In this document: positions 1 through 64,000 of the stretch, in pieces | Layout: each line of letters starts with the position of its first letter | How positions within the stretch are numbered: the first letter of the stretch is position 1 | Source: Nitrospirota bacterium | GTDB lineage: Bacteria > Nitrospirota > Thermodesulfovibrionia > UBA6902 | Assembly: GCA_016234115.1 (NCBI GenBank) | Contig: JACRHD010000021.1 | Coordinates: 109,395 to 173,394, forward strand | Direction: 5' to 3' | Length of the DNA: 64,000 nt | Program-made: the position numbers and the translations under genes | The notes under the pieces: model-generated | What the model saw: only the letters and a program-made list of their open reading frames with translations | The model's database searches: none | Told to the model about the DNA's origin: nothing

Positions 1-2
1 TG

Positions 3-1922
3 TTCCCGCGTGTTGAATATAGAGAGCCAAGAACGATATCGGGCATTTTCCAGCTCGAATCCGGTCAGGCGATTGCAGTCCGGAAGGGAAAGCAAATTTT
101 TATTGATACCGGCATCGTCATCAAAGGCGCCGTGGAGGGCGACCTCAGCGTCCGGGAGATAAGGATAAACCCCGTCTCACTGAATACTGATTCCATAAAA
201 GGCGTCGAAGGCGGCATCTCCCTTGGCCTGGACAAACAGGCCGTCGCGGACGTTTCGTTGTCCTGGGAAAACGTCGATATCGGAGGCGTGGCGCAAAGAT
301 TCGGCGCGGACGTATTAAAGGGGAAGGGGCTGTCTGTTCACGGGAAGGGAGATGTTTATTCCGCAGTGAAAATAACCCTGCCCGAAAACGCCCCTCCGAC
401 TGCGGCGGGAACGGTCAACCTCGGTATTTCAAAGGCGGGGTTTTCTTCTTCCGATGAGACGATAGTCGGCGAGGGAATGGAAATTCATGTTGCCGGCGGC
501 TTTGAATTTCCTGTGCCCCCTGACCGGGTAAATTTCAGTGTCAATGGCGAAGCTGCCGGTTTTGAGCTCTTGATGGGCAAATTTTACGGCGACTTCAAAA
601 ACAGGGCGGTTTCATTCTCCTCGCAAGGGACATACACTCAGGCCGATGCCCTGATAAAGATATCACGGGGAGGACTCGGCCTGTCAGGCGCCGGGAATAT
701 CAACTTTTCGGGGGACATATCAGACCCCGCGGGGTCTCCTCATTATGATATGGAAATCGGCCTTGAAAACCTCTCCGTTGACGATGCCTACGGTTTTTTT
801 ATAAAAGATACCTTCAAGGAACAATACCCTGTGCTTGGGGAATTAACGGCCGGCGGGACAGTTTCCGCTTCGTTGTCCGTCAACGGGACGAAGGACTCCT
901 TTACTCTTGAGGGCGCCATTGGGGCCGTTGATGTAAATATTAAAGGCGGAGACGGCGGCCTGTCCGCCTCCGGAGTAAACATGATGCTGCCTGTTGACAT
1001 GTCCTGGCCTGAGGCCCTTCACAGCGGAAAGCGGAAAGACTTCGGCTTTCTGAAGGCCGCGGACTTTTCATGGAAGGCCCTCAGGTTCACTGATCTTGAG
1101 CTTGTCCCGGTTGTCAGGGAAAACGCGCTCATCTTTCGCGACGAAGTGGTCCTGCCGTTGTTTGACGGAGGCATTATGTTTCAGAATATTTCATACACCG
1201 ATCTGCTTTCGCCGGACAGGGAACTCCGCCTCTCCATCGATATACAGGGTGTCGATCTCGGCAAGCTGACTGCTTCGCTTGATATGCCCCCGATAAATGG
1301 AAGTCTGTCCGGCACTGTCCCGAGGGTGACCTTGACCGGCAACAGGCTTCTTACTGAAGGACAGATCGACCTCCGGCTTTTAGACGGGCATATCCGGGTA
1401 AGCGCTTTTTCCATAGACGATGTCGCCGGTCCGGTCGCCTCGATTAAGGCAGGCATTGAGATTAAAGACATCGATCTTGAAAAACTGACAGGCGCATTTG
1501 ACTTCGGTCATATTTCAGGGGTGCTTGAAGGGGACATAGACGACCTTGTAATTGTCAACGGCCAGGCAGAGGGTTTTAAGGCGTCGATAGAGACCGTCAA
1601 AAAGAAGGGCATCGCCCAGAAGATCAGCGTCGATGCCCTCAAAAAGATATCAATCCTGGGGACCGGGGCCACGACGTCCATACTCGACCGGGGCATATAC
1701 CGGCTTTTTAAACAGTACGGATATGAGAAGATCGGGTTTAAGGCTTATCTCAAAAACGATAATCTCCTGCTCCTCGGGGTAAAGAGGGAAGAAGGCAAAC
1801 AATATCTCGTGGAGGGCGGACTTCTTCCGCCGAGGGTGGACGTCGTTACCTACAGCCAGAACATCTCCTTTAAAGAGATCGTCAACAGGTTAAAAAGGAT
1901 AGGCGCGGCAGGAAAAGATTAG
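3..1922 (+). CDS. YdbH-like/AsmA-like intermembrane lipid-transport family protein (C-terminal part; 5' end outside window)
   Basis: The frame is open from base 3 with no stop before the listed start at 132. Repetitive beta-rich sequence ending in GFKASIETVKKKGIAQKISVDALKKISILGTGA..., typical of the DctA-YdbH family C-terminus. Followed by a DUF1318 gene as in ydbH-ynbE-ydbL loci. Confidence 0.7.
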   Translation, partial: FPRVEYREPRTISGIFQLESGQAIAVRKGKQIFIDTGIVIKGAVEGDLSVREIRINPVSLNTDSIKGVEGGISLGLDKQAVADVSLSWENVDIGGVAQRFGADVLKGKGLSVHGKGDVYSAVKITLPENAPPTAAGTVNLGISKAGFSSSDETIVGEGMEIHVAGGFEFPVPPDRVNFSVNGEAAGFELLMGKFYGDFKNRAVSFSSQGTYTQADALIKISRGGLGLSGAGNINFSGDISDPAGSPHYDMEIGLENLSVDDAYGFFIKDTFKEQYPVLGELTAGGTVSASLSVNGTKDSFTLEGAIGAVDVNIKGGDGGLSASGVNMMLPVDMSWPEALHSGKRKDFGFLKAADFSWKALRFTDLELVPVVRENALIFRDEVVLPLFDGGIMFQNISYTDLLSPDRELRLSIDIQGVDLGKLTASLDMPPINGSLSGTVPRVTLTGNRLLTEGQIDLRLLDGHIRVSAFSIDDVAGPVASIKAGIEIKDIDLEKLTGAFDFGHISGVLEGDIDDLVIVNGQAEGFKASIETVKKKGIAQKISVDALKKISILGTGATTSILDRGIYRLFKQYGYEKIGFKAYLKNDNLLLLGVKREEGKQYLVEGGLLPPRVDVVTYSQNISFKEIVNRLKRIGAAGKD

Positions 1923-1943
1923 CCTTCAGCGTTCAGCCGGTCA

Positions 1944-2140
1944 GCATCTTTACAGGCGCAAAGGGAAGCCTGCTGCGGAATTTCTATAATCGACAAACAC
2001 CATTTTACATTTTTTCGTCTGCGCAATTCTTGTCTTTATCCTTTTCTTCACTCTTTACTCTTAACTCTTGACTCTTAAACTCTTGACTCTTTTTTAAAGG
2101 TGTCGTATAGAAATTCCTCCGCAGCCTCCCCTTCGCGCCC
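1944..2140. repeat. MITE-like palindromic element, copy A
   Basis: Ends catctttacaggcgcaaagggaagcctgctgcggaatttctata ... tatagaaattcctccgcagcctccccttcgcgcc are inverted. A second copy in opposite orientation lies at about 11824-12005. Confidence 0.8.
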
Positions 2141-2155
2141 GTTTATGTCTTTTCT

Positions 2156-2184
2156 GTAGGGGCGACCCGGCGGGTCGCCCCTAC
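2156..2184. repeat. GTAGGGGCG hairpin 1 (gtaggggcgaccc ggc gggtcgcccctac)
   Basis: Perfect 13-bp arms with a 3-nt loop. Confidence 0.9.
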
Positions 2185-2280
2185 GCCTTTCCCTTGCCCC
2201 TGGACCCTTTATCATGAGTAGAAGCTGGACGAGAAATAGTTTATAATTGAACTCAGCAATTATAATCGTCCTGAGGAGGA

Positions 2281-2913
2281 ATGATAATGAGAAGATATGC
2301 GTTGAAAAAATCTCCGCTTTATTTTTTAGTGTTCTTTATAACTTCCTGCGTAACCATAAACATATATTTCCCCGCGGCCGCTGTTGAAAAAGCGGCTGAC
2401 AGGATTGTGGATGAGGTATGGGGTGAAAAAGGGCAGACGCCGGAAAAGCAGGAGCAGCAGGAACAGCAAAAGACACCGGATGGACCGCAAAGTCTGCTGA
2501 GAAATTCGATGACATTCACCTTGTCGATTGTCGGACCGGGGGAGGCATATGCCCAGGAGGCCGATATCAACATTACCACCCCCGGGATCAGGACACTGAA
2601 GGATTCCATTCAGCGGCGGGCCGATTCCATCAGGCCTTATATGGACAAGGGGAATGCCGGCATTTCAAATAACGGTCTCCTCCTCGTTCGTTCGACCGAC
2701 GGGCTGAATCTGAAGGACAAGGCGTCGTTTACCCGTCTTATTGAAGCCGAAAACAAGGACAGGGAGGCGCTTTACCGGGAGATAGCAGCGGCCAATAATT
2801 TCCCCCCTGAGAAGGTCCCGGACATCAAAAAGATATTTGCAGGAAGCTGGATCAAAAACGCAAAGAAAGGCTGGTGGGTCCAGGACGCCGGAGGCGAATG
2901 GAGGCAAAAGTAG
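2281..2913 (+). CDS. Lipoprotein with YdbL/DUF1318 domain and N-terminal lipobox segment CVTINIYFPAAAVEKAADRIVDEVWG
   Basis: Signal peptide plus Cys; C-terminal DUF1318-like region; downstream of the YdbH-like gene; preceded by gaggagga. Confidence 0.7.
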   Translation: MIMRRYALKKSPLYFLVFFITSCVTINIYFPAAAVEKAADRIVDEVWGEKGQTPEKQEQQEQQKTPDGPQSLLRNSMTFTLSIVGPGEAYAQEADINITTPGIRTLKDSIQRRADSIRPYMDKGNAGISNNGLLLVRSTDGLNLKDKASFTRLIEAENKDREALYREIAAANNFPPEKVPDIKKIFAGSWIKNAKKGWWVQDAGGEWRQK

Positions 2914-2962
2914 TCCGCGGGCACTGGCCTTCCGCGAAGCCCGCGAGCCGGGACAAATCCCA

Positions 2963-3433
2963 CTATTCCCCCGGTGCGGAATTGATGACAATCAGCGCGA
3001 CGCCGTCTATCAGCAGCAGGAGATTCAGCACGGCGCTGATTCCGTGAAGTCTTCTGAACTCTTTCCTCGGCAAAGACCCCGGAGCTGTCTGCTCAAAAGA
3101 GGTAATCTCTGCCTTTGTCTTTTTGACGTCCGGGTACAGCTTAAAGTGGATATAGGAATTAATCACGACCGCAGCGATAATCAGGGAAAGGGAGAGCTTT
3201 CTGGCGAGGCCGGCCTGTAAGTTTGCGAAGACAAGAAAGCTCACCAGCGCGGCCAGAGAAATGATCAGGTTAAACGGGAAATAAACAGCGAAGAGCTTGT
3301 CCACGATCGCGCTTGCCGTATCACGTCCAAAGCCCTTGAAGATGGCCGGGGTGATAAGGAAAGTAAAAATCGCAATCCCTCCTACCCACAATGCGAGCAG
3401 TATGCTGTATATGCTTATTCCTAACCTGGCCAT
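2963..3433 (-). CDS. DUF4149-family membrane protein
   Basis: Four hydrophobic segments; N-terminal ALWVGGIAIFTFLITPAIFKGF pattern. Confidence 0.65.
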   Translation of the reverse strand: MARLGISIYSILLALWVGGIAIFTFLITPAIFKGFGRDTASAIVDKLFAVYFPFNLIISLAALVSFLVFANLQAGLARKLSLSLIIAAVVINSYIHFKLYPDVKKTKAEITSFEQTAPGSLPRKEFRRLHGISAVLNLLLLIDGVALIVINSAPGE

Positions 3434-4161
3434 TTCGTTATTGTGACTATTTTATCACACTTGGCCTTCAAGCCCCGCTCTTTCTCCTCCACCGAAGAAT
3501 CATTTGGAAAAGTTTGTGTTACAATATCAAGAAAAGTGAGGGACAAACACTGCAAACAAGGGGTCAAACCTTCAAATGTCATAAACCGAGGGTCAGAGAG
3601 AATGATAAATGACTTTTGAAGGTTTGACCCCTTGTACTCACCCTGCCCCACTTCCAGATACCACTGCTGCCCTTTGGGCGCTATTTGCGCCTTCTTCCAC
3701 ATGGACAATTCCTTTTTATGCGTGCCCGAGTCATCTCCTCTTGAAACAAAAACCGCTTTTGCCCCCGCAACCTTCTTCAATGCAGCCACAGTGTCCTTCA
3801 TGCCCTTGATGCCTGCAGCGTCTTCAGCCGGACCCACGATGACAAAATCGTTATACATGACGTCATGACGGTCCGTGAACCAGCCTTCATCGACCATCTT
3901 CAGCTCATCATCCTTCGCGTGAACGAAGACAACGTCGGCGTCTCCCCTCTTGCCAATCTCAAGCGCCGCTCCGGTGCCGACTGCGACAACCTTGATCCTG
4001 ATGCCGGTCTTTTTTTCAAAAGCGGGAAGGATATGTTCAAACAGCCCCGAGTTCTGCGTGCTCGTTGTCGAGGCGCATATTATGATTTCTTCTGCAAATG
4101 CAACGGGTATTGCCGCAATGGAAAATATTAATGCCAATAATAGTTTTTTGAGCATTTGCAC
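3421..4161 (-). pseudogene. tupA: Truncated tungstate-type ABC substrate-binding protein (TupA-like)
   Basis: ASTTSTQNSGLFEHILPAFEKKTGI...GDADVVFVHAKDDE...FVSRGDDSGTHKKELSMW...WYLEVGQG is TupA-like. After GQGEY the frame runs into a palindromic element and the usual C-terminal lobe is absent. Confidence 0.7.
3556..3635. repeat. REP-like palindrome (27-bp arms, acaaggggtcaaaccttcaaatgtcat)
   Basis: Arms 3556-3582 and 3609-3635 are reverse complements with one mismatch; 26-nt loop. Confidence 0.85.
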
Positions 4162-4169
4162 CTCTTCAC

Positions 4170-4248
4170 AAGGGTTCGAGGGGTCAAGTAGGGGCGGGTC
4201 TAAACCCCGCCCTGCATTACCCTTAGCCCCTTGAACCCTCGAACCCTT
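4170..4248. repeat. Nested inverted repeat: outer aagggttcgaggggtcaag / cttgaaccctcgaaccctt, inner GTAGGGGCG hairpin (4188-4215)
   Basis: Direct reading of both arms. Confidence 0.85.
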
Positions 4249-4255
4249 TATTTTG

Positions 4256-4576
4256 CTATCTGTTCAAAAGCACATCATCCGTCCAGCTCATTGCGGCAGA
4301 GACCGCGGGAAATCCGATCGTGCTCGTCAGCAGGATCAATGTATGATAAACCTCATCCCTTGTTGCTCCTGCCTCGATGGCCCTCCTGACGTGACTGTGC
4401 ACGGAACCCTCCGAACGTATGGCGGCGGCAGCGGCAAGCTGGATGAGGTGGGACGTCTTTTCATTGACCGGGCCTATGGACCTGGCCGTTTTGCCCAGGT
4501 TCTCCACTGCCTTTGAAAGCTTGTTGTACCTCTTCCTGATATCGGTGTACATCTTCGGCAACTTTTTTTCCGTCAT
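4256..4576 (-). CDS. Carboxymuconolactone decarboxylase family protein (AhpD-like)
   Basis: SEGSVHSHVRRAIEAGATRDEVYHTLILLTSTIGFPA; internal start MTEKKL chosen because aaaggagggaagcat precedes it. Confidence 0.75.
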   Translation of the reverse strand: MTEKKLPKMYTDIRKRYNKLSKAVENLGKTARSIGPVNEKTSHLIQLAAAAAIRSEGSVHSHVRRAIEAGATRDEVYHTLILLTSTIGFPAVSAAMSWTDDVLLNR

Positions 4577-4664
4577 ATGCTTCCCTCCTTTTGCATGGAA
4601 TTGGTTTCCATGCAACATATTACAAAAATCCCGTCGGCATATCAACAACATTTATTTCTTCTGC

Positions 4665-4818
4665 CGGAACCCTTCAGTGAAGGATGGGGACCGGGTTATC
4701 CCCCTCTTTGGAAAAGAGGGGTTAAGGGGAGATTTTATAGAATAAGTTTACAAAAGCCCCCCTCGCCCCCCTTTGCTAAAGGGGGGGGAATTTCCACCCT
4801 TCACTGAATGGATACTCG
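4665..4818. repeat. SPPLAKGG-type palindromic element, copy 1
   Basis: cccctctttggaaaagagggg...cccccctttgctaaaggggggg, with outer ends cccttcagtgaagg / cccttcactgaatgg. Homologous core at about 10500-10625. Confidence 0.8.
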
Positions 4819-4897
4819 TATGCAGGGCTGCGGAGGTGGTTGAATCTCGCCTCAATTGGTGATATATTTTACAAATATAATGCCAAGGAGGAAATAT

Positions 4898-5296
4898 ATG
4901 AACTTGCACGAAGAAATAACGAGGACAGCTTATGAACTCTATGAAAGAAGCGGGTGCATCGGAGGCCTGGATTTTGAGAACTGGCTCGAAGCTGAAAGGA
5001 TAGTGCTGACAAGACATGCCGGCCAGGTCATAGAGGAACCCGAAGGGGAAGAACTGATGATCGCGGCAGACGAGATCAGTGATGAGGTTGAAGAAAGAGC
5101 GCCGGCATATGCAGTGAGGGAGATGGAAGATGCAACAGTGGACGAGGAGATGGAGGTGCGGGGCCCGGCCCTCGGCACAAAAGAGGACATGGCTGTGAAG
5201 GCAGAAAAAATCAGACCCGCAAGAACGGCCGCTGCTAAAGGGAAAAAAACGACTGCAAAGAAGACCTTCCAGAAAAGCAGGGAAAAGTTCCACTGA
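4898..5296 (+). CDS. DUF2934-domain protein with basic Lys/Ala-rich tail
   Basis: MNLHEEITRTAYELYERSGCIGGLDFENWLEAERIVL; aaggagg upstream of ATG 4898. Confidence 0.65.
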   Translation: MNLHEEITRTAYELYERSGCIGGLDFENWLEAERIVLTRHAGQVIEEPEGEELMIAADEISDEVEERAPAYAVREMEDATVDEEMEVRGPALGTKEDMAVKAEKIRPARTAAAKGKKTTAKKTFQKSREKFH

Positions 5297-5343
5297 AATC
5301 ACTGATACTCTGAGGCTTTGACACGTCAAACGAGGAGGATGCT

Positions 5344-8300
5344 GTGAAACGAAAAGCGGTGACGGTCGACGGCTGCACCGCGTGCGCGCACGTTGTGCAT
5401 GCGGTAAGTGAAATAATAACTATTTATCCCATAACGCCCTCTTCTCCCATTGCGGAGATCTGTGACGAAAAAACGGCGAAAGGACGGGTGAATATCTGGG
5501 GCTCTGTGCCGAGGGTGAGCCAGATGCAGTCGGAGGCCGGGGTCGCCGGAGCCGTGCACGGCTCGCTCACTACCGGCGCGCTGGCAACGACTATTTCCGC
5601 TTCCCAGGGGCTACTGCTTATTGTCCCCAACATGTATAAGATCGCCGGAGAGCTTACGCCGACCGTCTTCCATATTACCGCACGCTCCCTGGCCTGCCAG
5701 GGACTGTCCATCTTCGGCGACCACTCCGATGTAATGGCGGCCCGTTCAACGGGATTTGCCATGCTCTGCTCAAAGGACGTGCAGGAGGCGATGGATATGG
5801 CCCTGATCGCCCATGCTGCGACACTCGAATCCCGGATACCCTTTATGCACTTTTTTGACGGCTTCAGAACGTCACACGAGATCCAGAAAATAGAGGAGCT
5901 GACCTTCGACGATATGCGCTCCATGATCGATAACGACCTTGTTATCGCCCACCGGATGAGGGGCTTGACCCCTGACCGTCCTGCGATAAGGGGGACGGCG
6001 CAGAACCCTGATGTGTATTTTCAGGGAAGGGAGTCGGTCAATAAATATTACTCCGTCACCCCGGAGATCGTGCAGAAGACGATGAACAGGTTTGCGGGTC
6101 TCACAGGCAGGCAGTACAAGCTCTTTGATTACTTCGGCGACCCTAAGGCGGAGCGCGTAATTGTGATTATGGGGTCTGCCGGAGATACGGCGCTCAGCAC
6201 TATTCAGGCACTGAATGAAGGCGGTGAAAGGGTGGGGCTCCTGCAAGTCAGGCTTTACCGGCCTTTCTCAAGAGAGGCCTTTGTAAACGCGCTTCCTCCC
6301 GGTGTCAAATCTATCGCCGTCCTGGACCGCACCAAGGAGCCCGGCGCATTGGGCGAGCCTATGTACCTTGATGTAAGGACCGCTGTCGGCGAGGCCATGG
6401 AAAAGGGAGAAACGGACCTCGAAAGATATCCCGCGATTGTAGGAGGCCGCTACGGGCTCGGTTCAAAGGACTTTACTCCAGCCATGGTAAAGGGAGTTAT
6501 CGACAATCTGGCAAAGCCGTCTCCCGTGAACCATTTCACTATCGGCATCAATGACGACGTCGCGCATACGAGCCTTCAATATGACGAGAACTATACGTTA
6601 CCGGAAAGCGGGGTATACCGCGCGATGTTCTACGGCCTCGGCGCAGACGGCACCGTAGGGGCCAACAAAAATACCATCAAGATCATCGGTACGGAGACGG
6701 ACAATTATGCCCAGGGGTATTTTGTTTACGATTCCAAGAAATCAGGCGCGATAACAATATCCCATCTGCGGTTCGGAAAAGAAGAGATACACCATCCCTA
6801 TCTTCTGCCCAAAGCCAAATTCATAGCGTGCCACAACCCCACCTTCCTGGAGCAATTCGACATGCTGTCAAGGGCCGAGGAGGGCGCCACATTCCTGCTT
6901 ACGACTACGCACAAAAAGGAAGAGGTCTGGGACTCGCTGCCGGTGGAGGTGCAGGAGCGGATTATTTCGGGGAAGATGAAGTTTTATATTATCGACGCCA
7001 TCTCTCTTGCAGAGGAGTTAGGGCTCGGTTCGAGGATCAACATGATCATGCAGACCGCGTTCTTTGTCATATCAGGCATACTTCCCGCAGAGGACGCCAT
7101 AAACGCCATAAAGGGGCAGATTGAAAAGACGTATAAGAAAAAAGGGACACAGGTGGTGGAGATGAATTATGCAGCGGTGGACAAGGCGGTTCGCAATATT
7201 GTGGAAGTGCCGGTGCCGGCCGCCGCGACCGGCAAAATACATATGCGGCCCCCGGTGCCCGTGCATGCGCCTGAGTTCGTTCAGAACGTTACGGCGAAGA
7301 TGATTGAGGGCAAGGGCGATTCGCTGCCTGTGTCGGCAATACCTTCCGACGGCACATGGCCCACCGGGACCACGCAGTATGAAAAGAGGAATATAGGCGT
7401 CCATGTCCCGATCTGGGAGCCTGATGTCTGCATCCAGTGCGGACAGTGCTCCTTTGTATGTCCGCACGCGACTATACGGATAAAGGCGTATGACCCGGCC
7501 TTGCTTAAAAACGCGCCGAAGGATTTCAGGTCCGCTGATGCAAAGGGCAAGGAGCTCGCCGGCCTCAAATTTACCGTACAGGTCGCGCCGGAGGACTGCA
7601 CGGGGTGCGGCTCCTGCGTCTATATGTGCCCGGCACACAAGAAGGATGAACGGGGGGAAAAGATACCGGATTTCAAGGCGATAAACATGCGCCCCCAGGG
7701 GCCGGTCCGGCTGCGTGAAGTGGAGAATTACGATTTCTTCCTGGCCCTCCCCGACACCGACCCCTTAAGGTTCAATCCCTCAACTGTTAAAGGAAGCCAG
7801 TTTCTGAGACCTCTTTTTGAATATCACAGCTCGTGCGCGGGATGCGGGGAAACGCCTTATATCAAGCTGCTCACCCAACTGTTCGGGGACCGGCTGCTCA
7901 TTGCAAATGCCACCGGCTGCTCCTCGATCTATGGAGGGAACCTGCCGACTACGCCTTATACAAAGGGGGGAGACGGAAGAGGGCCAGCGTGGGCCAATTC
8001 ACTCTTTGAAGACAATGCCGAGTTCGGCTTCGGCATGAGGCAGACAGTGGACAAGTTCTACTCGCAGGCCCTTGAACTGCTGGACAGGCTCGGCTCCGAC
8101 CCGGCGTATACTGACGCGAGGGAGCTCTTCGAGTTGATTGGCCGGGCTGATCAGTCCACCCGTGAAGGCGTCGAGAAGCAAAGGGTCCGTATCGTCCAAT
8201 TAAAAAATAGACTCTCAAAAGAAATTTCCGCTGATGCAAAAAGTCTCTTGTCATTGGCTGATTATCTAATAAAAAAATCCGTCTGGGCCATCGGCGGCGA

Positions 8301-8925
8301 CGGCTGGGCCTATGACATCGGATACGGCGGGCTGGACCATGTGCTGGCCTCCGGAGAAAATATCAACATCATGATCCTCGATACTGAGGTCTACTCAAAC
8401 ACCGGCGGTCAGATGTCCAAGTCTACACCAATGGGCGCAATGGCGAAATTTGCCGCGGGCGGCAAGAGGACGCCGAAGAAGAATATCGGGACGATTATGA
8501 TGACCTACGGCAGTGTTTATGTGGCAAAGGTCGCCTTCGGCGCCAACCCGGCGCACACGGTCAAGGTCATGCTTGAGGCCGAGGCCTTCAACGGCCCGGC
8601 GCTGATCATCGCCTATTCCACCTGTATAGCCCAGGGCATCGATATGAGCAAAGGCATCGAAGAGCAGAGGCGCGCCGTGCAATGCGGGCACTGGCCCCTG
8701 TACCGCTTCAATCCCGCGCTTGAAAAGCAGGGCAAAAACCCTTTGATAATCGACAGCGGTGAGCCGACTATCTCCTTTGAAGAGTACGCCTACAGGGAAA
8801 ACCGCTACCGGGTACTGAGGTCTGAAAACCCCGAGTTGGCCACAGAGCTCATGAAACTTGCGGAGGCTAACGTTAAAAGGAGATGGAAGTTTTTGCAGCA
8901 CCTTGCAAAGTGGAGTCCCCAATAG
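5344..8925 (+). CDS. nifJ: Pyruvate:ferredoxin (flavodoxin) oxidoreductase, single polypeptide
   Basis: TACAHVVHAVSEIITIYPITPSSPIAE, two 4Fe-4S motifs (CIQCGQCSFVCPHA; CTGCGSCVYMCPA), C-terminal TPP domain GDGWAYDIGYGGLDHVLASGENINIMILDTEVYSNTGGQMSKSTPMGA; GTG start with gaggagg. Confidence 0.96.
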   Translation: MKRKAVTVDGCTACAHVVHAVSEIITIYPITPSSPIAEICDEKTAKGRVNIWGSVPRVSQMQSEAGVAGAVHGSLTTGALATTISASQGLLLIVPNMYKIAGELTPTVFHITARSLACQGLSIFGDHSDVMAARSTGFAMLCSKDVQEAMDMALIAHAATLESRIPFMHFFDGFRTSHEIQKIEELTFDDMRSMIDNDLVIAHRMRGLTPDRPAIRGTAQNPDVYFQGRESVNKYYSVTPEIVQKTMNRFAGLTGRQYKLFDYFGDPKAERVIVIMGSAGDTALSTIQALNEGGERVGLLQVRLYRPFSREAFVNALPPGVKSIAVLDRTKEPGALGEPMYLDVRTAVGEAMEKGETDLERYPAIVGGRYGLGSKDFTPAMVKGVIDNLAKPSPVNHFTIGINDDVAHTSLQYDENYTLPESGVYRAMFYGLGADGTVGANKNTIKIIGTETDNYAQGYFVYDSKKSGAITISHLRFGKEEIHHPYLLPKAKFIACHNPTFLEQFDMLSRAEEGATFLLTTTHKKEEVWDSLPVEVQERIISGKMKFYIIDAISLAEELGLGSRINMIMQTAFFVISGILPAEDAINAIKGQIEKTYKKKGTQVVEMNYAAVDKAVRNIVEVPVPAAATGKIHMRPPVPVHAPEFVQNVTAKMIEGKGDSLPVSAIPSDGTWPTGTTQYEKRNIGVHVPIWEPDVCIQCGQCSFVCPHATIRIKAYDPALLKNAPKDFRSADAKGKELAGLKFTVQVAPEDCTGCGSCVYMCPAHKKDERGEKIPDFKAINMRPQGPVRLREVENYDFFLALPDTDPLRFNPSTVKGSQFLRPLFEYHSSCAGCGETPYIKLLTQLFGDRLLIANATGCSSIYGGNLPTTPYTKGGDGRGPAWANSLFEDNAEFGFGMRQTVDKFYSQALELLDRLGSDPAYTDARELFELIGRADQSTREGVEKQRVRIVQLKNRLSKEISADAKSLLSLADYLIKKSVWAIGGDGWAYDIGYGGLDHVLASGENINIMILDTEVYSNTGGQMSKSTPMGAMAKFAAGGKRTPKKNIGTIMMTYGSVYVAKVAFGANPAHTVKVMLEAEAFNGPALIIAYSTCIAQGIDMSKGIEEQRRAVQCGHWPLYRFNPALEKQGKNPLIIDSGEPTISFEEYAYRENRYRVLRSENPELATELMKLAEANVKRRWKFLQHLAKWSPQ

Positions 8926-8998
8926 TGACAAGTAACAAGTGACAAGTGACGGGTAACCAGGGGAAACAACTCGTAACATGTTACTCGTCACTTGTTAC
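8925..8998. repeat. Inverted word repeat (gtgacaagtaac...gttactcgtcacttgttac)
   Basis: Arms about 8925-8957 and 8980-8998. Confidence 0.8.
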
Positions 8999-9021
8999 TA
9001 ACATATCAGGAGGTTACTCAA

Positions 9022-9468
9022 ATGGCCCTTAAAATATCCAGTCCGGCATTCGGGCAAAATGAAAATATACCAGCCAAATATACGTGCGACGGAAATGATA
9101 TCAATCCACCTCTCATTATTGACGGGGTCCCTGAAAAGGCAAAGTCCCTGGCGCTGATAATGGACGACCCGGACGCCCCGATGGGGACCTTTGTCCACTG
9201 GGTCGTATGGAATATCGATCCGAAGACAAAGGAGATCAAAGAGAACTCCGCGCCCAGGGGCGCTCAACAGGGTACGACTGATTTCAGGAGGCGCGATTAC
9301 GGAGGCCCCTGCCCGCCCTCCGGCGTCCACAGATACTTCTTCAAACTCTACGCCCTCGATGCCCCTTTGGCCGTGGGCACCGGAGCAAAGAAGACCGACC
9401 TGGAAAAAGCGATGAAAGGACACATCCTCGCGGAGGCGCAGTTGGTTGGGTTGTATAAGAGGTCGTAG
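9022..9468 (+). CDS. YbhB/YbcL family (PEBP/Raf kinase inhibitor-like) protein
   Basis: LALIMDDPDAPMGTFVHWVVWNI, GTTDFRRRDYGGPCPPSGVHRYFFKLYALD; caggaggt before ATG 9022. Confidence 0.9.
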   Translation: MALKISSPAFGQNENIPAKYTCDGNDINPPLIIDGVPEKAKSLALIMDDPDAPMGTFVHWVVWNIDPKTKEIKENSAPRGAQQGTTDFRRRDYGGPCPPSGVHRYFFKLYALDAPLAVGTGAKKTDLEKAMKGHILAEAQLVGLYKRS

Positions 9469-9492
9469 GGGCGAGGCGACCTCGCCCCTACG
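9464..9492. terminator. GTAGGGGCG hairpin 2 between convergent genes; its TAG is the stop of the preceding CDS
   Basis: cgtaggggcgagg-cga-cctcgcccctacg; stop codon TAG at 9466-9468; the convergent gene ends at 9498. Confidence 0.75.
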
Positions 9493-9497
9493 ACAGT

Positions 9498-11015
9498 TTA
9501 TTCCCTCACCGCCCCAAGCATCTCCCTGCACTCCTCCGCCTCGGTCATCTTTCCCCTCTTTTCATACCCGGTAATCAGTATCTTCAGCTTCTTCGCAAGC
9601 ACCCTTATAATGTTCTCCCTGTAATCCACCTCGGCCTCCTGCTTCAGCAATCTCATCAGCGACTTCACCCTGAACCTGTCCATAGCGGGATATCTCCGCG
9701 AAAGCTGATCTTCATGCCCGCCGTATTTGATGACGGAGAGAGACGGTTCAAGGCCCACGGGGTGATGCCGGGATATTTTAAGCCACAGGTCGTAGTCTTC
9801 GCAGACAGGCAGGGCTTCGTCGAACAGCCCGTATTTTTCGAGCAGTGTCTTTTTAACAAGCACACCCGAAGGCGACACGAGACAGCGTTCAAGCGACGGG
9901 CCCCATATCCAGCCTTCAGGTTTCTTATGGTGCCTGCACGGATTGACCCGCGACCCGTTTCGTATCCAGGCCTCTTCTGACTGAAGTATGTGGTAGAAAG
10001 GGAATTGTTTCAGGTAGGAAACCTGGTTCTTCAGCTTGTCCTTCTCCCAGCAGTCGTCGGAATCTAAAAAGGCTATCCATTCGGAATTCGCGCGTTTGAC
10101 GCCTTCATTCCTTGCACGCGAAGGGCCTGAATTGCGGGACAGGAAGACAGGCGTGACCTTTTTGCCGTAGCTCTTCAGGACGTCCCGTGTTTCATTGTCG
10201 GAGCAGTCGTCGACAATGATAATTTCATCCGGCATATGTGATTGGGACAGAACAGAATCGATTGAACGCTTTATCGTGTCCGGGCGGTTAAAAACCGGGA
10301 TGACCACTGTTATCCCGGCAGAGTTGTCGCCTGAAAAGCTGAAGATGTCCGCCATTTTTTTTGTAAACAAAGCAAGGTTCTCATTAAAATCCCGGCGCGT
10401 GTCATCGTCCGAATAATCCGTGCCGAATTTCAGACAATGAAAGCTGACGCCGGACCCGCTGAAAACCTTCGCCTGAGAAAAGCATTCCATATCAACGGCA
10501 TCGTATTTCCCCCCTCTTTGGAAAAGAGGGGCTGGGGGAGTTATTTCAAAAATTCCCCACTTCCCGTTGCAATGCTTCGCAGCAACGGGAGCCCGGCCCC
10601 CCTTTGCCAAAGGGGGGGATATGCTCAATAATGAATGGACATCCACTATCTTTTCATCGAACGGAACCGGGAGCCTCATATCGAGCTCTATCTCTTCACC
10701 GCTTTCGTTCATCACATGACGCGGTCTTAGCCATTCACCGAGGCGCTGTCCCCGGTCCATAACGCCGCAGGTCCCGATATTGACGACAAAGAGAGGCATC
10801 AGGTTGTCGAGTATCCAGCGCGCTGCCTCAGCGCTTGCATCAGGTCCGGCCCCTGTAGTCAGTACGAGAATGCCGGCGTTCAACCGCGCCTGCCCCTTAA
10901 GCGCCCCTGCTTTCAGCGCCTCGAGCGAATGCGCCGGTATGCCCTTTGATAAAAAAAAATCTTTCGGGACTTCCTTTTTGAGCGCGATAGTAATGACAAG
11001 CCTTATGCCCTTCAT
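9498..11015 (-). CDS. Fusion: N-terminal nucleoside phosphorylase-like domain plus C-terminal family 2 glycosyltransferase
   Basis: N-terminus IALKKEVP...GILVLTTGAGPDASAEAARWIL...VVNIGTCG...VDMECFSQA (phosphorylase/nucleosidase style); C-terminus ITVVIPVFNRPDTIKRSIDSVLSQ...IIIVDDCSDNETRDVL...NSGPSRARNEGV...IAFLDSDDCW (GT2). Confidence 0.8.
   Translation of the reverse strand: MKGIRLVITIALKKEVPKDFFLSKGIPAHSLEALKAGALKGQARLNAGILVLTTGAGPDASAEAARWILDNLMPLFVVNIGTCGVMDRGQRLGEWLRPRHVMNESGEEIELDMRLPVPFDEKIVDVHSLLSISPPLAKGGRAPVAAKHCNGKWGIFEITPPAPLFQRGGKYDAVDMECFSQAKVFSGSGVSFHCLKFGTDYSDDDTRRDFNENLALFTKKMADIFSFSGDNSAGITVVIPVFNRPDTIKRSIDSVLSQSHMPDEIIIVDDCSDNETRDVLKSYGKKVTPVFLSRNSGPSRARNEGVKRANSEWIAFLDSDDCWEKDKLKNQVSYLKQFPFYHILQSEEAWIRNGSRVNPCRHHKKPEGWIWGPSLERCLVSPSGVLVKKTLLEKYGLFDEALPVCEDYDLWLKISRHHPVGLEPSLSVIKYGGHEDQLSRRYPAMDRFRVKSLMRLLKQEAEVDYRENIIRVLAKKLKILITGYEKRGKMTEAEECREMLGAVRE
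10500..10632. repeat. SPPLAKGG-type palindromic element, copy 2, inside a CDS
   Basis: cccccctctttggaaaagaggggctgggggag...cccggcccccctttgccaaaggggggg; matches the core at 4700-4790. Central ttcccgttgcaatgcttcgcagcaacggga is a further hairpin. Confidence 0.85.
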
Positions 11016-11743
11016 CGGTCTTTCAGAAATTCAATCCACTCCCCGTTGACGTAAACCCGGTTGGGGCGAAAATGTTTTTTGTAGGACATCTTCCGGTTCT
11101 CTTCAATATAAAATCCGAGGTAGTAATATTTCTTGCCCATAGAACCGGCAAGGGATATTTCCTGCAGAACGCTGAATACTCCCGGCCTTCTGTCGAGGTA
11201 ACCGGTATCGTAGTAGAAATAATTTGAAGACAGGGCATCCTCAGCCTCATCGACGATGCCCACGGCAATGAGCTTGCCGCCGATATAATAATTCATCTCG
11301 ATTATATGATCGTATCCCGCGTGAAGGGTGAAGAGCGCGGAGAAAGGGTCTCCGCCTTTGCCGTCTATGCCGTTTGCATGTTTGCGGCTCAGGTATTCTT
11401 CATAAAGCATGACCTTTTCGGTTGAAAGGGAAGGACTGGGACGAATTTCAATCCGGACATCTTTATTGTTCCTCAGGGTCCTTTTCTGGCCCGCGCTCAT
11501 TATGAAACTCCCGGTTTCAAGGCGCAGGGGTTTACACGCCGAACAGTCTTTGCAAACGTTACGATAGAAGACATGTCCCGCCCGCCTGTAGCCCCGGGCC
11601 AGAAGCTCATGATACTTTTCCGTTTGCCCGGGAGCGGGAATAATATATTCCGATGTGGAAATTCTTCCGTCTTCGAAATAGGGACATTGGGAATCATACT
11701 CAAATATGCGCGGTTGCTGAGGCGGTCTTATCTTCATGTACAA
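11012..11743 (-). CDS. bpt: Arginyl/leucyl-tRNA--protein transferase (N-end rule transferase)
   Basis: CPYFEDGRISTSEYIIP...YHELLARGYRRAGHVFYRNVCKDCSACKPLRL; ATGA overlap with the downstream gene. Confidence 0.88.
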   Translation of the reverse strand: MYMKIRPPQQPRIFEYDSQCPYFEDGRISTSEYIIPAPGQTEKYHELLARGYRRAGHVFYRNVCKDCSACKPLRLETGSFIMSAGQKRTLRNNKDVRIEIRPSPSLSTEKVMLYEEYLSRKHANGIDGKGGDPFSALFTLHAGYDHIIEMNYYIGGKLIAVGIVDEAEDALSSNYFYYDTGYLDRRPGVFSVLQEISLAGSMGKKYYYLGFYIEENRKMSYKKHFRPNRVYVNGEWIEFLKDR

Positions 11744-11823
11744 AATATTTTTGAAAACGGGTAAAATTGTTATGCTCTTATATCATAACAGTTGAGGGGC
11801 TGAAATCCACAAGACTTCGTCGC

Positions 11824-12005
11824 AGAGGCGCAAGGGGGAGACTGCTACGGAATTTCTATACGACACCTATTCAAAAGAACCTTTGCAGGACAGAAAAATA
11901 TAATTATTAAAGATACAAAAGAGCGCAGAAGCAAAAATGTTAAGATGGTGTTTGTCGATTATAGAAATTCCGTAGCAGGCTCCCCTTTGCGCCTGTAAAG
12001 ATGTT
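11824..12005. repeat. MITE-like palindromic element, copy B (inverted relative to copy A)
   Basis: aggcgcaagggggagactgctacggaatttctatacgacacct ... ggtgtttgtcgattatagaaattccgtagcaggctcccctttgcgcctgtaaagatgtt. Confidence 0.85.
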
Positions 12006-12042
12006 AACCGGGATTTATGATGTTTGAAAGTTAATTACAGCC

Positions 12043-12741
12043 ATGATAAACACATTCCTGAACATGCTCTTCCCCGAGACATGCCCGGTATGCGGCGGGC
12101 CCGCGAGAGACCATTATACGGCGCCTGTTTGCCAGGGCTGCTGGAGGAAAATTTCGCCATATCAGGGGCCTGCATGCCGGAGATGCGGTAAGCCCCTTGT
12201 TTCAGATGTTTCCACTAAATGCGGGGAATGTCTTCAGGACGAGCCTTTCTTTACACATGCCGTGAGCTTCGGGCTTTACGAGGGTGTATTGAGAAAGGCA
12301 ATCGGCCTGCTGAAATATCACAATGTCAACCGGCTTTCAAGGCCTTTATCTGATATAATGTTATCGGTCTGTATGCCTTCTGTCGATGCTGTCGTCCCGG
12401 TCCCGCTGCACGAAAGGCGTCTGAGGCGGAGAGAGTTCAACCAGTCCGCCCTTCTTGCCAAGTATCTGGCAAGAAGTCTTGGGACGTCCGTGATTCTCAA
12501 CTGCCTCGTCAAGATCAGGGACACAACGCCGCAGGTGGGCCTCAGGTCGCATGACAGGAGGAAAAACCTTAGGAATGCCTTTGAGGTCCGGAGGCCTGAC
12601 CTGATAGAAAGGAAAGATATCATGCTTGTAGACGATGTAGTAACAACAGGCGCGACTGTCGGAGAATGTTCACGCGCGCTGAAGAAAGCGGGCGCTGAAA
12701 ATATTTATGTATTAACGCTTGCACACGGCATGATGGAGTAG
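12043..12741 (+). CDS. comF: ComF family phosphoribosyltransferase-like protein
   Basis: Zn-binding CPVCGGPA...CQGCW...CRRCGKP...CGEC; PRPP motif IMLVDDVVTTGATVGECSRALKKAGA. Confidence 0.9.
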   Translation: MINTFLNMLFPETCPVCGGPARDHYTAPVCQGCWRKISPYQGPACRRCGKPLVSDVSTKCGECLQDEPFFTHAVSFGLYEGVLRKAIGLLKYHNVNRLSRPLSDIMLSVCMPSVDAVVPVPLHERRLRRREFNQSALLAKYLARSLGTSVILNCLVKIRDTTPQVGLRSHDRRKNLRNAFEVRRPDLIERKDIMLVDDVVTTGATVGECSRALKKAGAENIYVLTLAHGMME

Positions 12742-12762
12742 TATAATTAGCACCGATACAAC

Positions 12763-12790
12763 GTAGGGGCGTATTGCAATACGCCCCTGC
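12763..12790. repeat. GTAGGGGCG hairpin 3 (gtaggggcgtatt gc aatacgcccctgc)
   Basis: Near-perfect palindrome between two + strand genes. Confidence 0.85.
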
Positions 12791-12803
12791 ATAACAAAAC
12801 ACC

Positions 12804-13652
12804 ATGTTCCCGATATTAAACAAAACTAAAATAGCCCCGCTGGTGGACGAGATGACGATCAAAGCCCCTAATATTGCCGCCCACGCAAAGGCCGGAAATT
12901 TCGTTGTCCTTAGGATACATGAGAAGGGCGAACGGATCCCCCTGACCATTGCCGACACGGATAAACAGGCCGGTACTATCACCCTGCTCTTTCAGAAGAT
13001 CGGCAAGACAACGGTGGAATTAGGAAGGATGGAGCCGGGCGAATCCATCAGGGACATCGCGGGACCTCTCGGGCACCCGACCCCGATAACCCAATACGGA
13101 CACTGTGTCCTCGTCGGCGGAGGAATTGGTTCGGCCACACTTTATCCCGTCCTGAAGGCGTTGAAAGACGCGGAGAACAAAACCACCATAATCCTCGGGG
13201 CGCGGACCAAAGAGCTTCTTGTATGGGAAGATAAATTCGGCGCGCTTGCCGATGAGATGCTGCCTACCACAGACGACGGGAGTTCCGGCAGAAAAGGCCT
13301 TGTCACAGAGGCGCTGAAAGAGGTAATCGAGAAGGGACCGGTTGATCTGGTAATCGCCGTAGGTCCTATCAGGATGATGAAGGCGGTCTCGGACCTTACC
13401 AGGCCGCACGCGATAAAAACCATAGTGAGCCTTAACCCCGTAATGGTCGAGGGCACGGGAATGTGCGGGGCCTGCAGGGTGACCATCGGCGGGAAGACAA
13501 GGTTCGCGTGCGTCGACGGCCCGGAGTTTGACGCACACGAGGTAGATTTTCAGGAACTTGAAAGACGCCTGAGTTTCTATAAAAATGAAGAGCAACAGGC
13601 GCTGCATTTATTCTTGAGGAGAAGGAAGAGAAAAGTAACGAGTAACACGTGA
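12804..13652 (+). CDS. Sulfide dehydrogenase / NfnA-type FAD/NAD-binding subunit
   Basis: VLVGGGIGSATLYPVLKAL, GMCGACRVTIGGKTRFACVDGPEFDAHEVDF; next to an NfnB-like gene. Confidence 0.85.
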   Translation: MFPILNKTKIAPLVDEMTIKAPNIAAHAKAGNFVVLRIHEKGERIPLTIADTDKQAGTITLLFQKIGKTTVELGRMEPGESIRDIAGPLGHPTPITQYGHCVLVGGGIGSATLYPVLKALKDAENKTTIILGARTKELLVWEDKFGALADEMLPTTDDGSSGRKGLVTEALKEVIEKGPVDLVIAVGPIRMMKAVSDLTRPHAIKTIVSLNPVMVEGTGMCGACRVTIGGKTRFACVDGPEFDAHEVDFQELERRLSFYKNEEQQALHLFLRRRKRKVTSNT

Positions 13653-13705
13653 CAAGTGACGGGAATGGCCCTTTACTCGTTACTCGTCACCAGTCACTCG
13701 TCACT
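13634..13705. repeat. Inverted word repeat (gtaacgagtaacacgtgacaagtgac / ttactcgttactcgtcaccagtcactcgtcact)
   Basis: Arm 1 overlaps the last codons and TGA of the upstream CDS. Confidence 0.8.
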
Positions 13706-13713
13706 GTTTTCAT

Positions 13714-15114
13714 ATGAGACACAGAGACCCGTTAAAAAGGAAAAACGATTTCAAGGAAGTATCTCTGGGACTGACTGAAAAGCAGGCGGACAAAGAAGCG
13801 GCCCGCTGTCTTCAGTGCAAAAAACCCCACTGTGTATCGGGGTGTCCGGTTGAGGTCGATATCCCGAAATTCATTTCATTTGTAAAGGAAAAGGACTATT
13901 TGGGCGGGCTGAAAAAAATCCGTGAGTACAATATGCTCCCCGCCATTTGCGGCAGGGTCTGCCCGCAGGAGACCCAGTGTCAGGGTTATTGCATTCTTGG
14001 GAAAAAGAAGAGACCGGTCTCGATAGGCGCGCTCGAACGCTTTGTCGCCGATTATGAAGCAACCGTGGGACGGCCGGAGCTTCCTGAAGTAAATCCGCCT
14101 AACGGGCATAAGGTGGCTGTTGTCGGTTCGGGGCCTGCCGGCCTTACAGTGGCTGCTGACCTCGCGAAACTGGGTTACGACGTCACGGTCTTCGAGGCCC
14201 TCCATGAAGCCGGGGGCGTGCTTACCTACGGCATCCCGGAATTCCGCCTGCCGAAGAAAATCATCCAGCGGGAGGCCGACTTTGTGAAAAGCCTCGGGGT
14301 AAAGATATTAGTTAATCATGTAATCGGAAGGACGCTGACTGTCGAAGAACTCTTTGCGGACGGCTTCAGGGCGCTGTTTATCGGAGTAGGCGCGGGTTCC
14401 CCCAAGTATATGGGCATACCGGGGGAAAACCTGAACAACGTTTATTTCGCGTCCGAATTTCTCACAAGGGTCAATCTCATGAAGGCCCATAAATTTCCGG
14501 CATATGATACCCCTGTAAAGAAGGCCTCTCAGGTGGCGGTGGTAGGCGCGGGCAACGTTGCCATGGATTCGGCGAGGACCGCGTTGAGACTCGGGGCAAA
14601 GAAGGTCTATATCGTCTACAGGAGGACCGAGCGTGAAATGCCGTCCAGACATGAGGAGGTCGAGAACGCGAAGGAAGAAGGCGTGGAGTTCATGTTCCTG
14701 TCCAATCCGAAGGAGATTGTGGGAGACGAGAACGGATATGTAAAGGCCCTCAGGTGCGACAAGATGGTAATGTGCGAGCCTGATGAATCCGGCAGAAGGA
14801 AACCCGAATGTTCGGGAGAGGAATTCACGCTCGACGTGGACCAGGTGATAATGGCAATAGGCCAGACGTCGAATCCCATACTCATCCGCTCGATACTCGG
14901 GCTGAAGCTGTGGGGCGAAGGGTATATCGTATCGGACAAAGACGGCAGGACAAACTTACCCGGAATGTTCGCCGGAGGAGACATCACCACAGGGGCCGCC
15001 ACCGTCATCAGCGCCATGGGCGCAGGCAAACGCGCCGCGCGGTCGATTGATGATTATATAATGGGACGTACGGAAACCACTCCGAAGACGCCTGAACCTG
15101 CTTTAACTTCGTAA
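13714..15114 (+). CDS. gltA: NADPH-dependent glutamate synthase small-chain-like / NfnB-SudA flavoprotein
   Basis: Cys motifs CLQCKKPHCVSGCPV, VCPQETQCQGYC; VAVVGSGPAGLTVAADLAKLGYDVTVFEA; AGGDITTGAATVISAMGAGKRAA. Confidence 0.9.
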   Translation: MRHRDPLKRKNDFKEVSLGLTEKQADKEAARCLQCKKPHCVSGCPVEVDIPKFISFVKEKDYLGGLKKIREYNMLPAICGRVCPQETQCQGYCILGKKKRPVSIGALERFVADYEATVGRPELPEVNPPNGHKVAVVGSGPAGLTVAADLAKLGYDVTVFEALHEAGGVLTYGIPEFRLPKKIIQREADFVKSLGVKILVNHVIGRTLTVEELFADGFRALFIGVGAGSPKYMGIPGENLNNVYFASEFLTRVNLMKAHKFPAYDTPVKKASQVAVVGAGNVAMDSARTALRLGAKKVYIVYRRTEREMPSRHEEVENAKEEGVEFMFLSNPKEIVGDENGYVKALRCDKMVMCEPDESGRRKPECSGEEFTLDVDQVIMAIGQTSNPILIRSILGLKLWGEGYIVSDKDGRTNLPGMFAGGDITTGAATVISAMGAGKRAARSIDDYIMGRTETTPKTPEPALTS

Positions 15115-15133
15115 CTCTCTTCCAGCCTTTTGT

Positions 15134-15156
15134 GTTTCGGGAGTCCCTCCCGAAAC
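15134..15156. terminator. Hairpin gtttcgggag-tcc-ctcccgaaac
   Basis: Perfect arms in the gap between convergent gltA and thrC; a related hairpin tttcgggaaggattcccgaaa lies at 15228-15248. Confidence 0.6.
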
Positions 15157-15284
15157 CAGTCCGATAATAGAATGTGCGAAACTATGGAATAGAAGAAACA
15201 CTGCATCCTGTGGTGACGTTGGATCGATTTCGGGAAGGATTCCCGAAATACGGAAAATGGTTCAAACTGTTCAAGCGGCTGGAA

Positions 15285-16745
15285 CTAATCAGGACCGACC
15301 AGCTTCTCCAACTGCTCAATTATCGCCCCCGGCTCCGCAGCGACCCTCGGGGGGCGCATGGTCTCAAGGTTGAAATCCGCCAACTGCTTTAAGGAAGCGC
15401 ACTGCGGTATCGGGATATCGGGATAATTCTTCTGGAAGTCCGGGAACTTCGAGGGTGATGCGGTCTCAAGGACGGCGATGATCGATTTGACTTCGCTGAA
15501 ATACTGCCGATACCTGTAGGACGCCGCCACCCCTATGACTCCATGCGGTTCGAGGACGATATTGTTTCTCCGCCAGAACCTTACGATATGCGCCTCGATG
15601 TCCTCATTCGTGATGATGTCCTCCACGAAAACATCTCCGCGGAGGTTCTCCGCAACATAGGGCGTTATGGTCCTTTTCCCCGCAAGGATGTCGGGGATAT
15701 TTACCGGGGACTCTCCGTAAAGGAAAAGGATGCGCTCAAGGTTCGAGGGCACGGAGATATCCATTGAATTCGCCAGCGTATGCTTGTTGCTCAGGCTGCC
15801 GTGGGAGGTCCCTTTGCCGACGATATTCGCGAAGATATTGTTTGCGTTGGTGCCCGCGATAAACATTTTAACCGGCAGTCCCATCCGCTTTGCCATCAAC
15901 CCCGCGGTCAGATTGCCGAGATTGCCTGAAGGCACTGAAAACAGGATTGGCTGGTCCGGGAACCTCCTGTTGAGCTCGGCCCAGATATAAAAATAATAAA
16001 TGGTCTGGGGCAGGAGCCTCCAGAGGGAAATGGAATTGGCGGAGGTGAGCCTGAATCTTTCACGCACATCATCGTTGCTGAGCATGCCCTTGGCCAGCCG
16101 CTGGCAGTCGTCGAAATTCCCGTCTATCGGGATCGCGCGGACATTGCCGGTCACGGAGAGCATCTGCTTCTCCTGGACTTCGGAAACCCTTTCCGCGGGA
16201 TATAGTACAAGTACATTAGTATGGGGCAGACCGTAAAAGGCCGTCTGTATCGCCGTGCCGGTATCACCCGAAGTGGCGACGATAATTGTGGCCCGTCTGC
16301 GGTTTACCGAGAGATGATAACTCATCAGCCTTGCCAAAAACCTGGCGGCAAAGTCCTTGAAGCTGCACGAAGGCCCCCTGTCGAGACGGGCAATGACGAG
16401 ATTGTTGTCATCCAGCGCGGTCTCAATCGGTATAAATGTTTCCTTATATGCGCCGTCGCAAATGTCGGACAGGACAGCGTCGGGGACCTCGTCCGCGGGG
16501 AGAAAGCCCCTCATTATCACCCAGGCCATCTCCTGATAAGTGAGTCCCGACAGGTTCCTGAAAGTCGTCTCGGGAAAACGCGGCATCCCTGCCGGCATAA
16601 AGAGTCCATAATCGGCGGAAAGCCCCCTTTCGAGCACGACATTCCATCTATGATGAATTTTTCCAGCGCGGTCGCGCGTCGATACAAAGAGCGGATCGCC
16701 TGCGGCGCCGTCCGGCAGCATCTGACGTATCTTGTTCATATCCAT
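15285..16745 (-). CDS. thrC: Threonine synthase
   Basis: PLP Lys motif GPSCSFKDFAARFLARLM; ATSGDTGTAIQTAFYG; VPSGNLGNLTAGLMAKRMGLP. Confidence 0.88.
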   Translation of the reverse strand: MDMNKIRQMLPDGAAGDPLFVSTRDRAGKIHHRWNVVLERGLSADYGLFMPAGMPRFPETTFRNLSGLTYQEMAWVIMRGFLPADEVPDAVLSDICDGAYKETFIPIETALDDNNLVIARLDRGPSCSFKDFAARFLARLMSYHLSVNRRRATIIVATSGDTGTAIQTAFYGLPHTNVLVLYPAERVSEVQEKQMLSVTGNVRAIPIDGNFDDCQRLAKGMLSNDDVRERFRLTSANSISLWRLLPQTIYYFYIWAELNRRFPDQPILFSVPSGNLGNLTAGLMAKRMGLPVKMFIAGTNANNIFANIVGKGTSHGSLSNKHTLANSMDISVPSNLERILFLYGESPVNIPDILAGKRTITPYVAENLRGDVFVEDIITNEDIEAHIVRFWRRNNIVLEPHGVIGVAASYRYRQYFSEVKSIIAVLETASPSKFPDFQKNYPDIPIPQCASLKQLADFNLETMRPPRVAAEPGAIIEQLEKLVGPD

Positions 16746-16795
16746 AAACCAAACTCCTTTATTAAACAGGGGCGTCTTTAAGGGCCTCTCTGCCT

Positions 16796-16818
16796 GAATA
16801 GTCTATTATAGACTATTC
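16796..16818. promoter_or_regulatory. 23-nt palindrome gaatagtctattatagactattc upstream of thrC
   Basis: Perfect 10-bp arms around tta, about 51 bp upstream of the ATG. Confidence 0.45.
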
Positions 16819-16886
16819 GAGACACGGCAATAAGGTCAATATGGCCCGGGGGGGGAAAAGAGCCCAGGGGCGCGGAAGTTCAAAAA

Positions 16887-16914
16887 GCAGGGGCGGGTTA
16901 ACGCCCGCCCCTGC
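16887..16914. repeat. GTAGGGGCG-family hairpin (gcaggggcgggttaacgcccgcccctgc)
   Basis: Palindrome just downstream of the peptidyl-prolyl isomerase gene. Confidence 0.85.
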
Positions 16915-16938
16915 AATATAAAAGCCCCTTTGCGCGGC

Positions 16939-17814
16939 TTATTTCTTCTGTTCACCCTCCCATGGGAGAGGGACCGAGGCAAGGGCATTTTCGTCCTTTT
17001 TGACATCGACTTTCTTTCTCAGGCCTTCAAGATATGTGTCGATAAGCGCCTTCTGTTTTTCCGCAAGCAATTGCCTCTTTATGGCCTCCTTTGATTGCTC
17101 AAAGGGAGCTGTTTCACCTCTTTGAATATCAGTCAACTGGATAACGTGATAACCGAAACGGGTCTTTACAGGCTCGCCGACCTCGCCGGGTTTAAGGCGA
17201 AGCACAGCCTGCTCGAACTCCGGCACCATCTGCCCCCTGCCGAAATATCCGAGGTCGCCGCCTTTTGCCGCCGAGCCTTTGTCTTTAGACAGCGACTCAG
17301 CGAGTTTAGAAAAACTTTCACCCTTCTTGACGCGTTCGTATATTTTCTTTGCCTGGGCCTCAGTCTCCACAAGGATATGGCTGGCCCTGATCTTGCTGCC
17401 TATCGTAAACTTATCGGCGTTCTTGCTGTAAAAGTCCCTGACCTCCGAGTCATCCACCTTTGCCTTGTCTTCAATCTCTTTCTTGAGGAGAAGGCCGACG
17501 ATATTCATCTTTTCAAACTCTTTCATCTTTTCAACATACTCCGGGTCTTTGTCGAGCTTCATCCTCTTCGCATCCTGGTAGATAAGCTCTCTCTTGATGA
17601 GCTCGTCAAGAAATTTCTCCTTGCCTTCTTTGCCGGAGAACTGGCTCCTGGCCCATTCAGGTATGCGGGCTATCTCCTTGAGAAACTCCTCCTGAGTAAC
17701 CTCCGCTTTCCCGACCTTGGCAAGAGCGGGGCTGCTTGATGTTTCCTTCTGTTGACACCCTGCAACAATGAATATTGCCAGCAGCATCATCAATAAAAGC
17801 GACCCTTTCTTCAT
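16939..17814 (-). CDS. Parvulin-type peptidyl-prolyl cis-trans isomerase lipoprotein
   Basis: Lipobox FIVAGC; IRASHILVETEAQAKKIYERVKKGESFSKLAESLSKDKGSAAKGGDLGYFGRGQMVPEFE. Confidence 0.92.
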   Translation of the reverse strand: MKKGSLLLMMLLAIFIVAGCQQKETSSSPALAKVGKAEVTQEEFLKEIARIPEWARSQFSGKEGKEKFLDELIKRELIYQDAKRMKLDKDPEYVEKMKEFEKMNIVGLLLKKEIEDKAKVDDSEVRDFYSKNADKFTIGSKIRASHILVETEAQAKKIYERVKKGESFSKLAESLSKDKGSAAKGGDLGYFGRGQMVPEFEQAVLRLKPGEVGEPVKTRFGYHVIQLTDIQRGETAPFEQSKEAIKRQLLAEKQKALIDTYLEGLRKKVDVKKDENALASVPLPWEGEQKK

Positions 17815-18128
17815 TTTCTTCTCCTTATAATTTTGAGTTCACAACTTGTGACAGGTTTTTTATACCATAACAGGGTTTATTTTACAATAAGACTTCATCC
17901 GGATGTGTAACCCCTCATCAGTTACGTGGATAACGCTGTCTGCACGAGCTCATAGAACTGTGACTTGCAAGAATGTAAACGGAAAAGTTTTCTTTCATCA
18001 AGAGATATCATCCTAAAAATGGATTCCCGACTACTACCTCGGGAATGACGATCTTTAGTATATCCCTTTACCCCGCGTAAGAAAGCCTCAGATAGGCCCT
18101 TCCCGTCCTCTCAACTTCATAACCTCTA

Positions 18129-18332
18129 TCCCGGATTATTCATAAACTCCGGGAGGTATGATTCAAAAACATGTTGCAGCAAACCTTATCCGGAATTTTC
18201 GCGCGGCGTAAAAAGTACACTCTGTAATAGCAATAACTTGAAGAGCGAAAAGTCCCGACAAATAATCTCATTGCTTTTCAAGATGTTTTTGAATCATGCC
18301 TCCCGGAGTACGATATTTGTGAATAATCCGGG
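18129..18332. repeat. Long imperfect inverted repeat (arms of about 44-50 bp, loop about 110 bp)
   Basis: 18129-18172 tcccggattattcataaactccgggaggtatgattcaaaaacat vs reverse complement of 18283-18332. Confidence 0.8.
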
Positions 18333-18374
18333 CTATGTTTCTTGGAGTTGTCCGCAGCGGTCCGCGGCCAAACG

Positions 18375-18845
18375 TTATTTATGGCTTAAGAGGCATACGG
18401 CCTGCGCCGCGATCCCCTCGCCCCTTCCGGTAAAGCCCATGCCTTCGTTAGACTTGGCCTTTATATTGATCGCAGCAAGAGGTATCCCGGCTTTTGAAAT
18501 GTTCTCTTTCATTTCATCGATGTAAGGCAGGAGTTTCGGCTTTTCGGTTATAACGGTTGAATCGATATTGACAATGCCGAACCCTTTTTCCCCGGCCAGC
18601 TCTACAACTTTTGAAAGGAGCTTAATGCTCGATGCGCCTTTCCATTTATCATCCGTATCAGGGAAATGCCCGCCTATGTCCCCTTCGCCCAATGCGCCGA
18701 TGATGGAGTCGATTATCGCATGCACAAGCACGTCCGCATCGGAGTGCCCGAGGAGGCCTTTCTCAAAAGGTATCTCCACACCCCCGAGGATGAGCCTTCT
18801 GCCTTCAACCAGTCTGTGCGAGTCGTAGCCGATGCCTATTCTCAT
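18375..18845 (-). CDS. ispF: 2-C-methyl-D-erythritol 2,4-cyclodiphosphate synthase
   Basis: [50 protein letters not shown]. Confidence 0.97.
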
Positions 18846-18846
18846 A

Positions 18847-18972
18847 GCAATAAATTAAAAATTAAAAATCAAAATGCAAAATGACAGATAAGAATTCAAA
18901 GATTATAGCAATGCAATTATTGTAAATTTTGATTTGTCATTTTGATTTTTGATATTTCATTTTTGATTTTTT
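18847..18972. repeat. AT-rich inverted word repeat (aaattaaaaatcaaaatgcaaaatgaca / tgtcattttgatttttgatatttcatttttgatttttt)
   Basis: Both arms visible between ispF and ispD. Confidence 0.7.
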
Positions 18973-19691
18973 ATTATCCATTCCACCATCTCCAGATCCT
19001 CCGGTGTCGTGACCTTGATATTATAAGGACTGCCCGGGATAATCTTGACCCTGCCGCCGGTTCTTTCAACGAGCGCTGCGTCATCCGTGGCGTAATGGCC
19101 CTCCGCATACGCAGCATCATAGGCCTTTCTGATCACGCCGAAAGTAAATGCCTGCGGGGTCTGGATGGACCAGAGCTTTTCCCGGTTGACGGTGGATACT
19201 ATCATGCCGTCGGCAGAGACTTCCTTGAGAGTCTCTTTCACAGGGAGTCCCGGGATGACGCCGTCGGAAGTCTGCACCTCAGTGATGAGGTTTTTGATCA
19301 GCCCTTCAGGAATAAACGGGCGCACGCCGTCATGGATTAAAATTATACTGTCAGGGGAGGTCCCATTCTCCTTGAGAAGATTCAGGGCATTGTATATCGA
19401 GTCCTGCCGTTCTTTGCCGCCGGGGGCAATCCTCTCTATCTTTTCCAGTCCGAAGTTTTCAACCATTTGATATCCGAGTCCTACATCATCTTTTCCGAGG
19501 ACGGGGACGATCTCGGTAATCAATTCTTCCGAGGAAAGTCCCTTCAGGGTATGGATCAGAAGGGGAATGCCCTCAAGATCGGCAAAGGTCTTTTTGAAAG
19601 ACGCGTTGAATCTCTTGCCAAGCCCGGCTGAAGGGACAACAGCTATTATTTTTTTCTCCATTATCAGGGACAATCCGGAGTCAAGAGTCAC
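18957..19691 (-). CDS. ispD: 2-C-methyl-D-erythritol 4-phosphate cytidylyltransferase
   Basis: IAVVPSAGLGKRFNASFKKTFADLEGIPLLIHTL, IHDGVRPF, ATDDAALVERTGGRVKIIPGSPYNIKVTTPEDLEM. Start may be the internal MEKKI. Confidence 0.93.
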   Translation of the reverse strand: MTLDSGLSLIMEKKIIAVVPSAGLGKRFNASFKKTFADLEGIPLLIHTLKGLSSEELITEIVPVLGKDDVGLGYQMVENFGLEKIERIAPGGKERQDSIYNALNLLKENGTSPDSIILIHDGVRPFIPEGLIKNLITEVQTSDGVIPGLPVKETLKEVSADGMIVSTVNREKLWSIQTPQAFTFGVIRKAYDAAYAEGHYATDDAALVERTGGRVKIIPGSPYNIKVTTPEDLEMVEWIIKNQK

Positions 19692-19735
19692 GAGGCTGTT
19701 ACTTGCTCATAACTCATAACTCTTTACTCTTTCTG

Positions 19736-20740
19736 TTAATGCCGGGCCATCCTCGTCTCTTCTCTCTCGGCATCTTCCTTGAGCTTCGCAAATATCATCC
19801 TGCCCGCGGTGGTCTGCAGGACGCTCGTGACGACAACATCGATCTGCTGGTTGATCAGTTTCCTGGCGTTGTCCACGACGACCATGGTGCCGTCGTCAAG
19901 ATAGCCGACGCCCTGGTTGAACTCCTTCCCTTCTTTTACTACGAATATATTCATCTTTTCACCCGGAAGGACAACAGGCTTCACCGCGTTTGAAAGTTCA
20001 TTGAGATTAAGGACCGTGACCCCCTGAAGCTCGGCCACCTTGTTGAGATTGAAGTCGTTTGTAATTATCTTGGCGCCCGACATCCTTGCAAGGGCGACCA
20101 GCTTGGCGTCGACTTCCTTTATCTTCGGAAAGTCCTCGTCGATGATCTTTACGGTGATGTTGGACATCTTCTGGATCCGGTGGAGGACGTCCAGCCCCCT
20201 CCTGCCGCGCGCGCGCCTGAGCGAATCGGAGGAATCCGCGATATGCTGAAGCTCCTGCAGAATGAACTGGGGAATAATAAAAGGCCCTTCCAGAAACCCC
20301 GCTTCACATACGTCCGCTATCCTGCCGTCGATGATCACGCTTGTGTCGATGATCTTGGCGCGCTCCTCTTCCGTCCTGGTTTTAAATGCCTTTACGATAT
20401 TTGAAAGGGTAAAATCCTTCCCGGCCCTCAGGCCCAAAAGCAGCCCGCTGTACCCGAAGAGGGCATTGAAGACAACCGCGATATAAGTGCCGTCTATATT
20501 GGTAAAAATACTCTTGATGGGAAAATAGATCAGCTTGGCAAACAGAAGTCCCACTGATAAACCGATCAGTCCTCCGACTACAGTCCCGAAACCTACTTTG
20601 GTGAGCACATATTCGAGGATGAGAGCAATCACGCCGACCCCGGCGCCCCATATGGCGCCCTGATATGTTTCTTCCGCTCTTAATCCGAGAATAAACCCGC
20701 CCACCGTAAACACGAGGAAAAAAATTATTCGATAGAGCAT
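19736..20740 (-). CDS. PIN/TRAM-domain membrane protein (YacL-like)
   Basis: N-terminal membrane segments then IIDTSVIIDGRIADVCEAGFLEGPFIIPQFILQELQHIADSSDSLRRARGRRGLDVL and a TRAM-like C-terminus. Confidence 0.88.
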   Translation of the reverse strand: MLYRIIFFLVFTVGGFILGLRAEETYQGAIWGAGVGVIALILEYVLTKVGFGTVVGGLIGLSVGLLFAKLIYFPIKSIFTNIDGTYIAVVFNALFGYSGLLLGLRAGKDFTLSNIVKAFKTRTEEERAKIIDTSVIIDGRIADVCEAGFLEGPFIIPQFILQELQHIADSSDSLRRARGRRGLDVLHRIQKMSNITVKIIDEDFPKIKEVDAKLVALARMSGAKIITNDFNLNKVAELQGVTVLNLNELSNAVKPVVLPGEKMNIFVVKEGKEFNQGVGYLDDGTMVVVDNARKLINQQIDVVVTSVLQTTAGRMIFAKLKEDAEREETRMARH

Positions 20741-20755
20741 GACATAGTCCTTTTT

Positions 20756-22228
20756 TTAAGAATAAACTTTTAACGTTACATATAACTTATTTCCGCTTCT
20801 GTTGATATAAAGCAGCAGGGTATCACCCTTTTTAACTTTGCCGGCAACCTCGTTGAAATCATTAATACTCCTGACGGTCTTTTTATTGATCTCCTGGATT
20901 ATATCCCCCTTTCTTAAGCCCGCATCCTCTGCCGCGGTATACGGCTCGACTTTGACGATAACGACCCCTTTCTCGTCTTTTGAAAGACCAAGCTGTTTTG
21001 AAATCTCCTGTGTAAGGTTCATTACGCTGAAGCCCGCGAGGGCGTTTTCTTCATACGAAAATTGTTCTTCGCGTTCTCCCGGGACTGTCTGCGCCAGGTC
21101 CTGTGGAAATTCAGTGATGGTCGCCGTCAGGGCCAGGGTCCTGCCGTCTCTTATAACAGTCAATTTGATTTTGCTTCCCACGGCGCTCTGGGCGATTGTG
21201 TTGCGCAGGGTCTCCACGTTTTTAATTTCCCGGTCGTTCAGCTCGGTTATGATGTCGCCCCTTTTGAGCCCTGCCTTCTCAGCCGGGCTTCCCTTCATTA
21301 TCTCGGTGACAAGGGCGCCCGCCGACCTGCCGAGCCCGAATTCCCTGGCGAGCTCGGGTGTAAAGTTCTGTATTGTAATCCCCAACCATCCGCGGGTGAC
21401 TTTGCCCTCCTTGATGAGCTGCGTCATAACGGATTTGGCCATATTGCTCGGCACGGCAAATCCTATCCCCTGATATCCGCCGGTCCTTGAAAAAATCGCG
21501 GTGTTTACGCCGATCATTTCCCCTTTGATATTGACGAGAGGACCGCCGGAATTGCCTGGGTTGATGGCTGCGTCGGTCTGTATAAAATTTTCGTAATCCG
21601 TAATGCCGACGTTGGCCCGGCCCAAGGCGCTCACGATCCCCATCGTAACAGTATTGCTCAGGCTGTAGGGATTGCCGAAGGCCAGCACAAATTCACCGAC
21701 TGAGATTTTTTCCGAATCACCCCAGTTTATAGCTGGCAGGTTTTCAACAGAGATTTTTATGACAGCGATATCCGTTTTGGCGTCGGTCCCTATGATTTTG
21801 CCTTTAAAATTCTGCTGGTCATATAATGTAACCTGTATCTCGTCGGCCTTCTCGACGACATGCGTATTGGTGAGAATATACCCGTCGGGCGATACGATTA
21901 CCCCTGAGCCGAGGCTCTGTTCCTTCCATCTCTTCGGCCTGTGACGGGGTTCCATAAAATCAAACAACTGGTCGTCAAAGACATCGGGGAAAGGGCTGGA
22001 ATCCCTTTCCACCGTCTTTGATGTCGAGATATTTACCACTACGGGGCTTACGACTTTAACGATTTCCGAAAAAGCAGTGCTTTCCCCCGACAACTCCCTG
22101 GGGACCTGAAAATTGTAAGTATAGGGGGGTGAGGAGGATTTCTTGAGAATTTTATCCGAATGATTGCCTATTATATAACCGGAAACAAGCGCAATTACCA
22201 CGAAAATCAGGAAAGTCGTCTTTTTCAT
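20756..22228 (-). CDS. DegP/HtrA-family serine protease with two PDZ domains
   Basis: GSGVIVSPDGYILTNTHVV, TDAAINPGNSGGPLVNIKGEMIGVNTAI. Confidence 0.96.
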   Translation of the reverse strand: MKKTTFLIFVVIALVSGYIIGNHSDKILKKSSSPPYTYNFQVPRELSGESTAFSEIVKVVSPVVVNISTSKTVERDSSPFPDVFDDQLFDFMEPRHRPKRWKEQSLGSGVIVSPDGYILTNTHVVEKADEIQVTLYDQQNFKGKIIGTDAKTDIAVIKISVENLPAINWGDSEKISVGEFVLAFGNPYSLSNTVTMGIVSALGRANVGITDYENFIQTDAAINPGNSGGPLVNIKGEMIGVNTAIFSRTGGYQGIGFAVPSNMAKSVMTQLIKEGKVTRGWLGITIQNFTPELAREFGLGRSAGALVTEIMKGSPAEKAGLKRGDIITELNDREIKNVETLRNTIAQSAVGSKIKLTVIRDGRTLALTATITEFPQDLAQTVPGEREEQFSYEENALAGFSVMNLTQEISKQLGLSKDEKGVVIVKVEPYTAAEDAGLRKGDIIQEINKKTVRSINDFNEVAGKVKKGDTLLLYINRSGNKLYVTLKVYS

Positions 22229-22313
22229 TAATCAAATTATACATCCGGCAGTTTGACCTTGTAAACCCTGAGCATAAAGACAGTTACTCCCCTTGACTCT
22301 TAACTCCTGACTC

Positions 22314-23435
22314 TTAACTCTTTCTTTTATACCCGCCGATCTTCCTGTAATCGCGCCGTAACTGCCTGACGAGCCTCTCCCTGTTTTCCAGCAATCCGGT
22401 CAGAGGCCGGTGTCCGGACTTATTTAATACGTAACTTACAAAAAAGGGAAGCATCAGGCTGCAGTCGCCGTAAGAGACAATTGTCTTATGAAGGGCCTGG
22501 GGGTCGATCTTCCCCCATGAGACAGCCTCGGAAGGCGTTGCCCCGCTCAGTCCTCCGGTATCAGGACGGGCATCGGTAAACTGGATGAAAAAATCATGGC
22601 CGGCCTCCGGCAGGCCAAGGACTTCCTGGATATGGGGTTCGGTCTGGAGCACAAAATTTTTGGGACTGCCGCCGCCCAAAAGCAATACCGCGCTCTTACC
22701 ACCGCTTTTCTTAATATCATATACATAGGCGGTCACTTCGTTAATGTCCTTATGGGTATCCAGTGCGACCGGTTTGCCTTCAAGCATGAGAGCGGCTATA
22801 TTCATTCCGATGCTTGAGTCGGCAGGCGACGATGTGTGGACCGGGACCCCGGCTTCATAGGCGACAGCAAGCAGGCTTTCGTCCTTCAGGCCGGGTGTGA
22901 GCTTGATGATTTCCCTGCCCAGAAGGGCGTGCACATCAGCGCTTGAACAGGGATCAGGAAGGCTGCCGCGCTCCCGCCTGATGGTTTCACGGACGAAATT
23001 GTCCGTATCGAGCAGGGCCTCGTAATCCAGGAATATGTCGTAGATGCGGATGATCCCGCTTTCCCTCAGTTGCTCATCATCGACAACGGCGCGGCCTTCC
23101 CGGAATTCATAACCAAGCACATAATGAAGATCATGATACAGATTTGCGCCTGTGGAGACTATCCAGTCAACCATCCCTGATTTAATTAATGGTATCAGGC
23201 AGCTCCGGCCGATTCCCGCAGGTATGAGGGCGCCCGCAAGAGACACCCCTATCCGCACGCCTTCCTTTGCTATGTGATTCGCGAACAGTTCACAGGCCTT
23301 TCTGAACGTACCGGCGTTGAATGAAAAAAGGGAGCTTTCTATCACCTGGTCCACGGTCATCCCCCGCCAAAGGGGTTTGGGCTTAAGCGGTATCCGGTTA
23401 TCGATGGACGGTCTTTTATGTTTGCAATATTTCAT
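22314..23435 (-). CDS. Deoxyhypusine synthase-like protein
   Basis: VDWIVSTGANLYHDLHY; SPADSSIGMNI; GGGSPKNFVLQ; catalytic-type EAVSWGKI. Confidence 0.88.
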   Translation of the reverse strand: MKYCKHKRPSIDNRIPLKPKPLWRGMTVDQVIESSLFSFNAGTFRKACELFANHIAKEGVRIGVSLAGALIPAGIGRSCLIPLIKSGMVDWIVSTGANLYHDLHYVLGYEFREGRAVVDDEQLRESGIIRIYDIFLDYEALLDTDNFVRETIRRERGSLPDPCSSADVHALLGREIIKLTPGLKDESLLAVAYEAGVPVHTSSPADSSIGMNIAALMLEGKPVALDTHKDINEVTAYVYDIKKSGGKSAVLLLGGGSPKNFVLQTEPHIQEVLGLPEAGHDFFIQFTDARPDTGGLSGATPSEAVSWGKIDPQALHKTIVSYGDCSLMLPFFVSYVLNKSGHRPLTGLLENRERLVRQLRRDYRKIGGYKRKS

Positions 23436-23538
23436 AAAATTGTTTTAAGTTTCAACTCCTTGTGGTTAATTTACACTTGTGAGGCCTTTGATTATATCAG
23501 CAGATATTCTTATTTACAACCCCCGGATAAGGACCTCT

Positions 23539-23602
23539 TCAACGGCTTGAACCGCTTGAATCGCTTGAACGGCTTGAACCGCTTGAACGGCTTGAACGGT
23601 TC
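23539..23602. repeat. 9-bp tandem array (consensus ggcttgaac/cgcttgaac)
   Basis: About 6-7 units: aacggcttg aaccgcttg aatcgcttg aacggcttg aaccgcttg aacggcttg aacgg. Confidence 0.9.
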
Positions 23603-23675
23603 TCTCCAGACAATTGAAAAACCTGTCCGTACCATGATATAATGCCTCTTATTCTTTTAGAAGGAGGTCTAACAA

Positions 23676-24260
23676 ATGAATTTATTTGAGAAAAAAATCA
23701 GGGCGGCATTAGACCTGATGGTAAGCAGAAGGGGATTGCTCGCCGGCGGTCTTTTCACTATGGCGTCAAGTATTATTCCCCGCAAGGCTTTTTCATCTGT
23801 AAAAGATTTGATACTGCCTGAAAAATCTCTGTCTATTATTAATGTTTATACTGGAGAGCATCTTAACGCGAATTATTGCTGCGGCGGCCAATACATGTCT
23901 GATGTCCTCAATGAAATTAATCATATCTTCCGCGACCATTTCACCGAAACCGTCGAGGCGGTGGATACAAAGCTTTTGGACCTCCTCTTCTCCCTCAAAG
24001 AAAAACTCAGAATTACCGAGCCGTTTCACATCGTCTCCGGCTACCGCTCGCCGGAGACTAATGCCTTTCTGAGGAAAAGGAAAAGAGGGGTGGCCAAGAA
24101 CAGTCTGCACATGTACGGAAAGGCGGCTGATATCCGCGTACCCGGCTACTCTACCAAGGCGCTGAGGCACGCGGCAATTGACCTCAAGAGCGGGGGCGTA
24201 GGGTACTATCCCCGGTCCGGTTTTGTTCACCTGGACGTCGGAGAAGTCCGGTACTGGTAA
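23676..24260 (+). CDS. DUF882/YcbK-like M15-type peptidase with Tat-like leader
   Basis: SRRGLLAGGLF leader; FHIVSGYRSPETNAFLRKR...SLHMYGKAADIRVPG...[22 protein letters not shown]. Confidence 0.9.
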   Translation: MNLFEKKIRAALDLMVSRRGLLAGGLFTMASSIIPRKAFSSVKDLILPEKSLSIINVYTGEHLNANYCCGGQYMSDVLNEINHIFRDHFTETVEAVDTKLLDLLFSLKEKLRITEPFHIVSGYRSPETNAFLRKRKRGVAKNSLHMYGKAADIRVPGYSTKALRHAAIDLKSGGVGYYPRSGFVHLDVGEVRYW

Positions 24261-26571
24261 GAGGTTCTATGTTACAATTCTAATATTGAACAGAAAAATC
24301 TCACTTAAGAGGATACTTGATGTCCTCAAGGACTTTGATTCTGATATTATTTACCGGTACCGTTTCTTGCCCGTCCGGGGTCTTGAATACATAAGCCCGT
24401 CTTCAGCAGGCATAATCGGATATACCCCGGAAGAGCTTTATTCGGACCCTGATCTCGTCGTCAAAATCATCCATCCTGAAGACAGAGACAATCTGAAGGC
24501 TGAGGCCTTAGGACAGTCCCTTGTTCTGCGCTTTCTCCATAAAGACGGCGAAGTTATATGGGTGGAGCAGCGCGGCAAACCTGTATATGACAAAAAGGGC
24601 AGACTGACGGCCGTCGAGGGTATAATACGGGACATCTCCGGGCGCAGGAAGGCTGAATATGCGCTGTGTGAGTGCGAAGACCGTTACAGAAGGCTCGTCA
24701 ACTCTACAACCGATTATATCTATTCAGTCATGATCGAAGACGGACGGCCTGTTTCAACCAAGCACGGTCCCGGCTGTCTCGCGGTAACCGGATATGCCAC
24801 AGAGGAGTATGACGCAGATCCGTTCCTCTGGTTCAGTATGGTGCATGAAGAAGACCGGGAAACGGTAATCAGGCATGCGGACAAGGTGCTTTCCGGCGAG
24901 GGGCTGCAGCATCTTGAGCACCGCCTTATCCACAAAAACGGGACCGTCATATGGGTCAGAAACACGCCGGTGCCCCGCTATGACCAGGAGGGCCGGCTCA
25001 CTTCGTATGACGGACTCATTGAAAACATCACTGACCGCAAACGCGCCGAGGAGGCCCTTCGCGACAGCGAGAAGCGGTTACGGGACATCATCGACAACGC
25101 CAGGGGCTTCATATGGGTCAAGGACCTCAATGGACGGTTTCTCATCATCAATCAATATACGGAGGACTCGCTCGGCAGGTCGAGGGACCGGATTATCGGC
25201 CGCACTGTCTTCGACCTCTTCCCCCACGAGTTTGCCCAGGCGTATACAGGCAACGACCGGCAGGTGCTCGATTCGGGCAGGGCAATGGAGTTCGAGGAAG
25301 CGGCGCCGCTTAAGGACGGGACGCATTCCTTTATTTCAGTCAAATTTCCTCTGCGCGATTCCCAGGGGCATATTTACGGTTTGGGGGCCATGTGCACAGA
25401 CATCACGGAGCGAAAGAAACTCGAGGAGCAGCTCCGCCAGTCCCAGAAGATGGAAGCTATAGGGCTGCTTGCGGGAGGGGTCGCTCACGACTTCAACAAC
25501 ATCCTGACCGCAATCATCGGGTACGCAAACATTGTAAAAATGAAGACGGAGAAAGACAGCCCCGTCAAGGGCAATCTTGATCAGATAATAGCTTCATCAG
25601 AGAGGGGCGCCCACCTGACCCGGAGCCTGCTTGCGTTCAGCAGGAAACAGCTCATAATTCCGAGGCCGCTTGATTTAAACATCATTATCAGGAACGTACA
25701 GAAGCTCCTCAGCAGGGTGATCAGTGAAGATATAGACATGCAGGTTGTCCTGGATGAAAACCCGGTGCTGATATTGGCGGACAGCGGCCAGATCGAGCAG
25801 ATATTGATGAACCTCGCCACCAACGCGAGGGACGCGATGCCTCACGGCGGCACATTGACAATCAAAACAGAAATAAAAGCGATAGGCGAACAGTTTATCA
25901 GGGAGCATGGTTTCGGGGAACCGGACAGATACGCGCTCCTTTCCATAGCGGACACCGGCGCCGGAATGGACGAAAAGACCAGGGAAAGGATTTTCGAACC
26001 CTTCTTTACGACAAAGGAAGTGGGCCGGGGCACGGGTCTCGGGCTCGCGATGGTGTACGGCTCGGTAAAACAGAACAACGGCTATATCACCGTCACCAGT
26101 GAATTAGGGAAAGGGACCGTATTTTACATTTACCTTCCTCTGATCAAGACCGCCGCGGGATATGAACAGAAGACCCGCCCTGTCTCATTAATAAAAGGGG
26201 GGACAGAGACGGTCCTCCTGGCTGAAGACGACGAACCGCTGAGGAAGCTTGTGAGCTCCGTTCTTCATGAATTCGGTTATACAGTCATAGAAGCCAAAGA
26301 CGGCCTCGACGCGATAGAACGATTTACAGATCACAGGGAAGAGGTAAGACTTGCAATCCTTGACGTCATCATGCCCAGAAAAAACGGTAAAGAGGTGTAT
26401 GAAGAGATCATAAGAATAGTCCCTGGGATGAAGACATTGTTCATCAGCGGGTATACCGCGGAGATCATGCACGCAAGGGGCATACTCGATCTGGGGCTGA
26501 ACTTCCTGTCAAAACCCATTATGCCGGACCAGTTGCTGAATAAGGTCAGGGAGATACTGGACGCAAATTAG
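24223..26571 (+). CDS. Multi-PAS hybrid histidine kinase with C-terminal receiver
   Basis: PAS domains, [22 protein letters not shown]-box, [11 protein letters not shown], receiver [14 protein letters not shown]...[13 protein letters not shown]. True start uncertain. Confidence 0.92.
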
Positions 26572-26658
26572 AGTCAAGAGGTTCAGCACATTTCCCTTGA
26601 CAGTCCGGGCTATTAGTGATATGGAATAGCTATATATTATATCTGAAAAGGAGGAACC

Positions 26659-26943
26659 ATGGCTATCTATGTCACATTAAGCAATCTTACCGATGAGGGG
26701 AGGAAGACCCTCAAGAACCGTCCTGACAGGATCAACGAAGTCAACAAGGAAATTGAATCCATGGGTATAAAGATATTAGGGCAATACGCGGTGCTGGGGC
26801 ATTATGATTTTGTGACCCTTCTTGACGCGCCCAGCAACGAGGCCGTCCTGAAAATGTCGGTCGAGCTCGGTTCAAGGGGCACGCTCCAGCTTATGACCCT
26901 GCCGGCCATGCATATTGATGAGCTGATCCACTCGCTGAAATGA
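26659..26943 (+). CDS. GYD-domain protein
   Basis: YVTLSNLTDEGRKTLKNRPDRINEVNKEIESMGIKILGQYAVLGHYDFVTLLDAP; aaaaggagg before ATG. Confidence 0.85.
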   Translation: MAIYVTLSNLTDEGRKTLKNRPDRINEVNKEIESMGIKILGQYAVLGHYDFVTLLDAPSNEAVLKMSVELGSRGTLQLMTLPAMHIDELIHSLK

Positions 26944-27256
26944 CATCCCGCCGTTGAGCCGGACCATTCAGAGACGAGCGGCATGCAAGGCGAAGACCCC
27001 TCGGTGAGAGGAGCTCGAATTTCCTCAGCGTGTCCGCGCCCTTTTTTCCCTGCGGGCGCGTCGAAGCCCGATACGGTTGCCGGTCCTGAATCATGTTCGC
27101 CGCTTTTTATGGTCTGTAAATAAGCAGTGATTTCGGCGTTTGCTTTTATCCGTTTCTTCTGGCATCCTTATTATATGCCGATTACGGGACCGGATGTCGG
27201 AGGGACGACTGCGGCAGTGACCCGGCGATATTACCTTGACGGCGCAAGACCATAAT

Positions 27257-28327
27257 ATGCTGATGAAGAAAATTTTCCAGCGTTTCTCGGAAATATCCGC
27301 CGTAGTTTTCATTTTCGGTCTTCTTGCGGCGATTATCATGTTCATCAATCTGGTAACGCCGGTTTCCTTTAAAGAGAACTGGAAGGAAGTCCGCATACCC
27401 GAAGGCTCTACCTATTCAAAAGCAATCTCGATCCTCCAGGGAGAAGGGATTATTAACGACCGGTTCGTCCTCATCCTGCTCGGCAGGATAACGATGAAGG
27501 ACCGCAGGATAAGGCCCGGATACTATAACCTCAGCTCATCCATGACGCCGCTTGAGATATTCGACCAGTTGATCAATGGAAAGGCGATACACTTCACGAT
27601 AACCATACCCGAAGGGGACACGCTCGAGGACATCAGGGCCAAACTGAGCGAGCTGAAGCTTATCGATTATGAGTCATGGAAGCTCACCAGAGACAGTATC
27701 TTTCTTAAATCCCTCGACATCAATGCGCCGAGCCTTGAAGGTTATCTGTTCCCCGACACTTACATCTTTGCAAAAGGCACAGAACCGGCGACCATCCTGA
27801 AGACGATGGTCCAGAGACTGAGAGAGAACTTTGACCCGTCGATGACGAAACGTATTGCCGAGCTCGGCATGTGTGAAAACGATGTGCTTACTCTTGCCTC
27901 GATCATTGAGAAAGAGGCGTACCTTGACGAAGAAAGGGCCGTCATATCCGCCGTTTATCATAACAGGCTGAAAAAGAGTATGAGGCTCCAGGCCGATCCG
28001 ACCGCCATTTACGGGGTCCATACCTGCTTAAGCTGCATTACAAGGGCCGATCTGCGCAGGAAGACCCCTTACAATACGTATGTGATAGACGGTCTGCCTC
28101 CCGGACCAATCGCCTGTCCCGGACTTAAATCCATTAAAGCGGCCCTTAATCCGGCGAAAGTAAATTACCTGTATTTTGTCGCGAAGAACGACGGAAGCCA
28201 TTATTTCTCAAGGACCAACGCGGAGCACTCGCAGGCAGTCTTGATTTACCGGCACAGTAACGAGAATAATAGTACCCGCAATGACCAGGAAACAACCGAC
28301 CAGACAGATAACACTCGGGCGAATTAA
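27257..28327 (+). CDS. mltG: Endolytic murein transglycosylase
   Basis: LEGYLFPDTYIF, LTLASIIEKEAYLDEERAVISAVYHNRLKKSMRLQADPTAIYG, LPPGPIACPGLKSIKAALNP. Confidence 0.94.
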   Translation: MLMKKIFQRFSEISAVVFIFGLLAAIIMFINLVTPVSFKENWKEVRIPEGSTYSKAISILQGEGIINDRFVLILLGRITMKDRRIRPGYYNLSSSMTPLEIFDQLINGKAIHFTITIPEGDTLEDIRAKLSELKLIDYESWKLTRDSIFLKSLDINAPSLEGYLFPDTYIFAKGTEPATILKTMVQRLRENFDPSMTKRIAELGMCENDVLTLASIIEKEAYLDEERAVISAVYHNRLKKSMRLQADPTAIYGVHTCLSCITRADLRRKTPYNTYVIDGLPPGPIACPGLKSIKAALNPAKVNYLYFVAKNDGSHYFSRTNAEHSQAVLIYRHSNENNSTRNDQETTDQTDNTRAN

Positions 28328-29333
28328 AATCGGCGGCGGCGCGCCGGTTGTAGTCCAATCCATGACCAAAACGGACACGCGCGACGTGACTTCTACCGTT
28401 GCGCAGATAAAAAGACTTCAGACCGCGGGCTGCGAGGCCGTAAGGGTCGCGGTCCTGGACTCAGACGCCGCCCTGGCGATAAAATCCATAAAGAAAAAAA
28501 TCAGGATACCCCTTATCGCCGACGTACATTTCGACCACAGGCTTGCGCTGGAGTCCATGAGAAACGGGGCGGACGGCCTCAGGATAAATCCCGGCAACAT
28601 CGGCAGCAGGGAAAAAGTAAGGGAAGTCGTCAGCGCGGCAAAGGACAAAGGCGTCCCTATAAGAATAGGCGTAAACGCAGGCTCTCTTGAAAAAGACTTA
28701 TTGAAAAAGCACGGACATCCCACGGCAGAGGCCCTTGTTGAAAGCGCCCGCAGACATATCAGAATTCTCGAAGCCCTCGATTTTACCGATATCAAGGTCT
28801 CGCTCAAGGCCTCGGACGTGATGAAGACAGTTGACGCATACAGGCTGTTTTCCGGAAAATTCAAATATCCCGTTCACATTGGGATCTCGGAGGCCGGTCC
28901 GGCGTTTCAGGGGACTGTAAAGAGCGCGGTGGGGCTCGGGGTGCTCCTGTCTGAAGGGATCGGCGACACGATGCGGGTTTCCCTCACTGCGGACCCGGTT
29001 GAAGAAGTAAGGGTCGCTTATGAGATTTTGAAGTGCCTGCATCTGAGGCAGGCAGGGCCGGAGATAATTTCATGTCCGACCTGCGGCCGCTGCCGGATAA
29101 ATATTCGCGGGCTCGTTGACAGGGTCGAGGCGGAATTAACGAAGATCAGGAAGCCGCTTAAGGTGGCCGTGATGGGTTGTGTGGTAAACGGCCCCGGCGA
29201 GGCGCGCGAAGCCGACGTCGGTATCGCCGGCGGGAAAGGCATGGGCATTCTCTTTAAACACGGCAAGGTCGTAAAGACGCTGAAGGAGAAGGACCTGTTC
29301 AGTGTGCTGATGAGGGAAGTCAGGAAGCTGTGA
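28281..29333 (+). CDS. ispG: 4-hydroxy-3-methylbut-2-en-1-yl diphosphate synthase
   Basis: GGGAPVVVQSMTKTDTRDV, SCPTCGRC, MGCVVNGPGEAREADVGIAGG. Confidence 0.97.
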   Translation: MTRKQPTRQITLGRIKIGGGAPVVVQSMTKTDTRDVTSTVAQIKRLQTAGCEAVRVAVLDSDAALAIKSIKKKIRIPLIADVHFDHRLALESMRNGADGLRINPGNIGSREKVREVVSAAKDKGVPIRIGVNAGSLEKDLLKKHGHPTAEALVESARRHIRILEALDFTDIKVSLKASDVMKTVDAYRLFSGKFKYPVHIGISEAGPAFQGTVKSAVGLGVLLSEGIGDTMRVSLTADPVEEVRVAYEILKCLHLRQAGPEIISCPTCGRCRINIRGLVDRVEAELTKIRKPLKVAVMGCVVNGPGEAREADVGIAGGKGMGILFKHGKVVKTLKEKDLFSVLMREVRKL

Positions 29334-29495
29334 ACCGGGAAGACGCAGACATTGCTCAGAAATATATTTGACTCGATAAAATTCTTATTAAATTATGCAT
29401 CTGGCTTTGAATAATGGAATGTGCCGGTAAATTAATTGAAATCGCGTTGAGGTATCGAAAAATATATCTCTTCGCAATATCTGCGTCTTCCCGGT
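29334..29495. repeat. MITE-like inverted repeat with arms of about 36-38 bp
   Basis: accgggaagacgcagacattgctcagaaatatattt / aaaatatatctcttcgcaatatctgcgtcttcccggt. Confidence 0.85.
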
Positions 29496-29520
29496 AAAAG
29501 AAATTTCTGGAGGTATGTTC

Positions 29521-29835
29521 ATGTCTGAGTTTAAAAATGTGACGGTCGTGAAAAAGGCGAATGTATATTTTGACGGACGGGTGACGAGCAGGACGGTCAT
29601 CTTTGAAGACGGATCAAAGAAGACCCTCGGCGTGATGCTGCCGGGCGAATACAAATTCAATACGGCGGACAAGGAGATCATGGAGATACTTTCCGGGGAT
29701 CTCGAGGTGCTCCTGCCGGGAGAGAGCGGCTGGAAGACCGTCAAAGGGGGCGAGTCGTTTGCGGTCGCCGCCAATGCCGGATTCTCGCTTAAGGTCAGAG
29801 CGCTGACGGATTACTGCTGCTCGTTTATTCGCTGA
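29521..29835 (+). CDS. ppnP: Pyrimidine/purine nucleoside phosphorylase (DUF1255)
   Basis: [63 protein letters not shown]. Confidence 0.93.
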
Positions 29836-29843
29836 TTCGGCCG

Positions 29844-30425
29844 GTGCGAACGCTCCATCAGATCATCCCGGTTTCTGCCCTGGGACGGATTTTTTTGCCG
29901 TTCCTGATATTTCTTGCGGGCTGTGCCTCGGCCATGCCTGAAAGGGCGCAGTTGCCCTCTGATGTCAGGATGATTCCGGATGTCCCGCTTTACGCGGATT
30001 CAGGCAACCAGTGCGGGCCGGCCTCCCTTGCCGCGGTCCTGGATTACTGGCATGCGAAACGCCCGTCCCTGGCCACGGCAACGCCCGAGGAAATAAGCTC
30101 GGAGATTTACAGCAGGGGCGCGCGCGGGACGCTTGGAACGGACCTGGAGTTTTACGCGAAGGAAAAAGGATTGCAGGCAAGGCAGTCCTCCGGCAGCCTT
30201 GACGACATCAGGCATAATATCGCGAATGAAATTCCTCTTATTATATTAGTGGACTACGGTTTTTCTCTGTATCAGAGAAATCATTTTGTGGTAGTAACGG
30301 GCTACGGCAGAGACTGGATAACAGCCCATTCGGGACATAATGTAATCAATGTCCCTTTTGAGGAGCTTGAGAAGATATGGCAAAAAACAAATTACTGGAT
30401 GCTGGTTATAAGGCCGCCGGACTGA
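29844..30425 (+). CDS. C39-like cysteine peptidase lipoprotein (PA2778-like)
   Basis: Lipobox FLAGC; CGPASLAAVLDYW; NHFVVVTGYG. Confidence 0.8.
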   Translation: MRTLHQIIPVSALGRIFLPFLIFLAGCASAMPERAQLPSDVRMIPDVPLYADSGNQCGPASLAAVLDYWHAKRPSLATATPEEISSEIYSRGARGTLGTDLEFYAKEKGLQARQSSGSLDDIRHNIANEIPLIILVDYGFSLYQRNHFVVVTGYGRDWITAHSGHNVINVPFEELEKIWQKTNYWMLVIRPPD

Positions 30426-30850
30426 TTCTCCTGACACTGCTTCTGTCTTCCTGCGGCCTGCCGAAAATCATTGTCCTCAAAGACCCGCTTACCCCCGAGG
30501 AGCACTTAAACCTCGGCCTGAGCTACGAGAGCCGGGGGGAATATCTGCCTGCGATTGAACAATATGATATGGCGTCAAAAGAGCTCCCTTTGGCTTTCCT
30601 TTATATCGGGAACCTGTATTTTATAAAGGGAGAATATGAAAAGGCGGAAGCGGCATACGGCAAGGCCATTTCAAAGACCGGAAACCCGGAGGCATACAAC
30701 AACCTTGCCTGGCTTTACTACACCACCGGCAGGGAAATGAAAAAGGCGGAGGAACTGGCTGAAAAGGCCGTCTCCCTTTCACCGGAATCAGCGGACTTCA
30801 GGGACACCCTTGATAAGATTCGCAAGAAAGTTGCCGAAGCAACCAAGTAG
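30377..30850 (+). CDS. TPR-repeat lipoprotein
   Basis: LLLSSC lipobox, TPR-like repeats; overlaps the C39 gene. Confidence 0.8.
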   Translation: MAKNKLLDAGYKAAGLILLTLLLSSCGLPKIIVLKDPLTPEEHLNLGLSYESRGEYLPAIEQYDMASKELPLAFLYIGNLYFIKGEYEKAEAAYGKAISKTGNPEAYNNLAWLYYTTGREMKKAEELAEKAVSLSPESADFRDTLDKIRKKVAEATK

Positions 30851-30925
30851 TCAGTAGCAAGTAGTTAGTAGTCAGGGAGAAATTTTTTGAAGTGTTCCCT
30901 TAACTACTAACTACTTGCTACTAAA
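30844..30925. repeat. Inverted word repeat (agtagtcagtagcaagtagttagtag / ttaactactaactacttgctacta)
   Basis: Includes the TAG stop of the upstream CDS. Confidence 0.8.
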
Positions 30926-30933
30926 TACCTCTT

Positions 30934-31128
30934 CTAATTGCCGGAGACATCTTTTAACACCTTCAGATAGCTCCGCATAATCGCCTCTTCATCTTCGTCC
31001 CAGAACAGGTTGATGCACTTTTTGTCTTTTAACCCTACGAGGTGGTTCACGAAGAGCAGCAGGGAATCCTCGCCGTCTGATTTCGCTATCTGTTCAAGCT
31101 TGTACTTATTGTAGGCAATTTCATTCAT
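30934..31128 (-). CDS. Small hypothetical protein
   Basis: MNEIAYNKYKLEQIAKSDGEDSLLLFVNHLVGL...; ggaaggag upstream of the internal ATG. Confidence 0.55.
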   Translation of the reverse strand: MNEIAYNKYKLEQIAKSDGEDSLLLFVNHLVGLKDKKCINLFWDEDEEAIMRSYLKVLKDVSGN

Positions 31129-31327
31129 GGTGAAACTCCTTCCAGCTTTAAGTTCCTGGCTCTCAGCTTTCTGCATCTTGACTAACTTTACTATCGCAGT
31201 GTGAAGAAATTATGAAGGACGGAAGGGTCCTGTTTTGATTTTTCTGACTAAATTATCTAATATAAAAAGGTTTTTATTTCCTCAATGTCTTCATGACAAT
31301 TCATAATTAATATGGGAGAGGCGGTTT

Positions 31328-32092
31328 ATGGTAAAAGCAGGAATCATAGGAGGATCAGGACTGGATGATCCGAAAATTCTCAGAAACGCGAAAGAGATTG
31401 TAGTAGACACCCCTTACGGCCGTCCGACATCCGCGCTTACCTGCGGAACGATTGAAGGGGTCGATGTTGTGATTATCGCCAGGCACGGCAAAGACCATTC
31501 TATTTATCCCACGAAGGTAAACTTCAGGGCGAACATCTGGGCGCTGAAGGAACAGGGCTGTACCCACATCGTTGCGTCTACGGCGGTCGGCTCTCTGCGG
31601 CAGGAGATCGCCCCCGGACATCTCGTGTTCCCCGGTCAGTTTATAGACCATACGACAAAGAGAAACGTGACATTTTTCGATGAGGACGTGGTAGTGCATA
31701 CGCCAATGGCAGAGCCTTTTTGCCAAAACCTCATAGACCTGCTCGCCTCCTCCGCGGGAGAGCTCGGGCTGGCCCACCATAAAAACAGGACCGTCATCAC
31801 GATAGAAGGCCCGCGGTTCTCGACAAAGGCCGAGAGCCATATGTTCAGGAGCTGGAACGCCGACGTCATAAATATGAGCACGGTCCCCGAGGTCGTGCTC
31901 GCGCGGGAAAAGAAGATGCATTACGCCGCGATAGCGATGTCTACCGATTATGACTGCTGGCATGAAGAAGAGGAGCCGGTGACATGGGAGATGATCCTTT
32001 CGACCATGAAGAAGAATGCGGACAATGTTATAAATCTTTTTTTGAATGTCATCCCGAAGCTAAGGGCATATGATGATATGTGTATAAGATGA
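31328..32092 (+). CDS. mtnP: S-methyl-5'-thioadenosine phosphorylase
   Basis: AGIIGGSGLDDPKIL, VVIIARHGKDHSIYPTKVNFRANIWALKEQGCTHIVASTAVGSL, NMSTVPEVVLAREKKMHYAAIAMSTDYDCW. Confidence 0.95.
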   Translation: MVKAGIIGGSGLDDPKILRNAKEIVVDTPYGRPTSALTCGTIEGVDVVIIARHGKDHSIYPTKVNFRANIWALKEQGCTHIVASTAVGSLRQEIAPGHLVFPGQFIDHTTKRNVTFFDEDVVVHTPMAEPFCQNLIDLLASSAGELGLAHHKNRTVITIEGPRFSTKAESHMFRSWNADVINMSTVPEVVLAREKKMHYAAIAMSTDYDCWHEEEEPVTWEMILSTMKKNADNVINLFLNVIPKLRAYDDMCIR

Positions 32093-32107
32093 CAAAAAGG
32101 GTTCTAT

Positions 32108-32183
32108 GGTCCAAGGGGCCGAGGGTCCAAGGGTGAAATGCCCTTTTCACTCGAACCCTTGAACCCTCGAACCCTCGAACCCT
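32108..32183. repeat. Inverted word repeat (ggtccaaggggccgagggtccaaggg / ctcgaacccttgaaccctcgaaccctcgaaccct)
   Basis: Arms between mtnP and apt. Confidence 0.75.
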
Positions 32184-32200
32184 AAGAAAAGGAGAACGCT

Positions 32201-32734
32201 ATGCCGATTAAATCAAAGATCAGGACCATTCCTGACCATCCCAAGAAAGGTATCATGTTCAGGGACATAACCACCCTTATTAAAGACCCGGTGGGATTCA
32301 GGCTCGTGATTGACAATTTTACCCAGAGATATGTCAGGGGCGATATCGATTTCGACCTCATTGTCGGCATAGAGGCAAGGGGTTTTATTATCGGTGGGGC
32401 GTTGTCTTACACCCTTGGAAAGGGTTTTGTGCCGGTAAGAAAGGTCGGCAAGCTCCCGGCTGAAGTGGTGAGGCACGAGTATCAGCTTGAGTACGGCACC
32501 GATACCGTAGAGATCCACAAAGACGCAATATCCCAGGGGATGAAGGTCCTCCTTGTCGACGACCTGCTTGCAACCGGCGGCACCGCTCTCGCCGCCGCGG
32601 CGCTGATTGAAAAATTGGGAGGGACGGTCGCTGAAATGGCATTTATAGTCAACCTGCCCGACGTCGGAGGGGAGAAGAGGTTGAAGGCAAAGGGATACAA
32701 TGTCTGTTGTCTGACGGAGTTTGAAGGAGACTGA
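32201..32734 (+). CDS. apt: Adenine phosphoribosyltransferase
   Basis: IPDHPKKGIMFRDITTLIKDPVGF, GIEARGFIIGGALSYTLGKGFVPVRK, VLLVDDLLATGGTALAAAALIEKLGG. Confidence 0.97.
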   Translation: MPIKSKIRTIPDHPKKGIMFRDITTLIKDPVGFRLVIDNFTQRYVRGDIDFDLIVGIEARGFIIGGALSYTLGKGFVPVRKVGKLPAEVVRHEYQLEYGTDTVEIHKDAISQGMKVLLVDDLLATGGTALAAAALIEKLGGTVAEMAFIVNLPDVGGEKRLKAKGYNVCCLTEFEGD

Positions 32735-32739
32735 GAGAG

Positions 32740-32806
32740 AGTATAGAGTTCGGAGTTTGGAAACCAATCCACGCCTAACCTCTAAACTCTAAACTCTGAA
32801 CTCCGG
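32740..32806. repeat. Inverted word repeat (gtatagagttcggagtttgg / ctctaaactctaaactctgaactccgg)
   Basis: Arms between apt and the DUF1015 gene. Confidence 0.75.
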
Positions 32807-32815
32807 ACTAAATAT

Positions 32816-34084
32816 ATGGCAAAGGTGATTCCGTTTAAAGGCGTTCTTTATGACCCCCGGAAGGTGGATGCCGATTCTGTTACGGCCCCGCCGTACGATA
32901 TTATTACGCCCGAATACAGGGAAGTCCTCTACAAAAAAAGCCCGTACAATATTGTCCGTATAGACTTCGGTAAGGAAGAGGACGGGGACAATGAGGATAA
33001 AAACCGCTACACAAGGGCGTCAGGTTTTCTGTCGGAATGGACCAGTCAGGGGATACTGGTAAATGACGACGGGCCGGCCTTTTTCTGTTACGAGATCGCC
33101 TATGAGATAAACGGTGAACACAAAAAGGCAACGGGCTTTCTGGGAGCGGTCCGGATTGAAGAGTTAGGCTCCGGGAAAATCCATCCTCATGAAATGACGT
33201 ATTCGAAGCCGAAATCGGACCGGCTGAATATCCTGCGCCACTGTCAGGCGAATACGAGCCCTATCTTTTCTCTCTACAGCAGCAAGGAGAGGCGGGCCTC
33301 TTCAATACTTGAGGAAACCGTCGGAAACGCGCCTTTCCTCGTGGCAAGGAACGGGGACGGGTTTACGCACAGGCTCTGGCGGATAAGCGACAGGGTCTCC
33401 ATCGAGGCGATAAGGGAGGAAATGTCGGACAAGGATATTTTTATCGCGGACGGTCATCACCGGTATGAAACCGCCCTCAGGTTCAAAAAAGAGATGGAAG
33501 AGAAAGGGCTGCTGAAGACAGGCGATGAGCCTTATAATTATGCGCTGATGTTTCTGGCGAACATGGAAGACGACGGCCTTACCCTGCTGCCTACTCACCG
33601 GATAGTCGAAATCGATTCGGACATCCATCCCAAAGAGGTCCTCGGAACATATTTCGATATTCAGAAAATAGAAGCGGACGGCCTTTCCGGAAAGCAGGCG
33701 AGACAGGAGCTGTTTAAGGTCCTGCGGGGCAGGATGCATTCATTCGGGATGTTTCTGACAAACTCAAACACTTGGTATGTCCTCACGTTTAAAGGCGGGA
33801 AACCGGAAATAGAACTGCCCGGCTGCCTCAGAAATCTCGATGTGACCATGCTCCATAAGGTAATTTTCGAACGGCTGTTGAACATAGAGCATTATGAATA
33901 TGAAATGGACCCGGATGTCGCTGTGGAAAGGGCCAGAAAAGGTTCCTTCGAGGCCGTCTTTTTCCTGAACCCGACAAAATTAACCGACGTTAAGGAAGTC
34001 GCCCTTGCGGGAGAAAGGATGCCGCCGAAGTCCACATATTTTTATCCGAAGCTTCTGACCGGGATGGTTATCTACAGGTTTTAG
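32816..34084 (+). CDS. DUF1015 family protein
   Basis: VIPFKGVLYDP...VTAPPYDIITPEYREVLYKKSPYNIVRIDFG, IADGHHRYETALRF. Confidence 0.92.
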   Translation: MAKVIPFKGVLYDPRKVDADSVTAPPYDIITPEYREVLYKKSPYNIVRIDFGKEEDGDNEDKNRYTRASGFLSEWTSQGILVNDDGPAFFCYEIAYEINGEHKKATGFLGAVRIEELGSGKIHPHEMTYSKPKSDRLNILRHCQANTSPIFSLYSSKERRASSILEETVGNAPFLVARNGDGFTHRLWRISDRVSIEAIREEMSDKDIFIADGHHRYETALRFKKEMEEKGLLKTGDEPYNYALMFLANMEDDGLTLLPTHRIVEIDSDIHPKEVLGTYFDIQKIEADGLSGKQARQELFKVLRGRMHSFGMFLTNSNTWYVLTFKGGKPEIELPGCLRNLDVTMLHKVIFERLLNIEHYEYEMDPDVAVERARKGSFEAVFFLNPTKLTDVKEVALAGERMPPKSTYFYPKLLTGMVIYRF

Positions 34085-34090
34085 AGCAAA

Positions 34091-34167
34091 CAGCGATCAG
34101 CGATCAGCATTCAGATGAAGTCGGATTGTTTCTTAGTCTGACCGCTGAAAGCTGATTGCTGATCGCC
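34091..34167. repeat. Inverted word repeat (cagcgatcagcgatcagcattcag / gaccgctgaaagctgattgctgatcgc)
   Basis: Arms read directly. Confidence 0.75.
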
Positions 34168-34204
34168 ATGCATAGGAGCTTCTATTTTTGATAGACCGAT
34201 CGGC

Positions 34205-34891
34205 ATGTTGAGTATGTCCGCTAAGTTACGACAATCCCTCATCATCTGGCTCATAAACAAAATCCAGAAATTCGGCCCGCACAGGGTCAAAGTCCTGGGC
34301 AACACTTACGAAATATCAGAGAATGTATTCAACCCAGGGCGATATTACACCAGCAAATTGATGGCAGGGCATATTAATGTAAAGCCCTCTGATAAAATCC
34401 TCGATATGGGGACGGGTTCGGGGATCCAGGCAATTACCGCGGCAAGGTCCGCACAGGAGGTTATCGCAGTTGATATCAACCCGGAGGCCGTTCGCTGCGC
34501 AGAGAAAAATATACGGGCCAATGGATTTGAAGGAAGGGTTTCGGTCATGGAGGGGGACCTTTTTTCCCCGCTCGGTCCCGAGCACAAATTTGACGTCATT
34601 CTCTTTACTCCTCCCTATTTTGAGGGAACGCCGGAGACAGTATTTGAATGCGCCCTGATCGACCCGGACAAGCTGTTGATTAAGAAATTTTTCGGCGCCG
34701 CAAAAGAATATTTGACGCCCCACGGATATGTCCAGATGCTGTATTCATCGATTGCGGACGCTGAAGGCGTATTACAGATCATTCACGATCTTGGATGGGA
34801 ACATTCTCTCCTTGTCCGGAAAAGAACATTGACGGAAACTTTTTTCATTTATAAGTTAAGGCCGGCAAATGGCAAAGGGCATAGCGCATAG
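34205..34891 (+). CDS. Class I SAM-dependent methyltransferase (HemK-like small domain)
   Basis: ILDMGTGSGIQAITAARSAQEVIAVDINPEAVRCAEKNIRANG...DVILFTPPYFEG. Confidence 0.88.
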   Translation: MLSMSAKLRQSLIIWLINKIQKFGPHRVKVLGNTYEISENVFNPGRYYTSKLMAGHINVKPSDKILDMGTGSGIQAITAARSAQEVIAVDINPEAVRCAEKNIRANGFEGRVSVMEGDLFSPLGPEHKFDVILFTPPYFEGTPETVFECALIDPDKLLIKKFFGAAKEYLTPHGYVQMLYSSIADAEGVLQIIHDLGWEHSLLVRKRTLTETFFIYKLRPANGKGHSA

Positions 34892-34900
34892 AGCGAAAGG

Positions 34901-36295
34901 TCACGGCCTTATGTCCTTCCACCGCCCGTGCCTGAAGCGGACGATCATGGCGATGCCCTGAAAGACCATCGAGACGACCATGGCGGTCCATACGCCGGGG
35001 GCGCCGTACCCGGCGGGGACGGCAAGGATATAGGCAAGAGGCAGACGGATTATCCAGAGTGCGGCGACTATTACGAGCATTGCGCCTTTTGTATCTCCTG
35101 CTCCCATGAGACATCCTGCCAAAATAGAGCTCATTGCCATAAAAGGTTCGGAGAGCATCGTGATCCTCAGATAGCGCGCTGTCTCATTAAGCACATTCGG
35201 GTCCTTTGCAACTGGCGATGAAATGGCTTCCGCCCATATAAAGACCGGAAGCGCCATGAGACTTACGAAGGCGACCCCTGAAAGGGATATCTTCCAGCCT
35301 GTTTTTTCAGCCCTGCCGGGCTCGCCTGCTCCGAGGTTTTGTCCTGTAAGCACCGAGGCTGCCATGTGAAGGGCGAATGCAGGGAGATATATGATCGCTT
35401 CGATCCTCAGGCCGTTGGTAAGCGAAGCCATGGCCGTAATACTCCCCTCCTGAAGACGCCCCAGGATATTGTAAAGCACAAGGGTCCCCGCGTTCCATGA
35501 TATTTGTATAAGGGCCGCGGGCCAACTCAGGAAAAATATCCGTCTGACCAGCTCGACCGACACATGCCTCATGCCAGAAAAGATATTCTTCCACCGGCTG
35601 TGTCTGAACAGGATGAAGCATATGAATGTGCCTGCCGTCATTGCGGCGGCGGTAGAAAGCGCTATGCCCCTGTATCCGAACCCATGGAACGAATACAGGC
35701 CGAAGACCAGGACAAAGTTCAACGCGATATTGATCAGGCTGACAAGGAACATCGCCTGGAGCGTCAGCTTCACCTCGCCGCCCGCGCGGAAAATAGCGTT
35801 CGATATTATCACGATGTAATTCGGGGCAAGGGCGAAGACGAAAATTACAAAGAAGTCCACGGCGACCTGCCTGACACTGCCGGAAAAACCTGCCAGGGAT
35901 ATGATCTCATCCTGAAAGGCAAGACCTCCACCCGTCAGCGCCACGGCGCATACGACACCAAAGAGAAGAGACTGTCTCGCGACTGAGAGGGCCTCGTCAA
36001 CCCTGCCCGCTCCCACTGCCCTTGAAACCAGGGCCACCGTGCCGATGCTGACGGCGTTCGCTACAATAATAATAAAAAAATAGAGCTGCCCGACAAAACC
36101 CACTACGGCCTGTATTTCAGGGCCCAGGAAGCCGGCAACGTAGATGTCTGTCAGGCCCACGAGGAAGTTGAAGAACATGACAAGGAGCATGGGCCACGAC
36201 ATATGCCATATGTTCCCCCATATGCTCCCGGTGGTAAGATCTACCGCTCCTGCCTGTTCCTTCAATAACACCTCCGTTTCTGTCGCTTCAATCAT
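34901..36295 (-). CDS. MATE family efflux transporter
   Basis: 12-TM pattern; IWHMSWPMLLVMFFNFLVGLTDIYVAGFLGP. Confidence 0.92.
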   Translation of the reverse strand: MIEATETEVLLKEQAGAVDLTTGSIWGNIWHMSWPMLLVMFFNFLVGLTDIYVAGFLGPEIQAVVGFVGQLYFFIIIVANAVSIGTVALVSRAVGAGRVDEALSVARQSLLFGVVCAVALTGGGLAFQDEIISLAGFSGSVRQVAVDFFVIFVFALAPNYIVIISNAIFRAGGEVKLTLQAMFLVSLINIALNFVLVFGLYSFHGFGYRGIALSTAAAMTAGTFICFILFRHSRWKNIFSGMRHVSVELVRRIFFLSWPAALIQISWNAGTLVLYNILGRLQEGSITAMASLTNGLRIEAIIYLPAFALHMAASVLTGQNLGAGEPGRAEKTGWKISLSGVAFVSLMALPVFIWAEAISSPVAKDPNVLNETARYLRITMLSEPFMAMSSILAGCLMGAGDTKGAMLVIVAALWIIRLPLAYILAVPAGYGAPGVWTAMVVSMVFQGIAMIVRFRHGRWKDIRP

Positions 36296-36330
36296 TATAT
36301 CTTAACTCAGTTTGTTCAAGGACATGTGCA

Positions 36331-36565
36331 GTAACGAGTAACAAGCTACGGGTGTTTAATACCGTATCCATTCACAGTTATAGGGTGTATCTTTGTGCCG
36401 GAAAGAAACCCACCCCCCTACCCCTCCCAGGAGGGGACCTTGTCTTTAGTCCCCTCTTGAGAGGGGTGCAGGGGTGTGTTATAAGGTGTGTTATAACTTG
36501 TAACTGAATGAATACTTAATACCCGTCACTTGTTACCCGTCACTTGTTTACCCGTCACTTGTCAC
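36331..36565. repeat. Nested composite: outer word repeat gtaacgagtaacaag / acttgttacccgtcacttgt; inner gtatccattcac / gaatgaatac ends; G/C hairpin core
   Basis: Core cccctcccaggaggggaccttgtctttagtcccctcttgagagggg. Confidence 0.7.
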
Positions 36566-36607
36566 CAGCCTTTGCCCTCCGCGCAAGTTTATAGTAAAAT
36601 AACGTGT

Positions 36608-37639
36608 ATGAGTTTTAAATATATTAAAAAGATGCCGGGTGTCGGGGACATCCTCGACTCCATTCCACTTTCCGATGACCTCAGGGAGGTCAAAAAGAAG
36701 AAGGACGAAGAGATCATCGCCCTCTTCAAGGGAGAGAGCGATAAGTTCCTTGTAATCATCGGCCCCTGCTCGGCCGACAATGAAGACTCGGTTTGCGAAT
36801 ATGTTTCCCGCCTTGCGCGTCTGCAGGATGAGGTAAAGGACCGGCTCATTCTTGTTCCCCGCATATACACCAACAAACCCCGGACGACCGGAGAGGGCTA
36901 CAAGGGCATGGCCCACCAGCCCAAGCCCACCGAGGCCCCAAACATGGTAAAGGGGCTCAGGGCGATTCGCAAGATGCATATAAGGGCGATGAAGGAATCC
37001 CATCTCTCTGCCGCTGACGAAATGCTTTATCCCGGGAATTATCCATATCTCGAAGACGTCCTGAGCTATGTCGCTGTCGGGGCCCGTTCCGTAGAAAACC
37101 AGGTCCACCGCCTGACGATCAGCGGGCTTGAAGTGCCGGCCGGCATGAAAAACCCTACCGGCGGAGATATAGAGATTATGCTCAACTCCGTGCAGGCCGC
37201 TCAAATGCCGCACGTCTTTGTTTATAACGGCTGGGAGGTCAAGACCTCAGGCAATCCACTTACCCATTGCATCCTGCGCGGCGGGATGGATGGCTCGTGC
37301 GGGGCCAATATGCCTAATTATCATTACGAGGATTTGATGAGGGTATCGGAGGCGTACAAGAAACGCGACCTCCTGTATCCCGCGATAATTGTGGACACCA
37401 ATCATTCAAACTCGAACAAAAAATTCTACGAACAGCCCAGGATAGCAAAAGAGGTAATGTGGAGCCGCAGGTATTCAAAGACCCTCAGGAACAGGGTAAA
37501 GGGGCTGATGATCGAAAGCTATCTCGTCGAGGGCTCACAAAAAATATCCGAAAGCGTATACGGTAAATCGATTACCGATCCCTGCCTCGGCTGGGAGGAT
37601 TCAGAGCGCCTTGTCAGGGACATAGCCGGATTGCAATAA
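36608..37639 (+). CDS. aroG: 3-deoxy-7-phosphoheptulonate synthase (class I)
   Basis: VIIGPCSADNEDSVCEYVSRLARL, RIYTNKPRTTGEGYKGMAHQP, VDTNHSNSNKKFYEQPRIAKEV. Confidence 0.95.
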   Translation: MSFKYIKKMPGVGDILDSIPLSDDLREVKKKKDEEIIALFKGESDKFLVIIGPCSADNEDSVCEYVSRLARLQDEVKDRLILVPRIYTNKPRTTGEGYKGMAHQPKPTEAPNMVKGLRAIRKMHIRAMKESHLSAADEMLYPGNYPYLEDVLSYVAVGARSVENQVHRLTISGLEVPAGMKNPTGGDIEIMLNSVQAAQMPHVFVYNGWEVKTSGNPLTHCILRGGMDGSCGANMPNYHYEDLMRVSEAYKKRDLLYPAIIVDTNHSNSNKKFYEQPRIAKEVMWSRRYSKTLRNRVKGLMIESYLVEGSQKISESVYGKSITDPCLGWEDSERLVRDIAGLQ

Positions 37640-37816
37640 ACCTGAAAACCGCAATTAGCCACAGAGTACACAGAGATCAAAGAATCATTTTCAAGTCTTA
37701 CCAATAATATTTGCAGCCCTTCTGCTCTCATCGCAAGGGTGAAATGATTTTATGTCTTAACACCTTTTATTCTTTTCTCTGTGTTCTCTGTGGCTCAACT
37801 GCTTTTTTCAGGTTAA
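37638..37816. repeat. Inverted repeat of the CACAGAG word family (arms of about 38-40 bp)
   Basis: aacctgaaaaccgcaattagccacagagtacacagaga / tctctgtgttctctgtggctcaactgcttttttcaggtt. Confidence 0.85.
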
Positions 37817-37822
37817 GCGGCT

Positions 37823-38413
37823 TCAATGTACTACCTCTCCTTTATACCCTTCGGTAAGCCACTTTTTCAGCTTGTCGATCTCGTCTTCATCCAGTGCCAT
37901 TGCATAAGGCTTTCTATCGCCTTCAACAATGGACAGCGTTCTGTCAAACTGAGTTCTCAGCAGACCGATGGATTCCTGGAGGCCGTAGATGCCGGACTCG
38001 GAAAACGTAATGGCAGTTTTAATATTTTTCGTTGCCAGCTCATCGTTTCCGATATTGGCATAAGCCGTACCCCTTGCAAAGAACGCCGCCCCGTTTTCAG
38101 GGTCGAGCTCAATGGTTTTGTCGAAATCCGCGATCGCCTCTTCATAGTTTTCCAGCATCATGTACGCCATCCCCCGATAATAATGCGCCCTCGCATTATT
38201 ATCATCCACTTTTATCGCTTCATCGAAATCGCAGATCGCCTTTTCCGCCTGATAGTTTCTGAGATACGCCACTCCCCGACTGAGGAAGGCAATGTCCGAT
38301 TTTTCACCGCTGTTAATCGCCTGTGTAAAAGCATCGATGCTTTCAACTACCTTGCCTTTAACCAGCAGGTACTTTGCAGCATCGAATATCTCTCTGGAGG
38401 TTCTCATAATCAC
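37823..38413 (-). CDS. TPR-repeat protein
   Basis: FLSRGVAYLRNYQAEKAICDFDEAIKVDDNNARAHYYRGMAYMMLENYEEAIADFDKTIELDP. Confidence 0.85.
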   Translation of the reverse strand: MIMRTSREIFDAAKYLLVKGKVVESIDAFTQAINSGEKSDIAFLSRGVAYLRNYQAEKAICDFDEAIKVDDNNARAHYYRGMAYMMLENYEEAIADFDKTIELDPENGAAFFARGTAYANIGNDELATKNIKTAITFSESGIYGLQESIGLLRTQFDRTLSIVEGDRKPYAMALDEDEIDKLKKWLTEGYKGEVVH

Positions 38414-38827
38414 ACCCCCTTTCCCTTAATTTTCCTTGTCGCCGCTTCTGCTCGAAGTCTCTTATTTCAGGGGAGAGTATGATGCTTCAGTTCTCGATTC
38501 GGCATTGATTTCATTATCATACTCTCTCACTTTAAGTTTATAATATACATGAGATTTTTAGTATGATCTGTATCATGCCGGCTGGGCATAACGCCCTGAT
38601 AATCCACATTAAAATAAACCTCAACATCAAGCTGCGGGGCAGCAGAATACAGGCGTCAGAAAGAAGCGGCCAGGACATCAGTTTCCTGGCTGGTTATATG
38701 TTAATTAACATTTCTTTATAGATTATTAACGCCTTGGGTGATATATGAACATCAGGACCATAAACCCGGCAAAGCCCGGCATTCCTACGGAAAGTAAAAG
38801 GCTGTTTTTAAACCAACCGGAGAAGGT

Positions 38828-39504
38828 GTGGGGAAAAATTTTAAATTCAGCAGCATCGGGGCGCGACTCACTTTCTGGTTTTTCATTATAGCCCTGCTTC
38901 CGCTGATTATGGTCAATATCGCAATTTACATCCACATGGTGGATTCCATGAAGGTGTCCCTTTTCCACCGGCTCGAGGCCGTCCGGGACATCGAGGTCGC
39001 GGAACTGAATCGCCGGCTCAAAGAAAGGACCTCTGATATACGCACCATAGCCGATGATAACTAAATACGGACTCTGGAAAAGCTCGTGGAGGGAAAGGAG
39101 CAATATAACCGGCGAGACGCCGCTGTTATTTCAGAGGCCCGGGACTTCCTCAGGAGATATTTGAGGGATTCCGGGGACTATTACGAAATTTTCATCGTCA
39201 GTCCTCTAACCAGTAAGATAATAGTATCGACGGATAAAGGACATGAGGGAGGGAAACCATTTTTAAAATCTCACTTTGAAGGGGCGCTTCATAGCTCTAA
39301 CCTTTTTATCGAGGACATCCATTATTCCAAAACTCTGAATAAGCCCTGCATGGCGCTGTCGATTCCCGTGTTCGGCCGGGCGGACAGAAACCGCATCATC
39401 GGCGTCCTCGTCGCCAGGATCAACCTTGAAACTTCTCTTTACAATGTGTTGTCAAACCGCACCGGCATGGGGCAGACCGGAGAGACCCTGATTGTGAACA
39501 ATAA
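38828..39504 (+). pseudogene. Truncated membrane sensor (TM plus Cache-like region) with in-frame TAA at 39062-39064
   Basis: 38828..39064 and 39086.. are in the same frame; the Cache-like region continues to GETLIVNNK, then antisense radC sequence begins. Confidence 0.75.
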
Positions 39505-40006
39505 AGTCAATAATTGCTGCCGCTCTGTCTGTAATCGGGTCAGCAAAGACTTCCCTTGGATGGACCTGGGTCTTATTCACCAGGCCGACGGAAACAACGC
39601 GCGTCTTCATAACTTCATTGGCGCCATTGATCGAGATGCAAATAAAATGTTCCTGCTTCCGGTCGGCATAGTTTTGAATAAGAGGGAGAACATCAGCCGG
39701 GGTAGAGATTCTTATCCCTTCTGGTCGGATTCTTCGCCGGGCAAATTCAAGAGCAGCAGAAATCAACGTAGCTTTTGCAAACCCCACACCTTCTATCTGC
39801 TGCAATTCTTCAATGGTTGGCTGTTTAGCATTTCCATCCAATACCTTCAAAATACGACTTGACACTTTCATGACATCATGTCCTTTGGTTCCGCTTCCCA
39901 AAAGGATAGCAATGAGTTCAACATCAGATAACGCCTCTGGTCCCTTCTGCTGAAGCTTTTCTCTCGGTCGTTCTTTTTCCGGCAGACTCTTTATATTCCT
40001 GCTCAT
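39505..40006 (-). pseudogene. radC: radC truncated before the JAMM motif
   Basis: KERPREKLQQKGPEALSDVELIAILLGSGTKG...IEGVGFAKATLISAALEFARR...VHPREVFADPITDRAAAII; the expected HNHPSG is replaced. Confidence 0.8.
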
Positions 40007-40301
40007 TGTCTTCTCGCAGACCTCGCATTCTGAAGCCCGAAATAAATTACCGTCAGAGCCATCATATCGAATATTGCGCCGGGATCAATATACTTCGGAT
40101 CAATAAGATCTTCATATCTACCCCTCTCGTCATAGGAATCCTGTATTGAATGATTAACCTGTCCGGCATAGGTGTTTTCGAGATAAAAATTATCATCCTT
40201 GTGTGTCTCAATGGTTGACTGAATTTAAAATGTCCGGTTTTATCAAAAGAGAATGGTTTATTGATCCCGACTGAGCATCAATTCCACAGCGGTATCCGTC
40301 A

Positions 40302-40478
40302 ATGTCGTTTCAGCATCCTGTCTTAAAGAAGTGGCTCTATTTGCCCGAAGCATCAGATGATTTTGAAGCAGTATCTTCGGAGATTGTCGCGAATATCAGG
40401 ATGAATAACCAGCGGTTCGGGGTTGAGCCCAAAGAACGGGTCAAAAAAAGACTTAAACGATTCCTAATTCGTAATTAA
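40302..40478 (+). CDS. Short ORF (58 aa), probable gene remnant
   Basis: MSFQHPVLKKWLYLPEASDDFEAVSSEIVANIRMNNQRFGVEPKERVKKRLKRFLIRN; not in the supplied track (too short). Confidence 0.35.
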   Translation: MSFQHPVLKKWLYLPEASDDFEAVSSEIVANIRMNNQRFGVEPKERVKKRLKRFLIRN

Positions 40479-40483
40479 TCTTT

Positions 40484-41008
40484 TCACCCCTCCTTCTCTC
40501 TCCCAAACCCGATCATCCGTCTCTTCGTTTCAGGCGGTGTCATGAGCTGCCTGATGGCATCAAAGACGACTCTGAAGTGACTGTCGTATTTCTTCTCCAT
40601 CTCTGCAATTTTTTCAGCAAGGTCTTTGTGTGTCGCCAGTATCTCGCGCAACTTGATAAATGCTTTTACTACCTGAATGCTGGTTTGCACGGCTATTGGA
40701 CTATTCAATACGGTTGCAAGCATGACAGTGCCATGTTCAGTAAAGGCAAAAGGCAATGCGTAAGAAAATCTCAGTCTTTTAAGGTGGTCACAATTTGTGA
40801 CTACCTCATCTTTTTCGTGCTTTGTCAGTTGAAACATAAAATCATCAGGAAAGCGTTCTTTATTGCGCTTGACTGTCTGATTAAGAACTTTCGTAGAAAC
40901 TCCATACAGCTCTGCCAGATCTGCATCGAGCATCACCTTCTGTCCTCTGATAAATAATATTTTGCGTTCGATCTTGCGAATTGGAATTACAGATTTTTCG
41001 TCTGACAT
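40484..41008 (-). CDS. ORF6N-domain protein
   Basis: IERKILFIRGQKVMLDADLAELYGVSTKVLNQTVKRNKERFPDDFMFQLT...FAFTEHGTVMLATVLNSPIAV. Confidence 0.92.
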   Translation of the reverse strand: MSDEKSVIPIRKIERKILFIRGQKVMLDADLAELYGVSTKVLNQTVKRNKERFPDDFMFQLTKHEKDEVVTNCDHLKRLRFSYALPFAFTEHGTVMLATVLNSPIAVQTSIQVVKAFIKLREILATHKDLAEKIAEMEKKYDSHFRVVFDAIRQLMTPPETKRRMIGFGREKEG

Positions 41009-41336
41009 AGTGTCCCCTCTCTTTTCTGTAATGAATAGGTTTAAAGCTCAGCCTGCGTCCCGGTTAATTTTAATCAAACTCCATGAAAAATGACAAGAAG
41101 ATTTTAAATCAGACGATGTTAAATCAAGGAAAAGGATTGTGCAATTGTCATCGTTACCTGCCGGACCGCGTCACCGGTGATTTTAAACTGCGTCCCCATG
41201 CTCCGCCATAAGTAATCTCTCCGGCAAATTTATCAGCATTCATTCTTTGGCGATACTTCCTAATCCTGCGTAAGCAATTTCTTCTATAAAACTTCTGCTG
41301 TTCTCTCGATTTTCAACGCAATGCGTCTGCCCCACA

Positions 41337-41949
41337 ATGTTATTAGGAGGACGGCATCAGATGAGAAGTTTAACAAATGCAATTACAGCGCAAAAGAAAA
41401 AGGTCTTTATAGTCGACGACCACTGCATTTTGCGCGAGGGGCTGACTCACCTCATCAACAGCGAAGAAGACCTCGTGATATGCGCAGAGGCGGACAATGC
41501 CGGCGAGAAAGGCGGAGGTACACCACGCGCATGAGGAGGGAATCGAGTTCGCATTTCTGACAAACCCGACAAGGTTTATCGATGACGGCAAAGGCAACGT
41601 ATGCGCGGTCGAGTGCATAAAGATGGAACTGGGAGAGCCCGATGAATCGGGCAGGTGCAGGCCGGTCCCGGTAGCAGGCAGCGAATTTCGGATCGAAGTC
41701 GATGTGGCGATCCCGGCATTGGGGACGCGCGCTAATCCGCTTCTGACAAAGACCATGCCGAATTTAACTGTAAACAGGAGCGGCTACATAGTTGCCGAGG
41801 AAGGCATGACTTCCAAAAACGGCGTCTTTGCGGGCGGAGATATAGTTACAGGTTCCGCGACGGTCATACTGGCGATGGGCGCGGGAAGGAGGGCGGCGAA
41901 TGCGATCAACGATTATCTCAAATGGAAGTATTGGAAGGTTAAAAAATAG
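41337..41949 (+). pseudogene. Chimeric remnant: LuxR-type response-regulator N-terminus joined to a gltA-like C-terminal fragment
   Basis: KKKVFIVDDHCILREGLTHLINSEEDLVICAEADNA in one frame; then PARKAEVHHAHEEGIEFAFLTNP...GVFAGGDIVTGSATVILAMGAGRRAANAI in another. Confidence 0.8.
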
Positions 41950-42035
41950 CGCTCAGCAATCAGCTGTCAGCAATCAGCGAAAGAAACAATAAATACAAAT
42001 GCTGACGGCTGAAAGCTGATAGCTGACCGCTATCA
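41950..42035. repeat. Inverted word repeat (gctcagcaatcagctgtcagcaatcagc / gctgacggctgaaagctgatagctgac)
   Basis: Begins immediately after the TAG of the gltA-like fragment. Confidence 0.75.
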
Positions 42036-42052
42036 GAAAAGGAGGCACGGCG

Positions 42053-42343
42053 ATGAAAAGTCAGATTAACATACTTGTCGTAGACAACGACCCTAAAATT
42101 ATAAAGAGCGCCTGGCACGCCCTTAATCCGGAAGGCTTCAATGTGGAAGGGGCACTGACCGGGAAAGACTCAATGTCCAGGCTGAGGCAACACGATTACG
42201 CCCTCGTCTTCATAGACGCGGATGTGCCTGACGGCATTGTCTATGCGCCGGCGCATTTCTCACACAGCGGAATAAGCGCCGTAACGCATCTTCCGGGGAA
42301 TGGAGGGGTTCATATGGACGCCGTGAGGGTCGAGACTTCATGA
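42053..42343 (+). pseudogene. Degenerate response-regulator receiver fragment
   Basis: INILVVDNDPKIIKSAWHALNPEGFNVEGALTGKDSMSRLRQHDYALVFIDADVPDG, then non-receiver sequence. Confidence 0.5.
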
Positions 42344-42360
42344 GTCCTCAAGCCGCCCTT

Positions 42361-43587
42361 CTACTGCGCGGATATCCTGAACACGTTGCCTGTCTGGAAA
42401 TCGGCGACATACAGATTACCTGCCTCGTCCTCGCCGAAGGTCGAGACGGCAAGGCCGGTCTCCAGCAGTGTGGCCCTGGAGAAGGCCCCGTCACTCCGTC
42501 GTACGGCCCTGATGGTCCCTGTGCAGAAATCCCCGAGAAAATAGACCCCCTGCATCGAGGCGAATTCCTGCCCCCTGTAGACCATTCCGCCGGTGACCGA
42601 ACAGTCGCCTAAGGAATGGTCATACTCGGCGACCGGTTGAACAAAACCGGACGTGCTGCATCCGGCGGGTTGGAGGAAGCACCTGCTGCCCTCCATGACG
42701 TTCCAGCCGTAATTTTCGCCTCCTGTACTCGTGGAGGCCTGAAAATCAATCTCCTCGATAGTATTTTGTCCGACGTCGGCGATATAAAGGTCTCCTGTCA
42801 GGCGGTCGAAGGAGAAGCGCCAGGGGTTTCTGAGTCCCAACGCCCATATCTCACCGCGCGCTGCGGCATTTCCCACAAAGGGGTTGGAGGCAGGGATGCT
42901 GTAACCGGGCGCCGCCGGGTTGGACTCCACGTCGAGCCTGAGCAGTTTGCCGAGGAGTGCCGAGCGATTTTGTCCGTTGTTGAACGGGTCTCCGCCGCTG
43001 CCGCCGTCGCCCATGCCGATGTACAGAAAGCCGTCCGGGCCAAAGGCCAACTGCCCCCCGTTATGGTTTGCGAAGGGCTGGTCGACGGTGAGAACCACCT
43101 GCTCCGAGGCAGGATCGGCAATATCAGGGTCGGCTGTAATCCTGTACCGGGCCACGACGGTGTCGCCGTTGCCTGCGATATCGGAATAATTCACGTAGAA
43201 ATATCCTTTGCCCGAATACCCCGGAGGAAAGGCCGCGCTGAGCAGCCCCTGTTCACCTCCTGCCGACAGCACCCTCGAAGATATATCGAGAAAAGGCGTC
43301 TGTTGAACTATGCCGTTTCTGACGATTCTTATACGTCCTGCCTTCTCCACGACGAATACCCTCCCGCTGCCGTCTCCGGCATGAGTAACGTGAACGGGCC
43401 GGCTGAACCCGGACGCGAACAGGGCAATCGATATCTGCGGAAATGTGTCGCCGGCTGCCTGGGGAAAAGGCCGGGCGGCCGCAGGAGCATTTCCCCCGCC
43501 GTTTCCGCCGGAGCACCCGGCGTACGATATTGCAGCCAGCATCATTAAAAGAACTGCCGCGATCTTTTCAGTTGCGTGGTATTTCAT
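42361..43587 (-). CDS. PQQ-dependent sugar dehydrogenase-like (glucose/sorbosone dehydrogenase) lipoprotein
   Basis: Lipobox SYAGC; FSRPVHVTHAGDGSGRVFVVEKAGRIRIV; NHNGGQLAFGPDGFLYIGMGDGGSGGDP; RNPWRFSFD. Confidence 0.92.
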   Translation of the reverse strand: MKYHATEKIAAVLLMMLAAISYAGCSGGNGGGNAPAAARPFPQAAGDTFPQISIALFASGFSRPVHVTHAGDGSGRVFVVEKAGRIRIVRNGIVQQTPFLDISSRVLSAGGEQGLLSAAFPPGYSGKGYFYVNYSDIAGNGDTVVARYRITADPDIADPASEQVVLTVDQPFANHNGGQLAFGPDGFLYIGMGDGGSGGDPFNNGQNRSALLGKLLRLDVESNPAAPGYSIPASNPFVGNAAARGEIWALGLRNPWRFSFDRLTGDLYIADVGQNTIEEIDFQASTSTGGENYGWNVMEGSRCFLQPAGCSTSGFVQPVAEYDHSLGDCSVTGGMVYRGQEFASMQGVYFLGDFCTGTIRAVRRSDGAFSRATLLETGLAVSTFGEDEAGNLYVADFQTGNVFRISAQ

Positions 43588-43772
43588 GCCTTCGCCTCCT
43601 TCATGTTCACCGGATACTGATTAAGCGCTTATGATTATAATTGTATCCGACCCGTTGCGGTTGTCAACGGCACAAAGTTTCGTCATGAGTGAAAGGTGAA
43701 CTTGTAATCATCTTTTTTTGTGATATACTTTTTTTAGCAGCGGTCATAACGATGAGGAAGAGGAGGTGCGGC

Positions 43773-44117
43773 ATGCCCGTTATTGAATATTCAGGGACTA
43801 AGATCATGGTGGATGATGAAGGTTATCTTGTTGATTTCGATGCCTGGAACGAAAACACGGCCAGGGCGCTGGCAAAGGATGAAGGGCTGGACGCCCTCAC
43901 CGCGGAGCAGATGGAGATCATAAAATTTGTTCGCGAGTATTACAGGAAATTCAATTTTTTCCCGATCCTCAACGCCGTCTGCAAAAATGTCCATCAGCCC
44001 AAAAACTGCATTAACGAAAAATTCATTCATCCTGTCAAGGCGTGGAAGATTGCGGGGCTCCCGAAGCCTGATGAACTCGTGGTCAATCTTCTGGATTACG
44101 GCCAGTCGCCGGGGTGA
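43773..44117 (+). CDS. DsrC/TusE-family protein lacking the C-terminal cysteine
   Basis: DDEGYLVDFDAWNENTARALAKDEG...IIKFVREYYRKFNFFPILNAVCKNV...KAWKIAGLPKPDELVVNLLDYGQSPG; aggaggt before ATG 43773. Confidence 0.85.
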   Translation: MPVIEYSGTKIMVDDEGYLVDFDAWNENTARALAKDEGLDALTAEQMEIIKFVREYYRKFNFFPILNAVCKNVHQPKNCINEKFIHPVKAWKIAGLPKPDELVVNLLDYGQSPG

Positions 44118-44137
44118 GCGTACGAACAGTGTCAAAG

Positions 44138-44189
44138 TAGGGGCGACCCCCTGTGGTTGCCAGGTCAGGCACACAGGCCTGCCCCCTAC
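44138..44189. repeat. GTAGGGGCG-family longer hairpin (gtaggggcgaccccctgtgg...cacaggcctgccccctac)
   Basis: Outer and inner complementary blocks. Confidence 0.75.
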
Positions 44190-44214
44190 GGGAAAGGAAT
44201 AAAGGAGGCCCAAT

Positions 44215-44793
44215 ATGCCATATACGGCAAAGGATTATGCAAAGCTCATCGGCATGGAAGGTTTCAGCGAGATACTGCTGAAAAACCATTTCACACTCTA
44301 CCAGGGATATGTGACCAATACTAATAAGGTGCTTGACGCCCTCGCCCTGATGCTCAAAGAAGACAGGACAGGGACCCCGGAATACGCCGAGCTCAGGAGA
44401 AGGCTCGGATGGGAATTCAACGGCATGAGGCTGCATGAATATTATTTCGAAAACCTCGGGGGGAAAGGCGGCATCGACAAGGGCGGCAAACTGGCAAAAC
44501 AGATCGCCGGGAGCTTCGGAAGTTATGAGGCATGGGAGAAAGATTTCAGGGCCACGGGCGCCATGAGGGGCGTCGGTTGGACGGCCCTTTACCAGGACGG
44601 TTTGGACGGGGGTCTTTTGAATTTCTGGATCAATGAGCATGACGTCTCTCATCCCGCGGGATGCGGCCTGATACTGATCATGGATGTCTTTGAGCACGCC
44701 TTTATGCTCGATTACGGACTGAAGAGGGCCGATTATATCGGGGCTTTCTTTAAAAATATCGACTGGAAAACGGCCGAGTCAAGACTCAGGTAG
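44215..44793 (+). CDS. Fe/Mn superoxide dismutase
   Basis: ILLKNHFTLYQGYVTN, GAMRGVGWTALYQD, IMDVFEHAFMLDYG. Confidence 0.9.
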   Translation: MPYTAKDYAKLIGMEGFSEILLKNHFTLYQGYVTNTNKVLDALALMLKEDRTGTPEYAELRRRLGWEFNGMRLHEYYFENLGGKGGIDKGGKLAKQIAGSFGSYEAWEKDFRATGAMRGVGWTALYQDGLDGGLLNFWINEHDVSHPAGCGLILIMDVFEHAFMLDYGLKRADYIGAFFKNIDWKTAESRLR

Positions 44794-44873
44794 GGGCGCG
44801 GCTTTCCCCATTGAAAAAGGGGCTTCATGTTTAAACCTGTGACTTTAATGTTACGTTCAACAAAGGAGGTTTT

Positions 44874-45320
44874 ATGCCAAAAAGAAACGGCGGCAAGTCG
44901 GCTGAATCATCGGCCCAGTTTTTGAATACCATTAAGGAGTGGCAGAAACTTGAAGATGATACCATAGAATTTTCGTCGGCCATGATGAAGAAGACCAAAA
45001 ATCCCATTATACGCATGACCATGGAGATGATAATAAATGATTCCCAGAAACATAAGGCCATGCAGCAGTTGCTCATCGACAGCATCACAAAAGAGGCCGT
45101 CCACTTAAATCCCGACGAGCTTGCAATGCTTTCCGACGAGCTCAACAAGCACATGGCTGCTGAGGCGAAATCCCTCAGACTCGCCGATGAAGCGATGAGA
45201 AACAGCGAGACGTTTATAACGCGCTATATCCTGTCTTATCTCATTGCCGACGAGACAAAACACCATAATATGCTGAGCAAGCTCAATGACCTGAAGAGGG
45301 CGACTGTTTTTGTTACTTAA
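44874..45320 (+). CDS. Ferritin-like helical protein
   Basis: Four-helix pattern with spaced E/H residues: EWQKLEDDTIEFSS, NDSQKHKAMQQLL, HMAAEAKSL, ADETKHHNML. Confidence 0.55.
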   Translation: MPKRNGGKSAESSAQFLNTIKEWQKLEDDTIEFSSAMMKKTKNPIIRMTMEMIINDSQKHKAMQQLLIDSITKEAVHLNPDELAMLSDELNKHMAAEAKSLRLADEAMRNSETFITRYILSYLIADETKHHNMLSKLNDLKRATVFVT

Positions 45321-45322
45321 AA

Positions 45323-45411
45323 CAGCTCTCAGCGGACAGCGTTCAGCACTCAGCCAAGCCGGTCTGCTTTTTTAAAGCTGTCTGCTGAAAGCTGATTGCT
45401 GACAGCTCATT
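45323..45411. repeat. Inverted word repeat (cagctctcagcggacagcgttcagc / gctgtctgctgaaagctgattgctgacagctc)
   Basis: Arms read directly. Confidence 0.75.
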
Positions 45412-45459
45412 GTTGTGAACCATGCCTGCCGCTGAGGCTGACAAACCGGAGGAATATCT

Positions 45460-45639
45460 ATGAAGATAGAGCTTGAGGGATCGCTGCTGAGAATGATTCC
45501 TGAAAACGAACGGGAAAAGGCCGAGCTTAACCAGTTATGGACGCTCGTTATCGGGTGTGCAAGCGAAGGCAAAAAACTGGCGCCGGTCGGCGAATACATA
45601 CCCGGCATAAAGGAAGTCGCCGTGTTCAATATCGAATAA
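45460..45639 (+). CDS. Small hypothetical protein (59 aa)
   Basis: MKIELEGSLLRMIPENEREKAELNQLWTLVIGCASEGKKLAPVGEYIPGIKEVAVFNIE with ggagg upstream; absent from the supplied track because of length. Confidence 0.6.
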   Translation: MKIELEGSLLRMIPENEREKAELNQLWTLVIGCASEGKKLAPVGEYIPGIKEVAVFNIE

Positions 45640-45644
45640 ACAAA

Positions 45645-45726
45645 TCAGCCACGAATACACACGAATAACCACGAAGATATATTTCACTTCTTATTATTCG
45701 AGATTATTCGTGAAAATTCGTGGCTG
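45645..45726. repeat. Inverted word repeat (tcagccacgaatacacacgaataaccacgaa / ttattcgagattattcgtgaaaattcgtggctga)
   Basis: Convergent intergenic gap before rubredoxin. Confidence 0.8.
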
Positions 45727-45730
45727 AAAA

Positions 45731-45889
45731 TTATACCTTCTCAAACTGGTCTTTAGTTGCCCCGCAAATAGGGCACACCCACTCATCCGGGAGCTTTTCA
45801 AAAGGGGTCCCCGGCGGGACATTGCCGTCAGGGTCTCCAGCCTCCGGGTCATAGACGTATCCGCAGATTTCGCATTTCCATTTTTCCAT
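45731..45889 (-). CDS. Rubredoxin
   Basis: [52 protein letters not shown]. Confidence 0.97.
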
Positions 45890-45910
45890 CTTGTTTCTCC
45901 TTATTTTGAA

Positions 45911-46057
45911 AACCACAGAGACACAGAGAAAGAATAGAATCTCGGCCACAGATTTACACGGAATTTCACTGATTTTTTTATCTGCAAATATCCGTGTTCA
46001 TCCGTGGCTATGAATCTTATTTATTTTTCCCTCTGTGCCTCCGTGTCTCTGTGGTTA
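45911..46057. repeat. Nested word repeats: outer ccacagagacacagag / ctctgtgcctccgtgtctctgtgg; inner ggccacagatttacacgga / tccgtgttcatccgtggc
   Basis: Two concentric inverted pairs. Confidence 0.8.
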
Positions 46058-46071
46058 ATTACATTTATATT

Positions 46072-47625
46072 CTACACCGCCCCTTCTCTTTTCAGGACGA
46101 CCCTGAAGGTCTTCAGAAGGATAACAATATCCAGCCATAAATTCCAGTTACGGACATACCATGAATCAAGGGCGATCCTGTAGTCATAGCTTGTATTGCT
46201 CCTCCCGCTGACCTGCCACAGTCCGGAAACGCCGGGCGGCACCCCGAAACAGAGTTTTGCCTGCTCCCTGTAATATGTGTCTATTTCCATCCGCGTTACG
46301 GGTCTGGGCCCGACGAGACTCATGTCACCCTTGAGGACATTGAATATCTGGGGCAGCTCGTCGAGGGACGTCTGTCTTAAAAACCGGCCTATCGTCGTCA
46401 CCCTCGGGTCGTTCCTGAGCTTCCGGTGGTTGTTCCATTCATCCTGGGCCTTCGGATTTCTTTCCAGGAGGGCGTCGAAATTCTCATCGGCATCGCTGAA
46501 CATGGTCCTGAACTTGTAGCACTTGAAGGTCCTGTCTTTTCTCCCTATCCGGTCCTGTGAGAATATCGCGGCCCCTTTTGAATTGATCCTGATAAGGACG
46601 GCAATGGCGAGCATCGGGACCGCAAGAATGACTATCAGGAAGAAACTGACTATGAGATCGAAGATTTTTTTCATGATGATATTGACGGGTCTTGCGAGGT
46701 TGTTTTTCACCTCGAGACCGATGGCCTGCTCCTGGAAGAAGTGCTGAAGGTTCGTTCCGAGAACGGTCAGACCGAAGAGATCGGGAATAAGCAGTATATG
46801 TTGCGTCTTGTGCTGAAGGTTGTTGATGAGCGAAAAGACCTTTTTCTTTTCACAGCCCGGCATGGCGATGATGACGTCTTCTATCCCGCACCTGCCGACA
46901 TACTTATGCGCCTTGTCCACCCCCCCGTGTATCCTGATATCGCCTATCGTCTTGCCGATCTTTTCCGCGTCGTCGTCGAGAAACCCGACAACGTCCAGTC
47001 CGAGGTGGGGGTCCCTCTTCAGGGCCTTGAAGATAAGCTCTCCTGTCTTGCCGGCCCCGATGACGAGCGCCTTGCTCTTGAGCAGGCCCAGCGATATCAG
47101 AAGTTTTTTCACATTGATCCTGATCAGCGGCAGGACCGGAAAAGAAATAAGACTCATAACAACCAGGACCGTCCTGGAGACGTGTTCGCCGAATTTGCCC
47201 AGATAGAGTATCGCAAATACTCCCAGCGTAGCGAAAACAGCGACTTTCCATAATACCTTGACTTCGTCCCAGAAAGAAAACCTTTTTGTGTACAGCCCTT
47301 CATAGGCGAAAAAAAAGAGCCATATGGGGAATACCCACCAAAAGAAAGTAAAGTCGATCATAGGGAAATCAGGGAAGCTGAGAAAATAAGGCAGGACGCT
47401 TTTCCGGACGGTTATTGCGCTTTGCAGGATAATAAATACCATCGCAATATCCGAAAGAAAAAGGAGAAGCATGCCTGTTCTTTTTCTGTTCAATGTCGCC
47501 GACCTCCTTCTTTCTGACCGTTGAATCCCCTTCGCGGCTCTCCTGATCTGCCTGAGTGAAGAATTACCTGCCACTAAAATTATAGTTATAAAACGCCAAT
47601 TGGTCAATTGAAGCCGGGCGAGCAT
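46072..47625 (-). CDS. Undecaprenyl-phosphate sugar phosphotransferase (exopolysaccharide polyprenyl glycosylphosphotransferase)
   Basis: FSQDRIGRKDRTFKCYKFRTMF, GRFLRQTSLDELPQIFNVLKGDMSLVGPRPV. Start uncertain. Confidence 0.93.
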   Translation of the reverse strand: MLARLQLTNWRFITIILVAGNSSLRQIRRAAKGIQRSERRRSATLNRKRTGMLLLFLSDIAMVFIILQSAITVRKSVLPYFLSFPDFPMIDFTFFWWVFPIWLFFFAYEGLYTKRFSFWDEVKVLWKVAVFATLGVFAILYLGKFGEHVSRTVLVVMSLISFPVLPLIRINVKKLLISLGLLKSKALVIGAGKTGELIFKALKRDPHLGLDVVGFLDDDAEKIGKTIGDIRIHGGVDKAHKYVGRCGIEDVIIAMPGCEKKKVFSLINNLQHKTQHILLIPDLFGLTVLGTNLQHFFQEQAIGLEVKNNLARPVNIIMKKIFDLIVSFFLIVILAVPMLAIAVLIRINSKGAAIFSQDRIGRKDRTFKCYKFRTMFSDADENFDALLERNPKAQDEWNNHRKLRNDPRVTTIGRFLRQTSLDELPQIFNVLKGDMSLVGPRPVTRMEIDTYYREQAKLCFGVPPGVSGLWQVSGRSNTSYDYRIALDSWYVRNWNLWLDIVILLKTFRVVLKREGAV

Positions 47626-47665
47626 TACCCTGGAAAATCCGGGGGCGCCATGATAAACTCAAACC

Positions 47666-48571
47666 ATGATTTATCTCAATACGGGGATTGTTCCGAAAAA
47701 TAAGGCCCTTATCCCGGTTTTTGATCACGGTTTCCTCTACGGCGACGGTATTTATGAGACCATGCGCGCGTATAAAGGCGTCGTCTTCAGGCTCGAGGAG
47801 CACATAGAGAGACTTTTCAGGTCCGCTGCCATGATTTCCCTGAAAATACCGAAAGCGCCCGGGGAGATTAAACAGGCCGTTTATGAAACCATAAAGGCAA
47901 ACGGCCACATGGAAGCCGTCATCAGGCTCACTGTATCAAGGGGAGCAGGCCCCATCGGGCTTGACCCCGGTCTTTGCCCCGTCCCTACGTTTGTAATAAT
48001 ATCCGGGGAATTCAGAAAATATCCTGTGAGGCATTACCGGAACGGGGTAAAAATCGCGATAGTCAACACAAGGCGGAATTTCAGGGGCGCACTGGACCCC
48101 CGGATAAAGTCCCTCAATTTTCTCAACGGCATCCTTGCAAAAATCGAGGCGAAAAACCGCGGGGCCTTCGAGGCCGTCATGCTTGATTACAGGGGATATC
48201 TTGCCGAGGGGTCGATTTCGAATATTTTTTTTGTGAAGGACGGGACGCTCTGCACCCCCTCGGTCGAGGTCGGCATCCTGGACGGGATTACGAGGAAAAT
48301 AATTATTGATTGCGCAAAGGAAGCGGGGATCAAAGTCGTCGAGGGACGGTTCCGTAAGGAGGATGTTTACAACGCCGAGGAGGTCTTTATTTCAAATACT
48401 ACAATGGAGGTCATGCCCGCGGCGGAAGTCGACGAAGTGAAGATGCCGGCGCAAGGAGAAATGGCCCGCGCTCTGCATAAGGCATACAAGAGGAAAGTTG
48501 CGGAATATATTCGGACTCCGCGTCATACTCATATCCCCGGCACAAGCTCCCTTAAGGATCTTTCTTTCTGA
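47666..48571 (+). CDS. Class IV aminotransferase (IlvE/PabC-like)
   Basis: VFDHGFLYGDGIYETMRAYKGVVFRLEEHIERLFRSA, IKSLNFLNGILAKIEAKNRGAFEAVMLDYRGYLAEGSISNIFFV. Confidence 0.9.
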   Translation: MIYLNTGIVPKNKALIPVFDHGFLYGDGIYETMRAYKGVVFRLEEHIERLFRSAAMISLKIPKAPGEIKQAVYETIKANGHMEAVIRLTVSRGAGPIGLDPGLCPVPTFVIISGEFRKYPVRHYRNGVKIAIVNTRRNFRGALDPRIKSLNFLNGILAKIEAKNRGAFEAVMLDYRGYLAEGSISNIFFVKDGTLCTPSVEVGILDGITRKIIIDCAKEAGIKVVEGRFRKEDVYNAEEVFISNTTMEVMPAAEVDEVKMPAQGEMARALHKAYKRKVAEYIRTPRHTHIPGTSSLKDLSF

Positions 48572-49881
48572 AGGGTGTTCTCCACGTCGTCAACCTTCTG
48601 CGCGTCCTTTTCCAGGATATCTTTATTGGCGGCGGATATGATGTGGGGAGTAATAAGTACGATTATTTCCGTTCTTACTGTAATATTCGACGTCCTGCCG
48701 AACAGTGCGCCGATTACAGGTATCGAGCCCAATCCGGGTACGCGCTCTCTGATATCCTCTTTACGGTCGCGGATGAGCCCTCCGATAAAGATAGTGCCGC
48801 CGTCCGGGGCGATCAGACTTGTGGTGACCTCCGTAGTCGTCTCGGTCGGCAGGCCGTTGATTATTGTAGCGTCGCTGACCTCGGGATGAATATCCATTAT
48901 GACCCGGCCGTCGTCATTTATGTGGGGCGTTAAAACCAGTTGGGTCCCGGTCTCAAGAAACTGTACGCTCTGCAGCACAGCCCCGTCGGAAACCGTAGTT
49001 ACAAAATATCCCAGCTTCCCTCCGATTATTATCTTCGCCTGTTTATTGTCGAGGGCGAGGAGCCTTGGAGTGGCAAGGGTATTTACCTCCGTCCTGTTCT
49101 GCAGGGCCTCCAGAAAGAGATTGAAATCGTCGTTTACGACGTCGAAAAACAATCCCTGGGTGGCGCCCGTGAACCCATCGGTAATAATGTTGCCTGATGA
49201 GCCAATAAAACCCTTGAAGGCGTCTCTCCAGTTTATGCCGAGAGAAGTATCGTCGTTCAGCCGGATCTCCATGATGCTGGTTTCTATGAGGACCTGCTTC
49301 GGCGGCACGTCCAGGGTCTGCAGTATCTTCCTGACCCGGTCAAGATTTTGCGGGGCGTCTTCTACTATAAGAGTTTTCTCAGGCCTGTAGAGCGTTATCT
49401 TTGCCGACTGGGAAACGAGTTTGCCCACGACCTTTTCAACTTCATCGAGGTTGACGTAATTCAATTTAAATGTCATCACCTCCGCCCCCGGCAAATCCCC
49501 TTCAGGGTTTACTCCGGCCCTGGAGACGAAGATGATATCGCCTTTACGGACATAATTGAAGCCGTTAAGGGTGATCACGGCGTCCAGGACCTCCTTTAAG
49601 GGAAGGTCGTAAATGTTAATGGAGATTTTCCCCGCGACATCCTGACCGGTTACTATGTTCAGCTTCTTTTTAACGGACAAGGCCTTTAAGACGCTCCTGA
49701 TGTCGGCATCGTGAATGCTCAGGGTCAATCTGTCGTTTCCCTCGATCATTTCAATGTCCGTATTGATATGCCCTTCACTGTCTTCGGCGTAAAGAGCATG
49801 AGGAAATGACAGGATGAAGAAGGCAAGAAGAATGAAAAAGAAAGGGGGGATATAAACCGAATGTCCGTTAACAGTTCTCAT
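48529..49881 (-). CDS. Secretin (PilQ/MshL/GspD-like)
   Basis: STN-like N-terminus; VPPKQVLIETSIMEIRL; secretin domain PDGGTIFIGGLIRDRKEDIRERVPGLGSIPVIGALFG. Confidence 0.92.
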   Translation of the reverse strand: MRTVNGHSVYIPPFFFILLAFFILSFPHALYAEDSEGHINTDIEMIEGNDRLTLSIHDADIRSVLKALSVKKKLNIVTGQDVAGKISINIYDLPLKEVLDAVITLNGFNYVRKGDIIFVSRAGVNPEGDLPGAEVMTFKLNYVNLDEVEKVVGKLVSQSAKITLYRPEKTLIVEDAPQNLDRVRKILQTLDVPPKQVLIETSIMEIRLNDDTSLGINWRDAFKGFIGSSGNIITDGFTGATQGLFFDVVNDDFNLFLEALQNRTEVNTLATPRLLALDNKQAKIIIGGKLGYFVTTVSDGAVLQSVQFLETGTQLVLTPHINDDGRVIMDIHPEVSDATIINGLPTETTTEVTTSLIAPDGGTIFIGGLIRDRKEDIRERVPGLGSIPVIGALFGRTSNITVRTEIIVLITPHIISAANKDILEKDAQKVDDVENTLQKERSLRELVPGI

Positions 49882-49884
49882 CTC

Positions 49885-50394
49885 TTATTCCTCCGTCACC
49901 TTCATGGTATAGTTCTTTTCTCCCCTTGAGAGTATGACCTCATTGTTCTTTATCGTTCTCACCTGCAGGCCCTTTATGGATTGCCCGATTCTCATCACCT
50001 CATCATCTATTATGGCCAGGGCGCCCTGGTCATCAATAATGGTCGCCTTCAGTTGCAGCGTTTCATATTCCGCTTCCTCCGCCTGTTCCGTCGGGCCATA
50101 TACTGTGTCTCCTGAAGAGAAGATATCCCTGCCCAGGGAAGGGGGCGCTTCGTCGTCAAATTCCGCGGTCTTCAAATCATCGAGAGATGATTTTAAGGCA
50201 GCAGCCGGGGTTTCGGAATTCATGCCGTCTTCATGGGCCGGCGAGGCATGGGCCTCGTCATCTTTCCCCTGTCCGCTGAAAAAACGATGTGCCAGAACGA
50301 ATACAAGGACCACGGCCAGTCCGGCCATAATTATAATTTTCATATTATCTTTTCGGGAGCGCCGGTTGACTGGATCACTCATTTCCCTCTCCAC
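49885..50394 (-). CDS. PilP/GspC-like pilus assembly protein
   Basis: Position, single TM, C-terminal LKATIIDDQGALAIIDDEVMRIGQSIKGLQVRTIKNNEVILSRGEKNYTMKV. Confidence 0.6.
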   Translation of the reverse strand: MEREMSDPVNRRSRKDNMKIIIMAGLAVVLVFVLAHRFFSGQGKDDEAHASPAHEDGMNSETPAAALKSSLDDLKTAEFDDEAPPSLGRDIFSSGDTVYGPTEQAEEAEYETLQLKATIIDDQGALAIIDDEVMRIGQSIKGLQVRTIKNNEVILSRGEKNYTMKVTEE

Positions 50395-50911
50395 TAATAA
50401 ATACTGTTAAAGCCATATCGATGTCGCACGTATCCCCCTCGGGCGCCCTCCTGGCCCGCAAGCTGTCTATCCTGACTATGCGGGGGATATTCTCCAACTG
50501 GAACAAAAACTTATAGAAGTCCCTGAACCCGGAATTGCCTGAAATGTTTATGGGAATCCGTGAATACAGCTCCCCTTTCTCAATCATTCCGGGTCTTATG
50601 TCCCTCAGGTCCAGCCTGTTCTGTCCGGCCAGGCCGTCGATATCTTCCAGAAAACCGTATATCCGCTCCCTCCCCGTCAACTGCGCCTCAAAATTATTCA
50701 GGTCCTTCTGAATGTCATTTATTTCTCTTGTTATCCCGTCAAATTCAGGCTTCATGTCGCCGGCTGAGCTCAAGTTCTCAAGGAGCATATTTCTTTCCTC
50801 TTTTAAAGCAGCCGTCTTCGCCCTGCCTTCCCTGAAGAATACAAAAAAGGCAAGCGCAAAGATCATGACAATAATTCCCGCGGCCAGGAGATCAATTTTC
50901 CTGATATCCAT
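50375..50911 (-). CDS. PilO-like pilus assembly protein
   Basis: TM, coiled coil, GLAGQNRLDLRDIRPG...PINISGNSGFRDFYKFLFQLENIPRIVRIDSL. Confidence 0.8.
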   Translation of the reverse strand: MDIRKIDLLAAGIIVMIFALAFFVFFREGRAKTAALKEERNMLLENLSSAGDMKPEFDGITREINDIQKDLNNFEAQLTGRERIYGFLEDIDGLAGQNRLDLRDIRPGMIEKGELYSRIPINISGNSGFRDFYKFLFQLENIPRIVRIDSLRARRAPEGDTCDIDMALTVFISGEGNE

Positions 50912-51521
50912 TCTGCGTCCCTATCTCAAACTCCACCACGTTTTTTCCCTCATATGTCCCCTGCCGCGAGTATTTCATTCCGACTTCGGAAAAATAACGC
51001 GACTTCAACAGCCGTTGCAGGAATCCCGCCAGGTCTTTATTGGAGCGCGCCATGCCGCGTATCAGCGTTGACGCCTCGCCCTGTGAAATCCTTTGCTCTC
51101 CCTGTTGATCTTTCTTTCCGGCGACGTCTTCATTGCGGCTGTTCCTGAAGTCATCGCTGTAATCAAAAGACGTCAGCCATACATTATGGCCCATGACCGC
51201 TTCTATTTCGGCGAACATGGAGCTCAGCGATTTCTTGCGCAGGAGCTCGCTGATCGCCCTCTTTTTTTCCATCAGCATGTCTCTCCTGTTCTGAAGGACA
51301 TTCAATTGCTCCGTATTTTTTTCCATCCCTGCTTTTTTCGAAAGCAGGTCGGAGATTTCCCTTTCGACGGTCCCCGTCGCCCTTCTATCCATCATATGTC
51401 CCCCAAGCAGCGAAATAATTATCAACTGCGTTATCACGGCCCACATCCATATCCGGCCACGTATCCTGTTCCCCATTATTACATCGTGGGGGATCATGTT
51501 TATCTCTCTTTTCCGTATCAT
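50892..51521 (-). CDS. PilN-like pilus assembly protein
   Basis: INMIPHDV, TM, VWLTSFDYS, between pilM- and pilO-like genes. Confidence 0.75.
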   Translation of the reverse strand: MIRKREINMIPHDVIMGNRIRGRIWMWAVITQLIIISLLGGHMMDRRATGTVEREISDLLSKKAGMEKNTEQLNVLQNRRDMLMEKKRAISELLRKKSLSSMFAEIEAVMGHNVWLTSFDYSDDFRNSRNEDVAGKKDQQGEQRISQGEASTLIRGMARSNKDLAGFLQRLLKSRYFSEVGMKYSRQGTYEGKNVVEFEIGTQNGYQEN

Positions 51522-51532
51522 GGCCGTTGCCT

Positions 51533-52696
51533 TCAGTTTGCTGTGTCCCGATTCTCTAATCCCCTCATGGCAAGTCCCAGGGCCACGCTGTAAAATGCCC
51601 CGCGATAATCGTCATCCTTTGGAACTTCATTTTTAATTTCCTTCAAAATGCTCAGAGGATCAAAGTGTTTTGTCGATGTCCCTGTCCTGTTTTCCAGATA
51701 TGAATCCATGTCCCTTATACTGCTGCCTTCTCCCGTTAAATAGATGTCGTCGATGGTCGCGCCGCGCATCTCCGACGCGAAATACTGAAATACCTTATCA
51801 AGCTCCCTGGCCAGTTTTTCCAGGGTCGGGGCAAGGATTTCATAAAACGTTTCAGATATTTTGCCGGTCCTGTCACATATATCTTTATCCGGCCACGTCT
51901 CCTGTCCGGTGTGCAAACCGACCCTGTCGACAAGCCTGCTCGCCCCCTCACGATTCAGTTTTAATTTATTCATCAGGCTCTCTATCATATTTTCTCTGCC
52001 CCAGAGAATGTTCCGGTCAAGCAGGATGTTGTCCCCCTGCAGCAGCGTGAGCGTGGTATGCATTTGGCCGATATTTATAATAAGCGCATTCCTTTCCCTG
52101 CATTCGCGGGAAAACGTGATTACCCTTGCGAGGGCGCAGGCGGAAATGTCTATAGCGACCGGCTTTAGTCCGGCCTCTCTCAGGATGGACAGATGCTCAT
52201 CCACGTCCTCTCTTCTGGCCGCAAGCAGGATGGCCCACGCGCTTTTGCCTTTCCTGGGACCGGATTCAACGTTGTTGACGAGCAGATAATCGACTACCGC
52301 ATTCTCCGCGCTGTATGATAAATGCGCCCTGGCTTCCCTGATAACAGCCTCCTCAACGGCCTCGTCGCCCGTCAGGGAGAGCTTGACGGGAAAGCTGTCC
52401 ATCTGGTAGCCGGGCATGACCGAAACTACCGACCTTCCGGAAAAAGAAGATTCCTTCATAATATCTTTTATGGCCTGTATTGTCGCATCCTTCCTTCCCG
52501 CGCCGTTCTCATTGTTCGACGCCGGGATGTCTTTTGCGATCATTTCCCCGATTACCCACCCCTTCAACGTCCTTTTCAACTGGGCCATCCTGATCGAGGC
52601 GGCCCCCACGTCGAGTCCTATAGGGGAATATTTACTTCTCCTGGGCCTTATCGCGCCTAATTTGCGTATGTACTCAATACCTTGTCTTAAGAACAT
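51533..52696 (-). CDS. PilM-like pilus assembly ATPase-fold protein
   Basis: IGLDVGAASIRMAQLKRTLKGW...VSVMPGYQMDSFPVKLSLTG. Confidence 0.85.
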   Translation of the reverse strand: MFLRQGIEYIRKLGAIRPRRSKYSPIGLDVGAASIRMAQLKRTLKGWVIGEMIAKDIPASNNENGAGRKDATIQAIKDIMKESSFSGRSVVSVMPGYQMDSFPVKLSLTGDEAVEEAVIREARAHLSYSAENAVVDYLLVNNVESGPRKGKSAWAILLAARREDVDEHLSILREAGLKPVAIDISACALARVITFSRECRERNALIINIGQMHTTLTLLQGDNILLDRNILWGRENMIESLMNKLKLNREGASRLVDRVGLHTGQETWPDKDICDRTGKISETFYEILAPTLEKLARELDKVFQYFASEMRGATIDDIYLTGEGSSIRDMDSYLENRTGTSTKHFDPLSILKEIKNEVPKDDDYRGAFYSVALGLAMRGLENRDTAN

Positions 52697-52813
52697 AATT
52701 ATATACCTGCCTATAGTTATCGGTTTTTTATCAGGAAACTGAACCGAACCTGATTCCGGCGCATAAGCATTTAACTTAGTAAACGGCCTGAACAGTTTGA
52801 GCCGGTTTTCTAT

Positions 52814-54016
52814 TCAGAATTCCACTATGGATTCTATCGAATCGCCTTTATCGCCATGGTTTGTGCACGTCCCGGAGGAATTACAGGATTGCAGATTTCC
52901 TCCCGATTGCCCCAGCCACAACTTGTCGCTGAATGTTTCCAGAGATAATATATCGTTGCCCTTGTCGCCATGGTTTGTGCACGACGCAGAGGTATTACAG
53001 GATTTCAGTGTCCCGCCTCTTATTCCTATCCACAACTTGCCGCTAAACTCCGTCATAGACAATATATCATCGCCCTGGCCGCTATGGCTTGTGCATGTCC
53101 CGGAGGAATTGCAGGATTTAAAACTGCCTTCTTTCTGGCCTATCCATAATTTATTGTCAAACACTGCCATGGACAATATATCATCGCCCTTGTCGCCGTG
53201 GTTTGTGCACGACCCTGAGGAATTACAGGACTGCAGAATGCCGCCCGATTGCCCAAGCCACAACTTGCTGCTGAATGTTTCCAGAGACAATATATCATTG
53301 CCCTTGTCGCCGTGGTTTGTGCACGACCCTGAGGAATTACAGGACTGCAGAATGCCGCCCGATTGCCCCAGCCACAATTTGCTGCTGAATGATTCCAGAG
53401 AGTATATGTCATTGCCCTTGTCGCCGTGATTTGTGCACGTCCCCGAGGAATTACAGGACTGCAAGATGCCGCCTAATTGCCCCAGCCACAATTTGCTGCT
53501 GAATGATTCCAGAGAGTATATGTCATTGCCCTTGTCGCCGTGATTTGTACACGTCCCCGAGGAATTACAGGACTGCAACGTGCCGTATAATTGCCCCAGC
53601 CACAGCTTGATCGATATTGTCGGGAACAACCTTTTCTCGACTGTCCTCTGCGCGCTGCCGGCCATTCCGGTTGATGAGATCAGCACATTGCCCATGGGTG
53701 AATTTACGTCAGTGATTGAAACAGTGTACGAACCGCTGCCGAACTGTGTATCCGTAAAGACGGTCCCTCTCAGTGAAGGCGTATGCTTCAGCATAAAGAG
53801 TCCGTGCTGAAACCCTGCGTCCGCGACATAGTAGGCGTCATCGCCTGTTTCAAGGTTATAGGATATTGCGGTTTGCAGACCCGTGGTCCGGTTCAGGGTA
53901 ATTCCGATGACCGCCATCAGGCTCACCAGAAGAAGCACCGTCACCAGCGCAAAACCGCCCTGAGGAATAACATAGGTCTTATAAGACTTATATGACATAT
54001 TCTTCAAGTTCTTCAA
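52814..54016 (-). CDS. PilX-like prepilin with seven C-terminal 38-aa repeats (putative beta-propeller)
   Basis: N-terminus [32 protein letters not shown]; seven copies of [38 protein letters not shown]. Confidence 0.85.
52817..53608 (-). repeat. Coding tandem array, 114-bp unit x7 (last slightly short)
   Basis: Near-identical DNA units within the PilX-like CDS; 264 aa = 6x38+36. Confidence 0.92.
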
Positions 54017-54843
54017 GGCTTGAACATCCCTCTTGCAAGGGCCGTGGTGCGGAGCTCCACGGAACCTTTTCCGTTGTCCAGCGTGAGACGGATGTCTATA
54101 AGGGTGTTTCCGTTTACACGCCTGCGAAGGACCATAAACTCGGACACGTTTTCCGCGATTATATTGTCCGCGGTTGTAGCAGTCAGCACATTCTGTTTCT
54201 CCATCAGATTAGTCCCGTTGAGGTAATAGATGACAGGATCAAAAGGGTCTTCATCGCTTGCGCCGTCGCCGTCATCATCGAAGGCAGCTCCGTAAAAATT
54301 CCTGCCCGGGTCCTCATCAACCCTGCCGTCGAGGTCATTGTCGATGCCGTCAATGGGGTCGTCATTTTTTGCCGGGATCTCGTCATTATCATCAAAGGTC
54401 GGTTCATCAACGCTGCCGTCATTGTCATCGTCAATCCCCTTAATACCTGATGCTCCGTCCCCTGTCGTGTCCGCCGGGGGGTCTTCATCCGCCAAGCCAT
54501 CGCCGTCGTTATCAATATTGGCCGATACCGCAAGCATTTCCAGCGGATAATAGGAAGTCACGGGATACAACAGATCGGTAGGATCGGAGATCTTCAGAGG
54601 CAACAGCACCAGGCGCGAATTCCTGACCTTAGAGACCATCCTATCCATGGCAAGCTGCGCGGTGTTGATGAGCTCGCCCCTGTCCTTGTTATACTTCCAC
54701 GAGTCCAGAGAGCCGGCGACCAGATTGACGAATACACCGGCTATCACGGAGATAATGGTGATCGAGATAAGAAGCTCCATGAGGGTCAGGCCGCTTTGGG
54801 ATTTTGACCCATGACCCGTGACCAATGACCCATGACCCTGCAT
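54013..54843 (-). CDS. PilW-like prepilin with Asp-rich Ca2+-binding-type loops
   Basis: [80 protein letters not shown]. Confidence 0.85.
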
Positions 54844-54844
54844 G

Positions 54845-55240
54845 CTAATAATCCGCCATCAGGGATTGCTGTGTGACCCATTCAACCGTTACGGTTATCT
54901 TCTTAAGGTCGGTATCCGGGACGGAATCGCCATTGCCGTCATAAAGCTCGACCAGGACGTTACGGTTTACGGACTTGCCGAAGACGGCGACCGTATCGGA
55001 GAAGGAAGAGCCCTGGGGCACATTAGAAAAATTCCTGGCGAGGATGTCTTCCATCTTTTCCCGCGCATAGTTTACGAGGATGGTATTTTTCTCCCCTGAA
55101 TGTGCGGACTGAAAGGAGGATGTAATGGAGTCCATCAGCGGCGACAGGGCAATGATCATAATAGCAAGGGCAATAAGAAGCTCCACAAGAGAGAAGCCCC
55201 TCTCGCAGGTCCGGCTGTTTACAGATAAGTTCATAATCAA
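54845..55240 (-). CDS. PilV-like prepilin
   Basis: RGFSLVELLIALAIMIIALSPLMDSI. Confidence 0.85.
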   Translation of the reverse strand: MIMNLSVNSRTCERGFSLVELLIALAIMIIALSPLMDSITSSFQSAHSGEKNTILVNYAREKMEDILARNFSNVPQGSSFSDTVAVFGKSVNRNVLVELYDGNGDSVPDTDLKKITVTVEWVTQQSLMADY

Positions 55241-55258
55241 AACAACACCCCTGTTCGA

Positions 55259-55735
55259 CTACTGGACGGTTATCCTTCCAAGGGGCGCGGCGACACTGAT
55301 CGTCTTCTGGAAATCGCGATACCCGAGAACAACCGATCCGCTTTCCGAAGGCTCGCCGAGGGCGTTAAATATGATTTCTTTATTTCCGAATGTTGCGTCT
55401 ACCAGATTAACGCCTTGAACGTGCCTCTGGTTGCCAAGGGTAACATCATAGTCTTTCTTGTCAAAGGGATTCAGTACGGTTATGTCCGTCACATTATTAA
55501 AACACCTGAATCTCTCTTCTGAAGGAAAGAACTCGACACCGTGCCCGGTCCCTTCTTTGATCGCGACGCTCTGCGCGTACTGAATAGCATATACTACTTC
55601 CTGTGCTGCCCCGTCGAGCTTCATCCCCTCCAGTGTGCTGTTCATCGAGGGAATGGCCGCAGACATGACTATTCCCAGGATAAGCAGGACGATCATAATC
55701 TCCACCAGGGTGAAGCCCGAGGAGCGCCTTCTCAT
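55259..55735 (-). CDS. FimT/GspH-like prepilin
   Basis: SGFTLVEIMIVLLILGIVMSAAIPSM. Confidence 0.87.
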   Translation of the reverse strand: MRRRSSGFTLVEIMIVLLILGIVMSAAIPSMNSTLEGMKLDGAAQEVVYAIQYAQSVAIKEGTGHGVEFFPSEERFRCFNNVTDITVLNPFDKKDYDVTLGNQRHVQGVNLVDATFGNKEIIFNALGEPSESGSVVLGYRDFQKTISVAAPLGRITVQ

Positions 55736-55755
55736 TGCGACCTTATAAACAGCCC

Positions 55756-56277
55756 CTAATACGAATCATGACTGCCGTCATTGGCTATAAGCCGGCCGGT
55801 CTTCGCATAAAACTTCCATCCCGCGGTCCCGCTTGACGCCGCAGTGGTGACATCTGTCGTCGTGATATCGCATACTACGGTATTCAGGCCATTAAACGGG
55901 TTTTTGGGGAGCTTTGCGTCTTTAACATACGGGCCGTATTTATAGGTTGTGTCCTTGCTGTTTGCCGTCACGCCGGTGCTTGCCGAATACAGGGTAAGCT
56001 GTTTTGTAAAGGCCGTTTCGCAATCAGCGGCAAGGGCGGCGGTAGTGCCGTCGGTCTGTTTCTTTTCACCGGGGTTGACGGCGCTGTGCTCGTGGTAGAA
56101 ACGCTCAGTGGCATTGCGCAGGCTGCTGAGAGTGGATTCCAGCGTGCTGATTTTGGCGTCGTCCGTGGAGCTCCCAAACTGGGGAATGGCGACTGCCGCT
56201 AAGATGCCGAGGATAATTACCACGATCAGCAGTTCAACCAGGGTAAAACCTTTTTCATTTCTAAGTGTCCTTTTCAT
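55756..56277 (-). CDS. Major-type prepilin (PilA/MshA-like)
   Basis: KGFTLVELLIVVIILGILAAVAIPQFGSSTDDAKISTLES. Confidence 0.9.
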   Translation of the reverse strand: MKRTLRNEKGFTLVELLIVVIILGILAAVAIPQFGSSTDDAKISTLESTLSSLRNATERFYHEHSAVNPGEKKQTDGTTAALAADCETAFTKQLTLYSASTGVTANSKDTTYKYGPYVKDAKLPKNPFNGLNTVVCDITTTDVTTAASSGTAGWKFYAKTGRLIANDGSHDSY

Positions 56278-56444
56278 TTTTCAATTCCTCCTTTTGAAGT
56301 TATCAAAACCCTGTTTTGTTACCTCAACTTGTTTTTTGGGGATTCAACCTCCTCATTTGTCCAATCATTCATCGAACCTGATTCGAGTACGTGCATCTTT
56401 ATCGGCATGTATTTGACAAAACTTTATGTGTGTCATTTGGGCTT

Positions 56445-57584
56445 TCAGTGCGCCGCCTTTGACAGCTTGAAAATGGGCAGTATCAGCGAGATGACTATCA
56501 CCCCGACCACCAGTCCCATCATAATCAGCAGCATCGGCTCGATAACAGTAGAAATGCCCTGCAGCCTGTTATCTATTTCCTCCTCGTAATAATCCGATAA
56601 CCTGAGCATGACCTTGGGAAGGTTCTGGGTCTCTTCACCCGTCCTGATTATCTGTTTGGCGCTTTCAGGGACAAAATCCGCTTCCGTAAAGGCAAAGGAC
56701 ATACCTTTTCCCTGTTCCACGTTGTCGGCGATTTTTTCGATAAATTCCGCAAAGATGATATTCTTGCAGGTCTTACGGGTGATTTTCAGGGCATCTATCA
56801 GGGGGACGTTGCTGTGCATCAGGAACCCGAGTATCCTCATTGTCTGGGCAAGATAAGTCAGAATATATATATTTGCCACCAGAGGGAGCTTCAGCTTCAA
56901 CCGATGAAACGCAAGCCTTCCCTTATCGCTTTTTATGTACGCGTGGAGACCCCACCCGGATATTCCCGTCAATATGACGCCGAGATGCCAGTATGACGTC
57001 ATAAGGCCGCTCAGCCATATAAGAAGCTTTGTAGTCGGGGGGAGCAGGTCCTTGATCTCCTCGAACATTACGGCAAACCTGGGGAATACAAAAACCAACA
57101 GGAATATTACCACTGCTACGGACACACTGCAGAGCACCGCGGGATAGGTCAGGGACTTCTTGATCCCGTTTATAAACTTCTCCTGTTTCTCCTGCATCTC
57201 CACGACCCGGTCGAGCATGTCCTTGAGCTGTCCGGTGCTTTCCCCGGCCTTCACCATGCTGATGTATATTTCAGAAAATAAATGAGGATATTTACTTAAG
57301 GCATCGGACAACAGCCTGCCTCCCTCCACGTCCGTATTGATTCCCGTCACCACCTGTTTGAATTCAGGGTTCTTTATCTGCCTGGCAATATTGGAAAGGC
57401 TTACATTCAACGGCATCCCTATCTCGACCATCAGCGACAATTGAGTTGTAAAGAAGACTATTTCCCTGACGGAGACCTTTTTCCTGAGATCGATCTTAAG
57501 GCTGAGGGATTTTATGTTTTTAAGGAAAGATATTTCCTTGCCCGTATTTTTCCGGACTTTTTTGTTCGCAATAGCAATAGCCAC
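56445..57584 (-). CDS. pilC: PilC/GspF-family inner membrane platform protein
   Basis: FFTTQLSLMVEIGMPL, AGESTGQLKDML, LLPPTTKLLIWLS, IRTGEETQNLPKVML. Confidence 0.93.
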   Translation of the reverse strand: MAIAIANKKVRKNTGKEISFLKNIKSLSLKIDLRKKVSVREIVFFTTQLSLMVEIGMPLNVSLSNIARQIKNPEFKQVVTGINTDVEGGRLLSDALSKYPHLFSEIYISMVKAGESTGQLKDMLDRVVEMQEKQEKFINGIKKSLTYPAVLCSVSVAVVIFLLVFVFPRFAVMFEEIKDLLPPTTKLLIWLSGLMTSYWHLGVILTGISGWGLHAYIKSDKGRLAFHRLKLKLPLVANIYILTYLAQTMRILGFLMHSNVPLIDALKITRKTCKNIIFAEFIEKIADNVEQGKGMSFAFTEADFVPESAKQIIRTGEETQNLPKVMLRLSDYYEEEIDNRLQGISTVIEPMLLIMMGLVVGVIVISLILPIFKLSKAAH

Positions 57585-57632
57585 ATTTACCTCTCAGGAA
57601 CCAGCCGGACACGGAGATGAGAAGATGGGAAA

Positions 57633-59339
57633 TTATTCCACATACACCGCCCTTGCCACCTCTTCTACCGTGGTCAGGCCCTCTTTGGCTTTTTTAAACC
57701 CCTCTATCATAAGAGATGAATGATTTCTCTTCCGGTTGAATTCCCTCAGCTCGTGCACCGACGGATTACTGATAAGCAGGGCTTTAAGGTCCGCATCCAC
57801 TTCCATAAGCTCATATATCCCTATCCTTCCTTTATAGCCCGAATCATAGCACTGGGGACAGCCCTTTCCTTTTACCAGGCGGAGCCCCTTTTCATCCTGC
57901 CATCCCAGCTTTTCCAGAAGCGCGGGGGGCGGGTAATAGCTGGTCTTGCAATCCGGACATACGGAGCGCACTAATCTCTGACCTATGACCCCGATCAACG
58001 AGGATGAAAGAAGATAAGGTTCTATCCCTATATCGAGCAGGCGCGTGACGGCGCTGGCGCTGTCGTTGGTATGCAGGGTGGACAATACCATGTGCCCGGT
58101 CAGTGACGCCCTGATCGCGATTTCGGCCGTCTCTCTCTCTCTTATCTCTCCGACCATCACTATGTCCGGGTCCTGGCGCAGGACGTGTTTAAGTATCTTT
58201 GCAAAACTCAAACCGATCGCATCATTTACCTGGTTTTGATTGATTATCTCCAACTGGTATTCCACAGGGTCTTCTATAGTCACTATGTTTTTCTCTATGG
58301 TATTCAGGAAATTGATGGCCGAGTAAAGGGTGGTGGTCTTTCCGCTTCCCGTAGGCCCGGTGGTGAGAATAAGACCGAAAGGCTTCTGAAGCAGGCCCCT
58401 GAATTTCATCAGGGTGTCCTGGTTGAATCCCAACCTGTTGAGGTCCAGGACAGCGCCCAGTTTGTCCAGCACCCTCAACACCACTTTTTCACCAAGTATC
58501 CCGGGAAGAGAGGAAAATCTGAGGTCGACCGTCCTGCCCTCTATATAAACCTGGATGCGCCCGTCCAGCGGCAGCCGCCTTTCAGCTATGTCTACCTTTG
58601 CCATTATTTTCAACCTGGAGATCACGGCAGGGTAAATTTCCAGTTTCGGGGTCATCACTTCATACAGTATCCCGTCAATACGGTAACGCACCCGGAATTT
58701 GCCCATGTCGGGCTCAAGGTGGATATCGCTGGCGTTGTCTTTAATGGCCTTAAGGATTATCAGGTTTACCAGGTTTATGATGGGGCTTTCCCCGGCCATT
58801 TCATTTATCTCCTGGTAATCCTGGGCCAGGTCGTTCTCTACTAACTGGATGGCATTGTCCTGAAGCTCGTTGATAAAATCGGTAATCTGAAGATCGTCGT
58901 CATAATATTCATCTATTGCCTTGAGTATGTCCGCGGCCCGGCACAGGACCGGCTGGATATTGCATTTGGTAGACTTTGCAAGTTCATCAAATACAAAGAC
59001 CGCCTGGGGATCGGCGGTGGCGATAGTAAGGTTGCTGTTTACCTTGAACATGGGGATGACCTGGTATAGTTGCGCCTTTTCCCTGGGAATTATCTTGACG
59101 ACGCTGGGGTCCACAAGACCCTTTCGAAGCCATACGTGAGGGTAGCCTAATTGCCTGCTCAGAACACCCATAAGGTCATCTTCAGAGACCATCTTTTCTT
59201 CGACTAAAATCTGCCCGAGGCGCTTGGCGGTCTTCTTTTGTATTGACAGGGCCTCCTGACATTGCTCCGCGGTAATTAAATTGAGCTCAACGAGGAGCTC
59301 GCCTATTTTCTTCTTTTTATTTACCGGGGCGACCCTCAT
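57633..59339 (-). CDS. pilB: PilB/GspE/MshE-family assembly ATPase with MshEN-like N-terminus
   Basis: GLILTTGPTGSGKTTTLYSAINFLN, VGEIRERETAEIAIRASLTGHMVLSTLHTNDSASAVTRLLDIGIEP, Zn tetracysteine CPDCKTSYY...CPQC; N-terminal RLGQILVEEKMVSEDDLMGVLSRQ. Confidence 0.95.
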   Translation of the reverse strand: MRVAPVNKKKKIGELLVELNLITAEQCQEALSIQKKTAKRLGQILVEEKMVSEDDLMGVLSRQLGYPHVWLRKGLVDPSVVKIIPREKAQLYQVIPMFKVNSNLTIATADPQAVFVFDELAKSTKCNIQPVLCRAADILKAIDEYYDDDLQITDFINELQDNAIQLVENDLAQDYQEINEMAGESPIINLVNLIILKAIKDNASDIHLEPDMGKFRVRYRIDGILYEVMTPKLEIYPAVISRLKIMAKVDIAERRLPLDGRIQVYIEGRTVDLRFSSLPGILGEKVVLRVLDKLGAVLDLNRLGFNQDTLMKFRGLLQKPFGLILTTGPTGSGKTTTLYSAINFLNTIEKNIVTIEDPVEYQLEIINQNQVNDAIGLSFAKILKHVLRQDPDIVMVGEIRERETAEIAIRASLTGHMVLSTLHTNDSASAVTRLLDIGIEPYLLSSSLIGVIGQRLVRSVCPDCKTSYYPPPALLEKLGWQDEKGLRLVKGKGCPQCYDSGYKGRIGIYELMEVDADLKALLISNPSVHELREFNRKRNHSSLMIEGFKKAKEGLTTVEEVARAVYVE

Positions 59340-59671
59340 GAAAAGCTCCTTCCGGCATTTTCCAGATTAAAATATACGTCTAAATAATCGGTCATGCGGG
59401 TCACATTCAATATCTCATTGCAGAGAGGACTGGGGTTGCATATCTTCAGGCTCCCCCCTCCCCTTCTTACCTGATGATAATACTCCAGCAGCTTCTCCAG
59501 CCCCTTGCTGTCTATATACGGGACCGATTCAAAGTCTATGACCAGACGAAGCTCTCCCGTCTCCAGACATTTCCCGATCTCTTTATCCAGTAAGGACAGG
59601 TGCTCCTCGATAAGCGCAAAATCAGGCGCCAGAAAGGTGATCACTCCCGATCTGTTTTTGGCTACTTTCAT
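59336..59671 (-). CDS. STAS-domain protein (anti-sigma factor antagonist-like)
   Basis: ELRLVIDFESVPYIDSKGLEKLLEYYHQVRRGGGSLKICNP; overlaps pilB start by 4 nt. Confidence 0.85.
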   Translation of the reverse strand: MKVAKNRSGVITFLAPDFALIEEHLSLLDKEIGKCLETGELRLVIDFESVPYIDSKGLEKLLEYYHQVRRGGGSLKICNPSPLCNEILNVTRMTDYLDVYFNLENAGRSFS

Positions 59672-59829
59672 TAATAAACAACCGCTCCGGGGTCTTTAAC
59701 ACCGTAATTGTCAATTCTTTTTGTCGCACTTACTTATCGGAACATGCCTGGACCTGCTTAAATATACGTTTCAGGGCGAGCGTTATTCCGCTGAGCTGTG
59801 ATGGCATGAGCGTGAATATGAATAACAGA

Positions 59830-61356
59830 TCAGGCGGGGCGGTTGTCTTCAAGGATTTTTATGAAAATATCTACAACATCGGGGTCGAGCTGTTTTCCCT
59901 TTACTCTCACAATCTCAGCTATGGAGTCCTCATACGACAGTTTATTCCGGTAGGAGCGTTTACTGGTCATGGCATCGTAAGTGTCCGCTACCGCAATAAT
60001 CCTGCTATAAAGGGGAATATCTTTCCCCTTTAATCCCGAGGGGTAACCGGCGCCGTCAAACCTCTCGTGATGGTGCCGGATCCCGTCGAGGGAATCTTTA
60101 AGCTGTATGATCGGCATCAATATCCTGTACCCCTTTTCAGGATGCTCTTTGATATGCAGAAATTCCTCATCGGTCAGCTTCCCCGGTTTGGTCAACACTG
60201 CCTCCGAGACCCCGATCTTGCCGATATCATGAAGAATGGCCGCCCATTGCAGGGCGTCTTTTTCTTCCGGAGAGAGCCCCATGGTTCCGGCGATCGTCAT
60301 TGTCAGGGCGCTTACCCTCTCTGAATGACCCTTTGTGTAAGAATCTTTTGCCTCTATCGAAAATACCAGGGTCTTTATCACGCTCAACAGGAAGTCCCTG
60401 AGATTCTGATACAATTCCGCGTTGGTTATGGCCATGGACATCTGCTCGGCAAGAGACGTCAGCAGTCTCATATCTCCTGTCTCAAAGCCCTTCTTTGAAT
60501 CGAAATTTATGACGCTCAGGAAACCGTTGACGGAACCCTTCAGCTTAAACGGTATTGCCAGCATTGCCACCGGGACATCAAACAGGTGAGAAAGCTGCAT
60601 ATCGTCACAGGCGTCATTTACGATAATATGAGACGGCTGCATGCCTGGGGAGATAAACTTCTCTAAAATGACTTCACCGATCTTACTCGTCAGCGGCGTG
60701 TCCTTGATATCAAAGGGCAAACGCTCAGGGTGGTCGCAGTATACTTCGTTAATGTTCATCCCGGGTATGGATACCATGACCATATCCGAACCGAGGGTCT
60801 CCTGCGATTGTCTTGCTATGAACTGAATGGCCTCTTCATTTGTGACGATCTTGCCGAGATTTCGGCCGAAATCATATATCAGGTTCAGCTCCTCGTACTT
60901 GTCGGACAACTCCTGCGTTATATTGTCTGCTTCGTACTGGCCCTGGATCTCAGAGGATATCCTGTTTGCAATCTCATCCAGAAACTCAGCCATGCCGCTG
61001 ACCGGATCGCCTTCTTCGGATTTCATGCAACTGCATAAAACCGCGACTATCTCCTGATTGCATTTTAACGGTATCCCCGCCATGACAAGATTTTCATGGC
61101 ATGTCTTCAGGGCGGGCTTGCCGGATTTTTCTATGTAACGGAAAAGGTTGAAGCTCTCTGCGCGACATCTTTCAGGCTCGGTCGCCTGTTTGTCGCAACA
61201 CAGGGCGTCGGAGGTCCCGTTTGCGGACACAAGGGTCTTTCCTTTCAGGCTCATTATCCTGACAGACACGTTCGCAAGGAGGGCTATTTGATGAAGCAGT
61301 CTCTCAAACCGCTGAAAATCGATGTCGATAGTTCGCTTCTGCTCTATAAGGAGCAT
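59830..61356 (-). CDS. PocR/GAF/HD-GYP domain protein
   Basis: Cys-rich sensory N-terminus; HSERVSALTMTIAGTMGLSPEEKDALQWAAILHDIGKIGV...HPEKGYRIL...IRHHHERFDGAGYPSGLKG. Confidence 0.92.
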   Translation of the reverse strand: MLLIEQKRTIDIDFQRFERLLHQIALLANVSVRIMSLKGKTLVSANGTSDALCCDKQATEPERCRAESFNLFRYIEKSGKPALKTCHENLVMAGIPLKCNQEIVAVLCSCMKSEEGDPVSGMAEFLDEIANRISSEIQGQYEADNITQELSDKYEELNLIYDFGRNLGKIVTNEEAIQFIARQSQETLGSDMVMVSIPGMNINEVYCDHPERLPFDIKDTPLTSKIGEVILEKFISPGMQPSHIIVNDACDDMQLSHLFDVPVAMLAIPFKLKGSVNGFLSVINFDSKKGFETGDMRLLTSLAEQMSMAITNAELYQNLRDFLLSVIKTLVFSIEAKDSYTKGHSERVSALTMTIAGTMGLSPEEKDALQWAAILHDIGKIGVSEAVLTKPGKLTDEEFLHIKEHPEKGYRILMPIIQLKDSLDGIRHHHERFDGAGYPSGLKGKDIPLYSRIIAVADTYDAMTSKRSYRNKLSYEDSIAEIVRVKGKQLDPDVVDIFIKILEDNRPA

Positions 61357-61361
61357 AAACT

Positions 61362-61811
61362 TTATACCTTTTCTTCAAAAACCAGGGCATCCGGGCATGC
61401 GACTGCATTTGAATTCCGGAGCTTTGAAATATACTGGCTGACGAGGTTAAGCACATTCCTGGGGCTGACGGGCTTTTCAACGAAACAGATATTCTCCATT
61501 TTTTCCGCCCAGAGATGAAGGGCCCTATCGATTGTAGAGGTCATCATGATGACAAGGAAGGGCTTATTTTCGTCCTTATGCTCCTGCATCATCTGATACA
61601 TCTCCTGCCCGTCCATCAGGGGCATCCTTACGTCCGTAATGACGACTGAAGGCCTGCTGCCGATAAACTTTTTGAGACCGTCCTTGCCGTTGACGGCCGT
61701 AATGACTTCATACCCCGAGTTTTCCAGTTTCATTTTCAATACGCGCAGGACATAAGGCTCATCATCCACTATCAGGACCTTTTGGGCGTTTCCTGTGTCA
61801 CTTCCATTCAT
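61362..61811 (-). CDS. Response regulator receiver protein
   Basis: KVLIVDDEPYVLRVLKMKLENSGYEVITAVNGKDGLKKFIGSRPSVVITDVRMPLMDG. Confidence 0.92.
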   Translation of the reverse strand: MNGSDTGNAQKVLIVDDEPYVLRVLKMKLENSGYEVITAVNGKDGLKKFIGSRPSVVITDVRMPLMDGQEMYQMMQEHKDENKPFLVIMMTSTIDRALHLWAEKMENICFVEKPVSPRNVLNLVSQYISKLRNSNAVACPDALVFEEKV

Positions 61812-61833
61812 GATGCTTCTCCCGGCCGTTCAT

Positions 61834-63894
61834 TCAAGTTTCCGTCAGGGAATGATAATTCCTGTTATAACCCTTGATCCTCGGGCTGTCCTCTTTCGGG
61901 AGCGTCAAGGTGAAATGGGTCCCGCGCCCCACCTCGCTTGCTACGGCTATTTCTCCGTCGTGCAGCCTGATTATTTCCCTGCTCAGGGCAAGTCCCAGGC
62001 CGTTGCCTGTTTGCGCCTTTATCTTTTCGTCGGAGGACCTGAAGAACTTGTCGAATATATGAGGGAGCTCATCCTCTGAAATCCCATATCCCGTATCGGC
62101 GATGTCAATCCTGATATGATCTTCGTCTTCTTCAGCCTTGAAGGTTATCGCGCCTCCTTCGGGAGTATACTTTATGGCATTGCCCAGCAGGTTCAGTATG
62201 GCCACGCGGGCCAGGTCCTTATCGATTACAAGTGAAGATAATTTGTCAGGCAGGATGAATTCCCGCTTTATGCCTTTGACGACGGCCTGGTTTTCTACGG
62301 ATTTAAAGATGTCCTCGAAGAACTCCCGTGGTTTTACCATGTCCCTGTTGATCATCAGGCTGCCCATCTCGATCTTTGAGATATTCAGCAGATTATTAAT
62401 GAGCCTTGCCAGCCGGTCGGTCTCTTCGTTTATGGTATTGTAAAATTCAAGTTTTGTCTCACGGCTGCTCACCTCGTCATCCATCAACATTTCAACATAA
62501 GATTTTATCGTGTTCAGGGGCGTTCTGAGCTCATGGGACACATGCGCGATAAAATCGGACTGGTTTTGCTGCGCTATCTTCTGGACGGTTATGTCCTTGG
62601 CCGATAGTATGTTCCCCGTGACGCTCTCCTCGGGGCCCAATAACGGCTGATAGGACAGGCGCACAATATTCTCCCCTTCGGACTGCTTCAGCGCGATTTC
62701 CAGGCTCTTGTGGGAAAACACATTCCCGTAGAACTGATTTTTTTCGATAAAAGAGAGGATTTCCTGTTTGTCCTTTGCGGCAAAACAGGCATTAATGGTT
62801 TTACCGATGACTTCCTGCCTCTTGAATTTCATCATATTTGCCATTGTCTGATTGACTAAAATAATACGACCTAACGAATCCGTCACGATAATCCCGTCAC
62901 CGATGTTGTCCAATATGGACTCGACCCTGTCTTTTTCATATGAGAGTATCTTGTTTGAAACCTCGACGTCCTCGTATGAAATCGACAGCTTCTCGCATCT
63001 GTCCGTCAGGCGCGAGAGCACCTGGTTGAATTTTCCCGCCAGGCGCCCCATATCATTGCCGGTATTTACATTTATTTTTTTGAATTCATTCTTTTCAATC
63101 AAAAGCCTGAGCTCATCGTTGACCGAAACCAGGGGCCTTAGAGAATTGCGCATCAAATAATAAGATATCGGCACTAATGAAAAAATCAAGGCGGCAAGCG
63201 CCAGCAACCCCTCGATATCGCCGTCCGACAACAGGGCGTCAATATCGTTTGTGAACCCTAACCTCACCACCCCGGTCTTTTTACCGTTATGGTATACAGG
63301 ACGGGAAAATTCGTATATTGAATGCCCTGTGAGGGGATCGTCGTAAACCTGTCTCAGGGGATTATTAGAGGCAATAACTTTTTTCGCCGCGGGATCATAA
63401 AGCGTGTCCCCCACCAACCGGCTGTCCGTGTGGGCTGTGACCTTGCCGTGGACGTCCATTATCATGCCGTAGACCAGGCCGCTCCTGCTTCCCATAATAT
63501 CTAATATCTTTAACAGGTTGTCCGACTCGTTCATCCCCGGTCCATTCACTGAAAGACCTGCCACCGCATCCGTCAGGGTGAAGCCGTAGGAGTTAAGCTC
63601 CCTCAAATGTTTCCGTTGTACGTATATGACAAGCAGAGAAATGGTCAGCAGAATAATGACCAATGATATCCCCGTCAGGACCAGGCCGACCGTTCCGGTG
63701 AATTCTTCCCTCTTCGGGGCAAGGCGCCGGCATGTATTGAAAAATTTTGAAAAACCGGTCATCTCAGTCGTTCTTATGACAGGACACATGGCGATTATCA
63801 GCAACAAAAATATAAATTTAATATTGTAAGCATATATATCGGATGATTTTTCTTTACCTTTAATCTTAGAAAAAGCAGTTAACCACAGAGGCAC
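61834..63894 (-). CDS. PAS-containing sensor histidine kinase with periplasmic sensor region
   Basis: FIAHVSHELRTPLNTIKSYVEML, GTGYGISEDELPHIFDKFFRS-type G box, GNGLGLALSREII. Start uncertain. Confidence 0.92.
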   Translation of the reverse strand: MPLWLTAFSKIKGKEKSSDIYAYNIKFIFLLLIIAMCPVIRTTEMTGFSKFFNTCRRLAPKREEFTGTVGLVLTGISLVIILLTISLLVIYVQRKHLRELNSYGFTLTDAVAGLSVNGPGMNESDNLLKILDIMGSRSGLVYGMIMDVHGKVTAHTDSRLVGDTLYDPAAKKVIASNNPLRQVYDDPLTGHSIYEFSRPVYHNGKKTGVVRLGFTNDIDALLSDGDIEGLLALAALIFSLVPISYYLMRNSLRPLVSVNDELRLLIEKNEFKKINVNTGNDMGRLAGKFNQVLSRLTDRCEKLSISYEDVEVSNKILSYEKDRVESILDNIGDGIIVTDSLGRIILVNQTMANMMKFKRQEVIGKTINACFAAKDKQEILSFIEKNQFYGNVFSHKSLEIALKQSEGENIVRLSYQPLLGPEESVTGNILSAKDITVQKIAQQNQSDFIAHVSHELRTPLNTIKSYVEMLMDDEVSSRETKLEFYNTINEETDRLARLINNLLNISKIEMGSLMINRDMVKPREFFEDIFKSVENQAVVKGIKREFILPDKLSSLVIDKDLARVAILNLLGNAIKYTPEGGAITFKAEEDEDHIRIDIADTGYGISEDELPHIFDKFFRSSDEKIKAQTGNGLGLALSREIIRLHDGEIAVASEVGRGTHFTLTLPKEDSPRIKGYNRNYHSLTET

Positions 63895-64000
63895 GGAGGC
63901 ACAGAGTTAAAAAATAAGAGAAAAGGCCAATATGAATCATTCACCTAAGTGATGAAGCAAAATTATTCGATAACCTCTTGTTTTCTCAGTGTCTCTGTGC
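63879..64000. repeat. CACAGAG-family inverted word repeat, running off the window
   Basis: gttaaccacagaggcacggaggcacagag ... ctcagtgtctctgtgc at the window end. Confidence 0.7.

Follow-up and report, generated by a model that had tools for sequence, protein, structure and literature searches.

The window analysed in this work, a 64,000-nucleotide stretch of a Nitrospirota genome, contains a gene for a fusion protein whose reading frame runs through a palindromic repeat that has a relative between genes. The locus raises the question of what this insert is, how it came to lie inside a coding sequence and whether the gene that received it is still intact. The insert is, with high probability, one copy of a dispersed palindromic element that survives in coding sequence only where it lies in frame within a tolerant loop. 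The features concerned are collected in Table 1.

Table 1. Features of the host gene, of the palindromic element within it and of the intergenic relative (positions of the window)
Feature	Position	Strand	Basis
Host gene, 505 aa, phosphorylase-like + GT2 fusion	9498..11015	-	ORF, Pfam, ortholog fusion
Whole palindromic element, ~110 bp	10509..10618	.	Folding z, full-length relative in L124
Hairpin B arm CCCCTCTTTGGAAAAGAGGGG	10511..10531	.	
Inner hairpin CCCGTTGCAATGCTTCGCAGCAACGGG, stems CCCGTTGC...GCAACGGG	10563..10589	.	Subfamily marker
Hairpin A arm CCCCCCTTTGCCAAAGGGGGG	10597..10617	.	
Element-encoded stretch, residues 131-171, SISPPLAKGGRAPVAAKHCNGKWGIFEITPPAPLFQRGGKY	10503..10625	-	Ortholog absence, low pLDDT
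Intergenic relative (B hairpin, tails, A hairpin; no inner hairpin)	4701..4786	.	
Outer inverted repeat TTCAGTGAAGG/CCTTCACTGAA enclosing the intergenic relative	4673..4808	.	

The host gene and the element within it

The host protein is composed of a PNP/HpnG-like phosphorylase domain (residues ~3-226) followed by a GT2 glycosyltransferase domain (~233-420), with Pfam matches to PF01048 (2.2e-6) and PF00535 (1.3e-34) and a weak match of the phosphorylase domain to HpnG (TIGR03468). The same fusion is shared by its relatives, the closest named ones being Nitrospirota/Thermodesulfovibrionia MAGs such as Nitrospiraceae SURF_11 (~70% identity). A fold search with the model of the full protein gave GT2 only among the best 50 matches listed, and the position of the phosphorylase domain comes from sequence matches to Pfam and to MTA/SAH nucleosidases. 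The reading frame stays open across all the hairpins and reads ...VDVHSLL-SISPPLAKGGRAPVAAKHCNGKWGIFEITPPAPLFQRGGKY-DAVDMECF.... The initial annotation, which had described a palindromic element translated in frame at this place, with a further hairpin between its two arms, was borne out in both its sequences and its positions.

The element consists of two CCCC-TTT-AAA-GGGG hairpins flanking the CCCGTTGC/GCAACGGG hairpin. When the single strand is folded, arm A base-pairs with arm B to give a single long stem, closed at its tip by the inner hairpin. The 126-nt region 10500-10625 folds as single-stranded DNA at -37.4 kcal/mol, compared with a mean of -20.3 for shuffled sequences (z -5.9), and none of 200 shuffles folded as well; as RNA, the same region gave a z of -5.5. 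A second MAG contains a full-length relative of this copy, with 78% identity over 130 nt, at a locus (L124) unrelated to that of the window. It had been proposed that the intergenic element itself recurs in the coding sequence, and this holds in part. A relative is present between genes, but it has no inner hairpin, and the outer inverted repeat that encloses it (TTCAGTGAAGG/CCTTCACTGAA) is confined to the intergenic copy; the two are therefore related and not identical.

The comparison with orthologs revealed that the element is absent in all 18 family members that reach the site, and none of the nine named MAG orthologs that were aligned has the ~40 amino acids. The insert had been read as an addition of this length between VDVHSLL and DAVDMECF. 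It is indeed in frame there, but it is not a pure insertion. The stretch that separates SLLS from D(A/I/V)xDMEC comprises ~15-16 variable residues in orthologs and ~40 element-encoded ones in the window protein; ~13-16 host codons are missing (for example VGKTCNGAFPDAWKRH in L114), and the net gain is ~24 residues. At codon level, the junctions lie approximately between AGC and ATA TCC CCC on the left and between GGG GGG and AAA TAC GAT on the right, which indicates that the residues equivalent to VGKTCNGAFPDAWKRH were lost from the window gene. The outermost residues at either end of the element-encoded stretch may be host-derived.

In the AlphaFold2 model of the window protein, residues 135-169 form the sole long segment with pLDDT <50 (~34 for the insert and >80 for its flanks); two further short stretches of low pLDDT occur in the GT2 part, and the rest is well modelled. 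The check on a structure model that had been suggested at the outset thus gave a disordered loop for the insert. The insert-free ortholog L114 was modelled with a short loop at the same site, fairly well defined (pLDDT ~79). The idea that the insert replaces a helix was dropped, as the ortholog model shows a loop with a turn of at most three residues. In the window gene, the element would have replaced a short variable loop before the DMEC motif of the phosphorylase, leaving the rest of the protein intact.

The host segment that is missing holds a conserved P...W(K/R) before the DMEC motif, which is kept by the orthologs, and to judge from the sequence its loss could impair the phosphorylase domain. 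This loss would be expected if the gene were decaying, with a dead phosphorylase and a reading frame that survives by chance or through a need for the GT2 domain. The dN/dS of the N-terminal part of the phosphorylase domain against the sister gene, 0.29, points in the same direction, as it lies above that of GT2 (0.137). However, the reading frame is unbroken, the protein retains the DMEC motif and the C-terminal part of the domain (dN/dS 0.135), and the dN/dS of the N-terminal part was 0.14-0.15 in the other comparisons, with 0.14 against L003. In relative-rate tests with seven outgroups, the window lineage did not evolve significantly faster (chi-square of 3.6 at most), and like inserts occur in genes, such as proS, that the cell probably needs. 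Ongoing decay is considered improbable. The outright pseudogene that the initial annotation had envisaged was rejected, since the frame is open, dN/dS ranges from 0.14 to 0.29 and amino-acid change is no faster than in the sister. If the insertion is young, however, decay may not yet be visible, and dS is high.

The dispersed family and its in-frame copies

A pattern for the core hairpin gave 106 matches in the 3.5-Mb source genome and 0 for the reversed control, a count in which the variable gaps allow one hairpin to be matched several times. The loci fetched from this genome (G000) contain 60 element clusters with 83 hairpins, a lower bound for copies collected through pattern and DNA searches; copies were called intergenic or coding by a home-made codon score. 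Two hairpin types were distinguished, A (CCCCCTTTGnnAAAGGGGG) and B (CCCCTCTTTnnnAAAGAGGGG), with tails nAGGGG(G/A)GATTT, and they are frequently paired, facing each other ~90 bp apart. Seven copies of the inner-hairpin subfamily were found in the source genome, four of them in frame in coding sequences (the window gene, proS, cobD and mfd) and three outside. The hairpin is present in 48 of the 61 genomes searched, unevenly, with 240 matches in G005, 137 in G007 and none in many. The family is a non-autonomous palindromic element dispersed across the Thermodesulfovibrionia (Nitrospirota).

When the genome was searched for other insert-bearing proteins, as had been advised, the same element was found in frame in many of them. 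In the source genome, nine of the 60 clusters lie in frame inside long reading frames. The hosts are the window gene, ProS, Mfd, a TIGR01777 epimerase, a B12/radical SAM protein, CobD, a FabA-like protein, a DUF3786 protein and a membrane protein, the last one recognised solely by its coding potential. The epimerase contains a second insert as well, of a different hairpin variant. In relatives, in-frame hosts include a CusA/CzcA RND transporter, a P-type ATPase (with the insert at the same site in two genomes), a PcrA/UvrD-like helicase, FGAM synthase (purL), protoporphyrinogen oxidase, HemW, QueA, MnmE, a heptosyltransferase and glycosyltransferases. Curated models span the insert in proline--tRNA ligase (702 bits, residues 5-595), FGAM synthase (1670 bits, residues 20-1395) and CusA/CzcA (1129 bits, residues 2-1089). 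In the aligned cases, the inserts sit in loops whose length varies among orthologs. For annotators, this means that SPPLAKGG or PLFQRGG peptides in Nitrospirota proteins are likely to be repeat-derived.

A C-terminal extension of CobD (KIPLNPPFSKGEVSPLTRGD) is built from the same repeat (L107:1344-1403), and from this case protein ends may also be lengthened by the elements.

The presence of in-frame inserts in essential, unrelated proteins, together with the strong RNA folding of the element, would also be compatible with removal of the insert after transcription or translation, in the manner of an intron or an intein. Against this, the inserts examined are open and keep the frame, which RNA splicing would not require. 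Inteins are far longer than ~40 amino acids, which counts against intein-like removal. Such processing is scarcely credible.

The coding capacity of the element was evaluated against shuffled sequences. Hairpins alone are open in 4-6 of the six frames. Multi-hairpin copies have 1.43 open frames of six (1.35 when shuffled) and single hairpins 3.78 (3.50 when shuffled), without a notable excess in either. The proposal that the element has been selected to be coding was rejected, as whole copies are no more open than their shuffles. These counts suggest an element that is not built to code and is nevertheless readable often enough for some copies to survive in coding sequence. The family would spread through some mobilising activity, probably acting on the hairpin or on a single-stranded form, and would land within genes as well as between them. 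A copy that falls in frame in a length-tolerant surface loop would be translated as a disordered Pro/Gly/Lys-rich peptide and survive selection, and the remaining insertions in coding sequence would be purged.

Recurrence at the same loops

The loop of ProS before LEDI(P/A)TP contains the element in G000, G005 and G007. At the same place, an unrelated GTAG-REP lies in frame in G001 (L171; confirmed at G001:C55:3888-3915) and a GTAG-REP-like hairpin lies in frame in G004 (L170), and most other genomes have no palindrome there. In the ProS tree, well-supported branches force three or more changes on the element-bearing genes, with empty sites between them; the corresponding minimum is two changes for Mfd and three for the epimerase. 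Empty sites keep the host residues KDW, which are missing from the filled ones, a difference that favours separate gains over exact loss of the element. Gene conversion or gene transfer could also have led to recurrence at the same loops.

As the ProS loop was apparently entered at least three times by the family and once by a GTAG-REP (G001), and the Mfd and epimerase loops behave alike, the elements might prefer the DNA of certain gene loops instead of inserting at random and being filtered afterwards. This preference appears rather doubtful. If it were true, a standing process may go on inserting disordered peptides into housekeeping enzymes, at set loops.

The same recurrence, in ProS, Mfd and the epimerase of several genomes, could be taken as a sign that the insert is an adaptive peptide, selected for a new function in its host protein. 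Yet the inserts found at one loop differ among orthologs in sequence, frame and length, the host proteins serve unrelated functions, the model shows the insert as disordered, and open frames are not enriched in intergenic copies. An adaptive role is thus regarded as very improbable, and survival of a dispersed element in a tolerant loop stays the preferred reading.

Mobilisation and comparison with known elements

One form that the mobilising activity could take, compatible with the preferred reading, is that the element is a REP moved by a host RAYT (Y1_Tnp) transposase. Its paired inverted hairpins with conserved tails are REPIN-like, and RAYT-like genes exist, with six matches in the source genome. 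However, a GTAG or CGTC tag was found within 8 nt in none of the 60 clusters. Five of the six Y1_Tnp loci of the source genome were examined, and none of these five is flanked by the element hairpin within ~1 kb. The numbers of elements and RAYTs also show no parallel across the 61 genomes; G040, for example, has 17 RAYT matches and 5 hairpin matches, and G005 has 7 and 240, respectively. A RAYT origin is therefore a tentative option that is considered unlikely. The RAYTs may act instead on the GTAG-REPs, a separate family in the same genomes; none of these was seen beside the RAYT genes examined.

GTAG-tagged REPs (GTAGGGGC...GCCCCTAC), a different palindrome family, occur in the window at 9465-9491 and 2156-2184 and at ~30 places genome-wide. 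The copy at 9465-9491 adjoins the stop codon of the host gene, just past it.

The description of the element as MITE-like can be kept as a tentative one. Terminal inverted repeats are present, as arms A and B pair; no parent transposon was noted, and inspection by eye of the filled and empty pairs of proS and mfd showed no clean target duplication, the host bases at the junctions being lost or diverged.

Palindromic elements that code for protein have been described for the most part in Rickettsia and Wolbachia; elsewhere, examples of intragenic REPs and MITEs are scattered. The Rickettsia palindromic elements (RPEs) are long-stem palindromes of ~100-150 bp, both intergenic and intragenic (Ogata et al. 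2000, described in PMC2229807), which lie in frame in many conserved protein genes where the inserts appear to be tolerated (PMC2229807). The present element shares with them a single long stem-loop palindrome (126 nt, within the ~105-146 bp taken for RPEs; z -5.9 as DNA and -5.5 as RNA), the occupation of intergenic and coding sites in one genome (60 clusters, nine in frame) and the in-frame location in unrelated conserved genes (proS, mfd, cobD, purL, mnmE, queA and hemW). In contrast to RPEs, whose host is an obligate intracellular alphaproteobacterium, it belongs to Nitrospirota; it occurs in several frames and in both orientations, and the insertion site lacks some host residues. The resemblance to RPEs that the initial annotation had pointed out can thus be kept for behaviour alone (dispersed, in frame, palindromic). 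The sequence family appears to be new, as does the phylum for elements of this kind; a literature search of partial coverage found no report of this palindromic family in Nitrospirota.

Other systems were also compared. The intragenic GTAG/CGTC REPs are short palindromes, often in inverted pairs, that encode 20-80 amino acids within reading frames (Di Nocera et al. 2013, PMC3733652); they are frequent in DNA repair and tRNA-related genes, and the same recB site is occupied in two Xanthomonas species (PMC3733652). The family described here differs from them in having no such tag (0 of 60 clusters) and no RAYT flanked by the element among the five examined. The same genomes also contain a true GTAG-REP family, which in G001 has inserted into proS. 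The Correia/NEMIS elements of Neisseria and the ERIC/RU-1 and YPAL/RU-2 MITEs are small non-autonomous repeats with readable frames that are fused in frame to genes (PMC2229807). Such ORF-carrying MITEs mostly have terminal inverted repeats and target duplications, whereas no clean duplication was seen here. PARCEL elements are palindromic DNA encoding protein inserts that are tandem, amphipathic and mostly found in surface proteins (PMC2996958); the inserts reported here are single, occur in cytosolic and membrane enzymes and are predicted to be disordered in the one case that was modelled.

The present case stands out for its phylum, for the number of filled and empty pairs in core genes and for loops that were entered more than once. 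The family carries no tag and belongs to a free-living phylum, and the core genes of these genomes offer many orthologous sites, some filled and some empty. By comparing such sites, it becomes possible to ask by what means these elements spread when no known transposase is at hand, and how frequently selfish DNA turns into durable protein sequence.

Further repeats were observed in the window. A 186-bp MITE-like repeat with inverted ends (AGGCGCAAGGGGGAGACTGCTACGGAATTTCTATA) is located at 11826-12011 and 1937-2139, with more copies in L062, L058, L052 and L111. A 164-bp repeat with 31-bp inverted ends (ACTCCGGGAGGTATGATTC...) lies at 18146-18309; L038, from the same genome, contains a second copy at 93% identity. 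Finally, six tandem direct repeats of 114 nt (38 codons) occupy positions 52827-53696.
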